The notes beneath the pieces are model-generated. The model made no database searches. It was not told the origin of the DNA and saw only the letters and a program-made list of their open reading frames with translations. From positions 124,001-188,000 of the forward strand of contig JACZKQ010000089.1 of assembly GCA_014859965.1 (NCBI GenBank): DNA of 64,000 nucleotides, read 5' to 3'. Shown one piece after another: positions 1 to 64,000 of the stretch. The translations under genes were made by a program, and so were the position numbers. Origin of the DNA: Phycisphaerae bacterium (GTDB lineage: Bacteria > Planctomycetota > Phycisphaerae > Sedimentisphaerales > Anaerohalosphaeraceae). How positions within the stretch are numbered: position 1 is the first letter of the stretch; each line of letters starts with the position of its first letter.

Positions 1-398
1 ACGGTTTCGAGAAGTTGTGCCGCCCGTTCCTGAACCTCCTTGCCCGCTTTGCCTCCCGGCCGCGCCAGTGTCGGTATCAACACGTTCTCGAGCACCGTGC
101 ACTGACTCAGCAGATGGTGCATTTGAAAAACAAAGCCAATCTTGCGGTTGCGAACCCCGGCCAGCGCCGTCTCGTCCAGTGACGCCAGATCCTGACCGTC
201 GAGCACCACTTTGCCCGACGTGGGCTTGTCCAGCGCCCCGATAATGTTCAGCAGCGTGCTCTTGCCGCAGCCCGACGGCCCCACCACCGCCACAGACTCG
301 CCCGCCCGCAAATCAAGCGAAACATCCTTCAGCACATCCAGCTTGTCCGGCGAATCCGGCGTGCCGTACGTTTTGGCCACATGAACAAGTTCGAGCAT
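1..398 (-). CDS. ABC transporter ATP-binding protein, LolD/MacB type (partial, 3' end off window)
   Basis: The first 132 codons are present and the frame runs off the left edge. A Walker A motif GPSGCGKST lies at residues 40-48 and a Q-loop (FVFQ) at about 89-92. The stretch between them resembles LolD/MacB-type ATPases that energise lipoprotein or efflux permeases. The ABC signature and Walker B lie outside the window. ATG at 398 is the natural start because the protein begins MLELVHVAKTYG. It sits 97 nt downstream of a glycosyltransferase gene on the same strand and may be co-transcribed with it. A permease partner would be expected to the left but cannot be seen. Confidence 0.88.
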   Translation of the reverse strand, partial: MLELVHVAKTYGTPDSPDKLDVLKDVSLDLRAGESVAVVGPSGCGKSTLLNIIGALDKPTSGKVVLDGQDLASLDETALAGVRNRKIGFVFQMHHLLSQCTVLENVLIPTLARPGGKAGKEVQERAAQLLET

Positions 399-495
399 AT
401 AATCCCTACTAAACCTTCACACAACTTCTATAACGTTGAGCGTTTCATCTCGCGGCCGCCGATCAAACCGCCTGCACGCGCAGTAGCTTTACTCC

Positions 496-1803
496 TCAAA
501 CCGCCGAAGAGTTGCAGATTTCCCGATAAATCCCCATCACCCGCTCCGCCGTCCTGCGAATATCAAATTTCTCGAATACCGCCTCCTTGCCCGCCTGGCC
601 CAACTCCCGCAAACGTTCACGATTCTTCAACAGCGCCGCCAGCCGCTTCGCCAGAATCGCCGCGTCGTTCGGCTCATACGTCACGCATCCCCCGTCGGTC
701 AGCGTACTCAACTCGTCGAACACCCCGCCGGTCGGCTGCACCGCCGGCACACCCACCGCCAGCGCCTCCGCCACATACAACCCGCATGCCACCGGCTGCT
801 TCTCAGGCACCGACAGAACCGAAAGTCCCCGCAAAAACGCAAACCGCGCGCTCCGCTCATAGTCCGGCGCAAATTCAACATCCGCCGTCAGTCCGCAAGC
901 AGCCAGTCGTTTCTGCACGCCGCGCACAAACGCCGCATCGCCCGGCATCTGTCCGCCGGCGATCTTCAGTTTCGCCTGCGACAGCGCCGGATCCTGCTTC
1001 AGCAGCACAAACGCCTCGACCAGTGTATCAAGCCCCCGCGCCGCGCACATCCGCGAAAGATAACCGATCGTCGGCGCCTCCGGCTCCAGGCGCAGCGCAT
1101 CGCACCCCTCCAGGGAAATCCCTGCATGCGCCACGTGCATCTTGCCCGCATCAATGCTCAGCCGCCGCCGCATCACATCGGCATAATACCCGCTCGCCGC
1201 GACAAACCCGTCGATGTCGCCCACCCGCTGGCGAACAAGCTGCCACGCCTGACTGGCATACGGCTCCCCCAGCCCGTCAAGAAATCCATCCTCATCCTGA
1301 AGCAGACAGACCACCTTGGCGCCGACCCGCTCCTTAAGCACGCCCGCCGCCCCGGCCAGAAGTGCATTGCTAAGCACCACAATGTCCGGCCGATTCGCCG
1401 CCTCACCCAGCCACGCCGCCAGACGCTCCATTTCCTTCGCCTGCCTGCCGTTTTCGCCCCGAAGCATCGAAACCGTCATCTCTCCCAGCGTCCGCGCATC
1501 CGTCATCGACGCCTTGCGGCCGACCCAACTCAAAAGCTTCGGCGAATCGAACAGCCGATCCACCCACCGCGGCGTCCGTTGAAAGAAATCCAGCTTCTGT
1601 TGAAGATAGACATTGATGCCCCCGAAAAACACCGGCGACGCGGTGTCCGCCTGTTCACCGCCGACGGACACAGGAAGATACATCGGAACCATCAGCACGT
1701 CATGGCCCAACGTGCCCGCTGCCTTGATAAAACCCAGGTCGCGGAGACAATTTTCGCAATAAAAATTGTCCCCGGAACCCGGCGTCAATTGTGCAATCTT
1801 CAC
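496..1803 (-). CDS. GT4-family glycosyltransferase
   Basis: The 435-residue protein has a GT-B layout. An N-terminal half starts KIAQLTPGSGDN, and a C-terminal nucleotide-sugar half contains IGYLSRMCAARGLDTLVEA and a late acidic EALAVGVPAV segment typical of GT4 donor sites. No signal peptide or membrane segment is visible, so it is probably cytosolic or peripheral. The start chosen is GTG at 1803 because AGGAAAGG lies 9 nt upstream; an ATG at 1827 would add eight residues but has a poorer site. Donor and acceptor cannot be read from sequence. It is followed by the LolD-like ATPase. Confidence 0.82.
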   Translation of the reverse strand: MKIAQLTPGSGDNFYCENCLRDLGFIKAAGTLGHDVLMVPMYLPVSVGGEQADTASPVFFGGINVYLQQKLDFFQRTPRWVDRLFDSPKLLSWVGRKASMTDARTLGEMTVSMLRGENGRQAKEMERLAAWLGEAANRPDIVVLSNALLAGAAGVLKERVGAKVVCLLQDEDGFLDGLGEPYASQAWQLVRQRVGDIDGFVAASGYYADVMRRRLSIDAGKMHVAHAGISLEGCDALRLEPEAPTIGYLSRMCAARGLDTLVEAFVLLKQDPALSQAKLKIAGGQMPGDAAFVRGVQKRLAACGLTADVEFAPDYERSARFAFLRGLSVLSVPEKQPVACGLYVAEALAVGVPAVQPTGGVFDELSTLTDGGCVTYEPNDAAILAKRLAALLKNRERLRELGQAGKEAVFEKFDIRRTAERVMGIYREICNSSAV

Positions 1804-1940
1804 GGCTTCGTGCCTTTCCTGCCGCATTGCGGCATAACCAGTCCATCCCCTCCGGTTACAGGAATCGGCATCATAACACAGACCCGCCGCCCTTTCAACA
1901 ACCCCCCGACCCGCACACCGGATTTTCGTCGCTTTTCGCC

Positions 1941-1969
1941 TTGACTTCGCCGCCCAAAAGGATAATAAT
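1941..1969 (+). promoter_or_regulatory. Sigma70-type promoter for the FHA-GAF gene
   Basis: TTGACT at 1941-1946 and AATAAT at 1964-1969 are separated by 17 nt. The likely transcript start is about 35 nt before the ATG at 2010, which has GGAGG 8 nt upstream. Confidence 0.55.
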
Positions 1970-2009
1970 GGTCACAGGCGATGAACGAGTCATTTTGGAG
2001 GCATGACGT

Positions 2010-2882
2010 ATGCACCTGATTGTCAAGCAATCCGGTACGCTCGTAAAGGATCTGCGCTTTGCTCGCGGCCCGATCTACATCGGCAGACAACTCGAAAGCC
2101 ACATCTGTCTTCCCGATCTTGGCGTCTCGCGCGAGCATGCCGTCATCTACGGAGCCGACAACACACCCTGGTTCGCAGAAGACCTGAACAGCGCAAACAA
2201 GACCTACCTGAACAAGAAGGCGATACACAAATCCGGACTCGCCGACGGCGACGTCCTGCAGATCGCAGGCTTCACCATCGAAGTCCAGTTAGGCGACGAA
2301 GACCAGAGCGCCGGCGCGTTGAGCATGGGCGACACACTCGCGATGGACATCCACACCCCTGAAACCATCGTCCGCCGCTACGAAGCAAAGGACGCCCCGC
2401 CTATCCGCTTTAATCCCTCGCGCGCCAAAGAGTACCTGGCCGCAACCGCCGCCATCCTCAACGCCGCAACTCCCGAGGAATTGCTCAACGCCCTCATGAC
2501 CATTACCGCCGAGCAGTTCGGCACGTTCCACAACTGGGTCGGCCTGCGGACCGCCACGGCGGGCGAAATCATCTACGAAGCAGGCCACAAGAGCACCGGC
2601 CAGGACGTCAGGCTCGAAGAACTCATCTTCGCCAAAATGATCATCGACGCCATGGCCAAGTGCGAATACACACTCATCCCCCTCCTCCCAAAGGACAAAC
2701 AATACGAACGCATTCGCTCCGGCCTCATCGTACCCGTCGAAAGCCCCGCAGGCTGCCACGGGGCAATCTACGTCGACAACGCCACGGACCGAACCCATTA
2801 CAGCCTTCCGGACCTCGACTATCTCGTCCTCCTGGCCGTCCAGGCAGGCACAATGCTCTACAAATTCGCCGCCGGCGCCTGA
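2010..2882 (+). CDS. FHA domain protein with C-terminal GAF-like domain
   Basis: The 290-residue soluble protein has an N-terminal forkhead-associated domain with its hallmarks in order: IGR at 24-26, SREH at 40-43 and a DLNSANKTYLN turn at 58-68. FHA domains bind phosphothreonine peptides. Residues about 145-290 look like a GAF sensor domain, including GLIVPV, GAIYVDN and a closing hydrophobic helix. No kinase or phosphatase gene lies next to it, so its partner is unknown. GGAGG 8 nt upstream supports the ATG. It stands alone on the plus strand between two minus-strand blocks. Confidence 0.85.
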   Translation: MHLIVKQSGTLVKDLRFARGPIYIGRQLESHICLPDLGVSREHAVIYGADNTPWFAEDLNSANKTYLNKKAIHKSGLADGDVLQIAGFTIEVQLGDEDQSAGALSMGDTLAMDIHTPETIVRRYEAKDAPPIRFNPSRAKEYLAATAAILNAATPEELLNALMTITAEQFGTFHNWVGLRTATAGEIIYEAGHKSTGQDVRLEELIFAKMIIDAMAKCEYTLIPLLPKDKQYERIRSGLIVPVESPAGCHGAIYVDNATDRTHYSLPDLDYLVLLAVQAGTMLYKFAAGA

Positions 2883-2914
2883 CCTGCTTGCAGTGGCATA
2901 TAAGCCCTCATGAA

Positions 2915-2932
2915 GGCAAGGCATGCCTTGCC
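2915..2932. terminator. Palindromic hairpin between convergent genes
   Basis: GGCAAGGCATGCCTTGCC is a perfect 18-nt palindrome that can fold as a 7-bp stem with a CATG loop on either strand. It lies between the convergent FHA and S9 peptidase genes. No T-run follows on either strand, so a terminator role is only suggested. Confidence 0.35.
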
Positions 2933-3035
2933 CTCGCACCGATTCACCTGCCGCATGGATTCTGATTCAATCGCGAGCTCCGCACGCGCCCCACCGTCAC
3001 CACATCGCATCCCTGCGCTCTGCATAACACCACCT

Positions 3036-5558
3036 TCAAGGCGCCTCGGCCCCAAGCAGGTGCCGCACAAGGAAATCGCGACGCCGGCGGTCGCCATAGA
3101 CCCCGCCGCCGCCGTGTCCTGCGCCCGGAACGACCACCAGATCGAAGTCCTTGTCCGCCTTGATCAATGCGTCAACAAACCGCATCGTCGATTCGGGCGG
3201 CACGTTGGTGTCCATCTCTCCCACGATCAGCATAAGCCGGCCCTGCAAGCGCCCGGCATGATCGATGTTGGAGGACTCGGCATATTGCGGGCCCACCGGG
3301 TAGCCCATCCACTGCTCGTTCCACGACGCCTTGTCCATGCGGTTGTCGTGGCAGCCGCACGAGGCGACGGCGACTTTGTAGAACTCCGGATGAAAGAGGA
3401 CGGCCCCGGCGGCGTTCTGGCCGCCTGCGGAGGTACCGTAAACGCCGACGCGGTCGAGGTCCATGTACGGATATTTCACGGCGGCGGCCTTCATCCAGAG
3501 GATGCGATCGGCAAAACCCGCATCTTTGAGATTCTTCCAGCAGACGTCGTGGAAAGCTTTGGACCGGTGCGCCGTACCCATGCCGTCGATCTTCACCACT
3601 ACAAAGCCCAGATCGGTCAGCGACGCGTAACGCGAACTGCCGCTGAACCGCTTGGCCACGTATGCGCTATGCGGCCCGGCGTATATGTCTTCGACGATGG
3701 GATATTTCTTAGCCGGATCAAAATCGCCCGGGCGGCAGATGATCCCCCAGATGTCGGTCTCACCGTCGCGGCCCTTGGCGACAAACACCTCCGGCGGCTG
3801 CCAGCCGGAGTTTGTGAGGCCGGTAATGTCGGCGTGTTCAAGGGGGCATAACAGTCGGCCGTCAGAAACACGGCGCAGCTCATGAACGGCTGCCATATCC
3901 ACCCGCGAGTATGTATCGATGATATGCTTGCGGTCCGGTGAATACTGTATCGTGTGATCGCCGTCGCCCGAGGTCAGCGCCACGAGACCGGAACCCTCGA
4001 AATTGACGCGATAGTAATGCAGGAAGTACGGGTCCTGCCCAGGATTCATGCCGCCGGCGCGAAACCATATCTGCCGCTGTTCCTCGTCGATGCGGTCGAT
4101 GGCCCTGACGACGAAGTCGCCTTTGGTAATCTGATGTTTAGTTCGGCCGGTCTCGACATCGATAAGATAAAGGTGCCGCCAGCCGTCCCGTTCGGATGCG
4201 TAGATGATCTCGTTTGTGCCGGGTATCCAGTTGACGCGGTTGAGCTGGACGCTTTCGGTATGGGCGGTCCAGATGAACGTGTCGCTTTTTTCGTCGATTA
4301 TGTTGCGGGCCTCGCCGGTGCGGGAGTTCACCTCGATCAGGCGAAACCGCTGATGGCCGCGGTCGATCTGTTCATAAGTGAAACGGCGTCCGTCGGCGTT
4401 CCACCGCAAACGGGGACGGCCGAAGTCGATCCGATCTACTTTCGCTTTGAGCTGCGTCCTGTTCTCCGGACCGAAGAAGTTCAGTTCATAGGCGGCAAAT
4501 CTGTCGCCGGGCAGGTCATAAGGCCGCGAGTGCAGGATGGCCCGGCCGCCTCCGGCAGGAGAGGATTCCACCAGGTGCACCTCTTTCCTGTCGCCCGGCT
4601 CGATGCGAAAGGCCACGAGGGACTGTGAATCGGGCGACCATTCGAGCATGCCGTAGCCCGTATCGGTATTGCCGTCTCGGCTCAGTTGAATTTCGGCGCC
4701 GGTGTCCTTTGCACGGACGTACACGTTGCCGTCTCTGATGAAGTGCGTCCATTTTCCATCGGGGGATTCGTCGCGCGGCCGCCCGGTCTCTTCGCGTATC
4801 GATCGCATCCGCGGCGCCGCTGAAGATTGTGCGGTTATCTCGGCACGGATCGGATTGTCCTCGGCCTGAAACAGCGACAGTACGCCTCGACCTTCGACCT
4901 GCCAAACGTGGCCTGCGTAAGTGTGCTGGCCGCGTTCGGCACCGGGGGCTACTCTGCCGTAGCTGCGTTTTTGACCGGCGCTGTCGAGCCAGAAAAGTTC
5001 AACTTCCGCCGCGGTGCGATTGACGAACGTGATCGAACTCTCCGGTCCGGTTCTGGTGCTCCGTCGCGGCACGTTGGCAGCCTGTGCAGCGGAGACGGTC
5101 TGCACTGACTCCTGACGGGACAACTTGCGCAGATGGTACGTTTTCAGATTGCACTGCCATGCGGCTTCTCCGATACGGAAGAGGAGGGTGTTCTCGGTGA
5201 CGTCGAACTCAAGACCCTCTATCGGCAGGCGATCCGCACGGACGTCAGCGATGCCTTCGGCTTTGAGTGCACTGGCCAGTCGCTCGTGATCGAAGGCGGG
5301 TTTGCGCACACCATTGACCGCGTCCACGAGGATGAATTCACGTGAGGACCCGGGCAAATCGTTGCGGTACCAGAAGTGCGTACTGTCCGCAAACCAGTGC
5401 GGCTCGATGCCTGCCTTATATACGCGGGTATCCGGACGCTGCGAGGATCGCCGCTGCTGCGGAGAAGCCGCGTCCCCGGCAGCGCAGAAACGCTGTCCGG
5501 TGGTGCTCATCGCCCCCGCGACCAGCAGGATGATTTTTAAATACACGATAGCTCTCAT
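3036..5558 (-). CDS. Exported S9-family prolyl oligopeptidase (DPP-IV-like)
   Basis: The 840-residue protein has an N-terminal signal-like hydrophobic segment (about residues 5-20), a long beta-propeller region with repeated WSPD-like blades, and a C-terminal alpha/beta hydrolase domain. The catalytic triad can be placed at Ser710 (GTSAGG), Asp783 (GEMD) and His815 (GAGHGG), which matches serine peptidases of the S9B/S9C type that cleave after proline or trim short peptides. ATG at 5558 is preferred over GTG at 5561 because AGGAG lies 5 nt upstream of the ATG. It follows the metallopeptidase-like gene by 29 nt and is probably the third gene of that unit. Confidence 0.9.
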   Translation of the reverse strand: MRAIVYLKIILLVAGAMSTTGQRFCAAGDAASPQQRRSSQRPDTRVYKAGIEPHWFADSTHFWYRNDLPGSSREFILVDAVNGVRKPAFDHERLASALKAEGIADVRADRLPIEGLEFDVTENTLLFRIGEAAWQCNLKTYHLRKLSRQESVQTVSAAQAANVPRRSTRTGPESSITFVNRTAAEVELFWLDSAGQKRSYGRVAPGAERGQHTYAGHVWQVEGRGVLSLFQAEDNPIRAEITAQSSAAPRMRSIREETGRPRDESPDGKWTHFIRDGNVYVRAKDTGAEIQLSRDGNTDTGYGMLEWSPDSQSLVAFRIEPGDRKEVHLVESSPAGGGRAILHSRPYDLPGDRFAAYELNFFGPENRTQLKAKVDRIDFGRPRLRWNADGRRFTYEQIDRGHQRFRLIEVNSRTGEARNIIDEKSDTFIWTAHTESVQLNRVNWIPGTNEIIYASERDGWRHLYLIDVETGRTKHQITKGDFVVRAIDRIDEEQRQIWFRAGGMNPGQDPYFLHYYRVNFEGSGLVALTSGDGDHTIQYSPDRKHIIDTYSRVDMAAVHELRRVSDGRLLCPLEHADITGLTNSGWQPPEVFVAKGRDGETDIWGIICRPGDFDPAKKYPIVEDIYAGPHSAYVAKRFSGSSRYASLTDLGFVVVKIDGMGTAHRSKAFHDVCWKNLKDAGFADRILWMKAAAVKYPYMDLDRVGVYGTSAGGQNAAGAVLFHPEFYKVAVASCGCHDNRMDKASWNEQWMGYPVGPQYAESSNIDHAGRLQGRLMLIVGEMDTNVPPESTMRFVDALIKADKDFDLVVVPGAGHGGGGVYGDRRRRDFLVRHLLGAEAP

Positions 5559-5587
5559 CACTTCTCCTCATGCTGTTAACAACGAGG

Positions 5588-7156
5588 TTATCTGCCCAGA
5601 CGCCAGTCGACCTTGCCATTGTATCCCATGGTCTCATCCACGAGCACAAAGAGCCCCCGATCATACTCCCGGAGCGCCTCGCGGGTGGTAATCGGCCGGG
5701 AGGCATCGTTCGGCGGCACGCCTTGACCGGTTGCGTCGAAGTAAGCCAGCACGCCAGCCGTCCAGTATTCGACCCGGTTGTGCATTGCCGCTGTTCCTTT
5801 CCAAAGACCCATCCCGGTGGCGGTTTCGTAAGCCGTCGTGAGCTTCTCGTCAAAGCGGACGTCCATGCGCTGGACACGCAGTTCATACTGCTGCATATCC
5901 CGCCTCTTCTCCCATTGGGGATCGACCGGGCGCAGGGCGGTCAGGTGGTAGAGAGCCCCTGCCAGGACGCGGATAACCTGGCATTCGGTGGCATACGCAC
6001 GATCCAGGCTGCCAAGCACATTCTCCTGGCCGACGGCCACAATCTTAAGCCCTGGCGTGTAGTAGAGGAATCGTGCGGCGTGATCGATGTCGACCTCGGC
6101 TTTCGTGAACTCGGGGAGCGCGGCGAGACTCTCGCTATCGCCGAGGACGACCAGCTTGAGACCATCGGCGATAAGCGCCTTTAGGATGTCGTGGCGGTAG
6201 GCGAACATCTTTCGGATTATGTCGTTGGCCGCGAGCAAGGCTTCGTCGTCGGCATCTCGTCCAATGACGATGAATTCGCGGGCCCAGGTGAACTTCGTGT
6301 AGTACGGATCGATCCCGAACCTAACGGGCGGCTTGTCAACCCGCGGCAGCGCTTGCAGCCAGCTATACCGCCAGTCTTGACCGGGCTTCAGATTGAAGGT
6401 GCTGCGGACCAGTTCATAACCTTTGGGATCATACACCTTGAGCTGCTCGCGCCGGCCGATGGGACCGTGATTCCAGTTGTTGACGCGATTGCAGTCGAAG
6501 TACGCCTGGGCGATCTCCGCCCAGTATTCCGCCGCATTCCCGATAGCGTAGGTGTCTTTGTAGAGCCCTTTGTTAACCGCACTTCGATAGGCGGCGTTCT
6601 TGCGGACCTCCCATGTCGGATCGATCCTTGCCAGTGTGCTGTCGATAGTATGGCAGAATTCGTGCACCGCGATGCTTTCATCATCGTACCGGTCGATGGG
6701 AAGGCTTAGCAGATTTTCCTCGCCGAAGCTGGTCGGAAAGCCGCCGGTGCCCCTCACTCGCTCATTCAGGTAGTCTGGATTGCTGGCGTTTCTATTTTCG
6801 GGCAGGTCCGTGTAGACCTCGTCCGCCCCGATAATAGTGAGGTACATGCCGCGGTCGACAAGCGCCTGGACGATATCGGGGCGGCCGGCCAGCATGCGGC
6901 TGACGATCTCATGCGTGCGGTGTAAGGCCTTATCCGCCACTGCCGCCGAGGCGACTACCGGCGTACCGTTGATGTCGATGTATTTGCGGTAGAAATCGCG
7001 TGCGGCCTCTCTGTGCTCGTGACGGACCTTTTCGAAGAAGGCTTCCGGCGGCGCCGTCACGGCAGGACATCGCAAGTCAGTCTTGTTCTCAGCAAAGACC
7101 GCACATGCTGCGCAAGCCCATAACACAACCGCTACCGTGCATTTTCCTCTAACCAT
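5588..7156 (-). CDS. Exported metallopeptidase-like protein with tandem duplicated domain
   Basis: The 522-residue protein starts with a signal peptide (residues 1-22). It then carries two copies of one domain. Copy 1 (about 45-225) holds HEFCH at 165-169, a zinc-metallopeptidase HExxH, and a possible third ligand Glu210 in NAAEYWAE. Copy 2 (about 285-475) aligns over GLW-K and VEYW...AYFD but reads RVLAG where the HExxH should be. The family is not recognised with certainty. The upstream GH127 gene ends 17 nt away, so the two are probably co-transcribed. ATG at 7156 is chosen because it begins the signal peptide; upstream codons in this frame overlap the GH127 gene. Confidence 0.68.
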   Translation of the reverse strand: MVRGKCTVAVVLWACAACAVFAENKTDLRCPAVTAPPEAFFEKVRHEHREAARDFYRKYIDINGTPVVASAAVADKALHRTHEIVSRMLAGRPDIVQALVDRGMYLTIIGADEVYTDLPENRNASNPDYLNERVRGTGGFPTSFGEENLLSLPIDRYDDESIAVHEFCHTIDSTLARIDPTWEVRKNAAYRSAVNKGLYKDTYAIGNAAEYWAEIAQAYFDCNRVNNWNHGPIGRREQLKVYDPKGYELVRSTFNLKPGQDWRYSWLQALPRVDKPPVRFGIDPYYTKFTWAREFIVIGRDADDEALLAANDIIRKMFAYRHDILKALIADGLKLVVLGDSESLAALPEFTKAEVDIDHAARFLYYTPGLKIVAVGQENVLGSLDRAYATECQVIRVLAGALYHLTALRPVDPQWEKRRDMQQYELRVQRMDVRFDEKLTTAYETATGMGLWKGTAAMHNRVEYWTAGVLAYFDATGQGVPPNDASRPITTREALREYDRGLFVLVDETMGYNGKVDWRLGR

Positions 7157-7173
7157 CAGCGAAACCCTTTCGA

Positions 7174-9873
7174 TCAGTGATCTTTCACCCATACGGACGA
7201 ACTGAGACCCCGCCGGCGGCGATCCGGCGGGTCTGTCGTCACGTTGCGGTTGTTCCTGGCGTAATTCGGAATCGCCGTCAGTTCGGAGCCGTCGGCCCAC
7301 TTGCCTTTGATCACCACAACGCCGTCCAGCACATCCGGCTTCCACTGCAGCGTGAGCGCCGTGTCGGAGGCAAGGATGCCGTCGATACTCTGATCGATGC
7401 TCTCGAATGAATAGATCAGCGGCCCGTACCGCAAGGCAACCCGCCCGCGCATGGCGTCAATCTTCTCGATGGCTTTAATCCTTTGAATCTTCATTGGCAG
7501 ATCAAGCGTTATCCGGTCACCGTGCTTCCACTTGCGATTTATGACGGCATAGCCGCTGCTGACCGTGGGGGAGACAGCACGTCCGTTCACCGCGATCGAA
7601 GAAATCCCGTCAGAAGCCGGTGAGACGCTATACAATTCGCTGACGCTGCGATTCGGCATGCGGATACAGACGCTGAACTTCCTTGCCGCTGCCGGATTAA
7701 TCGTAATATCCACCTTGCCGCTCCACGGATAATCCGTCGTCTGCGTGATCTCGACGTCGGTCCCCGCCACCTCGCCGATCTGAACGGTGCTGCCGACGAA
7801 GAGATTCACCTGAATGCTGTCATGGCTCTTGCTGTACATCCAGGTCGGCAGCATAAGCAGCGTCCTCGGGATATTGCCGACGCAACATGGGCAGCCGTGC
7901 CAGTCGTATCGGTCGCCCCGTGAATCCAGCGGATTCTGGTAGTAGAAGTTTTTTGCTTCCAGATCGACGGAGCCCAGCAGCGCGTTGAAGAGCGTTTCTT
8001 CGCACAGGTCGGCGTATTTCGACTCGTGCCAGATCATGCCCAGCTTGTGCTGCAGGAAGATCAGGCCGCAACTGGAACACGACTCGCAGTACGCGTCATT
8101 CGGCAGCGAGTAATCGGGGCCGAACCCTTCTGAGGTCTCTCCGCTGCCGATGCCGCCGGTCACATAATACTTGCGATGCACCATGTTGTCCCACAGGGAC
8201 ATTGTGGCGCTGAGGTAGTCTACGTCGCCCGTTTCCATGGCGATGTCGGCCATCCCCGCGTACGTATAAGATGCGCGGACGGCGTGACCCACCGCCACGT
8301 ACTGCTGGACCACCGGTACGTGGCTTTGATCGTATTCGCTGCCGCCCCGCCGGCAATCCGCCAAAAATTTGGCCAGTGCAATGTACTTATCTCCCTTACC
8401 GTCTCCCTCCACGTCGTTGACGAACCTGCCGAACCGAACCAGTGCAATCTTCATCGCCTGATGGCCGTCAAACCACTCTTTCTTCGGAGCCGGCCCGATG
8501 TTGTCGCACCAGCAGTCGGCCAGTTTCCTGGCTGCATCATAAAGCCTTGTATCCTTGCCTTCAGTAAGGAGATAATGGCTGACGGCACATTCCAGGAAAT
8601 ATCCCGCAACGTATCCCTCATGGTCGCCACGGTATCTTGCCGACCAGCGCTGGCGATCGCTGAGCGTGTAGGCCGTCTGCAGATATCCGTCTGGCTCCTG
8701 GGCGGCCAGGATCTTTGGAATCCAATCCTCCAGCGCCTGGCCCATCTCCCGCTGCGCCTTTATAATCTCCGCGTCACCCTGCGGATCGATCATGATCGCA
8801 ATACAGATCGATTCGATCGTGTTGTAAATCCATGCGTTGGAAAACACGTAGCCCCTGTGGCGGCCGTGTTCTTTTCCGGCAAGTTTGTTCGCGGCGTCTA
8901 TCAGATTGTTGATGCCGCCCTCCCGCAGGTCCGGATCGGATATTTTTCTTATGCAATGAGGAATCCAGTTGACAATGAGGGCCTTTGCCCGGCTGCTCCA
9001 CAAGGGGCTGTCGATTTTGTAATGCGTTGCGTATACCGGCTGGAAGTGCGCGGCAGGCGGCGGGCCATCGACCTTCACGGTCAGGGTTGACGATGCAGTC
9101 AACGGCTCCGCACCGGCGGCAAACTTGAGGACGTATGTGCCAGGCGTCGAAAACGTCGCCGTTGTATCGGCCGCACGTGCGTCGGTGAAATGGACGTCGC
9201 CCGGGCCCGATACCTTGCTCCAGGCCACGGCAGCGCCTTTGCCGTCCAGGGTCTTGACTGTGCCGCTCAGCCACGTTCTGCCCCCCTGGATAACCACGCG
9301 ATCTACGCCGGCCTCGACCATGGGCGCAAACGCGGGCGAGTTGCCCGAGTCGTACACCTTCCATTCCAGGATACCGGTCGAGTATTCTCCGTCGGCGTCA
9401 ATCTCGAGGCGAAGGCGAGACGTGCAAACCTCGTCAAACGTCGTTGTATTGTAGCAATCCTTCTCCACACCCAGGCCGGACGCATTCTTCACCTGCACAA
9501 AGGCCTCGCCGTCCCAGAACAGCAAGCGGCACGCCCTCGGCAGCCGGACGCCCTGCCGGTCGTCCCACCAGTATACGTCAACTTTACTCGTGCTCACGGG
9601 TTTGGTCCAGTCGTACTGCACCCATTGCGTCCCGCGTGCGGGCCAGTTGCCGTAGGACCCGCGCCCGCGGACATGAGACGTGTTGGGCGCGTGGCCATCG
9701 TTCAGCGCAGCCAGCGACGTGTCCCCGGAAACCCGCGAAGTCGAAGGCTTTGCCACAAGAGACAGGTTGATGGACGCACGTGCCGACTCGTCGGCCGGCG
9801 GTCCGGCGAACGCCTGGATTACCCCCGCGGCGGCAAACGCCGCCAGACCACAACAAAGCAGCACCTTTATCAT
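7174..9873 (-). CDS. Exported GH127-family glycosidase (beta-L-arabinofuranosidase-like, DUF1680)
   Basis: The 899-residue protein has a signal peptide (1-23), a discoidin-like carbohydrate-binding region (about 40-175), a PKD/Ig-like domain (about 185-268) and a GH127 catalytic region from about 278 to the end. Aligned by eye with HypBA1 of GH127, the zinc and catalytic residues are Glu582, Glu597, Cys599, Cys663 (nucleophile position) and Cys664 in CESCSSC and GCPCC. These enzymes release arabinofuranose from plant-type glycans; the substrate here is inferred only. It is the first gene of a three-gene unit. AAGGAG lies upstream of the ATG, and a possible -10 box TACAAT reads on the minus strand at 9946-9951. 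Confidence 0.9.
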   Translation of the reverse strand: MIKVLLCCGLAAFAAAGVIQAFAGPPADESARASINLSLVAKPSTSRVSGDTSLAALNDGHAPNTSHVRGRGSYGNWPARGTQWVQYDWTKPVSTSKVDVYWWDDRQGVRLPRACRLLFWDGEAFVQVKNASGLGVEKDCYNTTTFDEVCTSRLRLEIDADGEYSTGILEWKVYDSGNSPAFAPMVEAGVDRVVIQGGRTWLSGTVKTLDGKGAAVAWSKVSGPGDVHFTDARAADTTATFSTPGTYVLKFAAGAEPLTASSTLTVKVDGPPPAAHFQPVYATHYKIDSPLWSSRAKALIVNWIPHCIRKISDPDLREGGINNLIDAANKLAGKEHGRHRGYVFSNAWIYNTIESICIAIMIDPQGDAEIIKAQREMGQALEDWIPKILAAQEPDGYLQTAYTLSDRQRWSARYRGDHEGYVAGYFLECAVSHYLLTEGKDTRLYDAARKLADCWCDNIGPAPKKEWFDGHQAMKIALVRFGRFVNDVEGDGKGDKYIALAKFLADCRRGGSEYDQSHVPVVQQYVAVGHAVRASYTYAGMADIAMETGDVDYLSATMSLWDNMVHRKYYVTGGIGSGETSEGFGPDYSLPNDAYCESCSSCGLIFLQHKLGMIWHESKYADLCEETLFNALLGSVDLEAKNFYYQNPLDSRGDRYDWHGCPCCVGNIPRTLLMLPTWMYSKSHDSIQVNLFVGSTVQIGEVAGTDVEITQTTDYPWSGKVDITINPAAARKFSVCIRMPNRSVSELYSVSPASDGISSIAVNGRAVSPTVSSGYAVINRKWKHGDRITLDLPMKIQRIKAIEKIDAMRGRVALRYGPLIYSFESIDQSIDGILASDTALTLQWKPDVLDGVVVIKGKWADGSELTAIPNYARNNRNVTTDPPDRRRRGLSSSVWVKDH

Positions 9874-10039
9874 CGCAATCTCCTTAACAATGCCATTCTG
9901 CCTTTTAGAGCGTCAGCAGTCATTGAAGAACTGCCGCTGATGCCTATTGTACCGCAAAAGCCCGGATTTAGCCAGACGTGATCCGACGTGCCCGCCATGA
10001 ATGGCAAGCAGTGCTTACGTGCGACATTTTGGCCAGTTC

Positions 10040-10069
10040 TTGCATTGCTCTGCTGTATTGACCTACAAT
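10040..10069 (+). promoter_or_regulatory. Sigma70-type promoter for the radical SAM gene
   Basis: TTGCAT at 10040-10045 and TACAAT at 10064-10069 are 18 nt apart. They lie 47 nt upstream of the ATG at 10117. Confidence 0.5.
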
Positions 10070-10116
10070 AAGGCACAGGTTTGTGAGTGCAGCAATAAAG
10101 TCCGGCAGGAGATACC

Positions 10117-11085
10117 ATGCAATACATCGTACCACCGTTGATTTCCGGCGGCATTATGCTCAGTTACCAGTGCACCAATGCGTGCCGACACTGTCTGTAT
10201 CGCTGTCGGCCGGACAAAAGTCCCTGGATGAGCAATGAGATGATAGACCGGGTCTTTTCAGCCCTTGCGGACGAATCTTGTCTGCAAGGAGTGCATTTGG
10301 CCGGCGGCGAAGCAACCATGCGAATGGACGTTCTTATAGAGGCGATTGACTCAGCAGTTCGCCACAACGTGCCGATGGACTATCTTGAGACGAACTGTGC
10401 CTGGTGTCTGGACGAGCAGACCGCACGCAAAGGTTTTGAACAACTGCGGCAGCGAGGCCTCGGCGCCGTGCTCATAAGCGCCTCGCTTTTTCACAATGAA
10501 TTCATTCCATTTGAGCGAACAAGAATCGGCATCTCCGTAGCCGGCGAGGTGTTCGGAGGCAATGTTATCGTGTGGACACCGGAAGGCTATCGTGCCTTGT
10601 CGCGGTTGGGTAACGAAGACCGGACGCACACGCTGGCCGAATCCTGCAAAATCCTGGGGCTTGACGATGCTGACCTTTGGCGCCTTCACTCTTATGTCCG
10701 CCCGAGCGGCCGGGCTGCTGAGATCTTGAGGGCAGGCCTGCCCAAGTACGAAATCGAACACTTCGTAAATGACAATTGCTCGGGTATGCTTTCCTCGGTT
10801 ACACATTTTCACATCGATCCGAATGGATTTCTGTATACCGGGGGCTGCCCCGGAATAACGGTTGGCAATGTCAGAGATGGGCTTCACCCTCGGATTACTC
10901 CGGACCGATTTGGCGTGTTCTGCAGACTTTTTGACAGTGGACCATGCGGCCTGCTGCAGATGGATGAGTACAAGCCCCGCTTAGCCGGATATGTCAGCAA
11001 GTGCGATCTGTGCCTCGACATAAGAAAGCAACTTAGACGAACGGGTAAGTTTCCGGAACTCGAACCTCATGAGTTCTATGCGTAG
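10117..11085 (+). CDS. Radical SAM protein of unrecognised subfamily
   Basis: The 322-residue protein has the radical SAM cluster motif CTNACRHC (Cys19, Cys23, Cys26) with a further Cys30, followed by the SAM-binding GGE motif at residues 63-65. Late cysteines in GGCPG and SKCDLC suggest a second metal or cluster site, as in SPASM-like proteins, but the spacing does not clearly match. GGAG sits 6 nt upstream of the ATG. The neighbours, an HU-like gene and a distant glycosidase unit, give no peptide substrate or pathway, so the reaction is unknown. Confidence 0.82.
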   Translation: MQYIVPPLISGGIMLSYQCTNACRHCLYRCRPDKSPWMSNEMIDRVFSALADESCLQGVHLAGGEATMRMDVLIEAIDSAVRHNVPMDYLETNCAWCLDEQTARKGFEQLRQRGLGAVLISASLFHNEFIPFERTRIGISVAGEVFGGNVIVWTPEGYRALSRLGNEDRTHTLAESCKILGLDDADLWRLHSYVRPSGRAAEILRAGLPKYEIEHFVNDNCSGMLSSVTHFHIDPNGFLYTGGCPGITVGNVRDGLHPRITPDRFGVFCRLFDSGPCGLLQMDEYKPRLAGYVSKCDLCLDIRKQLRRTGKFPELEPHEFYA

Positions 11086-11169
11086 ACTGCCCACGCGGCT
11101 AGGGACATGGACAAAGCAGGCCCACCCTGACAGATATCCGCCCACCTCAAATTAGCCATTTCCCCGTAC

Positions 11170-11197
11170 TTGACAACACCCCAACTTGTGTTATAGT
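11170..11197 (+). promoter_or_regulatory. Sigma70-type promoter for the HU-like gene
   Basis: A perfect TTGACA at 11170-11175 and TATAGT at 11192-11197 are separated by 16 nt. The ATG at 11257 follows an AAGGAG site. Confidence 0.7.
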
Positions 11198-11256
11198 TGC
11201 CGACAGTAGCTGAATGGATTTTTCTTATAATTCTTTTTTTCTAAGGAGAGATTTCA

Positions 11257-11580
11257 ATGGCAAAGACAAAAGCACCTGCGAAACCACTGACAAAGAGCGA
11301 GATCGTGGCGGGAATCGCCGACACTACAGGACTGACGAAGAAAGATGTCAATGCTGTGTTTGAAGCGATGACTGGGCAGGTCAAAAAGAGTCTGGGTCGA
11401 AGCGGCCCGGGGGCCTACACTGTGCCGGGCCTGATGAAGTTAATGGTCGTGCGAAAGCCCGCCACGAAGGCTCGTAAGGGCACCAATCCCTTCACCGGGG
11501 AGGAAACCATGTTTAAAGCCAAGCCGGCGCGAAATGTGGTGAAAATCAGACCTTTGAAAAACCTGAAGGATATGGTTTGA
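11257..11580 (+). CDS. HU/IHF-family DNA-binding protein
   Basis: The 107-residue basic protein opens with a lysine-rich tail (MAKTKAPAKPLTKSE). It follows the HU fold, with helices at about 12-45, a PGLMKL turn at about 58-63 and a beta-arm containing KGTNPFTGEE before the closing NLKDMV helix. Such proteins bend DNA and organise the nucleoid. The N-terminal extension and the PGLxKL turn in place of the usual GFGTF differ from E. coli HU. The gene is monocistronic with its own promoter, and a hairpin follows it. Confidence 0.9.
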   Translation: MAKTKAPAKPLTKSEIVAGIADTTGLTKKDVNAVFEAMTGQVKKSLGRSGPGAYTVPGLMKLMVVRKPATKARKGTNPFTGEETMFKAKPARNVVKIRPLKNLKDMV

Positions 11581-11596
11581 CTCTACAGGAACAAGA

Positions 11597-11634
11597 GAAC
11601 AAGCGCACGTCGCCTCATCGCACGGCGCTTGTTC
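11597..11634 (+). terminator. Hairpin downstream of the HU-like gene
   Basis: GAACAAGCGC at 11597-11606 pairs perfectly with GCGCTTGTTC at 11625-11634 around an 18-nt loop, 16 nt after the stop codon. It lacks a clean T-run, so it may be a weak or factor-assisted terminator, or a 3' stabilising stem. Confidence 0.45.
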
Positions 11635-12050
11635 CTGAGTTCTGCGGAGGCAGACGGCCCGGTTTCTTCGTCTTGCCAAGAGTGACAGTCTAAAGCAACT
11701 GCCTCGACTGCATTTGCAGACTTGAGAGTACCGGTACCACTTGAGAAACGGCTCAAAAACCCGACCGCTTATTGACTGCATTGCTCGGGTGCAGGACAAT
11801 TTGATCGGGGCAGCATCTGTCGCTCCAGGTGAAATCCTTACGCTTACCGAGGTTGCTGAAGCGAAAGAACCGCAGTTGCTGAAAGTGCGGACGAGGAGAT
11901 CAGGACACTACGCGAAAGCATGGCCTGCGCAGGCACATCGAATGCTGTTCTAAAGATAGAACAGGGTCGACCTTTTCAGCAGCCATGAGCACCCATGACG
12001 CATGGGCGCACGGTGGATTATGCGCCGGCCCTGAAAAACTGCCTGCAGAG
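11635..12050. other. Intergenic stretch without a supported gene
   Basis: No frame in this stretch shows a convincing start, ribosome site or recognisable protein family. It contains an imperfect inverted repeat at 11989-12009 (GCACCCATG, ACG, CATGGGCGC). No other structure was seen. Confidence 0.5.
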
Positions 12051-12079
12051 TTGACTCCGCTCAGCATCTTGAGTACAAT
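12051..12079 (+). promoter_or_regulatory. Sigma70-type promoter for the oxidoreductase gene
   Basis: TTGACT at 12051-12056 and TACAAT at 12074-12079 are separated by exactly 17 nt. The coding start is at 12167, giving a leader of about 80 nt. Confidence 0.62.
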
Positions 12080-12166
12080 AAACAGACAGGCATGGTCTTG
12101 AGGATGCTGGCGATGAATAAAGCCGCATCGGCAGAATGTGGTTTTGAAAAGTAAGGAGAAGACCCT

Positions 12167-13492
12167 ATGAGCAATGACAATAACATGAAACTCACGCGGC
12201 GTCGATTCCTGAAACGGGGGGCGGTAGCGGCGGGTGTGGTGGCGCTGCCCTGGTGTATTCCGGCCTCCTCGATGGGACGCGGCGGAGCCGTTGCACCAAG
12301 TGAACGCATTTTGATGGGCGGCATAGGCATAGGCGGCCGCGGTTCCTACGATCTGGGATATATGCTGACCCAGCCGGATGTGCAGTGGGTCGCCGTCTGC
12401 GATGTTCTCAAGGGTCGGCGCGCAGCGGCCAAGAATGCGGTCGACAACAAATACGGCAACAAGGATTGTGTTGCATATAGCGATATGCGCCAGCTCCTGG
12501 CCGAACGGACGGATGTGGATGCCGTGTTGATCGCCACCGGAGATCGCTGGCACGCGCTGGCTTCGGTACTGGCGATGCGGGCGGGCAAGGACGTCTACTG
12601 CGAGAAACCCGCGTGCCTCACCATGGCCCAGGGGCAAGCGGTCGTGGAGACCGCACGCCGTTATGGCCGGGTCTATCAAACTGGCGCCCAGCGGCTCAGT
12701 GAGCCGCCTCATGTGTTTGCCATCGAGATGGCCCGATCCGGTCGATTGGGCGAGATTCATACCGTCTATGCCGACTGTCGCTGGCGGGACGGCTTGCGTC
12801 ACGATTGGCTGCCTGCGGAACCCGAGCCGCCCAAAGACCAGTTGGACTGGGATGTCTGGCTCGGACCATGTCCGTGGCGGCCGTATAACGCCGGTTATGT
12901 CAACGGCGGCTGGTATCACTTCTATGACTTCGCCACTGACGTAGCCATGTGGGGCGCCCACACCGTCGCCCAGGCACTGGCCGGACTCGACATGACCGAC
13001 GTATCCCACATCGAGTTCCAGTATGAAAAACCGGATGCGACCATGGTCACGCGCCTGTCCAACGGAGTCAAGCTGGTCCTGTTCCGCGTTGCCGGCTCGG
13101 TCTGGGAACCCTGCCAGTATTGGCATGGCGCCTGCGGTGAACGGTTCGACGGCCCGGAAGGATGGGTTGCCGCCGCCGACGGCTATTCGGGGCCCGATGT
13201 CTCATCGCCGGCGCTGATGACAGAGTACAAGAAAGTGCTCGCCGACTACACAGCCCGCACGCAACGACCTCTGGACCACGTCCGCGATTTCCTGGATTGT
13301 ATCCGGTCGCGGCGACCCACTGTGGCAAGTCCGGACGTCATGGCCAGGTCCATGAACATCTGCCTGGCGGCCGACATTTGCGAGCAATTGAAGCGAAACC
13401 TGAAGTTCGATCTGCGGACGGCAGAGTTCGTTGGCGATCCCGAGGCCAACCGCTTGCGGTCCCGTGCGATGCGTACCCCGTACACGATGTAG
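12167..13492 (+). CDS. Tat-exported Gfo/Idh/MocA-family oxidoreductase
   Basis: The 441-residue protein begins with a twin-arginine signal (RRRFLK at 11-16, then a hydrophobic stretch to about 34). A Rossmann fold follows with GGIGIGGRGS at 51-60 and the family's EKP motif at 145-147. These enzymes use tightly bound NAD(P) to oxidise or epimerise sugars and polyols; the folded cofactor explains Tat export. AAGGAG lies 7 nt upstream of the ATG. No partner dehydrogenase or glycosidase is adjacent on this strand, so the substrate is unknown. Confidence 0.9.
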   Translation: MSNDNNMKLTRRRFLKRGAVAAGVVALPWCIPASSMGRGGAVAPSERILMGGIGIGGRGSYDLGYMLTQPDVQWVAVCDVLKGRRAAAKNAVDNKYGNKDCVAYSDMRQLLAERTDVDAVLIATGDRWHALASVLAMRAGKDVYCEKPACLTMAQGQAVVETARRYGRVYQTGAQRLSEPPHVFAIEMARSGRLGEIHTVYADCRWRDGLRHDWLPAEPEPPKDQLDWDVWLGPCPWRPYNAGYVNGGWYHFYDFATDVAMWGAHTVAQALAGLDMTDVSHIEFQYEKPDATMVTRLSNGVKLVLFRVAGSVWEPCQYWHGACGERFDGPEGWVAAADGYSGPDVSSPALMTEYKKVLADYTARTQRPLDHVRDFLDCIRSRRPTVASPDVMARSMNICLAADICEQLKRNLKFDLRTAEFVGDPEANRLRSRAMRTPYTM

Positions 13493-13613
13493 TTTGGCCA
13501 TCAAGAAAACCACGCTGAGGGGCTCGGTCGAACCGCCGCAATCATCCGGTCGAAGAATCTCTCCGGGTCGCGGTTGGTCATTTCGGTGCGCAGAGGACTT
13601 TCACCTCCAAGTA

Positions 13614-13633
13614 GTGTGCCCTGCCGGGCACAC
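13614..13633. repeat. Strong inverted repeat next to the cluster terminator
   Basis: GTGTGCCC at 13614-13621 and GGGCACAC at 13626-13633 form an 8-bp stem with a TGCC loop. On the plus strand an A-run follows and on the minus strand the T-run precedes it, so it does not fit an intrinsic terminator on either strand. It sits between the convergent oxidoreductase and initiator tRNA genes. Confidence 0.5.
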
Positions 13634-13635
13634 AC

Positions 13636-13671
13636 AAAAAAAAAGGACTCGCAAATCAATGCAAGTCCTTT
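13636..13671 (-). terminator. Rho-independent terminator after the initiator tRNA
   Basis: Read on the minus strand, AAAGGACT and AGTCCTTT form an 8-bp stem followed at once by a run of T (about nine in total). It begins 13 nt beyond the tRNA 3' end and marks the downstream limit of the ribosomal supercluster. Confidence 0.88.
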
Positions 13672-13683
13672 ATCTACAATAAG

Positions 13684-13757
<74 letters not shown>

Positions 13758-13815
13758 ATTATATTTTTTACGTTACCACGATTGGCAACCGGAATCAAAC
13801 TCTATATCGGCAAAA

Positions 13816-14232
13816 TCACAGTTTTTCTCGAATCTTGGCGGCGATATCCTCGGCCCGGCCAAGTCCGTATTTACCCGCCGGCCAGCGTGCAAAGATCCCG
13901 TCGCCCGCACACCTGGGTATCACATGCAAATGCACGTGCCCCACGACCTGCCCCGCCGCTTTTCCGTTGTTGCACAGGGCATTGTACCCGTCGGCATCGG
14001 CCGCAGCAACAACGGCACGGGCCAGTTTGCCCGCACAAACCATTATCTCAGACAGCACGTCGGCCGGACATTGATCCAGCGTCTCGAAGTGCCGCTTCGG
14101 TATCACCAGTGTATGGCCCTCGCTTACGGGGGCAACATCAAGAAACGCCAACACGGAGGCGTCCTCATACACTTTTACACAAGGGATTTCCCCCGCCACG
14201 ATCGAGCAAAATACGCACGTCTTCTCTGCCAC
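13816..14232 (-). CDS. HIT-family nucleotide-binding protein
   Basis: The 138-residue protein has the histidine triad HVHLHVIP at about residues 99-106 and the N-terminal zinc-type pair CVFC (Cys6, Cys9), as in HINT-like hydrolases of nucleoside phosphoramidates. GTG at 14232 is chosen because family members begin just before the CxxC pair and GAGAAGG lies close upstream; a GTG at 14250 would add six residues. It is 31 nt downstream of rplQ, continuing the ribosomal transcript, with the initiator tRNA next. Confidence 0.92.
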   Translation of the reverse strand: MAEKTCVFCSIVAGEIPCVKVYEDASVLAFLDVAPVSEGHTLVIPKRHFETLDQCPADVLSEIMVCAGKLARAVVAAADADGYNALCNNGKAAGQVVGHVHLHVIPRCAGDGIFARWPAGKYGLGRAEDIAAKIREKL

Positions 14233-14263
14233 TTTGCCTTCTCTCCCCACCCGGTGCGTTCGC

Positions 14264-14734
14264 CTACTCCTTGCTCTTTTTCTTCTTCGGCTTGCCTGCC
14301 TTCTTGGCGTCCGGCTGGGCTTCAGAGGATTTCGGCGATCCTACCAGTTGCAGCAGAACCAGCTGGCCATTGTCGCCAAGGCGTCTTCGCGACAAATGAA
14401 CGATTCGCGTGTATCCGCCCGGCCGCTCCAAATAGCGCGGGCCAAGCTCACTGAACAGTTTGCCGACCACGGTGCCGGATTTAACGAGTTCGCCGTCTTC
14501 TTCCTTGTAGATGATCCGATTATTTAACATCGCGATCGCTCTGCGGCGCGCGGCCAGCGTGCCCTTCTTGGCCAGAGTGATCAGCTTCTCGGCAAAAGGC
14601 CTAACTTCCTTGGCCTTCTGCACCGTCGTTGAAATCGTCTCATGTTCGAAAAGCGACGACACCATATTGCGGCGCATCGACAAACGGTGCTCACTCGTAC
14701 GACTTAATTGACGTCCTGCGATTCGATGACGCAT
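14264..14734 (-). CDS. rplQ: 50S ribosomal protein L17
   Basis: The 156-residue protein begins MRHRIAGRQLSRTSEHR, a clear L17 start, and keeps the ETISTT segment and TRI-HLSRRRLGDN region near the C-terminus. L17 lines the exit of the polypeptide tunnel on the large subunit. A lysine-rich tail (KPKKKKSKE) extends it beyond the roughly 120-residue usual form. It follows rpoA by 78 nt, the standard end of the alpha operon. Confidence 0.97.
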   Translation of the reverse strand: MRHRIAGRQLSRTSEHRLSMRRNMVSSLFEHETISTTVQKAKEVRPFAEKLITLAKKGTLAARRRAIAMLNNRIIYKEEDGELVKSGTVVGKLFSELGPRYLERPGGYTRIVHLSRRRLGDNGQLVLLQLVGSPKSSEAQPDAKKAGKPKKKKSKE

Positions 14735-14812
14735 CTTTATAACCTCTCGCCTGGGGTCGACCTTTTCACCAGGATCGGATCGGCCGACACAATACTTATA
14801 ACTCTCGTCTCA

Positions 14813-15829
14813 CTATCTTTTTAAATACTTGTCCAAGTCCGTCATGCCAAGCGACAGTCCCATATCCGCCAGCTTCCGACGAATTTCGCGTAAACTGGTC
14901 TTGCCGAAGCTGCGGATCTTCAGCAGGTCCGCTTCTGTCATATCAACCAGTTGGCCGACCGTCTCGATATGGTTCGACTCGAGACAGTTGCTCGACCTGA
15001 CCGTCAGATCCAGCGATTCAATCGGCATCGCCAGCTTGGCGGCCAGTTCTTCATCCAAATCGCCTTCTTCGACCTCTTCGGCAATGACCTCTTCTCCGAC
15101 CGTTTCCTCGCCGAGTTCGGCGTAGTGTACGAACGGATTGATATATTTCCGCAGGATCTTACCCGCTTCGACGAGCGCCATCTCCGGCGCCGCCGTGCCG
15201 TCGGTCCATATCTCCAGGATCAGCTTATCGTAGTTGGTCCGCTGACCCACGCGGGTATCTTCGGTCTTGTACCGGACACGAAGCACCGGAGAATAAATCG
15301 CATCGATTTCGATACGCCCGATCTCCTGATCGAACCTGTCGGCTTCGGTGATGCGTTCCATCGCGGGAGAATAGCCTCGTCCGTTGTCGACGAGCATCTC
15401 CATCTCGAAGTTCACATTCTCCGTCAGCGTCGCCAGCACCAGATCTTTGTTGATGATCTGAACTGAGGCGTCGGCAGTGATCATCCCGGCGGTTACATCG
15501 CCTGCCTTGTTTGCCGAGACCTTGATCGTCTTCGGCTCGTCGCCTTGCAGCCGCACGACGAGTTTCTTGACGTTCAGGATGAGCCCCGTCACATCTTCCA
15601 CGACACCGCGGATCGTCGTGAACTCATGGTCCACGCCGGCGACCTTGATCGATGTCACCGCGCTGCCTTCGAGCGACGAAAGCAGGACACGCCGCAGGCT
15701 GTTGCCGATGGTCGTCCCGAATCCTCGTTCAAACGGCTCAATGAAGAATCGTCCGTACATGTTCGTCGAAACGGCCTCGTCGCGCAGCACTTTGGTCGGT
15801 AATTCCAAACCTCTCCAGGTTATTCTCAT
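14813..15829 (-). CDS. rpoA: RNA polymerase subunit alpha
   Basis: The 338-residue protein has the usual two parts: an assembly domain (about 1-230, with GFGTTIGNSLRRVLLSS) that dimerises to seat beta and beta', and a C-terminal domain (about 265-325, with RSFGKTSLREIRRKL) that contacts promoter UP elements and activators. An acidic linker (EEVIAEEVEEGDLDEE) joins them. TAGGAGG lies 6 nt before the ATG. The 140-nt gap to rpsD is the widest inside the spc-alpha block, but no clear promoter was seen in it. Confidence 0.98.
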   Translation of the reverse strand: MRITWRGLELPTKVLRDEAVSTNMYGRFFIEPFERGFGTTIGNSLRRVLLSSLEGSAVTSIKVAGVDHEFTTIRGVVEDVTGLILNVKKLVVRLQGDEPKTIKVSANKAGDVTAGMITADASVQIINKDLVLATLTENVNFEMEMLVDNGRGYSPAMERITEADRFDQEIGRIEIDAIYSPVLRVRYKTEDTRVGQRTNYDKLILEIWTDGTAAPEMALVEAGKILRKYINPFVHYAELGEETVGEEVIAEEVEEGDLDEELAAKLAMPIESLDLTVRSSNCLESNHIETVGQLVDMTEADLLKIRSFGKTSLREIRRKLADMGLSLGMTDLDKYLKR

Positions 15830-15969
15830 ATATGGCCTCCTATTATTGCGGCAAATGTTCTCAGCAACACCCGTCTCCGGCCACCGTCCGACGCTGCCGC
15901 TCTCTGTTATTCACCGCTTGTTAACCAATACTTCTACCACATCCGCTCCCGGCACGCCACCAGCGGCGG

Positions 15970-16602
15970 TTACCGCGAACAGAACTCGACCACTAGGTAT
16001 TCTTCAATCGCCAGTTGGACGTCATCTCGCGACGGCAAGCCCACGACGGTCGCCGACGGCTTGTCTGCGTCCCGCTGCAACCAGCCCTGGACGTTGAAGT
16101 TCGGGTTGCTCGCAAGCTGGTCTTTCACCAGTTTGCGACTGCGATCGGCGTTTTTCAAAGTGATCTTGTCCCCGATTTGCAGCATGATACTCGGTATCGT
16201 CACACGCCGGCCGTTCAGATAAATGTGCCCGTGCGTAATCAACTGCCGCGCCGCCTTGCGGGACGCCGCGAAGTTAAGCTTGTAGATCACGTTGTCGAGC
16301 CGGCGCTCCAGCAACTGCAACAGCACCTCGCCGGTGTTGCCCTTCAGCCGCTCGGCCTCTTCGACGCAGTCGATGAACTGTTTTTCGAACAGCCCATAAA
16401 AGCGTTTGACTTTCTGCTTCTCCCTAAGGCGAACGCCGTAATCGCTGTTTCTGCCGCGGCGCCAGCCGTGCATGCCCGGCGCCATATTGCGCTCGCGCTT
16501 CTCAACGGCGCACTTGGCCGTTTCGCAGCGCCTGCCCTTCAGCATCAGTTTCATGCCTTCGCGACGGCACTGCTTGCAGGATGAATCAAGATAACGTCCC
16601 AT
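15970..16602 (-). CDS. rpsD: 30S ribosomal protein S4, zinc-binding form
   Basis: The 210-residue protein keeps the N-terminal cysteines of the zinc-binding S4 type (Cys9, Cys12, Cys26, Cys31) and the S4 RNA-binding domain (RRLDNVIYKL through GHIYLNGRRVTIPS). S4 starts assembly of the 30S body by binding 16S rRNA and often represses the alpha operon. It sits 67 nt after rpsK. Confidence 0.97.
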   Translation of the reverse strand: MGRYLDSSCKQCRREGMKLMLKGRRCETAKCAVEKRERNMAPGMHGWRRGRNSDYGVRLREKQKVKRFYGLFEKQFIDCVEEAERLKGNTGEVLLQLLERRLDNVIYKLNFAASRKAARQLITHGHIYLNGRRVTIPSIMLQIGDKITLKNADRSRKLVKDQLASNPNFNVQGWLQRDADKPSATVVGLPSRDDVQLAIEEYLVVEFCSR

Positions 16603-16669
16603 ACCAGATCAATTTCCATTTCTTAAGTCACGTTCTTACTTCACCGCCGGAAAACCCTTCCTGCGCCGG

Positions 16670-17050
16670 TTACACGCGTCTCCGCTTCCGTGGCCGACAG
16701 CCGTTGTGCGGGATCGGCGTCACGTCTTCGATCGATGCAATCCGCAGGCCCGCCTGCTGGAAGGCCGCCACCGCCGATTCACGCCCGCTGCCCGGGCCTT
16801 TTACTCTGATTTCAACTTCGCGAACCCCATGGCGCATCGCCATCTTGGCACACTTTTCAGCGGCCCGCTGCGCGGCAAACGGCGTGCTCTTGCGGGACCC
16901 CTTGAATCCAACCGTTCCGCTGGAATCGCGGCACAGCGCGTCGCCGTTCTGGTCCGTAATCGTAATGAGCGTATTGTTGAACGTGGCCTTGATATGCACC
17001 ACCGCTTTGACCACATTCTTCCGTATTTTTCGTTTCGCCGTCTTTGCCAT
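16670..17050 (-). CDS. rpsK: 30S ribosomal protein S11
   Basis: The 126-residue protein carries the S11 core ([29 protein letters not shown]) and ends in the basic [13 protein letters not shown] tail that lies by the mRNA exit on the 30S platform. The frame starts [11 protein letters not shown] at the only reasonable ATG. It follows rpsM by 42 nt. Confidence 0.98.
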
Positions 17051-17092
17051 GAAGATCCCTGTTCTCGAATATCACCAAACCAACCTGCGGGG

Positions 17093-17476
17093 TTACCGCA
17101 TTTCTTTGACGCCCTTCTTGCCCGCAACCGTCTTCTTCTTGCCCTTACGCGTACGAGCGTTGCTCTGCGTCTGCTGCCCCCGCACGGGCAGTCCTTTCCT
17201 GTGACGAATGCCCCGGTAACACGCAATGTCCCTGAGCCGCGCGATGTTCTGCGACACCTGCCGCCGCAACTGACCTTCCACCATGTAGTCCCGGTCGATG
17301 ATCTGCGTAATGCGGCTGACCTCGTCTTCCGTCAGATTGACCGCCTTGACCATGCTCTCGATGCCGGCCTCTTTGAGAATCCGACCGGCCGTATAATGGC
17401 CGATACCGTGGACGTACGTCAACGCGATGCACACGGGTTTGTTATTAGGAACATCGATACCTACTATACGAGGCAT
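17093..17476 (-). CDS. rpsM: 30S ribosomal protein S13
   Basis: The 127-residue protein begins [13 protein letters not shown] and contains [14 protein letters not shown] with a basic C-terminal tail ([16 protein letters not shown]) that reaches toward the P-site tRNA. S13 also bridges the head of the 30S to the large subunit. It lies 68 nt after rpmJ, the conserved start of the alpha gene set. Confidence 0.98.
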
Positions 17477-17544
17477 AACAACTCCTGCAATTGCTCTGGT
17501 TCAACACTCTGAAAATAACCGTCCATCTCGATCCGATCGCCCGT

Positions 17545-17661
17545 TCAACCCTGACGCTGCTTATGACGAGGATTCGCCGAACAGATCACCCGCACCACGC
17601 CTTTGCGGCGGATGATCTTGCAATTTTCACAAATACGTTTTACTGAACTTCTGACCTTCAT
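17545..17661 (-). CDS. rpmJ: 50S ribosomal protein L36
   Basis: This 38-residue gene reads [17 protein letters not shown] and ends in NPRHKQRQG. The zinc ligands are CENC, a later Cys and a His (C-C-C-H), so this is the zinc-binding L36 form. It stands between infA and rpsM, its conserved place. ATG at 17661 and TGA at 17545-17547 bound it. Confidence 0.96.
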
Positions 17662-17717
17662 AATTACACCGTCTATTTCTCAAACCTGTCTCGTTGCTGG
17701 CCGCCGTATCGTCCCTC

Positions 17718-17933
17718 TCAGCTCCTCAGAACAATGCGCCCTCGATTCAAATCGTAAGGGCTCATCTCCACCGTCACCTTATCACCTGGCAATATACGTA
17801 TAAAATGCATTCTCATCTTGCCCGAAACATGCGCCAGTATCTGGTGGCCATTCTCAAGTTCCACCTTGAACATCGCATTCGGCAAGGCATCAATTACCGT
17901 CGCTGGAAGCCTGATAGCATCTTTTTTCGCCAT
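17718..17933 (-). CDS. infA: Translation initiation factor IF-1
   Basis: The 71-residue single OB-fold protein opens [20 protein letters not shown] and keeps the [11 protein letters not shown] segment that contacts helix 44 of 16S rRNA at the A site. It works with IF-2 and IF-3 during initiation. It is 68 nt after map and before rpmJ, a classic order. Confidence 0.97.
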
Positions 17934-18001
17934 AATCCTTCGGCAGCAAGCCGTATTCCCGTCTTCGTCCAGATATTATCATTGCGCCGCCACGCTCAGA
18001 A

Positions 18002-18778
18002 TCACACGGTCAGCACTTCACAACCGCTTGCCACAATCGCGATTGTGTGCTCAAAATGAGCCGAACACAGGCCGTCCTTCGTCACAACCGTCCAGCCGTC
18101 AGCAAGCGTCTTCACAGCCGGCTTGCCCATATTCACCATCGGCTCTACCGCCAGGATCATGCCGGGCTTCAGTACGATATCGTTCCGCATCAGTTCTTTG
18201 CTGACGAAATTCGGCAATTTCGGGTCCTCGTGCATCTCCATCCCGATCCCGTGACCCACAAAATCGGTCACCACTGAGAATCCCGCGTCTTTGGCACAAC
18301 GCTCCATCTGGCCGGCCACCTCACTCCACTTCACACCCGGAGCGGATCGCTCGATCGCGATATCCAACAGTTGCCTGGTCACATCCATCAACCTCTGCCG
18401 GTCAGGTGCAATTCGACCTACAGCAACCGTCACGGCCGCATCGCCGCAATAACCCGCAAGCCTGTCGCCGTAATCAACACTGAAGATATCGCCTTCGCGA
18501 AGCTTCACTGCCGCGGACGGAATACCATGCACCACTTGCTCGTTAACCGATGCACAGATGACGCCCGGAAAAGGAATCGACGCATACGGGCTCTTAACAC
18601 CCTTAAACAGGGCTGTCGCCCCGCTGCGGTCCGTTATCTCACCGGCCAGTGCGTCCAGTTCAGCAGTGCTGATTCCCGGTCTAACCGCTTCCTGCAATTT
18701 TGAAAGAACTTCAGCAACCACGGCTCCGGCCTTCCGGAGCAATTCTATCTCACGGCTGCTTCTAAGCGTAATTGCCAT
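18002..18778 (-). CDS. map: Methionine aminopeptidase, type I
   Basis: The 258-residue protein removes the initiator methionine from new proteins. The metal-binding pocket is visible as VDYGD with a downstream Asp, then GHGIGMEMHEDP, and a late acidic FEHTIAI segment. Its length matches the short bacterial type I enzyme without an N-terminal extension. The ATG shares one base with the adk stop (TAATG), which implies translational coupling. Confidence 0.97.
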   Translation of the reverse strand: MAITLRSSREIELLRKAGAVVAEVLSKLQEAVRPGISTAELDALAGEITDRSGATALFKGVKSPYASIPFPGVICASVNEQVVHGIPSAAVKLREGDIFSVDYGDRLAGYCGDAAVTVAVGRIAPDRQRLMDVTRQLLDIAIERSAPGVKWSEVAGQMERCAKDAGFSVVTDFVGHGIGMEMHEDPKLPNFVSKELMRNDIVLKPGMILAVEPMVNMGKPAVKTLADGWTVVTKDGLCSAHFEHTIAIVASGCEVLTV

Positions 18779-19437
18779 TATCGGCCCTGGTCGCTTAGGG
18801 CGTCAAGTTTGGCGAATACTGACGCCGTTACCGCTTCAGGCGATTGCGCGGCATCGATCGTCATGATCTCTTTGTCCGTTTTCGTATAATAACCGACCAC
18901 CGCCGCCGTCTGCTCATGATACGTCTTCAGGCGGTTCGCGACGACTTCCGGTTTATCGTCTTTCCGCTGCACCAGCGGTTCACCATCTTTGTCGCAGATA
19001 TTATCGACCTTTGGCTTGAGGTTTTCAATATGATAAACCGCGCCGCACTTCGGACAACTTCGTCGCCCGGTCATCCGGCCAATAATAATCTGATCGTCGA
19101 TTACAAGATTTACGATGCCGTCAATTTGCTCACCGGCCTTTTCCAAAGCCGCGTCAAGCGCTTCGGCCTGTGCGACCGTTCGCGGAAATCCGTCAAGGAC
19201 GTAACCGCCGCCGGCCTTCTTCATCGCACCGACCATCATTTCAATAATCAGGTCGTCGGGCACCAAGGCCCCGGAATCCATATAGCTTTGAGCTTTCCGC
19301 CCTAAATTAGTGTCGGCCGAACGCTCGGCACGGAGAATATCTCCGCTGGACAGGTGGTTCATGCCATACCTGTCAACGATTCGCTTGCACTGTGTGCCCT
19401 TACCGGCACCGGGCGGACCCAATAAAATCAACTTCAA
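18778..19437 (-). CDS. adk: Adenylate kinase with zinc-type LID
   Basis: The 219-residue enzyme interconverts ATP plus AMP with two ADP. The P-loop GPPGAGKGT lies at 7-15, the AMP segment DGFPRT at 82-87, and the LID carries Cys128, Cys131, Cys148 and Asp151, a structural zinc site of the C-C-C-D type. The start is TTG at 19437, overlapping the secY stop as TTGA; AGGGAG lies 7 nt upstream and no ATG fits better. It is coupled on both sides, to secY and map. Confidence 0.96.
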   Translation of the reverse strand: MKLILLGPPGAGKGTQCKRIVDRYGMNHLSSGDILRAERSADTNLGRKAQSYMDSGALVPDDLIIEMMVGAMKKAGGGYVLDGFPRTVAQAEALDAALEKAGEQIDGIVNLVIDDQIIIGRMTGRRSCPKCGAVYHIENLKPKVDNICDKDGEPLVQRKDDKPEVVANRLKTYHEQTAAVVGYYTKTDKEIMTIDAAQSPEAVTASVFAKLDALSDQGR

Positions 19438-20804
19438 CTGTGCGCTCCCTTAATTCTGCCTGAATCACTGAAACCTTCATAGTTCCGCATAATCAGGTTC
19501 GCCTCAACCCGCTGAACGATATCGAGTGATACACTGACCACAATCAGAAGGCCCGTGCCGCCCAGGAACATCGAAACGCGATAGTCCACGCCCAGCAATT
19601 GGGTAATGACGCTCGGCACGACGGCGATGAACGAAAGAAACGCGGCACCATAATAGGTAATCCGGATCATGACCCGCTCCAGATACTCCGCCGTACGGTG
19701 CCCCGGCCGAAGGCCCGGTATAAAGCTTCCTGCGTCGCGAAGGCGCTTGGCCATCTCCTTGGGCTGGAACTGAACCGTCGTCCAAAAATAAGCAAACAGG
19801 AAGATCAACAGGATGAAAATCAGATTATATGTAAAACCTGAAGACCTGTTAAATGCATCCGAAATCCTTAACACTATATCGCTCCACAATTGCGATTCAC
19901 GAATGCCCGGAATACGAGCAATCTGCTGAAAGATTACGGACGGAAACATCATTAAACTCGAAGCAAAAATGATCGGCATCACGCCGCCGTGGTTAATCCG
20001 CAAAGGCAGATAATGCCGCTGTCCGCCATACATCCGGCGGCCGCGCATTTGCTTCGCCTGCTGGATCGGGATGCGTCGCTGACCTTGCGTGATAAGAATC
20101 GCCCCGGCCACCACAAAAATGAACCCGCCGATCAAAACCGCAATGGTGCCCGGACCGTAAGAGCCCTCACCGGCTCCTACTCGCATTTCCGCATGCGACC
20201 ATACCCACCCGATCGCCCACGGCATGCGAGCGACAATGCCCGCCATAATAATCAGGCTGATACCATTGCCGATGCCGTACTCGTCGATCTGCTCGCCAAG
20301 CCACATCAAAAACAGCGTCCCGGCCGTCATGCCCAAAACACCCATGAAGAGCGCCTGCCGTTCGAGGCCGGCATACGTAAATGCGCCCATCACCTTAATC
20401 ATCATCATCGACTGAATGATGCATAAAGGCACCGTCAGGTAACGCGTGTACTCCTGTATCTTCTTGTAGCCCGTGGCCCCTTCCTGACGCAATTTCCGAA
20501 GCGTCGGCACAATCTCGCCCAACAGCATCAAAATAATCGATGCCGAAATATACGGCATAATGCCCAATCCGAAGAGGCTGCTCTGGTCCATGCGGCCGCC
20601 GCTGAACATCTGGAGATAGGCCGCCACCTTGCCGACCGGATCATCATCATCGCGGTCTTCGTCGACCTTCAGGATTTTCCCCTGGTCGAAACCCGGAACC
20701 GGAATGTGGAAGCCGATACGGTAAATGCACAACAGCGCAACCGTAAACAGAATCTTATTGCGCAGATCCGGAATCTTGAAAACATTAACTAAGGTTCGAA
20801 GCAT
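19434..20804 (-). CDS. secY: Protein translocase subunit SecY
   Basis: The 456-residue inner-membrane protein has ten predicted membrane segments and the plug-region signature MFSGGRMDQSSLFGLGIMPYISAS. It forms the channel through which unfolded proteins cross or enter the membrane, together with SecE, whose gene lies at 45516-45902. An acidic stretch (DEDRDDDDP) between TM1 and the plug is slightly longer than in E. coli. It follows rplO by 28 nt. Confidence 0.98.
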   Translation of the reverse strand: MLRTLVNVFKIPDLRNKILFTVALLCIYRIGFHIPVPGFDQGKILKVDEDRDDDDPVGKVAAYLQMFSGGRMDQSSLFGLGIMPYISASIILMLLGEIVPTLRKLRQEGATGYKKIQEYTRYLTVPLCIIQSMMMIKVMGAFTYAGLERQALFMGVLGMTAGTLFLMWLGEQIDEYGIGNGISLIIMAGIVARMPWAIGWVWSHAEMRVGAGEGSYGPGTIAVLIGGFIFVVAGAILITQGQRRIPIQQAKQMRGRRMYGGQRHYLPLRINHGGVMPIIFASSLMMFPSVIFQQIARIPGIRESQLWSDIVLRISDAFNRSSGFTYNLIFILLIFLFAYFWTTVQFQPKEMAKRLRDAGSFIPGLRPGHRTAEYLERVMIRITYYGAAFLSFIAVVPSVITQLLGVDYRVSMFLGGTGLLIVVSVSLDIVQRVEANLIMRNYEGFSDSGRIKGAHS

Positions 20805-20832
20805 TCGCTCTTTCCTTTACTGTCCCTGCCAG

Positions 20833-21282
20833 TCATGCAACGATCTTCACGGTGCCGCCGCAATCGGAGATCTTCTGCTCAGCCGCCCTGCTGAACTTGT
20901 GCGCCACCACTTCGAGTTTCTTCGTCAACTCGCCGTCGCCCAGGATCTTCACGCGGCTGCCGGCGTTGTCGATCAGATTGGCCGCGACCAGTTGCTGCAC
21001 GTCGATCACCGCGCCATCGCTGAAAAACTTTTCAAGCTGCGCCACGTTCACGATCTCGTATCGTTTGGCAAAATTGGCATTGTTGAATCCGCGCTTCGGC
21101 ATGCGACGGAACAACGGCATCTGTCCGCCTTCATAGGTCGGGCGTGCGAAACTTCCCGCTCGGCTTCCGGAGCCTTTATGGCCCCGTCCGCATGTCTTGC
21201 CGTGACCCGTGCCCCTGCCTCTGCCCAAACGTTTGCGCTTTTTATAAGCACCGGCAATAAGAGTTATTTCATCGCTCAACAT
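20833..21282 (-). CDS. rplO: 50S ribosomal protein L15
   Basis: The 149-residue protein has the glycine- and arginine-rich N-terminal arm (KRLGRGRGTGHGKTCGRGHKG) of L15, which threads into 23S rRNA during late large-subunit assembly. Only 7 nt separate it from rpsE, where rpmD (L30) lies in many bacteria; no L30 frame fits there. Confidence 0.97.
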   Translation of the reverse strand: MLSDEITLIAGAYKKRKRLGRGRGTGHGKTCGRGHKGSGSRAGSFARPTYEGGQMPLFRRMPKRGFNNANFAKRYEIVNVAQLEKFFSDGAVIDVQQLVAANLIDNAGSRVKILGDGELTKKLEVVAHKFSRAAEQKISDCGGTVKIVA

Positions 21283-21289
21283 CTTGCTA

Positions 21290-21808
21290 TCACCGCCTTT
21301 TAACTGCTTCTATCTCAACGCCGCGAAGCGTTTCTATGGTCTCTTTATCACGCAGTTTCGACAATCCGTCCAAGACCGCCTTGACCACGTTCTTTGCGGA
21401 CGTGCTGCCGTAGATCTTAGTCAACACATTGCGGACACCGGCATACTCAAGCACCGCCCGTGCGCTGGAGCCGGCGATCACGCCGGTACCCGGACTCGCC
21501 GGAACCATCGTGATGCTCGTCGCCCGGCACTTGCCCATAACTTTGTGCGGCAGCGTCCCGTTGACCAGCGAGATCTCATGCAGATTTTTCTTGGCGTCCT
21601 TGACCGCTTTTTCGACGGCGGGAGGCACTTCATTGGCTTTTCCGTAGCCGATACCCACGATCCCGTTCCGGTCGCCCACGACCACCAGCGCCGCGAAACT
21701 GAACCGCCGCCCGCCTTTGACGACTTTGGAGCAACGAAACACCTTAACCACGGTGTCCTCCAACGGCTGCTCGCCCTGCATCGCCATTCTCATTACATCT
21801 TCAGCCAA
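21290..21808 (-). CDS. rpsE: 30S ribosomal protein S5
   Basis: The 172-residue protein has the S5 double-stranded RNA-binding segment (RCSKVVKGGRRFSFAALVVVGD) and the C-terminal fold with GTGVIAGSSARAVLE. S5 shapes the decoding region and mRNA entry. The start appears to be TTG at 21808, with GGAG 7 nt upstream; the next ATG, five codons in, lacks a site. Confidence 0.96.
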   Translation of the reverse strand: MAEDVMRMAMQGEQPLEDTVVKVFRCSKVVKGGRRFSFAALVVVGDRNGIVGIGYGKANEVPPAVEKAVKDAKKNLHEISLVNGTLPHKVMGKCRATSITMVPASPGTGVIAGSSARAVLEYAGVRNVLTKIYGSTSAKNVVKAVLDGLSKLRDKETIETLRGVEIEAVKRR

Positions 21809-21853
21809 CTTCTATCTCCAATTCGTGTGTCACGTTTGCGTATTAGCCGGTCT

Positions 21854-22219
21854 TTAGAAAACGAGCCCCGCCTCGCGCGCCGCATCGGCCAAGGCCTTGA
21901 CGCGGCCATGGTATTGGTACCGGTTGCGATCGAAGCTGACGCGCTGTATGCCCACTCCCAGCGCCTGCTTGGCGATTGCCCGACCCACCACGCCCGCTGC
22001 GGTGATATTTCCGCTCTTGACGATCTCCGGGCGCAGGCTTTTCGATTGCGTGCTCGCCGACGCCAGCGTTACACCGGCATAGTCGTCGATGATCTGAACG
22101 TAAATGTGTCGGCTCGTGCGAAACACCGACAACCGCGGACGTTCCGTACTGCCGAATATCCGCTTGCGGGCACGATACTTCCGCCTTAGCCTGGCCTTTT
22201 TGATTCTTTCTGACTGCAT
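21854..22219 (-). CDS. rplR: 50S ribosomal protein L18
   Basis: From ATG at 22219 the protein is 121 residues ([19 protein letters not shown]), the normal L18 length, with the closing [21 protein letters not shown] that contacts 5S rRNA. A GTG at 22258 would add 13 residues without family support; GGAA lies 8 nt before the chosen ATG. L18 delivers 5S rRNA to the large subunit together with L5. Confidence 0.95.
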
Positions 22220-22281
22220 CTCTACCGTTCCAACCTGTACGTTTTTTCTCTGCTTCACGGGTTCGCACCAGCGCGGCCCCG

Positions 22282-22860
22282 TTAGCCGCCAGACGCGAAC
22301 GCCTTGCCGACCTTCCGACGAACCACCTCTTCGGTGTAGCGGATCCCTTTGCCCTTGTACGGCTCCGGCGGCCGAACCTCCCGCACGTTGGCAGCAAACT
22401 GACCTAACACCTGCTTATCGGGACCCCGCAATACGAAAGAGGCGGGAACGTCATTGCCTCGCGTCGCCGGAACCTTGATCTCGACCTTTACCTCGTTCGG
22501 GATTTTGACCTCGATGGGATGGCAGTACCCTACCTGGAGCACGAGCTTGCCGCCTTGCTCCTTGACATTGTATCCCGTCCCGAAGATCTGCATCTGCCGC
22601 TCAAAGCCCTGGCTGACGCCTGTCACCATGTTCTGCACCAGCGACCGGGTTGTGCCGTGCAGCGCCTTCTTGAAGCTGTTCTCGGCATCCGGGTTAGCCA
22701 CCACGATCTGCCCCGCGGCTTCGTCGATAGTCAGCTCGATCGCCGGATGACACGCTATCTCAAGAGTGCCCTTCGGCCCCGTCGCCTTAAAGGTCGAACC
22801 CTTCTTTTCAACTTTCACGCCCTGCGGGATGGATATGGGTTTTTTTCCTATTCGACTCAT
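22282..22860 (-). CDS. rplF: 50S ribosomal protein L6
   Basis: The 192-residue protein starts [17 protein letters not shown] and ends near [20 protein letters not shown], both L6 hallmarks; it has two related alpha/beta domains. L6 lies by the factor-binding site next to the sarcin-ricin loop. Its ATG shares one base with the rpsH stop (TGATG), so the two are probably coupled. Confidence 0.97.
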
Positions 22861-23258
22861 CAGCTCACCGTGCAAATCAATTCGCCGCCAACATTCAGCT
22901 TGCGGCAGTTTCTATCGCTCATTATGCCCTTACTCGTCGATACGATCGCGATGCCCATGCCGCCGAGAACCTCGGGCAGATCACCCACCGCGTTGTAAAC
23001 CCGACGACCCGGCTTGCTGCCGCGCTGAACATCCGTGATCGCAAAATCGCCGTCGTCGGAGTATTTGAGGGTAACCCGGATCAGGCCCTGCTTGTCGTCG
23101 TCGATCCGATCGTAATCAGAGATATAGCCTTCTTCTTTCAGGACGGCCGCTACGCCTTCGCAGATCTTAGAGGCCCTGATCCTGACCTCCTTCTTGCCCG
23201 CACGCCCGGCATTACGTATCCGTGTCAACATGTCCGCTATCGGATCACTCAGACTCAT
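22860..23258 (-). CDS. rpsH: 30S ribosomal protein S8
   Basis: The 132-residue protein opens MSLSDPIADMLTRIRNA and ends with VSTSKGIMSDRNCRKLNVGGELICTV, the strongly conserved S8 end that binds helix 21 of 16S rRNA. In E. coli S8 represses the spc operon by binding near rplE; a matching mRNA site was not identified here. Confidence 0.97.
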   Translation of the reverse strand: MSLSDPIADMLTRIRNAGRAGKKEVRIRASKICEGVAAVLKEEGYISDYDRIDDDKQGLIRVTLKYSDDGDFAITDVQRGSKPGRRVYNAVGDLPEVLGGMGIAIVSTSKGIMSDRNCRKLNVGGELICTVS

Positions 23259-23301
23259 GTAATCAGCTCCGCTTCAAGCTCCACTTGCTTCACAACGATT
23301 G

Positions 23302-23487
23302 TCACCAACTCGCCTTCTTTACACCCGGAATTTTTCCCTGGTTCGCCATGGACCTGAAACAAATCCGGCAAATTCGGAACTTCTGGTACACCGCCCTGGC
23401 TCGTCCGCACACCTCACATCGCGTATAACCACGGCTGCGGTATTTCGGTTTCTTCCTGGCTTTATTTTCCAGCGCCTTCGTTGACAT
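23302..23487 (-). CDS. rpsN: 30S ribosomal protein S14, zinc-binding type
   Basis: The 61-residue protein is the short S14 form with two CxxC pairs, CEVC and CRIC, that hold zinc, and the conserved [18 protein letters not shown] end. It lies in the 30S head. The gene sits between rplE and rpsH as usual. Confidence 0.97.
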
Positions 23488-23561
23488 TCAAAACTCCGAT
23501 CACTCGTTGTTTAAACCGCCCGGCGGCGCCATCGCCCACCGACCCGGCAATCGCTTAAACT

Positions 23562-24101
23562 TTATTCCCTGAACGGCATTCCGAAGGAACGGAGAAGCTC
23601 GCGCCCCTCGTCGTTCGTCCGGGCCGTCGTCACAAACGTGATATTCATACCCTGCGTGTTCTCAATTCTGCCCGGATCGATTTCCGGAAACACGCTCTGC
23701 TCCTGCAGGCCCATCGAATAGTTACCCAGGCCATCGAAACTGTTCGGGTTGAGCCCGCGAAAGTCTTTTACCCGCGGTATCGCCAGGTTGATCAGCCGGT
23801 CCATGAACTCGTACATCCGTTCCCGGCGAAGCGTTACCTTCAGTCCTACTTCCATGCCCTCGCGAAGCTTGAAGTTAGATACGCTCTTCTTCGCCGGGCA
23901 AATCAGCGGCTTCTGGCCCGCAATCACCGTCATATCCCGCAGCGCCGCCTCCAGGAATTTCTTGTCCGCCGCGGCCTTGCCAACGCCCATCGACACGACA
24001 ATCTTTTCCATCTTCGGCACAGCCATGATGCTGGTGTATTGAAACCGCTCCTGCATCGCGGGCACTATCTTGGACCTGTATATCTCTCTCAAACGCGCCA
24101 T
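23562..24101 (-). CDS. rplE: 50S ribosomal protein L5
   Basis: The 179-residue protein starts MARLREIYRSKIVPAMQERF and keeps the L5 core MEKIVVSMGVGKA and GLNPNSFDGLGNYSMGLQEQ. It holds 5S rRNA in the central protuberance and contacts the P-site tRNA. The usual C-terminal MTFVTTA-type strand is present (NITFVTTARTNDEGRELL). Confidence 0.97.
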   Translation of the reverse strand: MARLREIYRSKIVPAMQERFQYTSIMAVPKMEKIVVSMGVGKAAADKKFLEAALRDMTVIAGQKPLICPAKKSVSNFKLREGMEVGLKVTLRRERMYEFMDRLINLAIPRVKDFRGLNPNSFDGLGNYSMGLQEQSVFPEIDPGRIENTQGMNITFVTTARTNDEGRELLRSFGMPFRE

Positions 24102-24139
24102 CTGAAAACCTTCGCTTCAACGTTATCCGAATCGGCCTC

Positions 24140-24478
24140 TCAGCCCTTCTTGGCCTTCTGCACCACCGCTATTTCGCTGCCATCGACGGCCACTTTTTTC
24201 TTCACACCCTTTTTGTCCGTCTGGAAACGGACTCGCGTGCCCCCGGAACCCTTGCCGCCAACCGGCTGTACATTGCTGATGTGGATCGGCCGCTCGACGC
24301 GAATGCGCCCGCCCTGCGGATTGCGCTGCGACGGCTTCACATGCTTGTAAGCCAGGTTCAGGCCTTCCACAAGCACTCGCTGCTTGTCGGGCATCACCCG
24401 CATCACCCGGCCCGTCGATCCCTTATGGTCGCCGGTGATAATCTCCACCATCTCGCCCTTTTTCACGTGTCTTGCCAT
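24140..24478 (-). CDS. rplX: 50S ribosomal protein L24
   Basis: The 112-residue protein has an N-terminal KOW motif (KKGEMVEIITGDHKGSTGRV) and PIHISNV in its middle, typical for L24, one of the two proteins that start large-subunit assembly. It lies between rplN and rplE. Confidence 0.96.
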   Translation of the reverse strand: MARHVKKGEMVEIITGDHKGSTGRVMRVMPDKQRVLVEGLNLAYKHVKPSQRNPQGGRIRVERPIHISNVQPVGGKGSGGTRVRFQTDKKGVKKKVAVDGSEIAVVQKAKKG

Positions 24479-24528
24479 AATTCATCGCTTCCAAACTGCT
24501 GATTCTGTCTCGTCAACGCCAGATCGTT

Positions 24529-24918
24529 TCAGACCACCTCGCCGGCCAGCGAAACAATCTTCATGAAATTCTTTTCGCGAAGCTCCCGCGCCACCGCGCC
24601 GAAGATGCGTGTGCCGATCGGGTTGTTGTCGGCATCGATCATCACGGCCGCATTGCTGTCAAACCGAACATAGCTGCCATCGGTCCGCCGAATCGGATAC
24701 TTCGTTCGGATGATAACGCACTTGTGAACCTTCTTGTCGTCCAACTGACAGTTCGGAAGATGCTTCTTGATCGCCACACAGACGATATCGCCCACCGTCG
24801 CCGTAGGACGCGTGCACTTGCCCGGGCGGGAACTTGTCTTGCCCAGCACCTTGATGCACTGCGCCGTTTTGACGCCGCTGTTGTCGGCTATGCTCAACAT
24901 GGTCTCTTGCTGAATCAC
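24529..24918 (-). CDS. rplN: 50S ribosomal protein L14
   Basis: The 129-residue protein begins [15 protein letters not shown] after a GTG start, the standard L14 opening; AAGGAA lies 9 nt before the GTG, which supports it over the ATG seven codons in. The end [20 protein letters not shown] is also typical. L14 sits at the subunit interface. Confidence 0.96.
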
Positions 24919-24930
24919 CGCGTTGTTCCT

Positions 24931-25194
24931 TTACTCAATTATTCCTTTTTGCAGCACCTTCACAAGACGCCAGCTTTTGGTCTTGCTGATCGGGCGGCAT
25001 TCTGTAATTTCCACGACGTCACCGATGCCCGCCAGGTTTTGCGCGTCATGTACACCCAGACGCGTCCGCCGCCTCACGTACTTGCCGTAAACCGGATGCT
25101 TAACGCGGTAGTCGATCTGCACTTTGATGCTCTTGTCGCCGCTCCTGCTGACCACCACAGCGCGCTTCGTTTTCAGCTGTTTTGTCTCTTCCAT
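24931..25194 (-). CDS. rpsQ: 30S ribosomal protein S17
   Basis: The 87-residue OB-fold protein has the S17 signature GDVVEITECRPISKTKSWRLV near its end and KSIKVQIDYRVKHPVYGKY in the middle. It binds 16S rRNA in the body of the small subunit. Only 5 nt separate it from rpmC. Confidence 0.96.
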   Translation of the reverse strand: MEETKQLKTKRAVVVSRSGDKSIKVQIDYRVKHPVYGKYVRRRTRLGVHDAQNLAGIGDVVEITECRPISKTKSWRLVKVLQKGIIE

Positions 25195-25199
25195 ACGCC

Positions 25200-25397
25200 T
25201 TACCGGCCCTTCAATTCACTTTCCCGCATTAGCGTTTTCACCCGGGCGATATCCCGCCGGACATTCTTCACCGCATTGGTGTTCTCCAGTTTCTCGGTCA
25301 CAGCCTGTGCCCGAAGGGAAAACAACTTCTTATGAAGATCCTCGAGCTTTTCGGTCAGCTCGTCAGGCCGCAATTCACGTAACTGTAATGCCTTCAT
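25200..25397 (-). CDS. rpmC: 50S ribosomal protein L29
   Basis: The 65-residue protein is two antiparallel helices (MKALQLRELRPDELTEKL, then NVRRDIARVKTLMRE), as in L29 at the tunnel exit, where SRP and trigger factor dock. ATG at 25397 is chosen since GGAGAC stands just upstream; an earlier frame start would overlap rplP. Confidence 0.95.
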   Translation of the reverse strand: MKALQLRELRPDELTEKLEDLHKKLFSLRAQAVTEKLENTNAVKNVRRDIARVKTLMRESELKGR

Positions 25398-25407
25398 CGT
25401 CTCTCCA

Positions 25408-25830
25408 TTATCCCAGAGCATGTCTTCGTGTCACCAGTCGGCATCGGACCGGCATCTTGTGAGCCACGCGGACCAGCGCCGCTTTGGCGATTTCCTCGGG
25501 CACGCCGCCGATTTCATACAAAATATTGCCCGGTTTTACGCGCGCCACCCAGCCGGCGATTTCGGCTTTTCCCTTGCCCATGCGTGTCTCCAGGGGCTTA
25601 GCCGTGTACGAATGGTGCGGAAAAATCCGAATATGCACTTTGCCTTCGCGACGGAGATGGTGCGTTGCCGCGACACGGCCCGCTTCAATCTGCCGGCCCG
25701 TAATCCAATGGCTCTCCAGCGTCTGAAGGCCGTACTCGCCGAACGCAACAAAGTTGCTGCGGGTCGCATTGCCCTTCATCTTGCCGCGCTGCTGTTTGCG
25801 GTACTTAACTCGTTTCGGCATCAACGCCAT
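25408..25830 (-). CDS. rplP: 50S ribosomal protein L16
   Basis: The 140-residue protein opens MALMPKRVKYRKQQRG and carries RMGKGKAEIAGWVARVKPG, the loop of L16 that touches the A-site tRNA acceptor arm. It is 27 nt after rpsC. Confidence 0.97.
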   Translation of the reverse strand: MALMPKRVKYRKQQRGKMKGNATRSNFVAFGEYGLQTLESHWITGRQIEAGRVAATHHLRREGKVHIRIFPHHSYTAKPLETRMGKGKAEIAGWVARVKPGNILYEIGGVPEEIAKAALVRVAHKMPVRCRLVTRRHALG

Positions 25831-25857
25831 GTTACTAACCCTCTACAAAAGTCCATT

Positions 25858-26700
25858 TCAGCTCGTTGCCGATTGTTCGCCTGGCTTGTCCGCTCCGGCC
25901 GCCGGCGCCGGGGCTGTCCGGCCGCCACTCTGAGGCCGGCCTGCCGATCCGCCGCCGCCACTCCTGCGAGGGCCGCCACCGCCGCCACCACCGCCGCCTT
26001 GTCCGCCGCCTTCGCGACGGGGTCGCTGCGGACGACGCGGCCGAGCCACAGGCGTGATCTCTTCGCCGAATTTGCCCTTGTAAATCCATACCTTGATTCC
26101 GATTTTCCCATAGGTCGTACGGGATTCGGACAGTCCATAGTCTACATTCGCATCGAGCGTCTGAAGTGGAATACTACCCATCTTCTGCGTTTCCGTGCGG
26201 GCGATTTCCGCCCCTGCAAGCCGTCCGCTGCAGATAATTTTTACACCCTTGGCCCCGGCATTCATGGCGTTCTCGCACTGGCTCTTCATCGCCCGCCGGT
26301 ACGACGCACGCTTTTTAAGCTGTTCGGCGATCGCCTCGCCCACAAGCTGGGCATCCAAAGCCGGTTCCTTGATCTCGATTACGTTTACGTTGATCTTGCG
26401 ATCAACCAGCTCTTCGAGTTCTTCCTTGAGCGTCTCGACCTCTGCGCCCCGCGGGCCGATAACCATACCGGGCCGCGCGGTGAAAAGCGTCACCTTGACC
26501 TCGTTGCGGGTCCGCGCGATCTCTACCTTCGCCACCGCTGCATACGGAGGCTTTCGATTGAACCGCGTATCGATATATTCCCTGATCTTCCAGTCCTCGA
26601 TCAGGAATTCGCCGTAGTTGGCCTTCGGAGCAAACCACGTGCTCTGCCAGTTGAGCGTGATGCCTGTTCTAAACCCTGTTGGCGATGTTTTCTGACCCAT
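25858..26700 (-). CDS. rpsC: 30S ribosomal protein S3 with long Gly/Arg/Pro-rich tail
   Basis: Residues 1-218 are a normal S3: MGQKTSPTGFRTGI start, a KH domain with IGPRG at 81-85, and the closing GKIGIKVWIYKG. S3 guards mRNA entry on the 30S head and has helicase activity in other bacteria. Residues 219-280 form a low-complexity tail with PRRPQRPRRE, a run of nine glycines and PRRSGGGG, ending in an Ala/Pro-rich stretch; E. coli S3 is 233 residues. The frame is intact through the repeat. Confidence 0.96.
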   Translation of the reverse strand: MGQKTSPTGFRTGITLNWQSTWFAPKANYGEFLIEDWKIREYIDTRFNRKPPYAAVAKVEIARTRNEVKVTLFTARPGMVIGPRGAEVETLKEELEELVDRKINVNVIEIKEPALDAQLVGEAIAEQLKKRASYRRAMKSQCENAMNAGAKGVKIICSGRLAGAEIARTETQKMGSIPLQTLDANVDYGLSESRTTYGKIGIKVWIYKGKFGEEITPVARPRRPQRPRREGGGQGGGGGGGGGPRRSGGGGSAGRPQSGGRTAPAPAAGADKPGEQSATS

Positions 26701-26732
26701 AAATGACCTGCCTTAGAATTCCGGCTTACAAC

Positions 26733-27281
26733 CTATTCTTCCGTTACGGTAACATGTAAATGGCTGGCTTCTTTGCGGATCGGATGTGCCCGTCCGCGGT
26801 CCTTGGCGATCCAGCCCTTGGTGCCCAACCGACGCCCTGCGCCGTCGACGCGGGCCTCACTGACTATGAGTCTCTCCACGTCCGCCTCGGCCTCGTCGGC
26901 ATTGGCGATGGCGCTTTGGAGAAGTTTCTCTATCATCCTCGCCGCGCGTTTGTGCTCGAACTTCAAAACATCCAGAGCCTTTTGCGCCGGCAGCCCCGCG
27001 ATCATGTCCGCCACAAGGCGGGCTTTACGAGGTGCGGTCGGTGCATAACGATACGAAACCCGCCACTCGGATATCTCGACGGCTTCCACACCCAGGCCTC
27101 CCGCCAGGTGCTCCACATCTGTCGCCGTCGGCAAAGGCTTGTAAAGGCGCCTCTTCCAGTTGCGGATCGCGCTGGCCGCGTCCTTGCGGCTCAAGCCGCC
27201 GCGCGCCACGTGACCCGCAAGGTTATCGACGCTCATCTTGAGCTCTTCACAAAGTCCGCTTAGTTTGTCGCCGCTTAACAT
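26733..27281 (-). CDS. rplV: 50S ribosomal protein L22 with N-terminal helix-turn-helix-like extension
   Basis: Residues about 72-182 match L22 (YAPTAPRKARLVADMI, closing HPIRKEASHLHVTV), whose hairpin lines the peptide tunnel. Residues 1-70 are extra. They read like a Cro/C1-type helix-turn-helix, with SRKDAASAIRNWKRRLYKP followed by TATDVEHLAGGLGVEAVEI. ATG at 27281 has AAGG 7 nt upstream. A GTG at about residue 64, preceded by GGGAGG, is an alternative start that would give a normal-sized L22 but leave some 230 nt of open frame unused. Identity as L22 is sure; the start is less so. Confidence 0.92.
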   Translation of the reverse strand: MLSGDKLSGLCEELKMSVDNLAGHVARGGLSRKDAASAIRNWKRRLYKPLPTATDVEHLAGGLGVEAVEISEWRVSYRYAPTAPRKARLVADMIAGLPAQKALDVLKFEHKRAARMIEKLLQSAIANADEAEADVERLIVSEARVDGAGRRLGTKGWIAKDRGRAHPIRKEASHLHVTVTEE

Positions 27282-27326
27282 CTCAAAACCTTACTTCCAA
27301 AGATGAAGGATTTGACGTCCTTACGC

Positions 27327-27599
27327 CTATTTCTTGCCTTTTCCGCCGGAGTGACCCTTGAAGATGCGGGTCAGCGAAAACTCGCCCAACTTATGCCCCA
27401 CCATATCTTCGGTGACGAAGACCTTGTGAAACATCTTGCCGTTATGAACCATAAACGTAAAGCCTACGAATTCCGGTATAATCGTGCAACTCCTGGCCCA
27501 CGTCTTGATCGGCTCGCGTTCGCCGCTCTGCACCTGCCGGTTCACCTTTATGAACAGCTTCTCGTCGACGTACGGCCCTTTTTTCTGAGATCGTCCCAT
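27327..27599 (-). CDS. rpsS: 30S ribosomal protein S19
   Basis: The 90-residue protein starts [15 protein letters not shown] and contains [17 protein letters not shown] and [12 protein letters not shown], all standard for S19 in the 30S head near S13. It lies between rplB and rplV. Confidence 0.97.
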
Positions 27600-27650
27600 G
27601 TTTAACCTTCAGCCTTTACTCTCAATATCCCGCTTTCGACGCCACGAATC

Positions 27651-28505
27651 TTAAAGAACCAGTTGCGCGCCTCGGTTATTCTTACGCCGGCGAATAATCC
27701 GCTTATTGCTTACTTTCCGCGGGTTGCGTGTCTTGCCGCCCTTCGCCAGCACACCCGTCGGCGAGCAGGGATGACGTCCGCCGTTGGCGCGGCCTTCGCC
27801 GCCGCCCATCGGGTGCGCCACGGGATTCTGGGCCTTGCCGCGAACGTGCGGCCGCCGCCCCATGTGACGCTTTCGCCCCGCTTTGCCGAGCTTGACATTC
27901 TGATAATCCGAATTGCTCAGCGTCCCGATCGTCGCCCGGCACTCGCTGCGAATCATCCGCATTTCGCCGCTGGGGAGCACCACAGTCGCCCACGACCCTT
28001 CGCGAGCCATCAGACGCGCTGTCCCGCCGGCGCTGCGAACCATCTTGCCGCCCTGCCCCGCCGTCATCTCGATGTTGTGGATCTCGACTCCCACCGGAAT
28101 CGCCGCCAACGGCATCGCATTGCCCGTCTTCGGCTCGACAACGGCTCCGCTCTCTATCATCTCACCGACCTTAATCCCCGCCGGGGAAAGGATATACCGC
28201 TTCTCGCCGTCCACGTAATGCAGGAGCGAAATGAAACAGTTGCGATTCGGATCGTATTCGATTGTCGCCACCTTCGCGGGAATCCCGTCCTTGGTGCGCT
28301 TAAAGTCGATAATCCGATAAATCCGCCGGGCTCCGCCGCCGCGGAATCGAACGGTTGTCTGGCCGGTATGATTCCGCCCGCCGCTTTTCTTAATCCGCTT
28401 GCACAGGGACTTCTCGGGCTTGGTCGTCGTCAGCTCGCGATTGTAATCGATCACCGAAGCATTACGCCGTCCCGCACTCGTCGGTCTGTAGATCCGTATT
28501 GCCAT
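27651..28505 (-). CDS. rplB: 50S ribosomal protein L2
   Basis: The 284-residue protein begins [19 protein letters not shown] and has the [10 protein letters not shown]-like loop ([16 protein letters not shown]) with the histidine long tied to peptidyl-transferase function. L2 joins the subunits and binds domain IV of 23S rRNA. Its end [18 protein letters not shown] is a few residues longer than in E. coli. Confidence 0.97.
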
Positions 28506-28564
28506 AGTTCAAATCTCTCAAATACTGCCGCCGCCCGAGCCTCCCGGCCCGAAGCGGCATGCGC

Positions 28565-28843
28565 TTAAAACAGGTCGATGTGATAATCCTCGTGCAGCAC
28601 GACAACCGCCTTCTTCCAGTTCGGCGTTCTGCCGACATGCCGACCGCGACGACGCGGTTTGCCCAGGTAGTTCGCCGTGCGAACATCAATCACCTTTACG
28701 TTATACAATCGCTCCACCGCCCCCCTGATCTGGACCTTGTTGGCGTCCCGGTTCACCTCGAAGCTGTACGCATTCCGCGTGCTGGCGAAATGCATCCCCT
28801 GCTCCGTCACCAAAGGCCTGATAATCACGCTATAGTCATCCAC
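28565..28843 (-). CDS. rplW: 50S ribosomal protein L23
   Basis: The 92-residue protein has the L23 fold (VIIRPLVTEQGM, then YSFEVNRDANKVQIRGAVER) and a GKPRRRGRHVGRTPNWKKAVV segment. L23 forms the docking site for trigger factor and SRP at the tunnel exit. It follows rplD by 23 nt. Confidence 0.96.
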   Translation of the reverse strand: MDDYSVIIRPLVTEQGMHFASTRNAYSFEVNRDANKVQIRGAVERLYNVKVIDVRTANYLGKPRRRGRHVGRTPNWKKAVVVLHEDYHIDLF

Positions 28844-28866
28844 GAGGCACCCGCACCTTTAAAACC

Positions 28867-29502
28867 TTATGATTGCTTGTCCGTGCCGCGGTCGATCAGC
28901 GACAGGAACGCTTCTTTCGTAAACAGCACTCTTTGACGATTGCAGATATCGCCCGCATTCAAGTCCCGCACCGTCGTCACCGTAACCTTCGGTATGTTCC
29001 GCGCCGACTTGTACACGTTCTCGTTGATGTCCTGGATCGCCACCAGGCAGCTCCGGTCGATCTTCAGGTTTCCGAGCACCTCGGCCAACACCTTGGTCTG
29101 AGGCTTTTCGAACTGCAGCTCGTCGACCACCACCAGCCGATTGGCCAGGAGTTTCGCCAAAATCGCGGAATCCCGGGCCAGACGACGCTGCTTCTGCGGC
29201 ATACGCTTGCCGAAGTCGCGGGCTACCTTGGCGAACGTCACGCCGCCGCCCACACGCTTGCCCGTTCGCACGTTGCCGACACGCGCGTTGCCTGTGCCCT
29301 TCTGCTTGAACAGTTTCCGCGTCGAACCTGCCACCATGCCGCGGCTCTTGGTCGCCGCCGTGCCCACGCGTTTGTTCGCGTGATACATCACGATCGCCTG
29401 CTTCAACAACGGATAACGCACCGTTGTGCCGAATATGGCTTCGTCGACCTGAAGACTGTCGATCTCGTTGCCTTTTCTGTCATGTACCGCCACGTCAATC
29501 AT
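28867..29502 (-). CDS. rplD: 50S ribosomal protein L4
   Basis: The 211-residue protein keeps the long L4 loop (KQKGTGNARVGNVRTGKRVGGG) that enters the peptide tunnel. In E. coli L4 also represses the S10 operon by binding its leader; a 360-nt leader exists upstream of rpsJ here, but an L4 site cannot be shown by eye. Confidence 0.96.
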   Translation of the reverse strand: MIDVAVHDRKGNEIDSLQVDEAIFGTTVRYPLLKQAIVMYHANKRVGTAATKSRGMVAGSTRKLFKQKGTGNARVGNVRTGKRVGGGVTFAKVARDFGKRMPQKQRRLARDSAILAKLLANRLVVVDELQFEKPQTKVLAEVLGNLKIDRSCLVAIQDINENVYKSARNIPKVTVTTVRDLNAGDICNRQRVLFTKEAFLSLIDRGTDKQS

Positions 29503-29534
29503 TTCACACGTCCAATTCTTCTGTCCTGGGCTAA

Positions 29535-30188
29535 CTATGCACGACTCTTACGGGCGCTGCGAATCTCTACAAAACTCCCCGATGCGCCCGGCACAGCCCC
29601 TTTGACCACCAGCAAATTCTGCGATTCGTCAATGGATACCAGCACATGGTTCTTGGTCGTCACGCGAACGCCGCCCATGCGCCCCGCCATGCGCTTTCCT
29701 TTTTTCAAATTTCCCCCGTGACCGCGGTCACTGGAGTAACTGGCTATCGAGCCGCCGGCCCGGTGCTTCCGCTCCGTACCGTGCGAGCCCGGAAATCCGC
29801 CGAACCCGTGACGCTTCATCACGCCGGCGTACCCCTTGCCTTTGCTTGTCCCGGCCACGTCCACATAGGCTACATCCGCGAACGCCGAAACCGTCACCTC
29901 GTCGCCCGCCGAAACCTCGGCCGGCGTATCGTCGGCCAAACGCCACTCGCGGACAAACTTCTTCGGAACCGTATTGGCCTTGGCAGCATGACCCGCTTCG
30001 GGCTTGCGGCGGCGGGATTCCTTCACGTCATGAAACCCCAACTGAACCGCGTTGTAGCCGTCCGTCTTCTTATTCTTTACCTGCATCACCTTGCACGGAC
30101 CCGCCTGCAACACTGTCACCGTGGTAATCCTGCCCGATGCGTCGTACACCTGCGTCATACCAATCTTTTTTCCAAGCAACATTACCAT
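29535..30188 (-). CDS. rplC: 50S ribosomal protein L3
   Basis: The 217-residue protein opens MLLGKKIGMTQVYD and carries the central KRHGFGGFPGSHGTERKHRA extension that reaches the peptidyl-transferase centre. ATG at 30188 has AGGA 7 nt upstream. It is an early assembly protein of the 50S. Confidence 0.97.
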   Translation of the reverse strand: MVMLLGKKIGMTQVYDASGRITTVTVLQAGPCKVMQVKNKKTDGYNAVQLGFHDVKESRRRKPEAGHAAKANTVPKKFVREWRLADDTPAEVSAGDEVTVSAFADVAYVDVAGTSKGKGYAGVMKRHGFGGFPGSHGTERKHRAGGSIASYSSDRGHGGNLKKGKRMAGRMGGVRVTTKNHVLVSIDESQNLLVVKGAVPGASGSFVEIRSARKSRA

Positions 30189-30243
30189 TGTTCTATCCTT
30201 CAGCCACTCTTAGCCGGTTGCATTACCTTGTTCCGCCGGCGTT

Positions 30244-30558
30244 CTACGCCTTGATCTTTACAAAAACACCCGCCGGAACGACCAGCCTGTTCAGGGCCTC
30301 CACTGTGCGGGCATTCGCTTCATGAATGTCTATCAGGCGCTTGTGCGTACGCATCTCGAACTGCTCGCGCGATTTTTTGTCGATATGCGGACTGCGCAAG
30401 ACGGTGTATCGTTCTATGCGGGTCGGCAGCGGCACCGGACCACTCACCCTGGCGTTCGTACGGCGTGCCTGCTCCACGATCTCCTTGGCGCTCGTATCCA
30501 GCGCCCGGTGATCGTATGCCTCCATACGGATTCGTATTCTTTCGGTATCAGCAGACAT
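30244..30558 (-). CDS. rpsJ: 30S ribosomal protein S10
   Basis: The 104-residue protein has the S10 core ([32 protein letters not shown]) and functions both in the 30S head and, with NusB, in transcription antitermination. It is the first gene of the S10 block and is preceded by a 390-nt gap holding a strong promoter. TTGAGGATTAGGG lies just before the ATG. Confidence 0.97.
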
Positions 30559-30923
30559 CCCTAATCCTCAATAACTAATCTACAATGTCTCTACATCTGT
30601 ATCAGAAAGTCCGTTACACTATCAGCTTGCAATGCAAAGGCAAGGAAAATATAAAAATTCCGCAATGAGACACCGCGTCCCTTGTCTTTTTGCACTGTCC
30701 GAAGGCAGGAAAGGCCTGATTATCGCCTTCCTTCAAATTGCCCGCGAATCGGAGTGCGCCTCTTCTACACTCGTTTCATCACCACCCCAAACGAGGCACA
30801 TTCTTCCCTCCGGCCATCGCGAGCCTTTTTCTACCGTCCGTGTACCAATCACTTGATGTGAACCAGCCCAACTCGGTACGCACGGCAGTCCTTTCCGTGC
30901 TCGCTTCGGCTGTAAAACAACGG
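30559..30923 (-). other. Long untranslated leader of the S10 block
   Basis: About 360 nt lie between the predicted start site near 30917 and the rpsJ ATG, and no protein-coding frame with a ribosome site was found. Two foldable elements stand out on the minus strand: a GCACGG/CCGTGC stem near its 5' end (30881-30901) and a terminator-like hairpin at 30653-30684. The length is typical of leaders that carry feedback control by a ribosomal protein, but no known motif could be identified. Confidence 0.5.
30653..30684 (-). terminator. Possible attenuator hairpin in the S10 leader
   Basis: On the minus strand CAAGGGAC pairs with GTCTCATTG (one bulged A, one G-T pair), and a run of five T follows five bases later. 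It lies about 95 nt before the rpsJ start. Confidence 0.35.
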
Positions 30924-30952
30924 TATATAACACACACTTCAAATACTGTCAA
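30924..30952 (-). promoter_or_regulatory. Near-consensus promoter for the S10-spc-alpha block
   Basis: On the minus strand a perfect TTGACA (30947-30952) and TATATA (30924-30929) stand exactly 17 nt apart. The -35 box overlaps the fusA stop codon (30949-30951), so the signal is embedded at the very end of that gene. Confidence 0.72.
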
Positions 30953-33030
30953 TAACAACTTACAAGAATTTTTTCACAAATTTGCGCAGGCACCTTTTCG
31001 TAGCACAAAGGCTCCATGGAAAAGGTTCCGCGCCCCGCTGTCGCGCCTCGGATCTCGCCGGAATATCCGAACATTTCGGCTAAAGGCACGCGTGCGTCGA
31101 TCACCCGCATGTTCCCATGGACATGCGAATCGGTAATCGTGCCTCGCCGGCTGATCAGATTGCTCTGAACCGTCCCATAGTTGGCTTCAGGCACCACAAC
31201 CTGCACCTTCATCACCGGCTCAAGCAGAATCGGTCCGGCCTTGCGGGCGGCCTCCTGAGCGGCCAGAATACCGGCCTGTTCAAAGGCCAATTCCGACGAA
31301 TCCACCGTATGAAACGAACCGTCAAGAAGCGTTACCTTGGCGCCCACAAGAGGATACCCTGCGAGGCTGCCGCTTGAGAGTCCCTGCATCACGCCCCGCC
31401 CCACCGGCGGAATATATTCTTTTGGAACGGAGCCGCCGATAATGGCGTTCTCAAATACGTTTTCCGCTTGAAATTGTCCTTCGCTGTCCAGCTGCGGTTC
31501 GATCCGAATCACAACGTGACCATATTGACCTCGTCCGCCCGTCTGACGCACAAACTTGCCTTCGGCCTCCACAATTTCCGTAATGGCCTCTTTGTAAGCA
31601 ACCCGCGGCTTGCCCACGCGTACGTCGATGCCCATGTCACGGGTCAATTTGTGCTGAAGAATCTCCAGGTGCAGTTCCCCCATGCCCCCGATAAGCAACT
31701 GACCCGTCTCCTCATCATATCTGGTCTCAAATGTCGGATCTTCGCGACGAAGCACCGTCAGCGCATCGGCCAACTTCATCCGTTCGCTCGCGGATCGCGG
31801 CTCAATGGACATATGGATAACCGTCTGCGGGAAACTCATACTCGGCAAAACAAGCGGATGCTTCGTGTCGCATATAGTGTCGCCCGTCAGGGTGTCTCTG
31901 AGCCCCACCACCGCAACGATGTCGCCGGCCGAAGTTGAATTCAGGATGTTGCGGTTGTTGGCGTGCATTTCAAATATACGCGTCACGTTCTCCTTCCGCG
32001 AACGCGTGCTGTTCAATACCCGGCTGCCCGACTTGAGCGTACCCTGGTAGATCCTGAGAAAATAGAGGTCACCATGCTTGTCGCTGATAATCTTGAATGC
32101 GATGGCCGCAAGCGGCTTATTGGGATCGCACGTGACCGGTATTTCCTCTTCGCTGTCCGGCTTGTGCGCCATAATGACGGGCCGGTCAAGCGGCGAAGGC
32201 AGAAGCGCCGTTATCCCATCCATCAAACGCTGCACTCCAATGTACCGCAGTGCCGACCCAACGAATACCGGATTCACCTTTCCGGCCAAGGTCCCCTTGC
32301 GAAGTGCCGCCATAATGGCCGCCGGCTCTACCGGCTCATCGTGCACGTAAGCGTCCATCAGAGCTTCATCGAATTCGGCGGCCGCCTCAATGGTAGCGTG
32401 GCGGTACCTCTCGGCAAGCTTCAAATATTCCTCGGGGATCGCCTCCTCTCGGAACTTCGCCCCCAGGACGTCCGGCTCGTAGAAGACCGCCTTCATCGTT
32501 ATCAGATCAATCAGGCCTTCAAAATTGGACTCGGCCCCCATCGGCATCTGTATGCAGACCGGATTGGCAAGCAGCCTGTCTCGGATGCTCGTCAACGTCA
32601 TCTCGAAATCCGCCCCCACCTTGTCCATCTTGTTCAGGAAGAACATGCATGGCAACCCGTATTTGCGGCCCTGCCGCCACACGGTCTCGCTCTGTGCCTG
32701 CACCCCTTCGCTGGCATCGAAAACAGCCACCGCACCATCCAGAACGCGCAAGGAACGCTCGACCTCCGCCGTAAAATCCACGTGCCCCGGCGTGTCGATT
32801 AAGTTAATAACATATCCCTTCCATGGGCATTTGGTCGAAGCCGAGGTGATTGTAATCCCCCGCTGCTGCTCCTCCTCCATGAAATCCATGACGGCCGTGC
32901 CCTGGTGCACTTCGCCCATCTTATAAATCTTGCCCGAGTAATACAGGATCCGCTCGGAAACCGTCGTCTTGCCCGCATCAATGTGCGCCATGATCCCGAT
33001 ATTTCGAAGTTGTTCTAAATTCCGTGACAT
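30949..33030 (-). CDS. fusA: Elongation factor G
   Basis: The 693-residue GTPase drives ribosome translocation. The P-loop AHIDAGKTT (residues 15-23), DTPGHVDF and NKMD motifs are intact, and domains II to V follow with the SGMGELHLEI-like segment (GGMGELHLEI) of domain III. Unlike in E. coli, a strong terminator separates it from rpsG upstream. A weak promoter can be proposed after that terminator (TTGGTA, 16 nt, TATGAC at 33079-33106). The ribosome site is poor (GAGAA). Confidence 0.98.
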   Translation of the reverse strand: MSRNLEQLRNIGIMAHIDAGKTTVSERILYYSGKIYKMGEVHQGTAVMDFMEEEQQRGITITSASTKCPWKGYVINLIDTPGHVDFTAEVERSLRVLDGAVAVFDASEGVQAQSETVWRQGRKYGLPCMFFLNKMDKVGADFEMTLTSIRDRLLANPVCIQMPMGAESNFEGLIDLITMKAVFYEPDVLGAKFREEAIPEEYLKLAERYRHATIEAAAEFDEALMDAYVHDEPVEPAAIMAALRKGTLAGKVNPVFVGSALRYIGVQRLMDGITALLPSPLDRPVIMAHKPDSEEEIPVTCDPNKPLAAIAFKIISDKHGDLYFLRIYQGTLKSGSRVLNSTRSRKENVTRIFEMHANNRNILNSTSAGDIVAVVGLRDTLTGDTICDTKHPLVLPSMSFPQTVIHMSIEPRSASERMKLADALTVLRREDPTFETRYDEETGQLLIGGMGELHLEILQHKLTRDMGIDVRVGKPRVAYKEAITEIVEAEGKFVRQTGGRGQYGHVVIRIEPQLDSEGQFQAENVFENAIIGGSVPKEYIPPVGRGVMQGLSSGSLAGYPLVGAKVTLLDGSFHTVDSSELAFEQAGILAAQEAARKAGPILLEPVMKVQVVVPEANYGTVQSNLISRRGTITDSHVHGNMRVIDARVPLAEMFGYSGEIRGATAGRGTFSMEPLCYEKVPAQICEKILVSCY

Positions 33031-33108
33031 ATCTTTTATTCTCGGCCGTACCGCTCGAATACCTTATCTGTGAAATAACGTCATAAACCGCTAAAGTCCG
33101 ATACCAAT

Positions 33109-33147
33109 AAAAAACTGCCACGGTCATGGACTTGTTAACCGTGGCAG
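33109..33147 (-). terminator. Rho-independent terminator between rpsG and fusA
   Basis: On the minus strand CTGCCACGGT and ACCGTGGCAG form a perfect 10-bp stem, with TTTTTT directly after. It begins 16 nt past the rpsG stop codon. Confidence 0.9.
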
Positions 33148-33163
33148 AATATCTCTAAAAAAA

Positions 33164-33637
33164 CTACCATGCAAAATGGGCGAAGGCTTTATTCGCCTCG
33201 GCCATGCGGTGCACGTTTTCACGTGTCGTCATCGCCGCACCGTCCTTCTTATAGGCGTCCATCAGCTCGGCGGCCAGCCGAAGGCTCATGGGTTTGCCCT
33301 TTTTTGCCCGCGCCGCCGCCAGAATCCAACGGAAGGCAAGCGACTGCTGGCGCTTGGGACCCACCTGCATGGGAACCTGATAGCTGGCCCCGCCCACGCG
33401 CTTGCTGCGAACTTCTAACATCGGCTTGACATTGCCCACCGCGGTCTCGAACACCTCCAGCGGAGAAACATCCTTAACGCGCTTGCCGATGACGTCCATG
33501 GCGTCATAAAACACCCTGCAGGCCACGCTTTTCTTGCCGTCCCACATCATGCAGTTGACAAATTTCGCCACCAGTCTGCTGTTGTACTTCGCATCCGGCT
33601 TTAACTGCCAGCTCGATGCCGTAAACTTTTTAGCCAT
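33164..33637 (-). CDS. rpsG: 30S ribosomal protein S7
   Basis: The 157-residue helical protein includes the S7 segments [20 protein letters not shown] and [15 protein letters not shown] and ends [11 protein letters not shown]7 starts assembly of the 30S head and touches E-site tRNA. It follows rpsL by 53 nt and is the last gene before a strong terminator. Confidence 0.97.
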
Positions 33638-33690
33638 TCATGCACCTGTCCATTACGTGATTCTGCCTTCGTGTTAACACCGTATCCGTC

Positions 33691-34056
33691 TTAAGCCTTC
33701 TTGGCCCCGTATTTGCTTCGGCCCTGCTTACGGCCGCTTACGCCCGCCGTGTCCAAAACGCCGCGGACGATATGATACCGCACGCCCGGTAAATCGCGTA
33801 CTCTCCCGCCGCGGATCATCACCGTGCTGTGCTCCTGAAGATTATGGTCGATACCGGGGATATACGCCGTCACTTCCTTACCGTTGGTCAGGCGCACACG
33901 GGCGATCTTCCGCAAAGCCGAGTTCGGCTTTTTCGGCGTCTGCGTACGTACAATCAGGCAGACGCCGCGCTTCTGCGGGCAACCTGTAATATCCGAAACG
34001 CGTTTCTTGCCTTTTCGGCTTCGTCCTTTTCGCACCAATTGATTAATAGTCGGCAT
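33691..34056 (-). CDS. rpsL: 30S ribosomal protein S12
   Basis: From ATG at 34056 the 121-residue protein begins [12 protein letters not shown], the universal S12 start, and has KKPNSALRK and VRGVLD, which hold the two lysine positions linked to streptomycin response. S12 monitors decoding. It lies 118 nt after rpoC, so rpoBC and rpsLG may share a transcript. Confidence 0.97.
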
Positions 34057-34174
34057 AGTTTCTCCAAACCAACACTTCAAAACGATCTTCTGTATATCTC
34101 ATTCAATTTGTAACACGTTTCGCATACGCGTCGGAGCCAGGCTCGTTCACCCGCGGCGTCTATTTCTACGGCGG

Positions 34175-38521
<4,347 letters not shown>

Positions 38522-38584
38522 TTTTTGACCAACTCCGACTAACCGTCAAAAATCCAGCCGTCTTGTCGTCCGCCGCTTGCGGAA

Positions 38585-42340
<3,756 letters not shown>

Positions 42341-42407
42341 GCGCTCACTCTCCATTCAGACAACAAATCCAATTCCCAAATACTCAGAACGCGCCCCCCC
42401 TCCGGCA

Positions 42408-42809
42408 TCAGGCAAGTTCCACTGTCGCGCCGGCCGCCTCGAGCTTGCTCTTGGCATCCTCGGCCTCTTCTTTGCTCACGCCTTCCTTGACCGGCTTCGG
42501 CACACTGTCCACCAGGTCCTTGGCTTCTTTGAGCCCCAGGGCCGTCAACGCACGGACTTCCTTGATCACTTGTATTTTCTTGTCGCCGAAACTCTTCAGG
42601 ATAACGTCGAAGGTCGTCTTCTCTTCAACTGCGGCTTCGCCACCTGCGGCCGCCGGAGCCATCATGATCGCGCCGCCGCCGGCCGGCTCTATCCCGTGAA
42701 CTTCCTTCAGATAGTCCCCGAGTTCCTTCGCCTGCAACAACGTAAGGGCTACGATCTTGTCGCCCAGTTCCTTGGTTACCGCACTGAATTCTCTTGCTTC
42801 GTCAGACAT
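42408..42809 (-). CDS. rplL: 50S ribosomal protein L7/L12
   Basis: From ATG at 42809 the 133-residue acidic protein has an N-terminal dimer domain, an Ala/Gly-rich hinge ([14 protein letters not shown]) and the factor-binding C-terminal domain ([42 protein letters not shown]). It forms the stalk that recruits translation factors. The 137-nt gap to rplJ holds only a small CCCCGAAAGGGG hairpin. Confidence 0.97.
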
Positions 42810-42946
42810 TTCTATACTCCTGCTTTCTGTGCTCGCGGCTGACAAGACTACGCCGTCTCCTTTAACCCCTTTCGGGGACAACCACGGGCAGCAAACACCT
42901 TTATAATCAATAACACACCGACAGGTTCATTTTGCTTCTAACAAAC

Positions 42947-43477
42947 CTATGCCGCACTCTTTTCCAGCTTCTCGATCAGTCCCGCGATGCAGCCGGCGAT
43001 AATGCCGCCCGGGGCCGATATGCTTGCGGCCAACCGCCGTCCGGGGGATGCCGCCAACATTACGACCTCTCCCTGCAGTTCAACCCTGTTCGGCATCTTC
43101 GCCAGGGCCACGGCGCCGGCCTGGTTAAGCGCCTGGCCGTCCACGAACGCGCCCTTGATGGACAACGTTTTAATCTTCTTTGCCCACTCCGTTATCTCCT
43201 TGGCGACGTCCACCACGCTGTCGCCCCCGTAGACCACTGTGCACGGGCCCGTTTGAAAAAGCTGGGCCGCCTTGGCTTGTCCCAGGTTCTCCATCGCCCG
43301 CGCCATAAGGGCGTTCCGAACCACCGTCAGCCGTATCCCTTTTTCCTTCAGGGCCCCCCGCAGGGCGTTGTTCTCATTGCCGCCGATACCCATGGTGTCG
43401 ACCACCACGAAACTGGTTACGTTTGCAAGCTTGCTTTCGAGTTCCTTGCTCAGCAGTCCCTTGACATATGTACTCAT
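42947..43477 (-). CDS. rplJ: 50S ribosomal protein L10
   Basis: The 176-residue protein anchors L7/L12 dimers to 23S rRNA. It shows the L10 pattern LTVVRNALMARAM and a long C-terminal helix for L7/L12 binding (GGIIAGCIAGLIEKLEKSAA). It lies between rplA and rplL in the usual order. Confidence 0.96.
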   Translation of the reverse strand: MSTYVKGLLSKELESKLANVTSFVVVDTMGIGGNENNALRGALKEKGIRLTVVRNALMARAMENLGQAKAAQLFQTGPCTVVYGGDSVVDVAKEITEWAKKIKTLSIKGAFVDGQALNQAGAVALAKMPNRVELQGEVVMLAASPGRRLAASISAPGGIIAGCIAGLIEKLEKSAA

Positions 43478-43561
43478 GACCTGACCTCTCGATTAAGTTG
43501 CTGCCGCCGAAGCGATTTGCGTGCTCTCATAATTTGAATGCCTCGTATGTGCAAAACGCGT

Positions 43562-44242
43562 CTACGCGTATTCCACCACGACACCCGGACTCATCGTCGC
43601 ACTGATGCATACCTTCTTGATGTACGTCCCTTTGGCCGTGCTCGGCTTCATCCGCTTGATGTGCGTTAAGAACGCATCGATGTTCTCGGCAAGCTTTGTT
43701 GCGTCAAAGCTCACCTTGCCGACCACCGCATGCACATTGCCGCCCGCGTCGTTGCGGAATTCCACCTTGCCCGCTGCAAACTCGCCGACCGCCTCCACCA
43801 CGTTCGGCGTCACCGTGCCGTTCTTGGGCGACGGCATCTTGCCCTGGGGTCCCAGGACCCGGCCTAACTTGCCCACCTTGCCCATCACTTTGGGCGATGC
43901 GATCGCAACGTCGAAATCCGACCATCCGTCCTGAACCTTCTGGACCAGGTCGTCAATGCCGGCCTCGATGGCACCCGCCTCTTTCGCCGCCGCAGCCTCG
44001 GACTCGTCGCAGAATGCGATGACCCGGCGGGCCTTTCCTATGCCGTGCGGCAAACTGATCGCCCCGCGAATCATCTGGTCAGCCTGCTTCGGATCGATCC
44101 CGAGGTGCATCACGCATTCAACCGACTGATCGAACTTCGTCGATGCGAACGTCTTGACCTTCTTCACCGCCTCCGGCAAAGGCAACGGCGTTTTGTCTGC
44201 CTTTTTCGATTCCCCTTTGTACCGCTTGCTTCTTACTGCCAT
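43562..44242 (-). CDS. rplA: 50S ribosomal protein L1
   Basis: The 226-residue protein forms the mobile L1 stalk at the E site. MGKVGKLGRVLGPQGKMPSPK is the family's RNA-binding signature. ATG at 44242 is preferred, with GGAG 6 nt upstream. The 166-nt gap before it is GC-rich, with no clear promoter or terminator. Confidence 0.97.
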   Translation of the reverse strand: MAVRSKRYKGESKKADKTPLPLPEAVKKVKTFASTKFDQSVECVMHLGIDPKQADQMIRGAISLPHGIGKARRVIAFCDESEAAAAKEAGAIEAGIDDLVQKVQDGWSDFDVAIASPKVMGKVGKLGRVLGPQGKMPSPKNGTVTPNVVEAVGEFAAGKVEFRNDAGGNVHAVVGKVSFDATKLAENIDAFLTHIKRMKPSTAKGTYIKKVCISATMSPGVVVEYA

Positions 44243-44408
44243 AACCGTCTCCGCGAATAAAACCGTTTTCGCTCCCACTACATGCCGTGGTCAGCAACTC
44301 TGTTCTTCATATAAACGTCGTCTGCCCCACAACGCGCCGCCTGTACGCACAGACGCCGCCCTCGACGCCAACCGGCGCGAAGGGCCGAGGCGCCGCGTAC
44401 ATCCGCCG

Positions 44409-44837
44409 CTAATCTTCTACGACCTCGATTCCCATGCTTCGGGCCGTTCCCTCGATGATCCGATCCGCGTGATCAAAGTCGAACGCATTCAAGTCGTTGA
44501 ATTTTGTTTCGGAAATCTTGCGTATCTGCGCACGCGTCACGGTGCCCACTTTGTCCTTGTTCGGGACGCCGCTGCCCTTGGCAAGGCCCGCTTCCTGCTT
44601 CAGCAACACAGCCGCAGGCGGACTCTTGACAATAAACTCGAAGCTCTTGTCCGCATACACCGTGATCTCCACGGGCACCGTCATACCGTTCATCTCGCGG
44701 GTCCGCTCATTGAACTGCGAAACGAACTGACCGATATTAACGCCGTGCTGACCCAGTGCCGGGCCGATAGGCGGCGCAGGCGTCGCTTTGCCGCCCGACG
44801 CTTGCAGTTTGATTTTACCTACTATTTCTTTGGCCAT
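44409..44837 (-). CDS. rplK: 50S ribosomal protein L11
   Basis: The 142-residue protein begins [23 protein letters not shown] and keeps [14 protein letters not shown]. It lies at the base of the factor-binding stalk and senses stalled tRNA for the stringent response. It follows nusG by 85 nt. Confidence 0.97.
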
Positions 44838-44922
44838 CTGTCATCCTCATTTACCAGGAAAACCGCCTCACAAGAAGCGATGCAATCGCACATGCCTTGA
44901 CCGGCCGAACGCGGCCGCCGTG

Positions 44923-45468
44923 TTATACCTTCTCGATTTGCCAGTATTCGATATCCAACGGCGTGCTCCGACCGAAAATCGTCACGATTACACGCACCAC
45001 CCCGCGCTCCGCATCGATCGAATCCACCGTACCTTCGAAGTTCTCGAAAGCGCCGTCGCGAATCTTCACCACGTCGCCTTGTTCGAACTCGACCTTGATA
45101 TTCGGCGTATCCTCAGGCTTCTCCACTTCCTTCAACATCTTCGCCACGTCCGTGTCTCGCATCGGCGTCGGAATGCCCTCGGTGCCGATGAAATCGCCCA
45201 CGCCCATCGTTTCCTTAATGATGAACCATGCATCATCCGGTATCCGGCCGTCCTCCTTCGGCTCCATCTCCATGAACACGTACCCCGGATACAGCTTGCG
45301 CTTCACCACACGCTGCTTGCCCGCGCGAATGCGCTTGATCTGCTCGACCGGAACAATGATCCGACCGACACTCTGCACGCCCTCCACTTCCATTTTGCGC
45401 GCCAGCTTCTCTCGGACCTGTTCCTCCTTGTTGGAGGCTACTCGCAATACGTACCACTGCATCGCCAT
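44923..45468 (-). CDS. nusG: Transcription elongation factor NusG
   Basis: The 181-residue protein has the NGN domain (QWYVLRVASNKEEQVREKL, KLYPGYVFMEME) and a C-terminal KOW domain (FEQGDVVKIRDGAFENFEG). It couples RNA polymerase to the ribosome and to Rho. ATG at 45468 has GGAA 9 nt upstream; a TTG further upstream is unlikely. Confidence 0.97.
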   Translation of the reverse strand: MAMQWYVLRVASNKEEQVREKLARKMEVEGVQSVGRIIVPVEQIKRIRAGKQRVVKRKLYPGYVFMEMEPKEDGRIPDDAWFIIKETMGVGDFIGTEGIPTPMRDTDVAKMLKEVEKPEDTPNIKVEFEQGDVVKIRDGAFENFEGTVDSIDAERGVVRVIVTIFGRSTPLDIEYWQIEKV

Positions 45469-45515
45469 CGTCTCAACTTCCGGCAAACAACCGCTTCGAT
45501 CTTAATATACGCTTA

Positions 45516-45902
45516 CTAATACAACCCGAGGCCTTTTGAAAACAGCCAGATAAAGAACAAGTCCACCAGTTGCAGCATGAACCCCATCGCTAAAACAAGC
45601 ACGATCACGATCGTCGTAGACGCCACCAACTCGCGCCGACTCGACCAACTGACCTTCTTTACCTCTCCCTCGGCCGCGATCAGAAAATCCGCCACGTTCG
45701 GCTTGTTCACCAGCCAGAACACCAGCAGAACCAGGCCCGCCCACACCGCCGACGGCGCCAGCGTGTACAGCCAAATATTATTCGTCGGCTTGAGCATCTC
45801 ATAAAGACTGAAGCAGCCGATCGACACGATCGCCGCGCCTACCAGTCCGCTCCACAGCCGCGTATTGACGCCCTGACCTCGCTTGTAGATTTTCAATTCC
45901 AT
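45516..45902 (-). CDS. secE: Protein translocase subunit SecE, three-helix form
   Basis: The 128-residue protein has three hydrophobic segments (about 18-40, 45-68 and 98-125), with the conserved amphipathic EVKKVSWSSRREL before the last. This is the longer, E. coli-like form rather than the single-helix one. It clamps SecY. It lies between tRNA-Trp and nusG. Confidence 0.95.
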   Translation of the reverse strand: MELKIYKRGQGVNTRLWSGLVGAAIVSIGCFSLYEMLKPTNNIWLYTLAPSAVWAGLVLLVFWLVNKPNVADFLIAAEGEVKKVSWSSRRELVASTTIVIVLVLAMGFMLQLVDLFFIWLFSKGLGLY

Positions 45903-45950
45903 TTCGATATCCTGAGTCTTTGTTGCCGGCCGCAACCAGTCAGACAAATG

Positions 45951-46023
45951 CAGGCCAGGAGGGATTTGAACCCCCAACCTACGGTTTTGGAGACCGTTGC
46001 TCTGCCAATTGAGCTACTGGCCT
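45951..46023 (-). tRNA. tRNA-Trp (CCA)
   Basis: The 73-nt cloverleaf begins AGGCCAG and ends CTGGCCT with discriminator G73; the anticodon loop reads TCTCCAAAA with CCA. No CCA end is encoded. It starts 7 nt after the rpmG stop and 48 nt before secE. Confidence 0.96.
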
Positions 46024-46030
46024 GTCTGGT

Positions 46031-46198
46031 TCATTTCCGCCGTATCTTATGGACTGTACGCTTGCGCTCCCGCTTGCAGTACTTCATTAATTCAATTTTC
46101 GGAACGCCCCCCTGAACGTTCACCTCGGTGCGGTAGTTGCGGTCGCCGCACTCCTTACATTCCAGCCAAACGTTTTCACGTTTCAACGCCTTCGCCAT
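46031..46198 (-). CDS. rpmG: 50S ribosomal protein L33
   Basis: The 55-residue protein starts MAKALKRENVWLECKECGD and ends CKRERKRTVHKIRRK. It keeps the first CxxC pair but only one cysteine of the second, so zinc binding may be lost or incomplete. L33 lies near the E site of the 50S. ATG at 46198 fits the family start. Confidence 0.94.
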   Translation of the reverse strand: MAKALKRENVWLECKECGDRNYRTEVNVQGGVPKIELMKYCKRERKRTVHKIRRK

Positions 46199-46216
46199 GA
46201 CCACCTCGCAAAAACA

Positions 46217-46246
46217 AATGTACCCCTCGAGCCCGTCAGCACTCAA
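46217..46246 (-). promoter_or_regulatory. Possible promoter for the rpmG-secE-nusG unit
   Basis: On the minus strand TTGAGT (46241-46246) and TACATT (46217-46222) are 18 nt apart, placed right after the tuf terminator. Both boxes match only four of six consensus bases. Confidence 0.35.
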
Positions 46247-46252
46247 GAGGCC

Positions 46253-46284
46253 AAAAAAGGTGCTGTGGACATCGCCACAGCACC
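46253..46284 (-). terminator. Rho-independent terminator after tuf
   Basis: On the minus strand GGTGCTGTGG and CCACAGCACC form a perfect 10-bp stem with a 6-nt loop, then TTTTTT. It lies 19 nt past the tuf stop codon. Confidence 0.93.
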
Positions 46285-46303
46285 TTGACTGTCTTACTCA
46301 CGT

Positions 46304-47518
<1,215 letters not shown>

Positions 47519-47630
47519 CTGTCAATAACCTCCTGATATTCTGGATTTCAACCCGTTCGCTAATTCAACAACCCGGTTCATATACTTGATTACGTTCGGC
47601 CGATCCAGGGCCGCCACACTGTTGTCATTT

Positions 47631-47702
47631 AGCTGCTGATGGGATTTGAACCCATGACCCCGTCCTTACCAAGGACGTGCTCTACCACTGAGCTACAGCA
47701 GC
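47631..47702 (-). tRNA. tRNA-Thr (GGT)
   Basis: The 72-nt cloverleaf has an acceptor stem GCTGCTG/CAGCAGC, an anticodon stem CGTCC/GGACG and the loop TTGGTAA, giving anticodon GGT. No CCA end is encoded. A tRNA-Thr in front of tuf is seen in many bacteria. Confidence 0.96.
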
Positions 47703-47827
47703 ACACCTTCCGGAAAAAACGCCGCAACGCCTCGCGAAGACAAATACTCTCCGCGAATCCGCCCATCCTGCCTGAACAACAAGAGTTCTTAGGGATTCAC
47801 CGCCGTCGGCGCAATTGCAAAAGCCAG

Positions 47828-47857
47828 AGTATATATACCCAAGAGCCCAAGTGTAAA
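47828..47857 (-). promoter_or_regulatory. Promoter for tRNA-Thr and tuf with A/T-rich upstream region
   Basis: On the minus strand TTTACA (47852-47857) is followed after 18 nt by TATACT (47828-47833). A shifted TATATA gives 16 nt. Just upstream lies an A/T-only stretch at about 47868-47887, which could act as an UP element for the RNA polymerase alpha subunit. Confidence 0.55.
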
Positions 47858-47887
47858 CACAAAAACTACAAAAAAAAATAAAAAAAA

Positions 47888-48247
47888 GCGGACCTTGTCC
47901 CCGATGCTTTACCCGCCCTGGCATGAAAACCCTGTTTTTGGCTCAGGCCTCGTTAAAACTGCTTCCCAAATCAGACTATGCGGGCTTTCCGCCGTTTGTT
48001 CAAACCGCCAGTAACCGTGCGCCGCACATTATCGGCTATTCGACGCTGCTCCTCCAGCAAATTGCCTTATTCCGCCCCCGGCATTTGCAAGCTGAAGCCC
48101 TCTCCGCCAACAAAAAAAGGGCACCTGGCCTTCAAAAGGCACAGTTACCCTCGTTGAGAACTAATAAGACCTGATGATTCGCTTGTCCGCAGTCAGAAAG
48201 CAAAACCGGCAGCAGCCCCCGGATGCCCGTCTACGTATCTGCCAATA
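47888..48247. other. Intergenic stretch without a supported gene
   Basis: No coding frame here has a family match or a ribosome site. Nothing beyond the A/T-rich edge next to the tuf promoter was recognised. Confidence 0.5.
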
Positions 48248-48805
48248 TTAATAGATAGCGCCGCCCATTGCATGGTTCCGGAGGGCCCGCGTCGCCTGTT
48301 TGACTGCCTCAGTATAGTCCGAAATGTCATCCTTTGGCTTCGAACTGCGCCGGCTCACCACCACGGACCCAATAATAGCCGCCGTCTCCGTGTCCAGAAC
48401 CCGGATTCGCAATTTCATCTCTATGCCGTTCGTCGGCTCATCCTCAATGACGTAATCGCAAAGGACGAGCGCCTGCACACCATAAATCTGCTGCAGCCGC
48501 GCCCGCGTCGTCTCATTCAAACGCCCCTCCAGCGCATCCTGCTCGGAGAGAACCTCCGAGACCCTTCCCCTCTCCACAAAAACAATGTTATACCCCAGTA
48601 AGGCCCTGATAAACTCCGCCATGAAGATCTGTTCTTTTTCCCCGCGCACCCCGAATACGGCAAAGCGATCATACTTCTGCAACTCCGGCCGAGTGAATAC
48701 CCCGTACGTCGCCCATGGCGAGGAAATATGACACCCCGAAAGCGGAGCCAGCAAGGATATAACCAGCCCAACAAGCAAAACCTGCACGCGCCTATGCCCA
48801 AACAT
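48248..48805 (-). CDS. CsgG-like outer-membrane or periplasmic lipoprotein
   Basis: From ATG at 48805 the 185-residue protein has a lipoprotein signal with lipobox LSGC (Cys25). The rest resembles CsgG- or LpoB-type domains: FAVFGVRGE, a FVERGRVSEVLSEQ motif, then YGVQALVLCDYV. Such proteins assemble pores or activate cell-wall synthases; which applies cannot be told. A longer frame extends to 49021, but it lacks a signal at its start. It stands divergent from obgE. Confidence 0.7.
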   Translation of the reverse strand: MFGHRRVQVLLVGLVISLLAPLSGCHISSPWATYGVFTRPELQKYDRFAVFGVRGEKEQIFMAEFIRALLGYNIVFVERGRVSEVLSEQDALEGRLNETTRARLQQIYGVQALVLCDYVIEDEPTNGIEMKLRIRVLDTETAAIIGSVVVSRRSSKPKDDISDYTEAVKQATRALRNHAMGGAIY

Positions 48806-48848
48806 CCCTGCGCCCCCAATTTCAATATGTCGCACCAATTTACCAGAA

Positions 48849-48866
48849 ATGGGTGCTTGCACCCAT
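48849..48866. repeat. Inverted repeat upstream of the lipoprotein gene
   Basis: ATGGGTGC and GCACCCAT are separated by TT, giving a near-perfect 18-nt dyad 44 nt upstream of the lipoprotein start. It may be an operator or an mRNA hairpin. Confidence 0.35.
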
Positions 48867-49082
48867 GACCACCACCCCTCCTCACCAGCCCTATCAATAG
48901 TATCGGACAACACGCCCACCATTCTTGAAAACCGACCGGCCTCACCGCCCATTCGTCCCCGGGCCGGCACCCTGCCCCCCGGCTTGAGAGTGCGCCGGAT
49001 GCAATTACTATGGGCGGCCAACCTCCAGCAAACCTGTTCGCGGCTTTTTTACACCTTCGGGCTCTGCTATTCGAAAACACTG

Positions 49083-49110
49083 TTTACTGTGGCTCGTAAG
49101 GAGATATAAT
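49083..49110 (+). promoter_or_regulatory. Promoter for the obgE-coaX-mnmE-mutS unit
   Basis: TTTACT (49083-49088) and a perfect TATAAT (49105-49110) are 16 nt apart, giving a leader of about 100 nt before the obgE GTG. Confidence 0.6.
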
Positions 49111-49215
49111 GGCGGTGCGGCATAAGTAAAGGGGCCAAGCTGAGGCGAAACCACATTTATCCCCAGAAACAAGATGCTTTTACAGCTAAATAGGTGAAAG
49201 AGCAGGACAGGACAC

Positions 49216-50232
49216 GTGTTCATAGATCAGGCATATATATGGGCTAAGGCCGGCGACGGAGGTCACGGCTGCGTCAGTTTTCGCCGGGAGCGCTACATCC
49301 CGAAAGGCGGCCCCGACGGCGGCGACGGCGGCCATGGCGGCAGCGTCTTTATTGAGGCGGTCGCCGATGTGGACACTCTGCTGGACTTCGCCGGCAAACA
49401 CCATTGGCAAGCCCCCAATGGCCAGCCGGGCCAAGGGTCCAACAAGAGCGGCCCCGACGGCGAGGATCTCGTGATCCGGGTCCCGCCAGGCACCCTCATC
49501 TTTGATACCGATTATGACCTCCTCCTGAAGGATCTCAGTAACGTCGGCATGAAGGTCTGCATCTGCCGCGGCGGCAGAGGCGGCAAGGGCAACAAAGCCT
49601 TTGCCACATCCACCCGCCAAACGCCCCGAATTGCCCAGGACGGCAAGCCCGGACAGGAGCGCAACCTTCGCCTCGAACTCAAACTTATCGCCGACATCGG
49701 GCTGGTCGGCATGCCAAATGCCGGCAAGAGCACCCTTATCTCGCGCTGTTCCGCGGCACGGCCTAAAATCGCCGATTATCCGTTCACCACGCTCGAACCT
49801 GTTCTCGGCATTGCTGAACTCAGCGACTACCGCCGTTTCGTCATGGCCGACATCCCCGGTCTTATCGAAGGGGCTCACGCCGGGGCGGGCCTTGGCCACG
49901 ATTTTCTCCGTCATATCGAACGTACCCGGATCCTCGTACACATCCTGGACATAATGCCTCCCGACGGCTCTGACCCCGTACTCAACTACACCGGCATCCG
50001 CGCTGAACTCGGCCTCCACAGCCGCATCCTCACAGAGAAACCCGAACTCATCGTCCTCAATAAGACAGACCTCGATCAGGACGGCACAATCGCCGACGAA
50101 ATTGAAAAACGGCTCGCCGACATTGCAGGCGACACCCCGTCCCGTCGGATCATGAAGATATCCGCCGTCACAGGCGACGGTATACCGGAGCTCAAAGAAG
50201 CTCTGTGGAAAATGGCAAAGGAACCGGTATAA
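49216..50232 (+). CDS. obgE: Obg family GTPase
   Basis: The 338-residue protein has the glycine-rich Obg fold (about 1-158, with GGDGGHGGSV and RGGRGGKGN), then a GTPase domain with GMPNAGKST at about 165-173, DIPGLIEGA and NKTD. It lacks a long C-terminal tail. Obg proteins act in 50S maturation and the stress response. The start is GTG at 49216. It is followed by coaX with TAATG overlap. Confidence 0.95.
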   Translation: MFIDQAYIWAKAGDGGHGCVSFRRERYIPKGGPDGGDGGHGGSVFIEAVADVDTLLDFAGKHHWQAPNGQPGQGSNKSGPDGEDLVIRVPPGTLIFDTDYDLLLKDLSNVGMKVCICRGGRGGKGNKAFATSTRQTPRIAQDGKPGQERNLRLELKLIADIGLVGMPNAGKSTLISRCSAARPKIADYPFTTLEPVLGIAELSDYRRFVMADIPGLIEGAHAGAGLGHDFLRHIERTRILVHILDIMPPDGSDPVLNYTGIRAELGLHSRILTEKPELIVLNKTDLDQDGTIADEIEKRLADIAGDTPSRRIMKISAVTGDGIPELKEALWKMAKEPV

Positions 50233-51065
50233 TGAATATGATTGCAGTCGACATCGGCAACACCAGCATTACGGTGGCGCTTTTCATTGATAACGACGAA
50301 AAGTTTATCGAATCCGTTCGCGGCGGCTCCGATGACGCCAAGCAGCGACTCACGGACCTTCTCAGCGATGCCTGGCAGCGGGTGCCCCTTGTCCAAGATG
50401 CCGCCGCCGCCAAACGAGACGGCGTCATCGTCGCCAGTTCCGTAAATCCACCATGGACCGATATGATTGCTGAAATCTGCAAAACCCACCTTGACGAGAA
50501 ACTTAAGGTCATCGGCAAAGATGTCCCCCTGCCCATCGACACTGCCGTCGACAACGCGCTCGAGGTGGGCACCGACCGCCTTGTTGCCGCCGCCGCCGCG
50601 TTTGCTGTCGTCCAGGACGCGGTTGTCGTGGCCGATTTCGGGACCGCCGTCACCATTGACCTGGTTGACGAGAATGGCACGTTCATGGGCGGCGTGATTT
50701 ATCCGGGTTTTGAGATTCTCGCCAAAGCGCTTCATGAGAATACCGCGGCCCTGCCCACCGTCCACTGCAAAAAACCAAAAGGCTCCTACGGGGCCAACAC
50801 CATTGAAGCCATTAACGCAGGCATGTACTACGCCGCCGTTGGGCTCCTCGAAACAATTACCCGAAGATACGCCGAGGAATTAGGCAAATGGCCCCAGACG
50901 GTCGTCACCGGCGGCGCCGCAACAGTCATTGCAGAGGACTGCGAATTCGTCGATACATGGGTCTCCAATCTTACCGTCCGCGGCGTGGTCATCGCATGGA
51001 AAAAGTATATTGAAGACCAGGCCTACCTCGCCGGGTTGGGCGAAGAGGACGAGCCGGACAGATGA
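50232..51065 (+). CDS. coaX: Type III pantothenate kinase
   Basis: The 277-residue enzyme carries out the first step of coenzyme A synthesis. DIGNTSITVALF opens the phosphate-binding site and DFGTAVTIDLV with GGVIYPGF follow, all CoaX hallmarks. ATG at 50232 shares a base with the obgE stop. Type III enzymes need a monovalent cation and are not fed back by CoA in known cases. Confidence 0.94.
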   Translation: MNMIAVDIGNTSITVALFIDNDEKFIESVRGGSDDAKQRLTDLLSDAWQRVPLVQDAAAAKRDGVIVASSVNPPWTDMIAEICKTHLDEKLKVIGKDVPLPIDTAVDNALEVGTDRLVAAAAAFAVVQDAVVVADFGTAVTIDLVDENGTFMGGVIYPGFEILAKALHENTAALPTVHCKKPKGSYGANTIEAINAGMYYAAVGLLETITRRYAEELGKWPQTVVTGGAATVIAEDCEFVDTWVSNLTVRGVVIAWKKYIEDQAYLAGLGEEDEPDR

Positions 51066-52225
51066 GCGCCTGCGCCAGTGTCACCACCGCCAAGGCCCCG
51101 GCCGCCATCGCCGCAATCCACCTCGAAGGGCCCGGCGCCGCAGGCATCCTCCGCGACATACTCCCGCCCCCTGCCGGCAAGCCGCACGCCTTTCAGCCGG
51201 GTGATGTCACCGTCACCCACATTGTTGACGGGGTCGACATTCTCGATCACGTTGTCATCGCCTGTCCGCACCCCGAAACCTATGAAATTAACTGCCACGG
51301 CAACCCCCTGATTGTTGCCGCCGTGATGCGCCTTCTGGAGAACCGCGGCGCGCGACTCGTGTCCGCCGAACAGATGCTCTGCAACCGCTTTGCGCCGCTT
51401 TGCGAGACTACCATTGAACTCGAAGCGCGCCTCGCACAACTCACCGTCGCCACGTTCGCCGGTGCAAACCTGATCGCTGCCCAGATACATGCAGGCCTTG
51501 TCGCCGCCGCAAAACAGTGGTCCGACGATCTTAACCTGGGCACGACGGAATTGAATGTTGTTCGCCGCCAGGCCGGCGATATTCTCCGCCGCGGCCGGAT
51601 TGCCAGGCCCCTCATCCACGGTTTGCTGATTGTGCTTGCCGGGCCGCCCAACAGCGGCAAAAGTACGCTTTTGAATGCGCTGGCCGGCCGGCCCCAGGCG
51701 ATCGTCGCCGACATCCCCGGCACCACCCGCGACTGGGTTACCGCCGCTTGCAGCATTGGATCATTGGCGGTCGAATTCATCGATACGGCCGGTCTCGACT
51801 CGGCCCTCACTTGCGACCCGGTTGACCGAGACGCCCAGGCCGGCGCCCTCAAACTGCTCAGCGCTTGCGATCTTGTGCTCTACGTCATCGACGGCGCCCG
51901 ACCCGGAGTGATCAACCCTATAGCTGCGCAGAGCCCCGCCATCGTGGTCTTCAATAAGTCCGATCTGCCCGCCCGTGTCACCTCCGACGACCTCACCTTC
52001 CAACCCGCCGCCACAGTCGCCATCAGCGCTCTCCGGGCCGCGGGCATCGATGAACTCGCGCTCGCAATCCAGACCGTCCTGGCCGTCGACGATCTGAAAT
52101 CCGACGATCCCATCTGCTTTACAGACCGGCAGGCCGCCCTTCTTACGCAACTCACCGATGCCACGGACACATCACAGGCTAAATACCTCATCGCGCAGTT
52201 GTTAAACGCCCCGCTTTCGCTATAA
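51062..52225 (+). CDS. MnmE-like GTPase lacking the C-terminal CxGK motif
   Basis: The 387-residue protein has an N-terminal domain related to the tetrahydrofolate-binding part of MnmE (YEINCHG at 74-80), a shortened helical part and a G domain with GPPNSGKST (194-202), TTRD (221-224), DTAGL (241-245) and NKSD (298-301). MnmE normally ends in C-[ILV]-G-K, whose cysteine is needed for tRNA U34 modification with MnmG. This protein ends AQLLNAPLSL and is some 60 residues shorter than the usual 450. It overlaps coaX by 4 nt (ATGA). It may have kept only part of the MnmE role. Confidence 0.85.
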   Translation: MSACASVTTAKAPAAIAAIHLEGPGAAGILRDILPPPAGKPHAFQPGDVTVTHIVDGVDILDHVVIACPHPETYEINCHGNPLIVAAVMRLLENRGARLVSAEQMLCNRFAPLCETTIELEARLAQLTVATFAGANLIAAQIHAGLVAAAKQWSDDLNLGTTELNVVRRQAGDILRRGRIARPLIHGLLIVLAGPPNSGKSTLLNALAGRPQAIVADIPGTTRDWVTAACSIGSLAVEFIDTAGLDSALTCDPVDRDAQAGALKLLSACDLVLYVIDGARPGVINPIAAQSPAIVVFNKSDLPARVTSDDLTFQPAATVAISALRAAGIDELALAIQTVLAVDDLKSDDPICFTDRQAALLTQLTDATDTSQAKYLIAQLLNAPLSL

Positions 52226-52232
52226 TCGCCGC

Positions 52233-54857
52233 ATGGGCAAAGACAATGATAATCCAACACCGGCGATGAAGCAGTTTCACTACTTCAAGCAAAAGTACCC
52301 CGACGCGATCCTTTTCTTTCGCATGGGCGACTTCTACGAGACCTTCTATGAAGACGCAAAAATCTGCTCACGGGTCCTCGGCCTTACTCTTACCAGCCGA
52401 AGCAAGGCCGACAATCCCATCCCGTTAGCCGGCGTCCCGTGGCACGCCATCGACGGCTATCTCAAGAAAATGATTCAGGCCGGCTATAAGGTGGCCGTCT
52501 GTGAACAGGTCGAAGACCCCAAGACAGCCAAGGGCGTCGTCAAACGCGACGTAGTCCGCGTCGTCACCCCCGGCACGCTTACGGACGACATGCTCCTCGA
52601 CGCCCGCCAGGACAACTTTCTGTGTGCCGTCGTCCTCGGCACAAAAACCGCCGCACTCGCCTGGGTCGACGTTTCCACCGGCCACTTTTTCATGCGGATC
52701 GCCCCCGACGACGGCATGCTCGATGAACTCCTGCGCATCGGGCCGCGCGAGGTTCTCATCCCCCAGGCGCGCGGCGAACTCTTCGAACACGAGATGAAAA
52801 AACTGGCCGAGGACGTCAGAAAACTTACAGGCGCGGTTGTCACCGAACGGCCGGCATGGTACTTCGACCCGCATACCGCCAAAACCCGGCTCCTCAAGCA
52901 GTTCGGCACCACCACGCTCGAAGGCTTCGGGGTCAATGATCAATTTGCCGGTATTGCCGCCGCGGGCGCGGTCCTGGAATACCTCAACGAAACTCAGAAA
53001 ACGGCTCTCGGCCACATCACCTCTATTAAGGAAATCACGCAATCCCGCTTTCTCCAGATCGACCCTGCCAGCCTTCACAGCCTCGAAGTCCTTCGCACGA
53101 TCCGCGGCGAATCCGCTCGCGGGTCGCTGCTGGAATGCATCGATCGGACCCTTACCGGCATGGGCTCCCGAATGCTGCGCTCCTGGCTCTGCATGCCCCT
53201 CTGCGAGCGCCAACGTATCGAACTGCGGCAAGATGCCGTTGGGGAACTGACCGAGAACGACGATCTCTGCGGCCAGATTCGCGGATACCTCGGCGAGATC
53301 GCTGACCTGGAACGCATCGCCGCCCGCATCAGCACGCTCCGCGCGTCGCCGCGCGACCTGCTCGCCCTGGGCGCCACGCTGCGGTCGATGCCCCCGCTGC
53401 GGGACCTGCTCGGCGCCTGCCGCGCGTCGCTGAATCAGCAACTCGGGCTCGCCTGCGACCCCGGCGCGCAGGGAAATGAACTTGCCGATCTCCTGGAGGC
53501 GGCGATCCGCCCCGACTGCCCGCCAAACCTCCGCGATGGCGGCGTCATTCGCCCGGGCTTCAGCGAAGAACTGGACCGCCTCCACGGCGTCTCGACCGAC
53601 GGCCGATCCTGGCTGGCCCGTTTCCAGCAGCAGCAGGTAGAACGCAGCGGGATAAGCAACCTCAAGATCGGCTTCAACAAGGTTTTCGGCTACTACATCG
53701 AAATCCCCCGGTCGGCCGCCGAAAAGGCGCCTGCCGATTATGTGCGCAAGCAGACCGTCAAGAACGCCGAACGCTACATCACCGACGAACTCAAGAAATA
53801 CGAAGAACAGGCCCTGGGCGCTGCCGATAAGGCCCTCGAACTCGAACAGAAACTCTTCGAGCAGGTCCGCGCCGAGGCCGCCAAATACATCGGCCCCCTC
53901 CAGACACTCGCGGCAGCCCTGGCCAACTGCGACTGTCTCAGCAGCTTTGCGCATATTGCCCGCCGCCGCAACTATATCCGCCCGACAATCACCGACGAAA
54001 CCATCCTCGTCATCCGTGAAGGCAGGCACCCTGTTCTCGCCGAGACCCTGGGAAGTGAATTCGTGCCCAACGACCTGGCTCTGGCCGATGGTACGGGCGA
54101 CCTTGCCGTCATCACCGGTCCCAACATGGCCGGCAAGAGCACCTATATCCGGCAGGTCGCCCTCCTCGTGCTCCTCGCCCAGACCGGCTCATTTATTCCC
54201 GCCGCCGAGGCCCACATCGGCATTGTCGACCGCCTCTTTACTCGCGTCGGCGCCTCCGACGAACTCGTCCGCGGCCGGTCCACCTTCATGGTCGAAATGA
54301 CCGAAACCGCCAACATCCTCCACAACGCCACCGCCCGCTCCCTCGTCATCCTCGACGAGGTCGGCCGAGGCACAAGCACCTACGACGGCCTGTCGCTGGC
54401 CTGGGCTATCACCGAACACATCGCCAATCACATCCGCTGCCGAACCCTCTTCGCCACTCACTACCACGAACTCACCGAACTCTCAGAACTCCTCGCCAAC
54501 GTCAAGAACCTCAACGTCGCCGTCCGCGAATGGGCCGACGAAGTTATTTTCCTGCACAAGATCCTCCCCGGCGGAACCGACAAAAGCTACGGCATCCATG
54601 TCGCCAAGCTCGCCGGCGTTCCCAAACCCATCATCGCCCGAAGCGCAGAGATACTGGCCGACCTCGAGAACACCTTCGCCAAAGAGGCACGGACCGAAAA
54701 ACTGACGCCCCACAAGACCAAACAACACACCACCGACCTGCTGTTTATCCAGAAACACAAATCCGTCCTCGACAGGCTCAAAGAGACCGACCCTAACAAT
54801 CTCACGCCCATTCAGGCCATCAACCTCCTCGAACAGATCAAGCAGGAATTACAATAG
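52233..54857 (+). CDS. mutS: DNA mismatch repair protein MutS
   Basis: The 874-residue protein begins with the mismatch-reading FYE motif (GDFYETF at about 33-39). Connector, lever and clamp parts follow, then the ATPase domain with GPNMAGKST at about 629-637 and DEVGRGTSTYDG. The family start is conserved (MKQFHYFKQKYPDAILFFRMGD). It sits 7 nt after the MnmE-like gene without a good ribosome site, so translation may be coupled. Confidence 0.98.
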   Translation: MGKDNDNPTPAMKQFHYFKQKYPDAILFFRMGDFYETFYEDAKICSRVLGLTLTSRSKADNPIPLAGVPWHAIDGYLKKMIQAGYKVAVCEQVEDPKTAKGVVKRDVVRVVTPGTLTDDMLLDARQDNFLCAVVLGTKTAALAWVDVSTGHFFMRIAPDDGMLDELLRIGPREVLIPQARGELFEHEMKKLAEDVRKLTGAVVTERPAWYFDPHTAKTRLLKQFGTTTLEGFGVNDQFAGIAAAGAVLEYLNETQKTALGHITSIKEITQSRFLQIDPASLHSLEVLRTIRGESARGSLLECIDRTLTGMGSRMLRSWLCMPLCERQRIELRQDAVGELTENDDLCGQIRGYLGEIADLERIAARISTLRASPRDLLALGATLRSMPPLRDLLGACRASLNQQLGLACDPGAQGNELADLLEAAIRPDCPPNLRDGGVIRPGFSEELDRLHGVSTDGRSWLARFQQQQVERSGISNLKIGFNKVFGYYIEIPRSAAEKAPADYVRKQTVKNAERYITDELKKYEEQALGAADKALELEQKLFEQVRAEAAKYIGPLQTLAAALANCDCLSSFAHIARRRNYIRPTITDETILVIREGRHPVLAETLGSEFVPNDLALADGTGDLAVITGPNMAGKSTYIRQVALLVLLAQTGSFIPAAEAHIGIVDRLFTRVGASDELVRGRSTFMVEMTETANILHNATARSLVILDEVGRGTSTYDGLSLAWAITEHIANHIRCRTLFATHYHELTELSELLANVKNLNVAVREWADEVIFLHKILPGGTDKSYGIHVAKLAGVPKPIIARSAEILADLENTFAKEARTEKLTPHKTKQHTTDLLFIQKHKSVLDRLKETDPNNLTPIQAINLLEQIKQELQ

Positions 54858-54905
54858 GGGCGCCCAGGAGTTTCAGCTTGCGGGACACGCATTTTATAGA
54901 ACGAA

Positions 54906-54939
54906 ATCGGGCAAGGGCCCTTCGGCGCACTTGCCCGAT
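54906..54939. terminator. Hairpin between convergent mutS and CHRD-like gene
   Basis: ATCGGGCAAG (54906-54915) pairs with CTTGCCCGAT (54930-54939), a perfect 10-bp stem. It is followed by T-rich sequence on the minus strand (TTTCGTTCT) and a poorer one on the plus strand, so it may serve both genes. Confidence 0.6.
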
Positions 54940-54969
54940 AATTCACGTGCCTACAACGACATTAGGCCA

Positions 54970-55569
54970 CTACTCTACCACACCCTCGTACTCTTGTTCC
55001 AATTCCTCGTAGCCCTCTTCTATGGGCCCGTGCTCTTCCATGTCCATATGCCTGTCAGAGCTCGCCTCAATGCGCCCGCACGCCACGGGAACAGATTCGT
55101 CATACGAACCGTTGGCCGTCATTCCATGAATCACAACCAAACGCATGTCCAGCGGCTCCAGTTCACTGGCATCGACCTGGATCGTCTCCTGGACCTTCAA
55201 TTCACCCTGCTCATTTACACGCTCGGTAACCTCAATCTGCGCCACGGGCTCCCCGGCCGCTTGTTCGACCGCGTCCATGGTGATATCGCCCTCGTCCGCG
55301 GACGGGCAGGAACTTGCCCTGTCGCCTTCCTTGAAACCATGGATGTGAATGGGGTGCGACTGATTTGGCTCAAGCCCCTTCGCATCAATATCAACTTTCA
55401 ATTCGTCGCCTTCGAGCTTAAGCGACACCGTGCCCGACACCCCCGAGTTGTTTAGCGCCTGCAACTCAGCGGTGTACTTCTCGTTTGAATTGCCTTCCCT
55501 GGCCAGCCCGGCCGCGATCAGGACCATACCCACCGCAGGCATCAACACAAAGGCCATTTTTCTTTTCAT
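54970..55569 (-). CDS. Exported CHRD-like domain protein
   Basis: The 199-residue protein has a signal peptide (MKRKMAFVLMPAVG start) and a CHRD-like beta domain (EKYTAELQALNNSGVSG, SHPIHIHGF, then VVIHGM near residue 152). CHRD domains occur in superoxide-dismutase-related and chordin-like exported proteins; a metal site is possible through the HIHG histidines. The C-terminus is strongly acidic. AAAGGGGG lies 6 nt before the ATG. Confidence 0.7.
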   Translation of the reverse strand: MKRKMAFVLMPAVGMVLIAAGLAREGNSNEKYTAELQALNNSGVSGTVSLKLEGDELKVDIDAKGLEPNQSHPIHIHGFKEGDRASSCPSADEGDITMDAVEQAAGEPVAQIEVTERVNEQGELKVQETIQVDASELEPLDMRLVVIHGMTANGSYDESVPVACGRIEASSDRHMDMEEHGPIEEGYEELEQEYEGVVE

Positions 55570-55841
55570 GATGTTCCCCCTTTCGATTGCTTCTGTTCTC
55601 ACAAGAGCGCCCCCTTTGAGCCCTCACGTCAATGCATACGGCTTGTATCCGGGACCGTTTCAGAGCCTTTTGCCAATCCACTGCGGCAATTCCTCCGTTC
55701 GAGTGCGTACATGCAGCCGCCCGATAAATTGCCTTGAGGCGCTTAGATTGTGCCGAAAGTTTGCTTGCGTCCGGTCGGTGAACGCCGGGCAATGCCGTAC
55801 GTATTTCTATTTGAAGACTGTTTATTTGGAGGGATAGTAAA

Positions 55842-56075
55842 ATGTCCAGGTTAAGCGGATTCGGTTGGTTTTGTCTGATACTTATGATGATTGGGGGGAT
55901 CAATTGGGGGCTCATCGGGTTCTTCAACTATAACGTTGTTGCTGCACTGTTCGGCGCGGGTCTGGAGCGTTTGATCTACGTGCTTGTGGGACTTGCGACA
56001 CTATGGATCATCGGCGAAGCGGCCTATAGAAGCAGCGAAAGACATGGCGAGATGGGCAGGGCTCACCCCGTGTAA
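55842..56075 (+). CDS. DUF378 family small membrane protein
   Basis: The 77-residue protein has two membrane helices separated by a short loop, with the family signature GGINWGLIGFFNYNVVAALFG. Function is unknown. GGAGG lies 9 nt upstream of the ATG. A strong hairpin follows the gene. Confidence 0.9.
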   Translation: MSRLSGFGWFCLILMMIGGINWGLIGFFNYNVVAALFGAGLERLIYVLVGLATLWIIGEAAYRSSERHGEMGRAHPV

Positions 56076-56118
56076 AAAGCCGCCAACAATATCACCCGCC
56101 CGAAACAGCAAAGTACAC

Positions 56119-56145
56119 GGGCGCCTTCAAAAGGCGCCCTCTTTA
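56119..56145 (+). terminator. Hairpin terminator shared with the end of the TlpA-like gene
   Basis: GGGCGCCTT (56119-56127), a CAA loop and AAGGCGCCC (56131-56139) form a 9-bp stem followed by TCTTTAATTT on the plus strand. The stop codon of the minus-strand TlpA-like gene (56127-56129) lies in the loop region. Confidence 0.75.
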
Positions 56146-56786
56146 ATTTCAAGAGGCTCACCGTTTGCATTCACAATCGCCAGGCTTTCCTCGAATGATA
56201 TCAAGCCGACGGCGACGAGCTTAATCTTTCCCTCGGCGTCAATGAAAAATGTCGTCGGTATGCCCTGAACGCCTGCAAACGGCTGGGGCAGGTCCGAGCT
56301 GATCGTTGCGACCGTGTAGTTCATCTCGTTTTCCTTGACAAACGACTGCAACTCGTCCGCCGGCTCGTTCGAGACCGCCAGAATCGCAAGTTCGTCCTGC
56401 CCAACTGCGTCACGCAGTGCGATCAGATGCGGAATTTCGGTCCTGCAGGCGGGGCACCACGTGGCCCAGAAGACCACCATGACCTCTCTGCCGCGGTAGT
56501 CGCTGAGCTTGTGCTCTTTGCCGTCAATCCCCATAACGACCAGGTCGCCCGCCTCCCTGCCCATCCAGGGCCTGAAATCCAGGTCCCACGTCTTGCGGCC
56601 TGCGACCACTTTGGCGATTTCATCGTCGAGCTGCAATACAGTCTCCGCCTCCGAGCTTGCCTCGTCGGCTTGCTCCGCCTGCCCGCCGGGCATTTCGCCG
56701 CGAAACAGAGTGTAGGCGAGAACCGCCAATACACCCGCCCCGATCAAAACCCCGATCCACAATCCCGCTCTATTGTCCTGTCCCAT
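56127..56786 (-). CDS. TlpA/ResA-type thioredoxin-like protein
   Basis: The 219-residue protein has an N-terminal membrane anchor (about 8-27), an acidic linker and a thioredoxin fold with WCPAC (Cys111, Cys114) and a cis-proline IPTTFF segment. It should reduce disulfides outside the cytoplasm. It follows the DsbD-like gene by 18 nt, which would feed it electrons. Its final codons form one arm of a terminator hairpin. Confidence 0.9.
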   Translation of the reverse strand: MGQDNRAGLWIGVLIGAGVLAVLAYTLFRGEMPGGQAEQADEASSEAETVLQLDDEIAKVVAGRKTWDLDFRPWMGREAGDLVVMGIDGKEHKLSDYRGREVMVVFWATWCPACRTEIPHLIALRDAVGQDELAILAVSNEPADELQSFVKENEMNYTVATISSDLPQPFAGVQGIPTTFFIDAEGKIKLVAVGLISFEESLAIVNANGEPLEIKEGAF

Positions 56787-56804
56787 TGTCGCCTACCTTT
56801 CCGT

Positions 56805-58625
56805 CTATTTTCGTTCGCTCTCTTTGGCGTCGGGCAACTGCTCCAGCGCTTCCTTCAGCGGCTCGCCGATGCGTACACCATGCAGTCGAACCGGCTCCTC
56901 CCCGTCCGGCAGCAGCAGGATCGTTACCGGGACTCCCGGCTCGTGATAAACGTTCTTCAGATCGACCGCGGCTGGATAATCCCGCAGGGTCGTATCCGCC
57001 CGAACAGCCAAGACACCCTTCTGTTTCAACAGGTCCGCAATATCCTGTCGTTCATAAACCGTCTTCTCCACCACCTTGCAGGTCAGGCACCAGTCCGCCA
57101 TGAACTCCAGCAGGGCGGGCCGCCCCTCAGAAACCGCCCTTTCGATCCGGGCCGCATCGTACGCGTGCCAGTCAATTGCTTTCTGTTCGGGACGAAACAA
57201 TCCGACACCTGCCGCCAAAGCAATTCCGAAGGCGGCGCTCCTCACGAACCACTTCTTCAGCGGCGGCGTTTCATAGCTCACCCACGCGCCCCACATCCAG
57301 ATGCTGAATGCGACCACAACTGCGAAATAGAGTGTGGCGACCTTTTGAGCGTCCGGCAGGCCCGACAGCAGTTTGACTGCAATCACCAGCAATACAAAAC
57401 CCAGCCCCTGTTTGAGCAGTTCCATCCACCGGCCGGGCTTCGGGATCGCCTGCAAAAGTCCGGGCATGGCGGTCAGCACCAGGTAAGGCGCCGCCATACC
57501 GACGCCAATCAGCAGAATCGCCGCCGTACTGAGCGCCAGCGGCTGAGTCTGTGCCCAGGCGAACGCCGCGGTCAGAATGGCGAAGCTGCACGGCGTCGCC
57601 AGCAGCGCAGCGAGGAACCCCATTGCGACCGAGCCGGCAAAGCCCTTGCCCCCCTGGGCCCGGCCGGTGATGGAGGATGGCACGCCGATGCCGAACAGTC
57701 CGAACATGAACAGGCCCAGAACCACCATCAGTATCACCATGCCGATGAGAAAGACGGGATTGCGGAAATGGTCGCCCCACTGGAAAACCGTGCCGAAACT
57801 CACCCGCAGCACGATGTTCGCAGCGGCAATCGCCACGAAAAACAATACAATGCCAGCGCAGAATGCAAGGCCCAGCACCACGCTGCGTGCGCGGCTATGG
57901 CGCGACTGCTCCAGCAGCCGCATTACAATGATCGGCAGTACCGGCCAGACACAGGGCATCAGGTTTAAAATCAGGCCCGCAAGCAACGCAAGCGGCAGCG
58001 CCACCCATGCCGCCAGCGACTGTTGCGAATCGATCGTCTGCGAGGTTTTCAGGCCTCCCGCCCCCTCCCGGGGCAACTGAAAAGCGGGCGAGTCCATGGG
58101 CGCACCCGGCGACACAGGAACCTGCACCCGCAGCTTTTCGAAAGCGGGCCGCATGCACAGGCTTTCAGAGCAAATCGCACCATCGATACCTATCACAATC
58201 TGCGCCGAATCCGCAGCGTATGCATCGACCGTAAACGGCTGATAGACAACGAATTCGCCCCCGTAAGCCTGCAACCGCTGTCCGGAAGACTCATCGAAGT
58301 ACGGCGTCGACGGCGGAAAAACCGGTTCGCCAAATGTTATGCCCTCGCCTTGTGGTTTTATCTTGAGATCCATGCCCCCCGGAGCGGTCGCGGGATCCGC
58401 GTAGAAATGCCACGGATCCTTTAACTTGAATTTCAGGGCAATCGCCGACTCGGCCGCGGGGCGCACCACATCATGCTGCGGCGTGCCGTCGATGGTGACA
58501 ATATCCTGGTATGCCACGCGATCCTGCGGCCCTCCCTCCGCCTGGCCCAATGCCGTCGCAGCCGATCCGGTCAGCAGCAGAATTGTCGTTATCAAGATAT
58601 AAGGAGCCGTATTTTTTGCCATCAT
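56805..58625 (-). CDS. DsbD-type thiol:disulfide interchange protein
   Basis: The 606-residue protein has a signal peptide, an N-terminal alpha domain (about 30-175, with CSESLC at 152-157), an eight-helix membrane part with paired cysteines in NLMPCVWP (Cys225) and ATPCSF (Cys346), and a C-terminal thioredoxin domain with WCLTC (Cys513, Cys516). It passes electrons from cytosolic thioredoxin across the membrane. It is the first gene of the pair with the TlpA-like protein. Confidence 0.93.
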   Translation of the reverse strand: MMAKNTAPYILITTILLLTGSAATALGQAEGGPQDRVAYQDIVTIDGTPQHDVVRPAAESAIALKFKLKDPWHFYADPATAPGGMDLKIKPQGEGITFGEPVFPPSTPYFDESSGQRLQAYGGEFVVYQPFTVDAYAADSAQIVIGIDGAICSESLCMRPAFEKLRVQVPVSPGAPMDSPAFQLPREGAGGLKTSQTIDSQQSLAAWVALPLALLAGLILNLMPCVWPVLPIIVMRLLEQSRHSRARSVVLGLAFCAGIVLFFVAIAAANIVLRVSFGTVFQWGDHFRNPVFLIGMVILMVVLGLFMFGLFGIGVPSSITGRAQGGKGFAGSVAMGFLAALLATPCSFAILTAAFAWAQTQPLALSTAAILLIGVGMAAPYLVLTAMPGLLQAIPKPGRWMELLKQGLGFVLLVIAVKLLSGLPDAQKVATLYFAVVVAFSIWMWGAWVSYETPPLKKWFVRSAAFGIALAAGVGLFRPEQKAIDWHAYDAARIERAVSEGRPALLEFMADWCLTCKVVEKTVYERQDIADLLKQKGVLAVRADTTLRDYPAAVDLKNVYHEPGVPVTILLLPDGEEPVRLHGVRIGEPLKEALEQLPDAKESERK

Positions 58626-58755
58626 TCTCTCGCAAACGATCAGAGTTCAAATCCGCCACAAGGACAGGCCGATAGTCCGATGTGCAGTTGCGTTTGTATA
58701 CGTGCCATGACCCGAATCCGTTCCGGTAATTTGCGAAAACAGAAATGAGCCTTTG

Positions 58756-60300
58756 TCAGCTTTGGGACAGGGGCCGCCACTTTCGGCCGTCGCCCTCAAT
58801 CAGTGCATCGGCCTGAGGAAAACTTTCTGCGCCGGCCGGGTACTCGAACGGAATAAGGGTCCCTGCTGCGAAATTGTCCAGCACCGGCTGAATCAATGCC
58901 CACGCAACCTGCACGTCGTCCTGCCTGGTGAAAAGGGTCTGATCACCCACCATACAGTCCAGGAGCAACCGCTCGTAGGCCTCCGGTGCGTCCGTTCCAA
59001 AAACGTCAGCGTAGTTAAAGTTCAGCGTCAACGTGCTCATGCACGTCTTCGAACCGGGCCGTTTCGCCTGAAAACTCAGGTTGATCCCCTCGTTCGGCTG
59101 AATCTTAAGCACCAGTACATTGGCAGGCATATCGTCGAGCCCGATCCCGGCGAACATCGAGTGGGGCACCGTTTTGAACACAATAGCGATATCCGTAACG
59201 CGTTTTGCCAACCGCTTTCCGGTCCGTAGATAAAAGGGTATGCCTTTCCATCGCCAGTTGTCCACAAACACCCGTGCGGCCGCGTAGGTCTCCGTCATGG
59301 ACTCGGCAGGGATATTCTCCTCCTCGCGGTAGCCGCACACCGGTCCGCCGTCCACATCGCCGGCGGCATACTGCCCCGTAACGATTCTCCGGTCATAAGG
59401 CTTCACCTCCAGCGGGCGTACGGACTTGAGCAGTTTGACCTTTTCATCACGGATCGCATCGGCATCGAACGATGCAGGCGGCTCCATGGCGACCAGCGAC
59501 AGCATGCCCAGCATGTGATTTTGGAACATGTCGCGAAGTGCGCCGGACTTGTCGTAGTAGCCGGCACGATGCTCCACGCCCAGCGACTCGGCAATGGTGA
59601 TCTGCACGTGGTCGACATAATTGCGATTCCAGATCGGCTCAAAAATGGCGTTGGCGAACCGAAACATGAGAATATTCTGAACCGTTTCCTTGCCCAGGTA
59701 ATGATCGATCCGGTATATCTGCCGCTCTTCGAAATATTGTTGGATCTGATCGTTCAGGGCAATGGCGCTTTTCAAGTCGCGTCCAAATGGCTTTTCGATA
59801 ACAAGCCGGGCCCGCTCCTCACATTCGGGCATGCCTCGACAGGACAACTTGGCCTTGCCCAACTGCTCGGCGATGGCACCATAGAGACCCGGCGGCACAG
59901 CAAGATAAAAGATGTGACAGCCGCCGGTGGCGTGCAGGCAATCCAGCCGGGCGAGTCGATCGCCGATGGTTTCGTAAAACGCCGGATCGTCATAGGATCC
60001 GCTCACAAAATAGAACTTATCGAGAAAGGCCGAGGTCTTTTCTGGCGGAATGCCCTTATCGGAGATGGATTCGGCGGCGATTTTGCGAAATTCGTCATCG
60101 GATAATTCAGTTCGCCCGCATCCGACAAAATAAAACTCCTCGGCGAGAAGCTGCCGCTTCTGCAGTTCGAACAAACTGGCCAGCAGCTTTCGGCGCGTCA
60201 GATCGCCCGAGGCGCCGAATACGACCATGCCGCAGGGGCGCCCCGGCGTCTCACCGCACAACAGTTCCTGTCTACTGATCGACGGCTGAATCTCCGGCAT
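58756..60300 (-). CDS. zwf: Glucose-6-phosphate 1-dehydrogenase
   Basis: The 514-residue enzyme makes NADPH at the entry to the pentose phosphate pathway. It has [12 protein letters not shown] (nucleotide site), the active-site [13 protein letters not shown] and the late [10 protein letters not shown] segment. AGGAG lies 7 nt upstream of ATG at 60300, so the start is firm and the gene overlaps the preceding YyaL-type gene by 29 nt. Confidence 0.98.
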
Positions 60301-62404
60301 TCTTTGTCTCCTTGAGGGGTTCTTCGACGCTTTTCAATGTTTGCTTTAGCTCAGCGAGCCCTATTATCGGTCGCCGACAGGCATAATTCTCACACAAGTA
60401 AGCGGCCGGCCGGCCTTCAACCGCCTTCTGGTTCTCCAGAAAAGGGGCGATCCGTTCGATTTCGGCGGCGGCCGGGCCCTCGGGGTGAAACAGCCGAATC
60501 GTCGCCGGCACATACGTCCGCCCGATGAGCCGCAGCATCTCGCTTGTCTCCTCGGCGTTCGGGTCGCCGGCAATGACAATCTCGCGGCGAGGCCCAAAAT
60601 AGTAATCCAGCGCGACAAGCATGTCCGTTAATGCCGCCGGAAAAGCGGTCAGGCGTCCGGAGAACGCCTTCAGCGTCTTTTCGCCGGCTTCACCCAGACG
60701 GTCCTCGGTCGTAATCTGTGACAGTCGCAACAAGACCTCGGCGGCTATCGAATTGCCCCCGGGCACCGCGCCGTCGTATGCAGACTTCGTCCGTACAACG
60801 AGCGCCTCGGCGTCCTGACCTGTCAGGTAAAAGCCCCCCTCGCCATCGTCGAACAAATCGAGCATCGCCTCGGCAAGAGACCTCGCCTCGGCAAGCCACT
60901 TTGGATCAAAGTCTGCCTCGTACAAATCGAGCAGAGCCTTGATCATGAACGCGTAGTCGTCCAGGAAAGCGAGTCCCACGGGCTGCCCTTTGGCATAGAG
61001 CCGCCGAAGTCGCCCCTTTGTCCGCAGGGTCGACAGCACAAACTGCGCACTTCGCTCGGCGGCATGGGTATACCTGTCATCTGCCAGCGTGCGTCCACCC
61101 ATCGCCAGAGCGCCGATCATGAGGCCGTTCCATCCGGCGATGACCTTCTCGTCCCGATGCGGCCGGGGGCGCTTGCTCCGGACCTGCAGAAGCGTCTGTC
61201 GCGCCGAGTGCAGCAGTTCTTCCGTCCCGGCAGCGGTCAGACCATGCTTTTCGGCGACCTCTTCGAGCGACATCTTCATACTCAGGATCGTCTTGCCCTC
61301 TTCGCAATTTCCACCTTCGGTCACGCCGTAGAAATCCATAAACGGTTTTGCCTGTTCGGCGGGCAGCAGCCGCGTGATTTCGTCAGGCGTCCACAGATAA
61401 AACGTACCCTCGCGGCCTTCGCTGTCGGCATCTTCGGCACTGTAGAAGCCGCCGGCGGCATCGGTCATTTCGCCAAGTACGTAGTCCATGGTCCGGCGCG
61501 CCACCTGCGCATACGCATCTCGACCGGTGATCTGAAAGGCTTCCAGATACGCCCGAGTGAGCAGCGCCTGATCATAGAGCATCTTCTCAAAATGTGGAAC
61601 GAGCCATGAGGCATCGACCGAATAGCGGTGGAAGCCGCCGCCGAGATGGTCATGAATACCCCCGCCGGCCATGGCGTCAAGCGTCGTCGTGACCATCTGA
61701 AGAGTTTTTCGGTTCCCGGTGCGGCCGTAGCGGGTCATCAGGAACGACAGGTTGCCGGCCTGGGGAAACTTCGGCGCTTCCGAGAAGCCGCCGTGGACAC
61801 TGTCGAAGGCTCGTTCGAAATATTTTTCGGCCTTGCTGAAAACTTCCGCTGAAAGCGGCTGCGGGTCCTGCGAGTCGTCAAGGCCGGCAAGCGCCCGTGT
61901 CATCTCACCGGCGGATTTGAGCAGTTCCTCCCGGCGATTTTTCCATGCGTCGGCAATCGCACGCAGGATTCTTGCGAAGCCGGGCCTGCCCATGCGGTCG
62001 TCCGGCGGATAATAGGTGCCGCCGTAAAAAGGCTTGGCGTCAGGCGTCAGGAAAATCGAAAGGGGCCAGCCTCCGCTGCCCGTCATCATCTGCACTGCAT
62101 TCATATACACGTCGTCCACGTCCGGACGCTGCTCGCGGTCGACCTTGATCGCGACGAAGTGCTCATTCAAAATATCGGCAATCCGCTCGCTCTCGAAGCT
62201 CTCGTGAGCCATGACGTGGCACCAGTGGCAGGTCGAGTAACCGATGGAAAGGAAAATCGGCCGGTCCAGTTCCTTTGCGGCCGCCAATGCCTCTTCACCC
62301 CACGGGTACCAGTCGACCGGATTGTCGGCATGCTGCAGCAGATAAGGGCTCGTTTCATCGATGAGCCGGTTCGTGCGTTTATGTTCGCTCGTTTTCGGCG
62401 ACAT
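60272..62404 (-). CDS. YyaL/SPATA20-type thioredoxin-domain protein
   Basis: The 710-residue protein starts with a thioredoxin-like domain having CHWC in [14 protein letters not shown] (about residues 46-60). A long alpha/alpha-barrel region follows, with [18 protein letters not shown] and [11 protein letters not shown], as in N-acyl-glucosamine epimerase folds. The family is widespread, with unclear function. AAGGAGG lies 7 nt upstream of the ATG. The azoR stop is 49 nt upstream and zwf overlaps downstream, so three genes likely share a transcript. Confidence 0.92.
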
Positions 62405-62453
62405 TTTTCTTCCTCCTTTACTCTGCTCCCGTGACAGCAACGCCGGGGCGGGA

Positions 62454-63086
62454 CTAAAAGGCCGGCGCCAGTTGTCTCGCCCGGTCGATGCCCTGCTCAA
62501 GAACCTGCTTTGCCGTTGCCTCTCCGCCTTGAAGCGTTGGCTCAACCACGACGGGCCTGATATCGGTGAAACCCATAAAAGGGAAGATGACTTCAATGTA
62601 CTTCTTTTGATAATCGAGGGCGTCCGAGCCGGTTCCCTCGCCATATGCGCCGCCACGGGCATAAGCGACGAACAGCGGACGGCCCGTGATGAGTCCCTTA
62701 TAACCCTCCTCAGGGCTGTAGGTAAACGCATACCCGGGCTGAACCAATATGTCGATATACTGCTTAAGGCGATACGAGATGCCGAAATTCCACATGGGCA
62801 CCGCAAGCACATACTTATCCGCCGATTTGAAATGCTCGATCAACTCCTCGACGCGCCTCCAGGCCTTCAGCTCGGCGTCCGTATGTTCCTTGCCGTGCAT
62901 GATAGTATACTTGGCCTGCACTGTCAGCCCATCAAACGACGGCAGGTCGGCCTCGAAGAGATCGAACACTTCGATTTCGTCGTCGGGGTGATGTTTTTTG
63001 TATTCGGCAATGAAGGCGTCCGCAACCGCAATGGACTTGGACCGACCGCCTCGCGGCGAGGCTTTAATGTAGAGTACTCTGCTCAT
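62454..63086 (-). CDS. azoR: FMN-dependent NADH-azoreductase
   Basis: The 210-residue flavodoxin-like protein begins [19 protein letters not shown], the phosphate loop for FMN, and has [16 protein letters not shown], the AzoR signature. It reduces quinones or azo compounds with NAD(P)H. AGAGGAG lies just before ATG at 63086. Its position ahead of a thioredoxin-domain gene and zwf suggests a redox-related unit. Confidence 0.93.
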
Positions 63087-63149
63087 GATTTCTCCTCTCT
63101 GAATGGGCGTTTGCCCGTCCTGCATTTTTTCCGCAACAACTCTGTGTTT

Positions 63150-63586
63150 CGATTATTACCTTGGCACTTTGCGCCTCCTGGCCCCTCTTGTCGACCTTCT
63201 GCGACATTATCGTGACCGTTATGACGCGCCGCGCTGGTTCATCAGCTCAACATCTTCCATTCAGGGAATGTCGGCGAATCGGCCTGTCCGCATGAAGTAC
63301 TCCCTGCGGAGAAAGATCGGCTGATCGCCGAATGGTACTCGACAAAGCCTGTGGAAGTTGGAAATCGCGGCGATCCATTGTATGGACGCCCTACGGCTGT
63401 CGATTCCGAGGTTGAAGGCGCCGCCTACCGCCGTCTCCACGAATCCTGTTAATGCTGCTGCCGGCCGGATATCCGTCTGTGACGATAATCTGCGCCCGAT
63501 CACCGCCCTCGGTCGCGCACATGCTCAATCAGGCCGTTTATAGCGTCCCCTTCATTCAAAGCGGGCACGACAACTGAAAGCGACAT
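63150..63586 (-). pseudogene. Decayed family-2 glycosyltransferase
   Basis: Fragments of one protein lie in three frames. ATG at 63586 gives MSLSVVVPALNEGDAINGL, a GT2 start, ending at TGA 63500-63502. A shifted frame then gives DRAQIIVTDG, matching the next conserved strand. A third gives GGAFNLGID and PFGDQPIFLRREYFMRTGRF, halted by TGA at 63261-63263, after which MEDVEL resumes in the same frame. About 100 central residues appear deleted. It resembles GT2 enzymes of the TIGR04283 type. Frameshifts, an internal deletion and a nonsense codon all point to loss of function. Confidence 0.75.
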
Positions 63587-63697
63587 TCCATGATCGCTGC
63601 CCGCCGAACAGCCGTCGCCGCTGCGCCTGTCTGCCGTCGCATTTCCTGCTTCCTGCCCGGTACGCCCGCGGCGGCAGGTCCGCGGCGCGCCGCCTCG

Positions 63698-64000
63698 TTA
63701 CGCCGAAGCGGTCAGTTCCCTGAGCTTGTTCGTCAAGGTCGCGATATGGCTGAGTTCTTCGGCGATAATTTTTTCGACCTTTTCAAGACTTGCGGCGCTG
63801 GTCACAAGCGATTTCAATCCGGAATAGAACACGACCGAGTCCTTTTCGGCCTTGATCGCGATACGGACGATCTCTTCGATATCCTCTTGACCGGTAAGCT
63901 CCAGGGTCGGGCTTTTCTTGCCTTCGCTGCCGTGACTGTCCGCCATCGCGTCGAGGTAAAGAGCGGCCTCATTGTCCGGATCATAGGTCATCGCTTCGCG
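63698..64000 (-). CDS. Rubrerythrin-like/ferritin-like protein (partial, 5' end off window)
   Basis: The last 100 codons of a gene that enters from the right edge. The ATG at 63989-63991 is internal, since the frame stays open to the edge. The visible part is mostly helical with EAALYLDAMADSH and, later, EKDSVVFYSGL and EELSHIATL, which fit the third and fourth helices of a ferritin-like diiron fold. Metal ligands of the first helices are outside the window. Confidence 0.72.
   Translation of the reverse strand, partial: REAMTYDPDNEAALYLDAMADSHGSEGKKSPTLELTGQEDIEEIVRIAIKAEKDSVVFYSGLKSLVTSAASLEKVEKIIAEELSHIATLTNKLRELTASA

Follow-up and report, generated by a model that had tools for sequence, protein, structure and literature searches.

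The analysed stretch of DNA (64,000 nucleotides, hereafter the window) carries on its minus strand a fusA-S10-spc cluster, with the genes in the order fusA, S10, L3, L4, L23, L2, S19, L22, S3, L16, L29, S17, L14, L24 and L5. The L22 gene, rplV, is flanked by rpsS and rpsC within the S10 part of the cluster, is present in a single copy, and encodes the only L22 of the genome. Its product is a uL22 protein with an ordinary core and the L22 fold. It matches PF00237 from residue 77 with 99.3 bits (cut-off 28) and TIGR01044 with 81.5 bits (cut-off 73.65). A fold search with the predicted model was filled by L22 proteins. Residues 70/71–182 align with solved L22 chains, the best of which, 8buu_S, superposes with a Z score of 18.9 and an rmsd of 1.7 over 109 residues, tunnel hairpin included. 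Judged by the start of the PF00237 match and by the alignment with solved structures, about 70–76 extra residues precede the core, in agreement with the first-pass annotation, which had put them at about 70.

The protein resembles uL22/rplV (PF00237, TIGR01044) in its core fold, its place between rpsS and rpsC and its single copy, and differs in having an additional N-terminal helix-turn-helix (HTH) domain, predicted to be folded, and a three-residue insertion in the tunnel hairpin. The insertion is found across the order Sedimentisphaerales (VDGAGRRxGTKxW, as against VDEGP---xKRF in other Phycisphaerae), and a three-residue insertion is also present in L22 of the solved Deinococcus 50S subunit (4u67). 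It may alter the shape of the tunnel or the response to macrolides. The hairpin tip reads KDRGRAHPI in the class, versus PRARG or PRAMG in other planctomycetes. The neighbouring S3 protein has a long glycine/arginine-rich C-terminal tail, at about residues 220–280.

Table 1. Features at and around rplV, in window positions.
Feature	Position	Strand	Basis
rplV open reading frame, 182 aa, ATG start	26733..27281 including stop (coding 26736..27281)	minus	
L22 core, residues 73–182	26736..27065	minus	PF00237 from residue 77 and structure alignment
Predicted N-terminal HTH extension of L22, residues 1–72	27066..27281	minus	alignments, selection, AlphaFold2, profiles
Helix 1, residues 4–14	27240..27272	minus	AlphaFold2 model
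Helix 2, residues 18–25, with LA motif typical of Cro/C1 HTH	27207..27230	minus	AlphaFold2 and conservation
Helix 3, residues 32–43, recognition-helix equivalent	27153..27188	minus	AlphaFold2 and conservation
Helix 4, residues 53–63, with DVxxLAxALGV motif	27093..27125	minus	AlphaFold2 and conservation
AAGG Shine-Dalgarno-like site before the ATG	27289..27292	minus	sequence
In-frame GTG, codon 65, proposed alternative start	27087..27089	minus	kept in only 15/81
Tunnel hairpin with three-residue insertion, L22 residues 147–160	26802..26843	minus	
S3	25858..26700	minus	
RNA element R1, covarying, upstream of rpsJ (S10), the first gene of rplV's cluster	30860..30915	minus	covariation, order-wide matches
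Second conserved hairpin upstream of rpsJ	30704..30733	minus	

Coding status and predicted fold of the extension

Searching contigs of related genomes yielded 80 relatives that align from residue 1, which together with the window form a comparison set of 81 Sedimentisphaerales sequences. The long form occurs in genomes of the same family and of the same order, nearly all aligned over the complete N terminus, apart from one fragment, a few matches beginning at residues 3–12 and one genome without a match. In all 81 sequences the ATG is at the same position and the frame is uninterrupted, and the length of L22 varies only from 179 to 182 residues. Across this set, mean pN is 0.34 and mean pS 0.76 in the extension, versus 0.19 and 0.79 in the L22 core, so that amino-acid changes are far rarer than silent ones. 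In close pairs the dN/dS ratio is roughly 0.1–0.4, as in L102 and L109 (dS 0.35, dN 0.03), and the extension has about twice the evolutionary rate of the core. A Shine-Dalgarno-like tetramer is found within 20 nucleotides before the ATG in 47 of the sequences. The extension frame thus has the marks of a translated sequence under purifying selection; it is conserved at the amino-acid level, and its frame is not broken by the stop codons that the first-pass annotation had named, along with drift, as evidence against it.

That annotation had also considered a dual start, or a coupled upstream frame, with initiation at the in-frame GTG. Neither is supported, and a dual start is unlikely, because this GTG is present in only 15 of the 81 sequences and 11 of them have no ATG, GTG or TTG at residues 55–82, whereas the ATG and the frame are conserved. 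For the same reasons, and given the conserved protein sequence, the idea that the extension is an annotation artefact, an upstream frame followed by an L22 that begins near residue 65, is almost certainly wrong, although the GTG does exist in the window.

The AlphaFold2 model of L22, built from the 81-row alignment, has a mean pLDDT of 90 (85–97 over residues 1–150) and a pTM of 0.82. In this model the four helices listed in Table 1 are followed by a fifth, at residues 67–70, which leads without a linker into the L22 strand at residues 71–80. In number and order the five predicted helices are consistent with the Cro/C1 fold, in which the HTH would lie at helices 2 and 3. Residues A38, N41, W42, P49 and A60 are invariant in a class-wide alignment of 34 sequences.

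Profile comparisons point in the same direction. Single members of the extension family match HTH_19 (E 8e-8), HTH_3 (E 1e-5), HTH_31, HTH_26 and phage repressor families (E 8e-8), and Pfam cut-offs are passed in two relatives, with 32.5 bits for HTH_19 (cut-off 30.2) and 25.8 bits for HTH_3 (cut-off 23). When the extension family was aligned by hhalign with 19 HTH_3 domains from three genomes of the class, the probability was 96% and the E value 6e-9 over 54 columns, as against 1e-3 for the best of 20 column-shuffled control profiles. The extension of the window alone shows no significant match to a Pfam or NCBIfam family and reaches no Pfam HTH model, and a convincing relative was not found in a collection of phages. 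The structure prediction and HTH_3 (PF01381) search proposed in the first-pass annotation have thus borne out a confident helical domain, with an HTH_3 match in a relative, but not a Pfam HTH match for the window sequence by itself.

Taken with the model, these matches uphold the earlier suggestion of a Cro/C1-like HTH fused in frame to L22. The extension is very probably a Cro/C1-type domain, and a derived one, since the hhalign alignment places extra residues between helices 2 and 3 relative to the canonical HTH. The L22 of the window is accordingly a two-domain protein, in which the predicted HTH, residues 1–72, runs directly into strand 1 of an otherwise normal uL22. Its likeness to Cro/C1 (XRE) domains (HTH_3 PF01381, HTH_19 PF12844, HTH_31 PF13560; carph-isopro NF046037) extends to a profile match over nearly the whole domain, to the order of the helices and to the pattern LA...W..G...P...LA..LGV. 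It differs from them in its fusion to a ribosomal protein, in a variable recognition surface and in a longer loop between helices 2 and 3, the canonical LAxxxGVSxxxIS being replaced by LAxxxxRGGLxxxxAxxAxxNW; most members, the window included, fall below the Pfam cut-offs.

Lineage-specific extensions of ribosomal proteins are already known but, to our knowledge, folded domains of regulatory type have rarely been gained by universal ribosomal proteins. The L22 of Mycoplasma (NF008917, PRK12279) is likewise fused to added sequence, but it does not match the HTH extension, and its added part is C-terminal because the L22 match starts at profile position 12 of 311. Lineage-specific additions at one end of uL22 are also found in Cutibacterium acnes and in plastids (PMC10085706, PMC5071890). 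Those additions are reported on a normal core without a named domain, whereas the HTH described here is predicted to fold autonomously. No description of an HTH-L22 fusion was found among the papers searched, and the two-domain L22 is real, conserved and apparently unreported.

Distribution and history of the fusion

In a sample of 150 genomes of the class Phycisphaerae, the long L22 was found in 31, of which 22 belong to the window's order, 8 to family f8 and 1 to family f12; a second f12 genome, beyond this count, has it as well. HTH-L22 therefore occurs throughout Sedimentisphaerales and in two further families, which make up a second branch of Phycisphaerae. The long form is absent from the other 113 genomes of the sample that have an L22, and short L22 frames were found in many other families of the phylum among the part of the frames that was read. 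Loss or truncation of the domain was not seen within the order. A search of the class with the extension profile revealed no free-standing copy, the domain being found solely as part of L22; weak matches were obtained in f10, inside a frame of 497 residues, and in genome G336 (E 0.0097).

The extensions of the order and of f8/f12 are homologous as judged by profile searches, because a hidden Markov model built only on sequences of the order detects the extensions of f8/f12 with E values of 1e-11 to 5e-19, whereas other reading frames of 28 HTH loci give 0.08 or more. They are also of the same length and have the same junction with L22, and independent fusions in the two branches do not fit these properties.

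The branches that bear the domain do not appear to be sisters. A tree of 11 ribosomal proteins places f8 and f12 within a clade with f9–f11 (100% support), apart from the order, the backbone having low support. Transfer of the whole rplV gene between the branches was considered and set aside: the L22 cores of f8/f12 are closest to those of f9–f11 (61% identity, versus 49% to the order), although an AU test on 103 L22-core columns does not reject the transfer topology (p 0.13). Compared with the core, the extension does not show low divergence between the branches. Both an ancestral fusion with repeated losses and an old transfer fit these data, and the L22-HTH fusion is an old inheritance, patchily kept, of two Phycisphaerae branches.

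The start of the S10 operon differs between these branches. In a comparison of loci L332–L334, L336, L337 and L339 with L320–L327, fusA lies just upstream of rpsJ in many members of the class, but it was not found there in the f8/f12 loci taken.

Possible roles of the domain

The HTH domain may be built permanently into the ribosome and dock on 23S rRNA close to the tunnel exit. This reading, held at slightly less than an even chance, is thought the likeliest because of the conserved basic residues around helix 3, the mode of anchoring in C. acnes and the location of uL22. The protein is among those that surround the tunnel exit, a docking area of biogenesis factors (PMC5071890), and the N-terminal extension of C. 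acnes uL22 binds between H2, H24, H46 and the tip of H19 of the 23S rRNA (PMC10085706). By analogy with that species, whose extension is unrelated, the HTH would belong permanently to the 50S subunit and lie next to the exit on the solvent side, with its basic helix-3 face docked on 23S rRNA, probably around H2/H19/H24/H46. Its task might then lie in stabilising the assembly of this region and not in sequence-specific DNA repression.

Members of the order keep basic residues at position 6 (K/R, 100%), position 27 (R, about 80%) and positions 40, 44 and 48 (K/R, 93%, 93% and 83%). Most of these positions are around helix 3, with K/R44 just beyond it and the invariant A38, N41 and W42 within it, and the exposed recognition-helix positions 32–34, 36 and 37 vary freely. 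Because basic positions are kept and the recognition surface is variable, these patterns favour docking on the phosphate backbone over base-specific reading of DNA. Families f8 and f12 retain the basic residues only in part. Comparison of 23S rRNA genes, located by motif searches, between 19 domain-bearing and 18 domain-free genomes revealed no length change or set of positions that tracks the domain beyond controls, with 10 columns separating the two groups versus 3–108 in control groupings. Two of the 23S genes have large insertions, possibly introns or expansions: one of about 720 nucleotides near E. coli positions 1951–1975 (L301, from genome G312 of family f8), and one of probably several hundred nucleotides near positions 1176–1200 (L313, from G478).

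Should uL22 indeed carry a fixed Cro/C1 HTH at the tunnel exit, this would show that little-studied phyla have ribosomes with domains that the model ribosomes lack. HTH-L22 offers a concrete target for cryo-EM and proteomics.

HTH folds can be reused for protein contacts, and the partner of the domain might be a protein instead of nucleic acid: either a ribosomal protein next to it or a factor for targeting, folding or nascent-chain processing. The position of uL22 in the docking area of biogenesis factors (PMC5071890) would suit such a platform, but the positions with the best-conserved charge are basic and clustered at helix 3, which points to nucleic acid and makes this alternative unlikely.

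It is similarly improbable, on sequence grounds, that unassembled L22 binds DNA, or the leader of the S10-operon mRNA, through the HTH and so represses its own operon. The domain does belong to a repressor family, and an RNA element, R1, is present between fusA and rpsJ, about 300–360 nucleotides upstream of the latter. R1 is 57 nucleotides long and has two helices; 8 of the 15 pairs show changes on both sides, 93% of cells are paired, and its covariation score was not reached in any of 500 shuffles. It gave 69 matches in 80 sources, the large majority of the order loci that cover the region, and is single-copy per genome. In the class sample it occurs in 22 of the 23 genomes of the order; it is present across the order except for one divergent family. 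It has no match in Rfam, and a search for resemblance to 23S rRNA, as expected of a mimic, gave no convincing match. R1 is likely a new leader of the S10 operon, and may serve another protein of that operon. It would be a candidate target if L22 does regulate itself, and a separate feature if not.

Against autoregulation by L22, R1 was not found in genomes of the class sample outside the order, f8 and f12 included. R1 does not follow the HTH domain outside the order, since both of these families have the domain without it. The upstream regions of rpsJ in f8/f12 share no dyad or k-mer, no palindrome or dyad upstream of rpsJ is common to most members of the order, and both the variable surface of the recognition helix and the lengthened loop before it speak against a repressor. 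As R1 is order-specific and missing from the second HTH-bearing branch, these results do not tie the domain to autoregulation. The narrower proposal that the Sedimentisphaerales HTH binds the R1 leader, so that a ribosomal protein with a gained repressor-type domain controls its own operon through RNA, is more doubtful still. A second conserved hairpin (AAGGAAGGC...GCCTTTCCT) is also found upstream of rpsJ; the 8-mer AAGGAAGG is present in 46 of 70 order loci, whereas no 8-mer exceeded 6 in one shuffle.

Finally, the domain could be a neutral passenger that stems from an ancestral fusion, is tolerated at the surface of the ribosome and has been lost more than once, as its patchy distribution, with several losses implied, and its evolution at about twice the rate of the core might suggest, but this is quite improbable in view of its persistence throughout the order, the strong purifying selection and the invariance of A38, N41, W42 and A60 in two distant branches.
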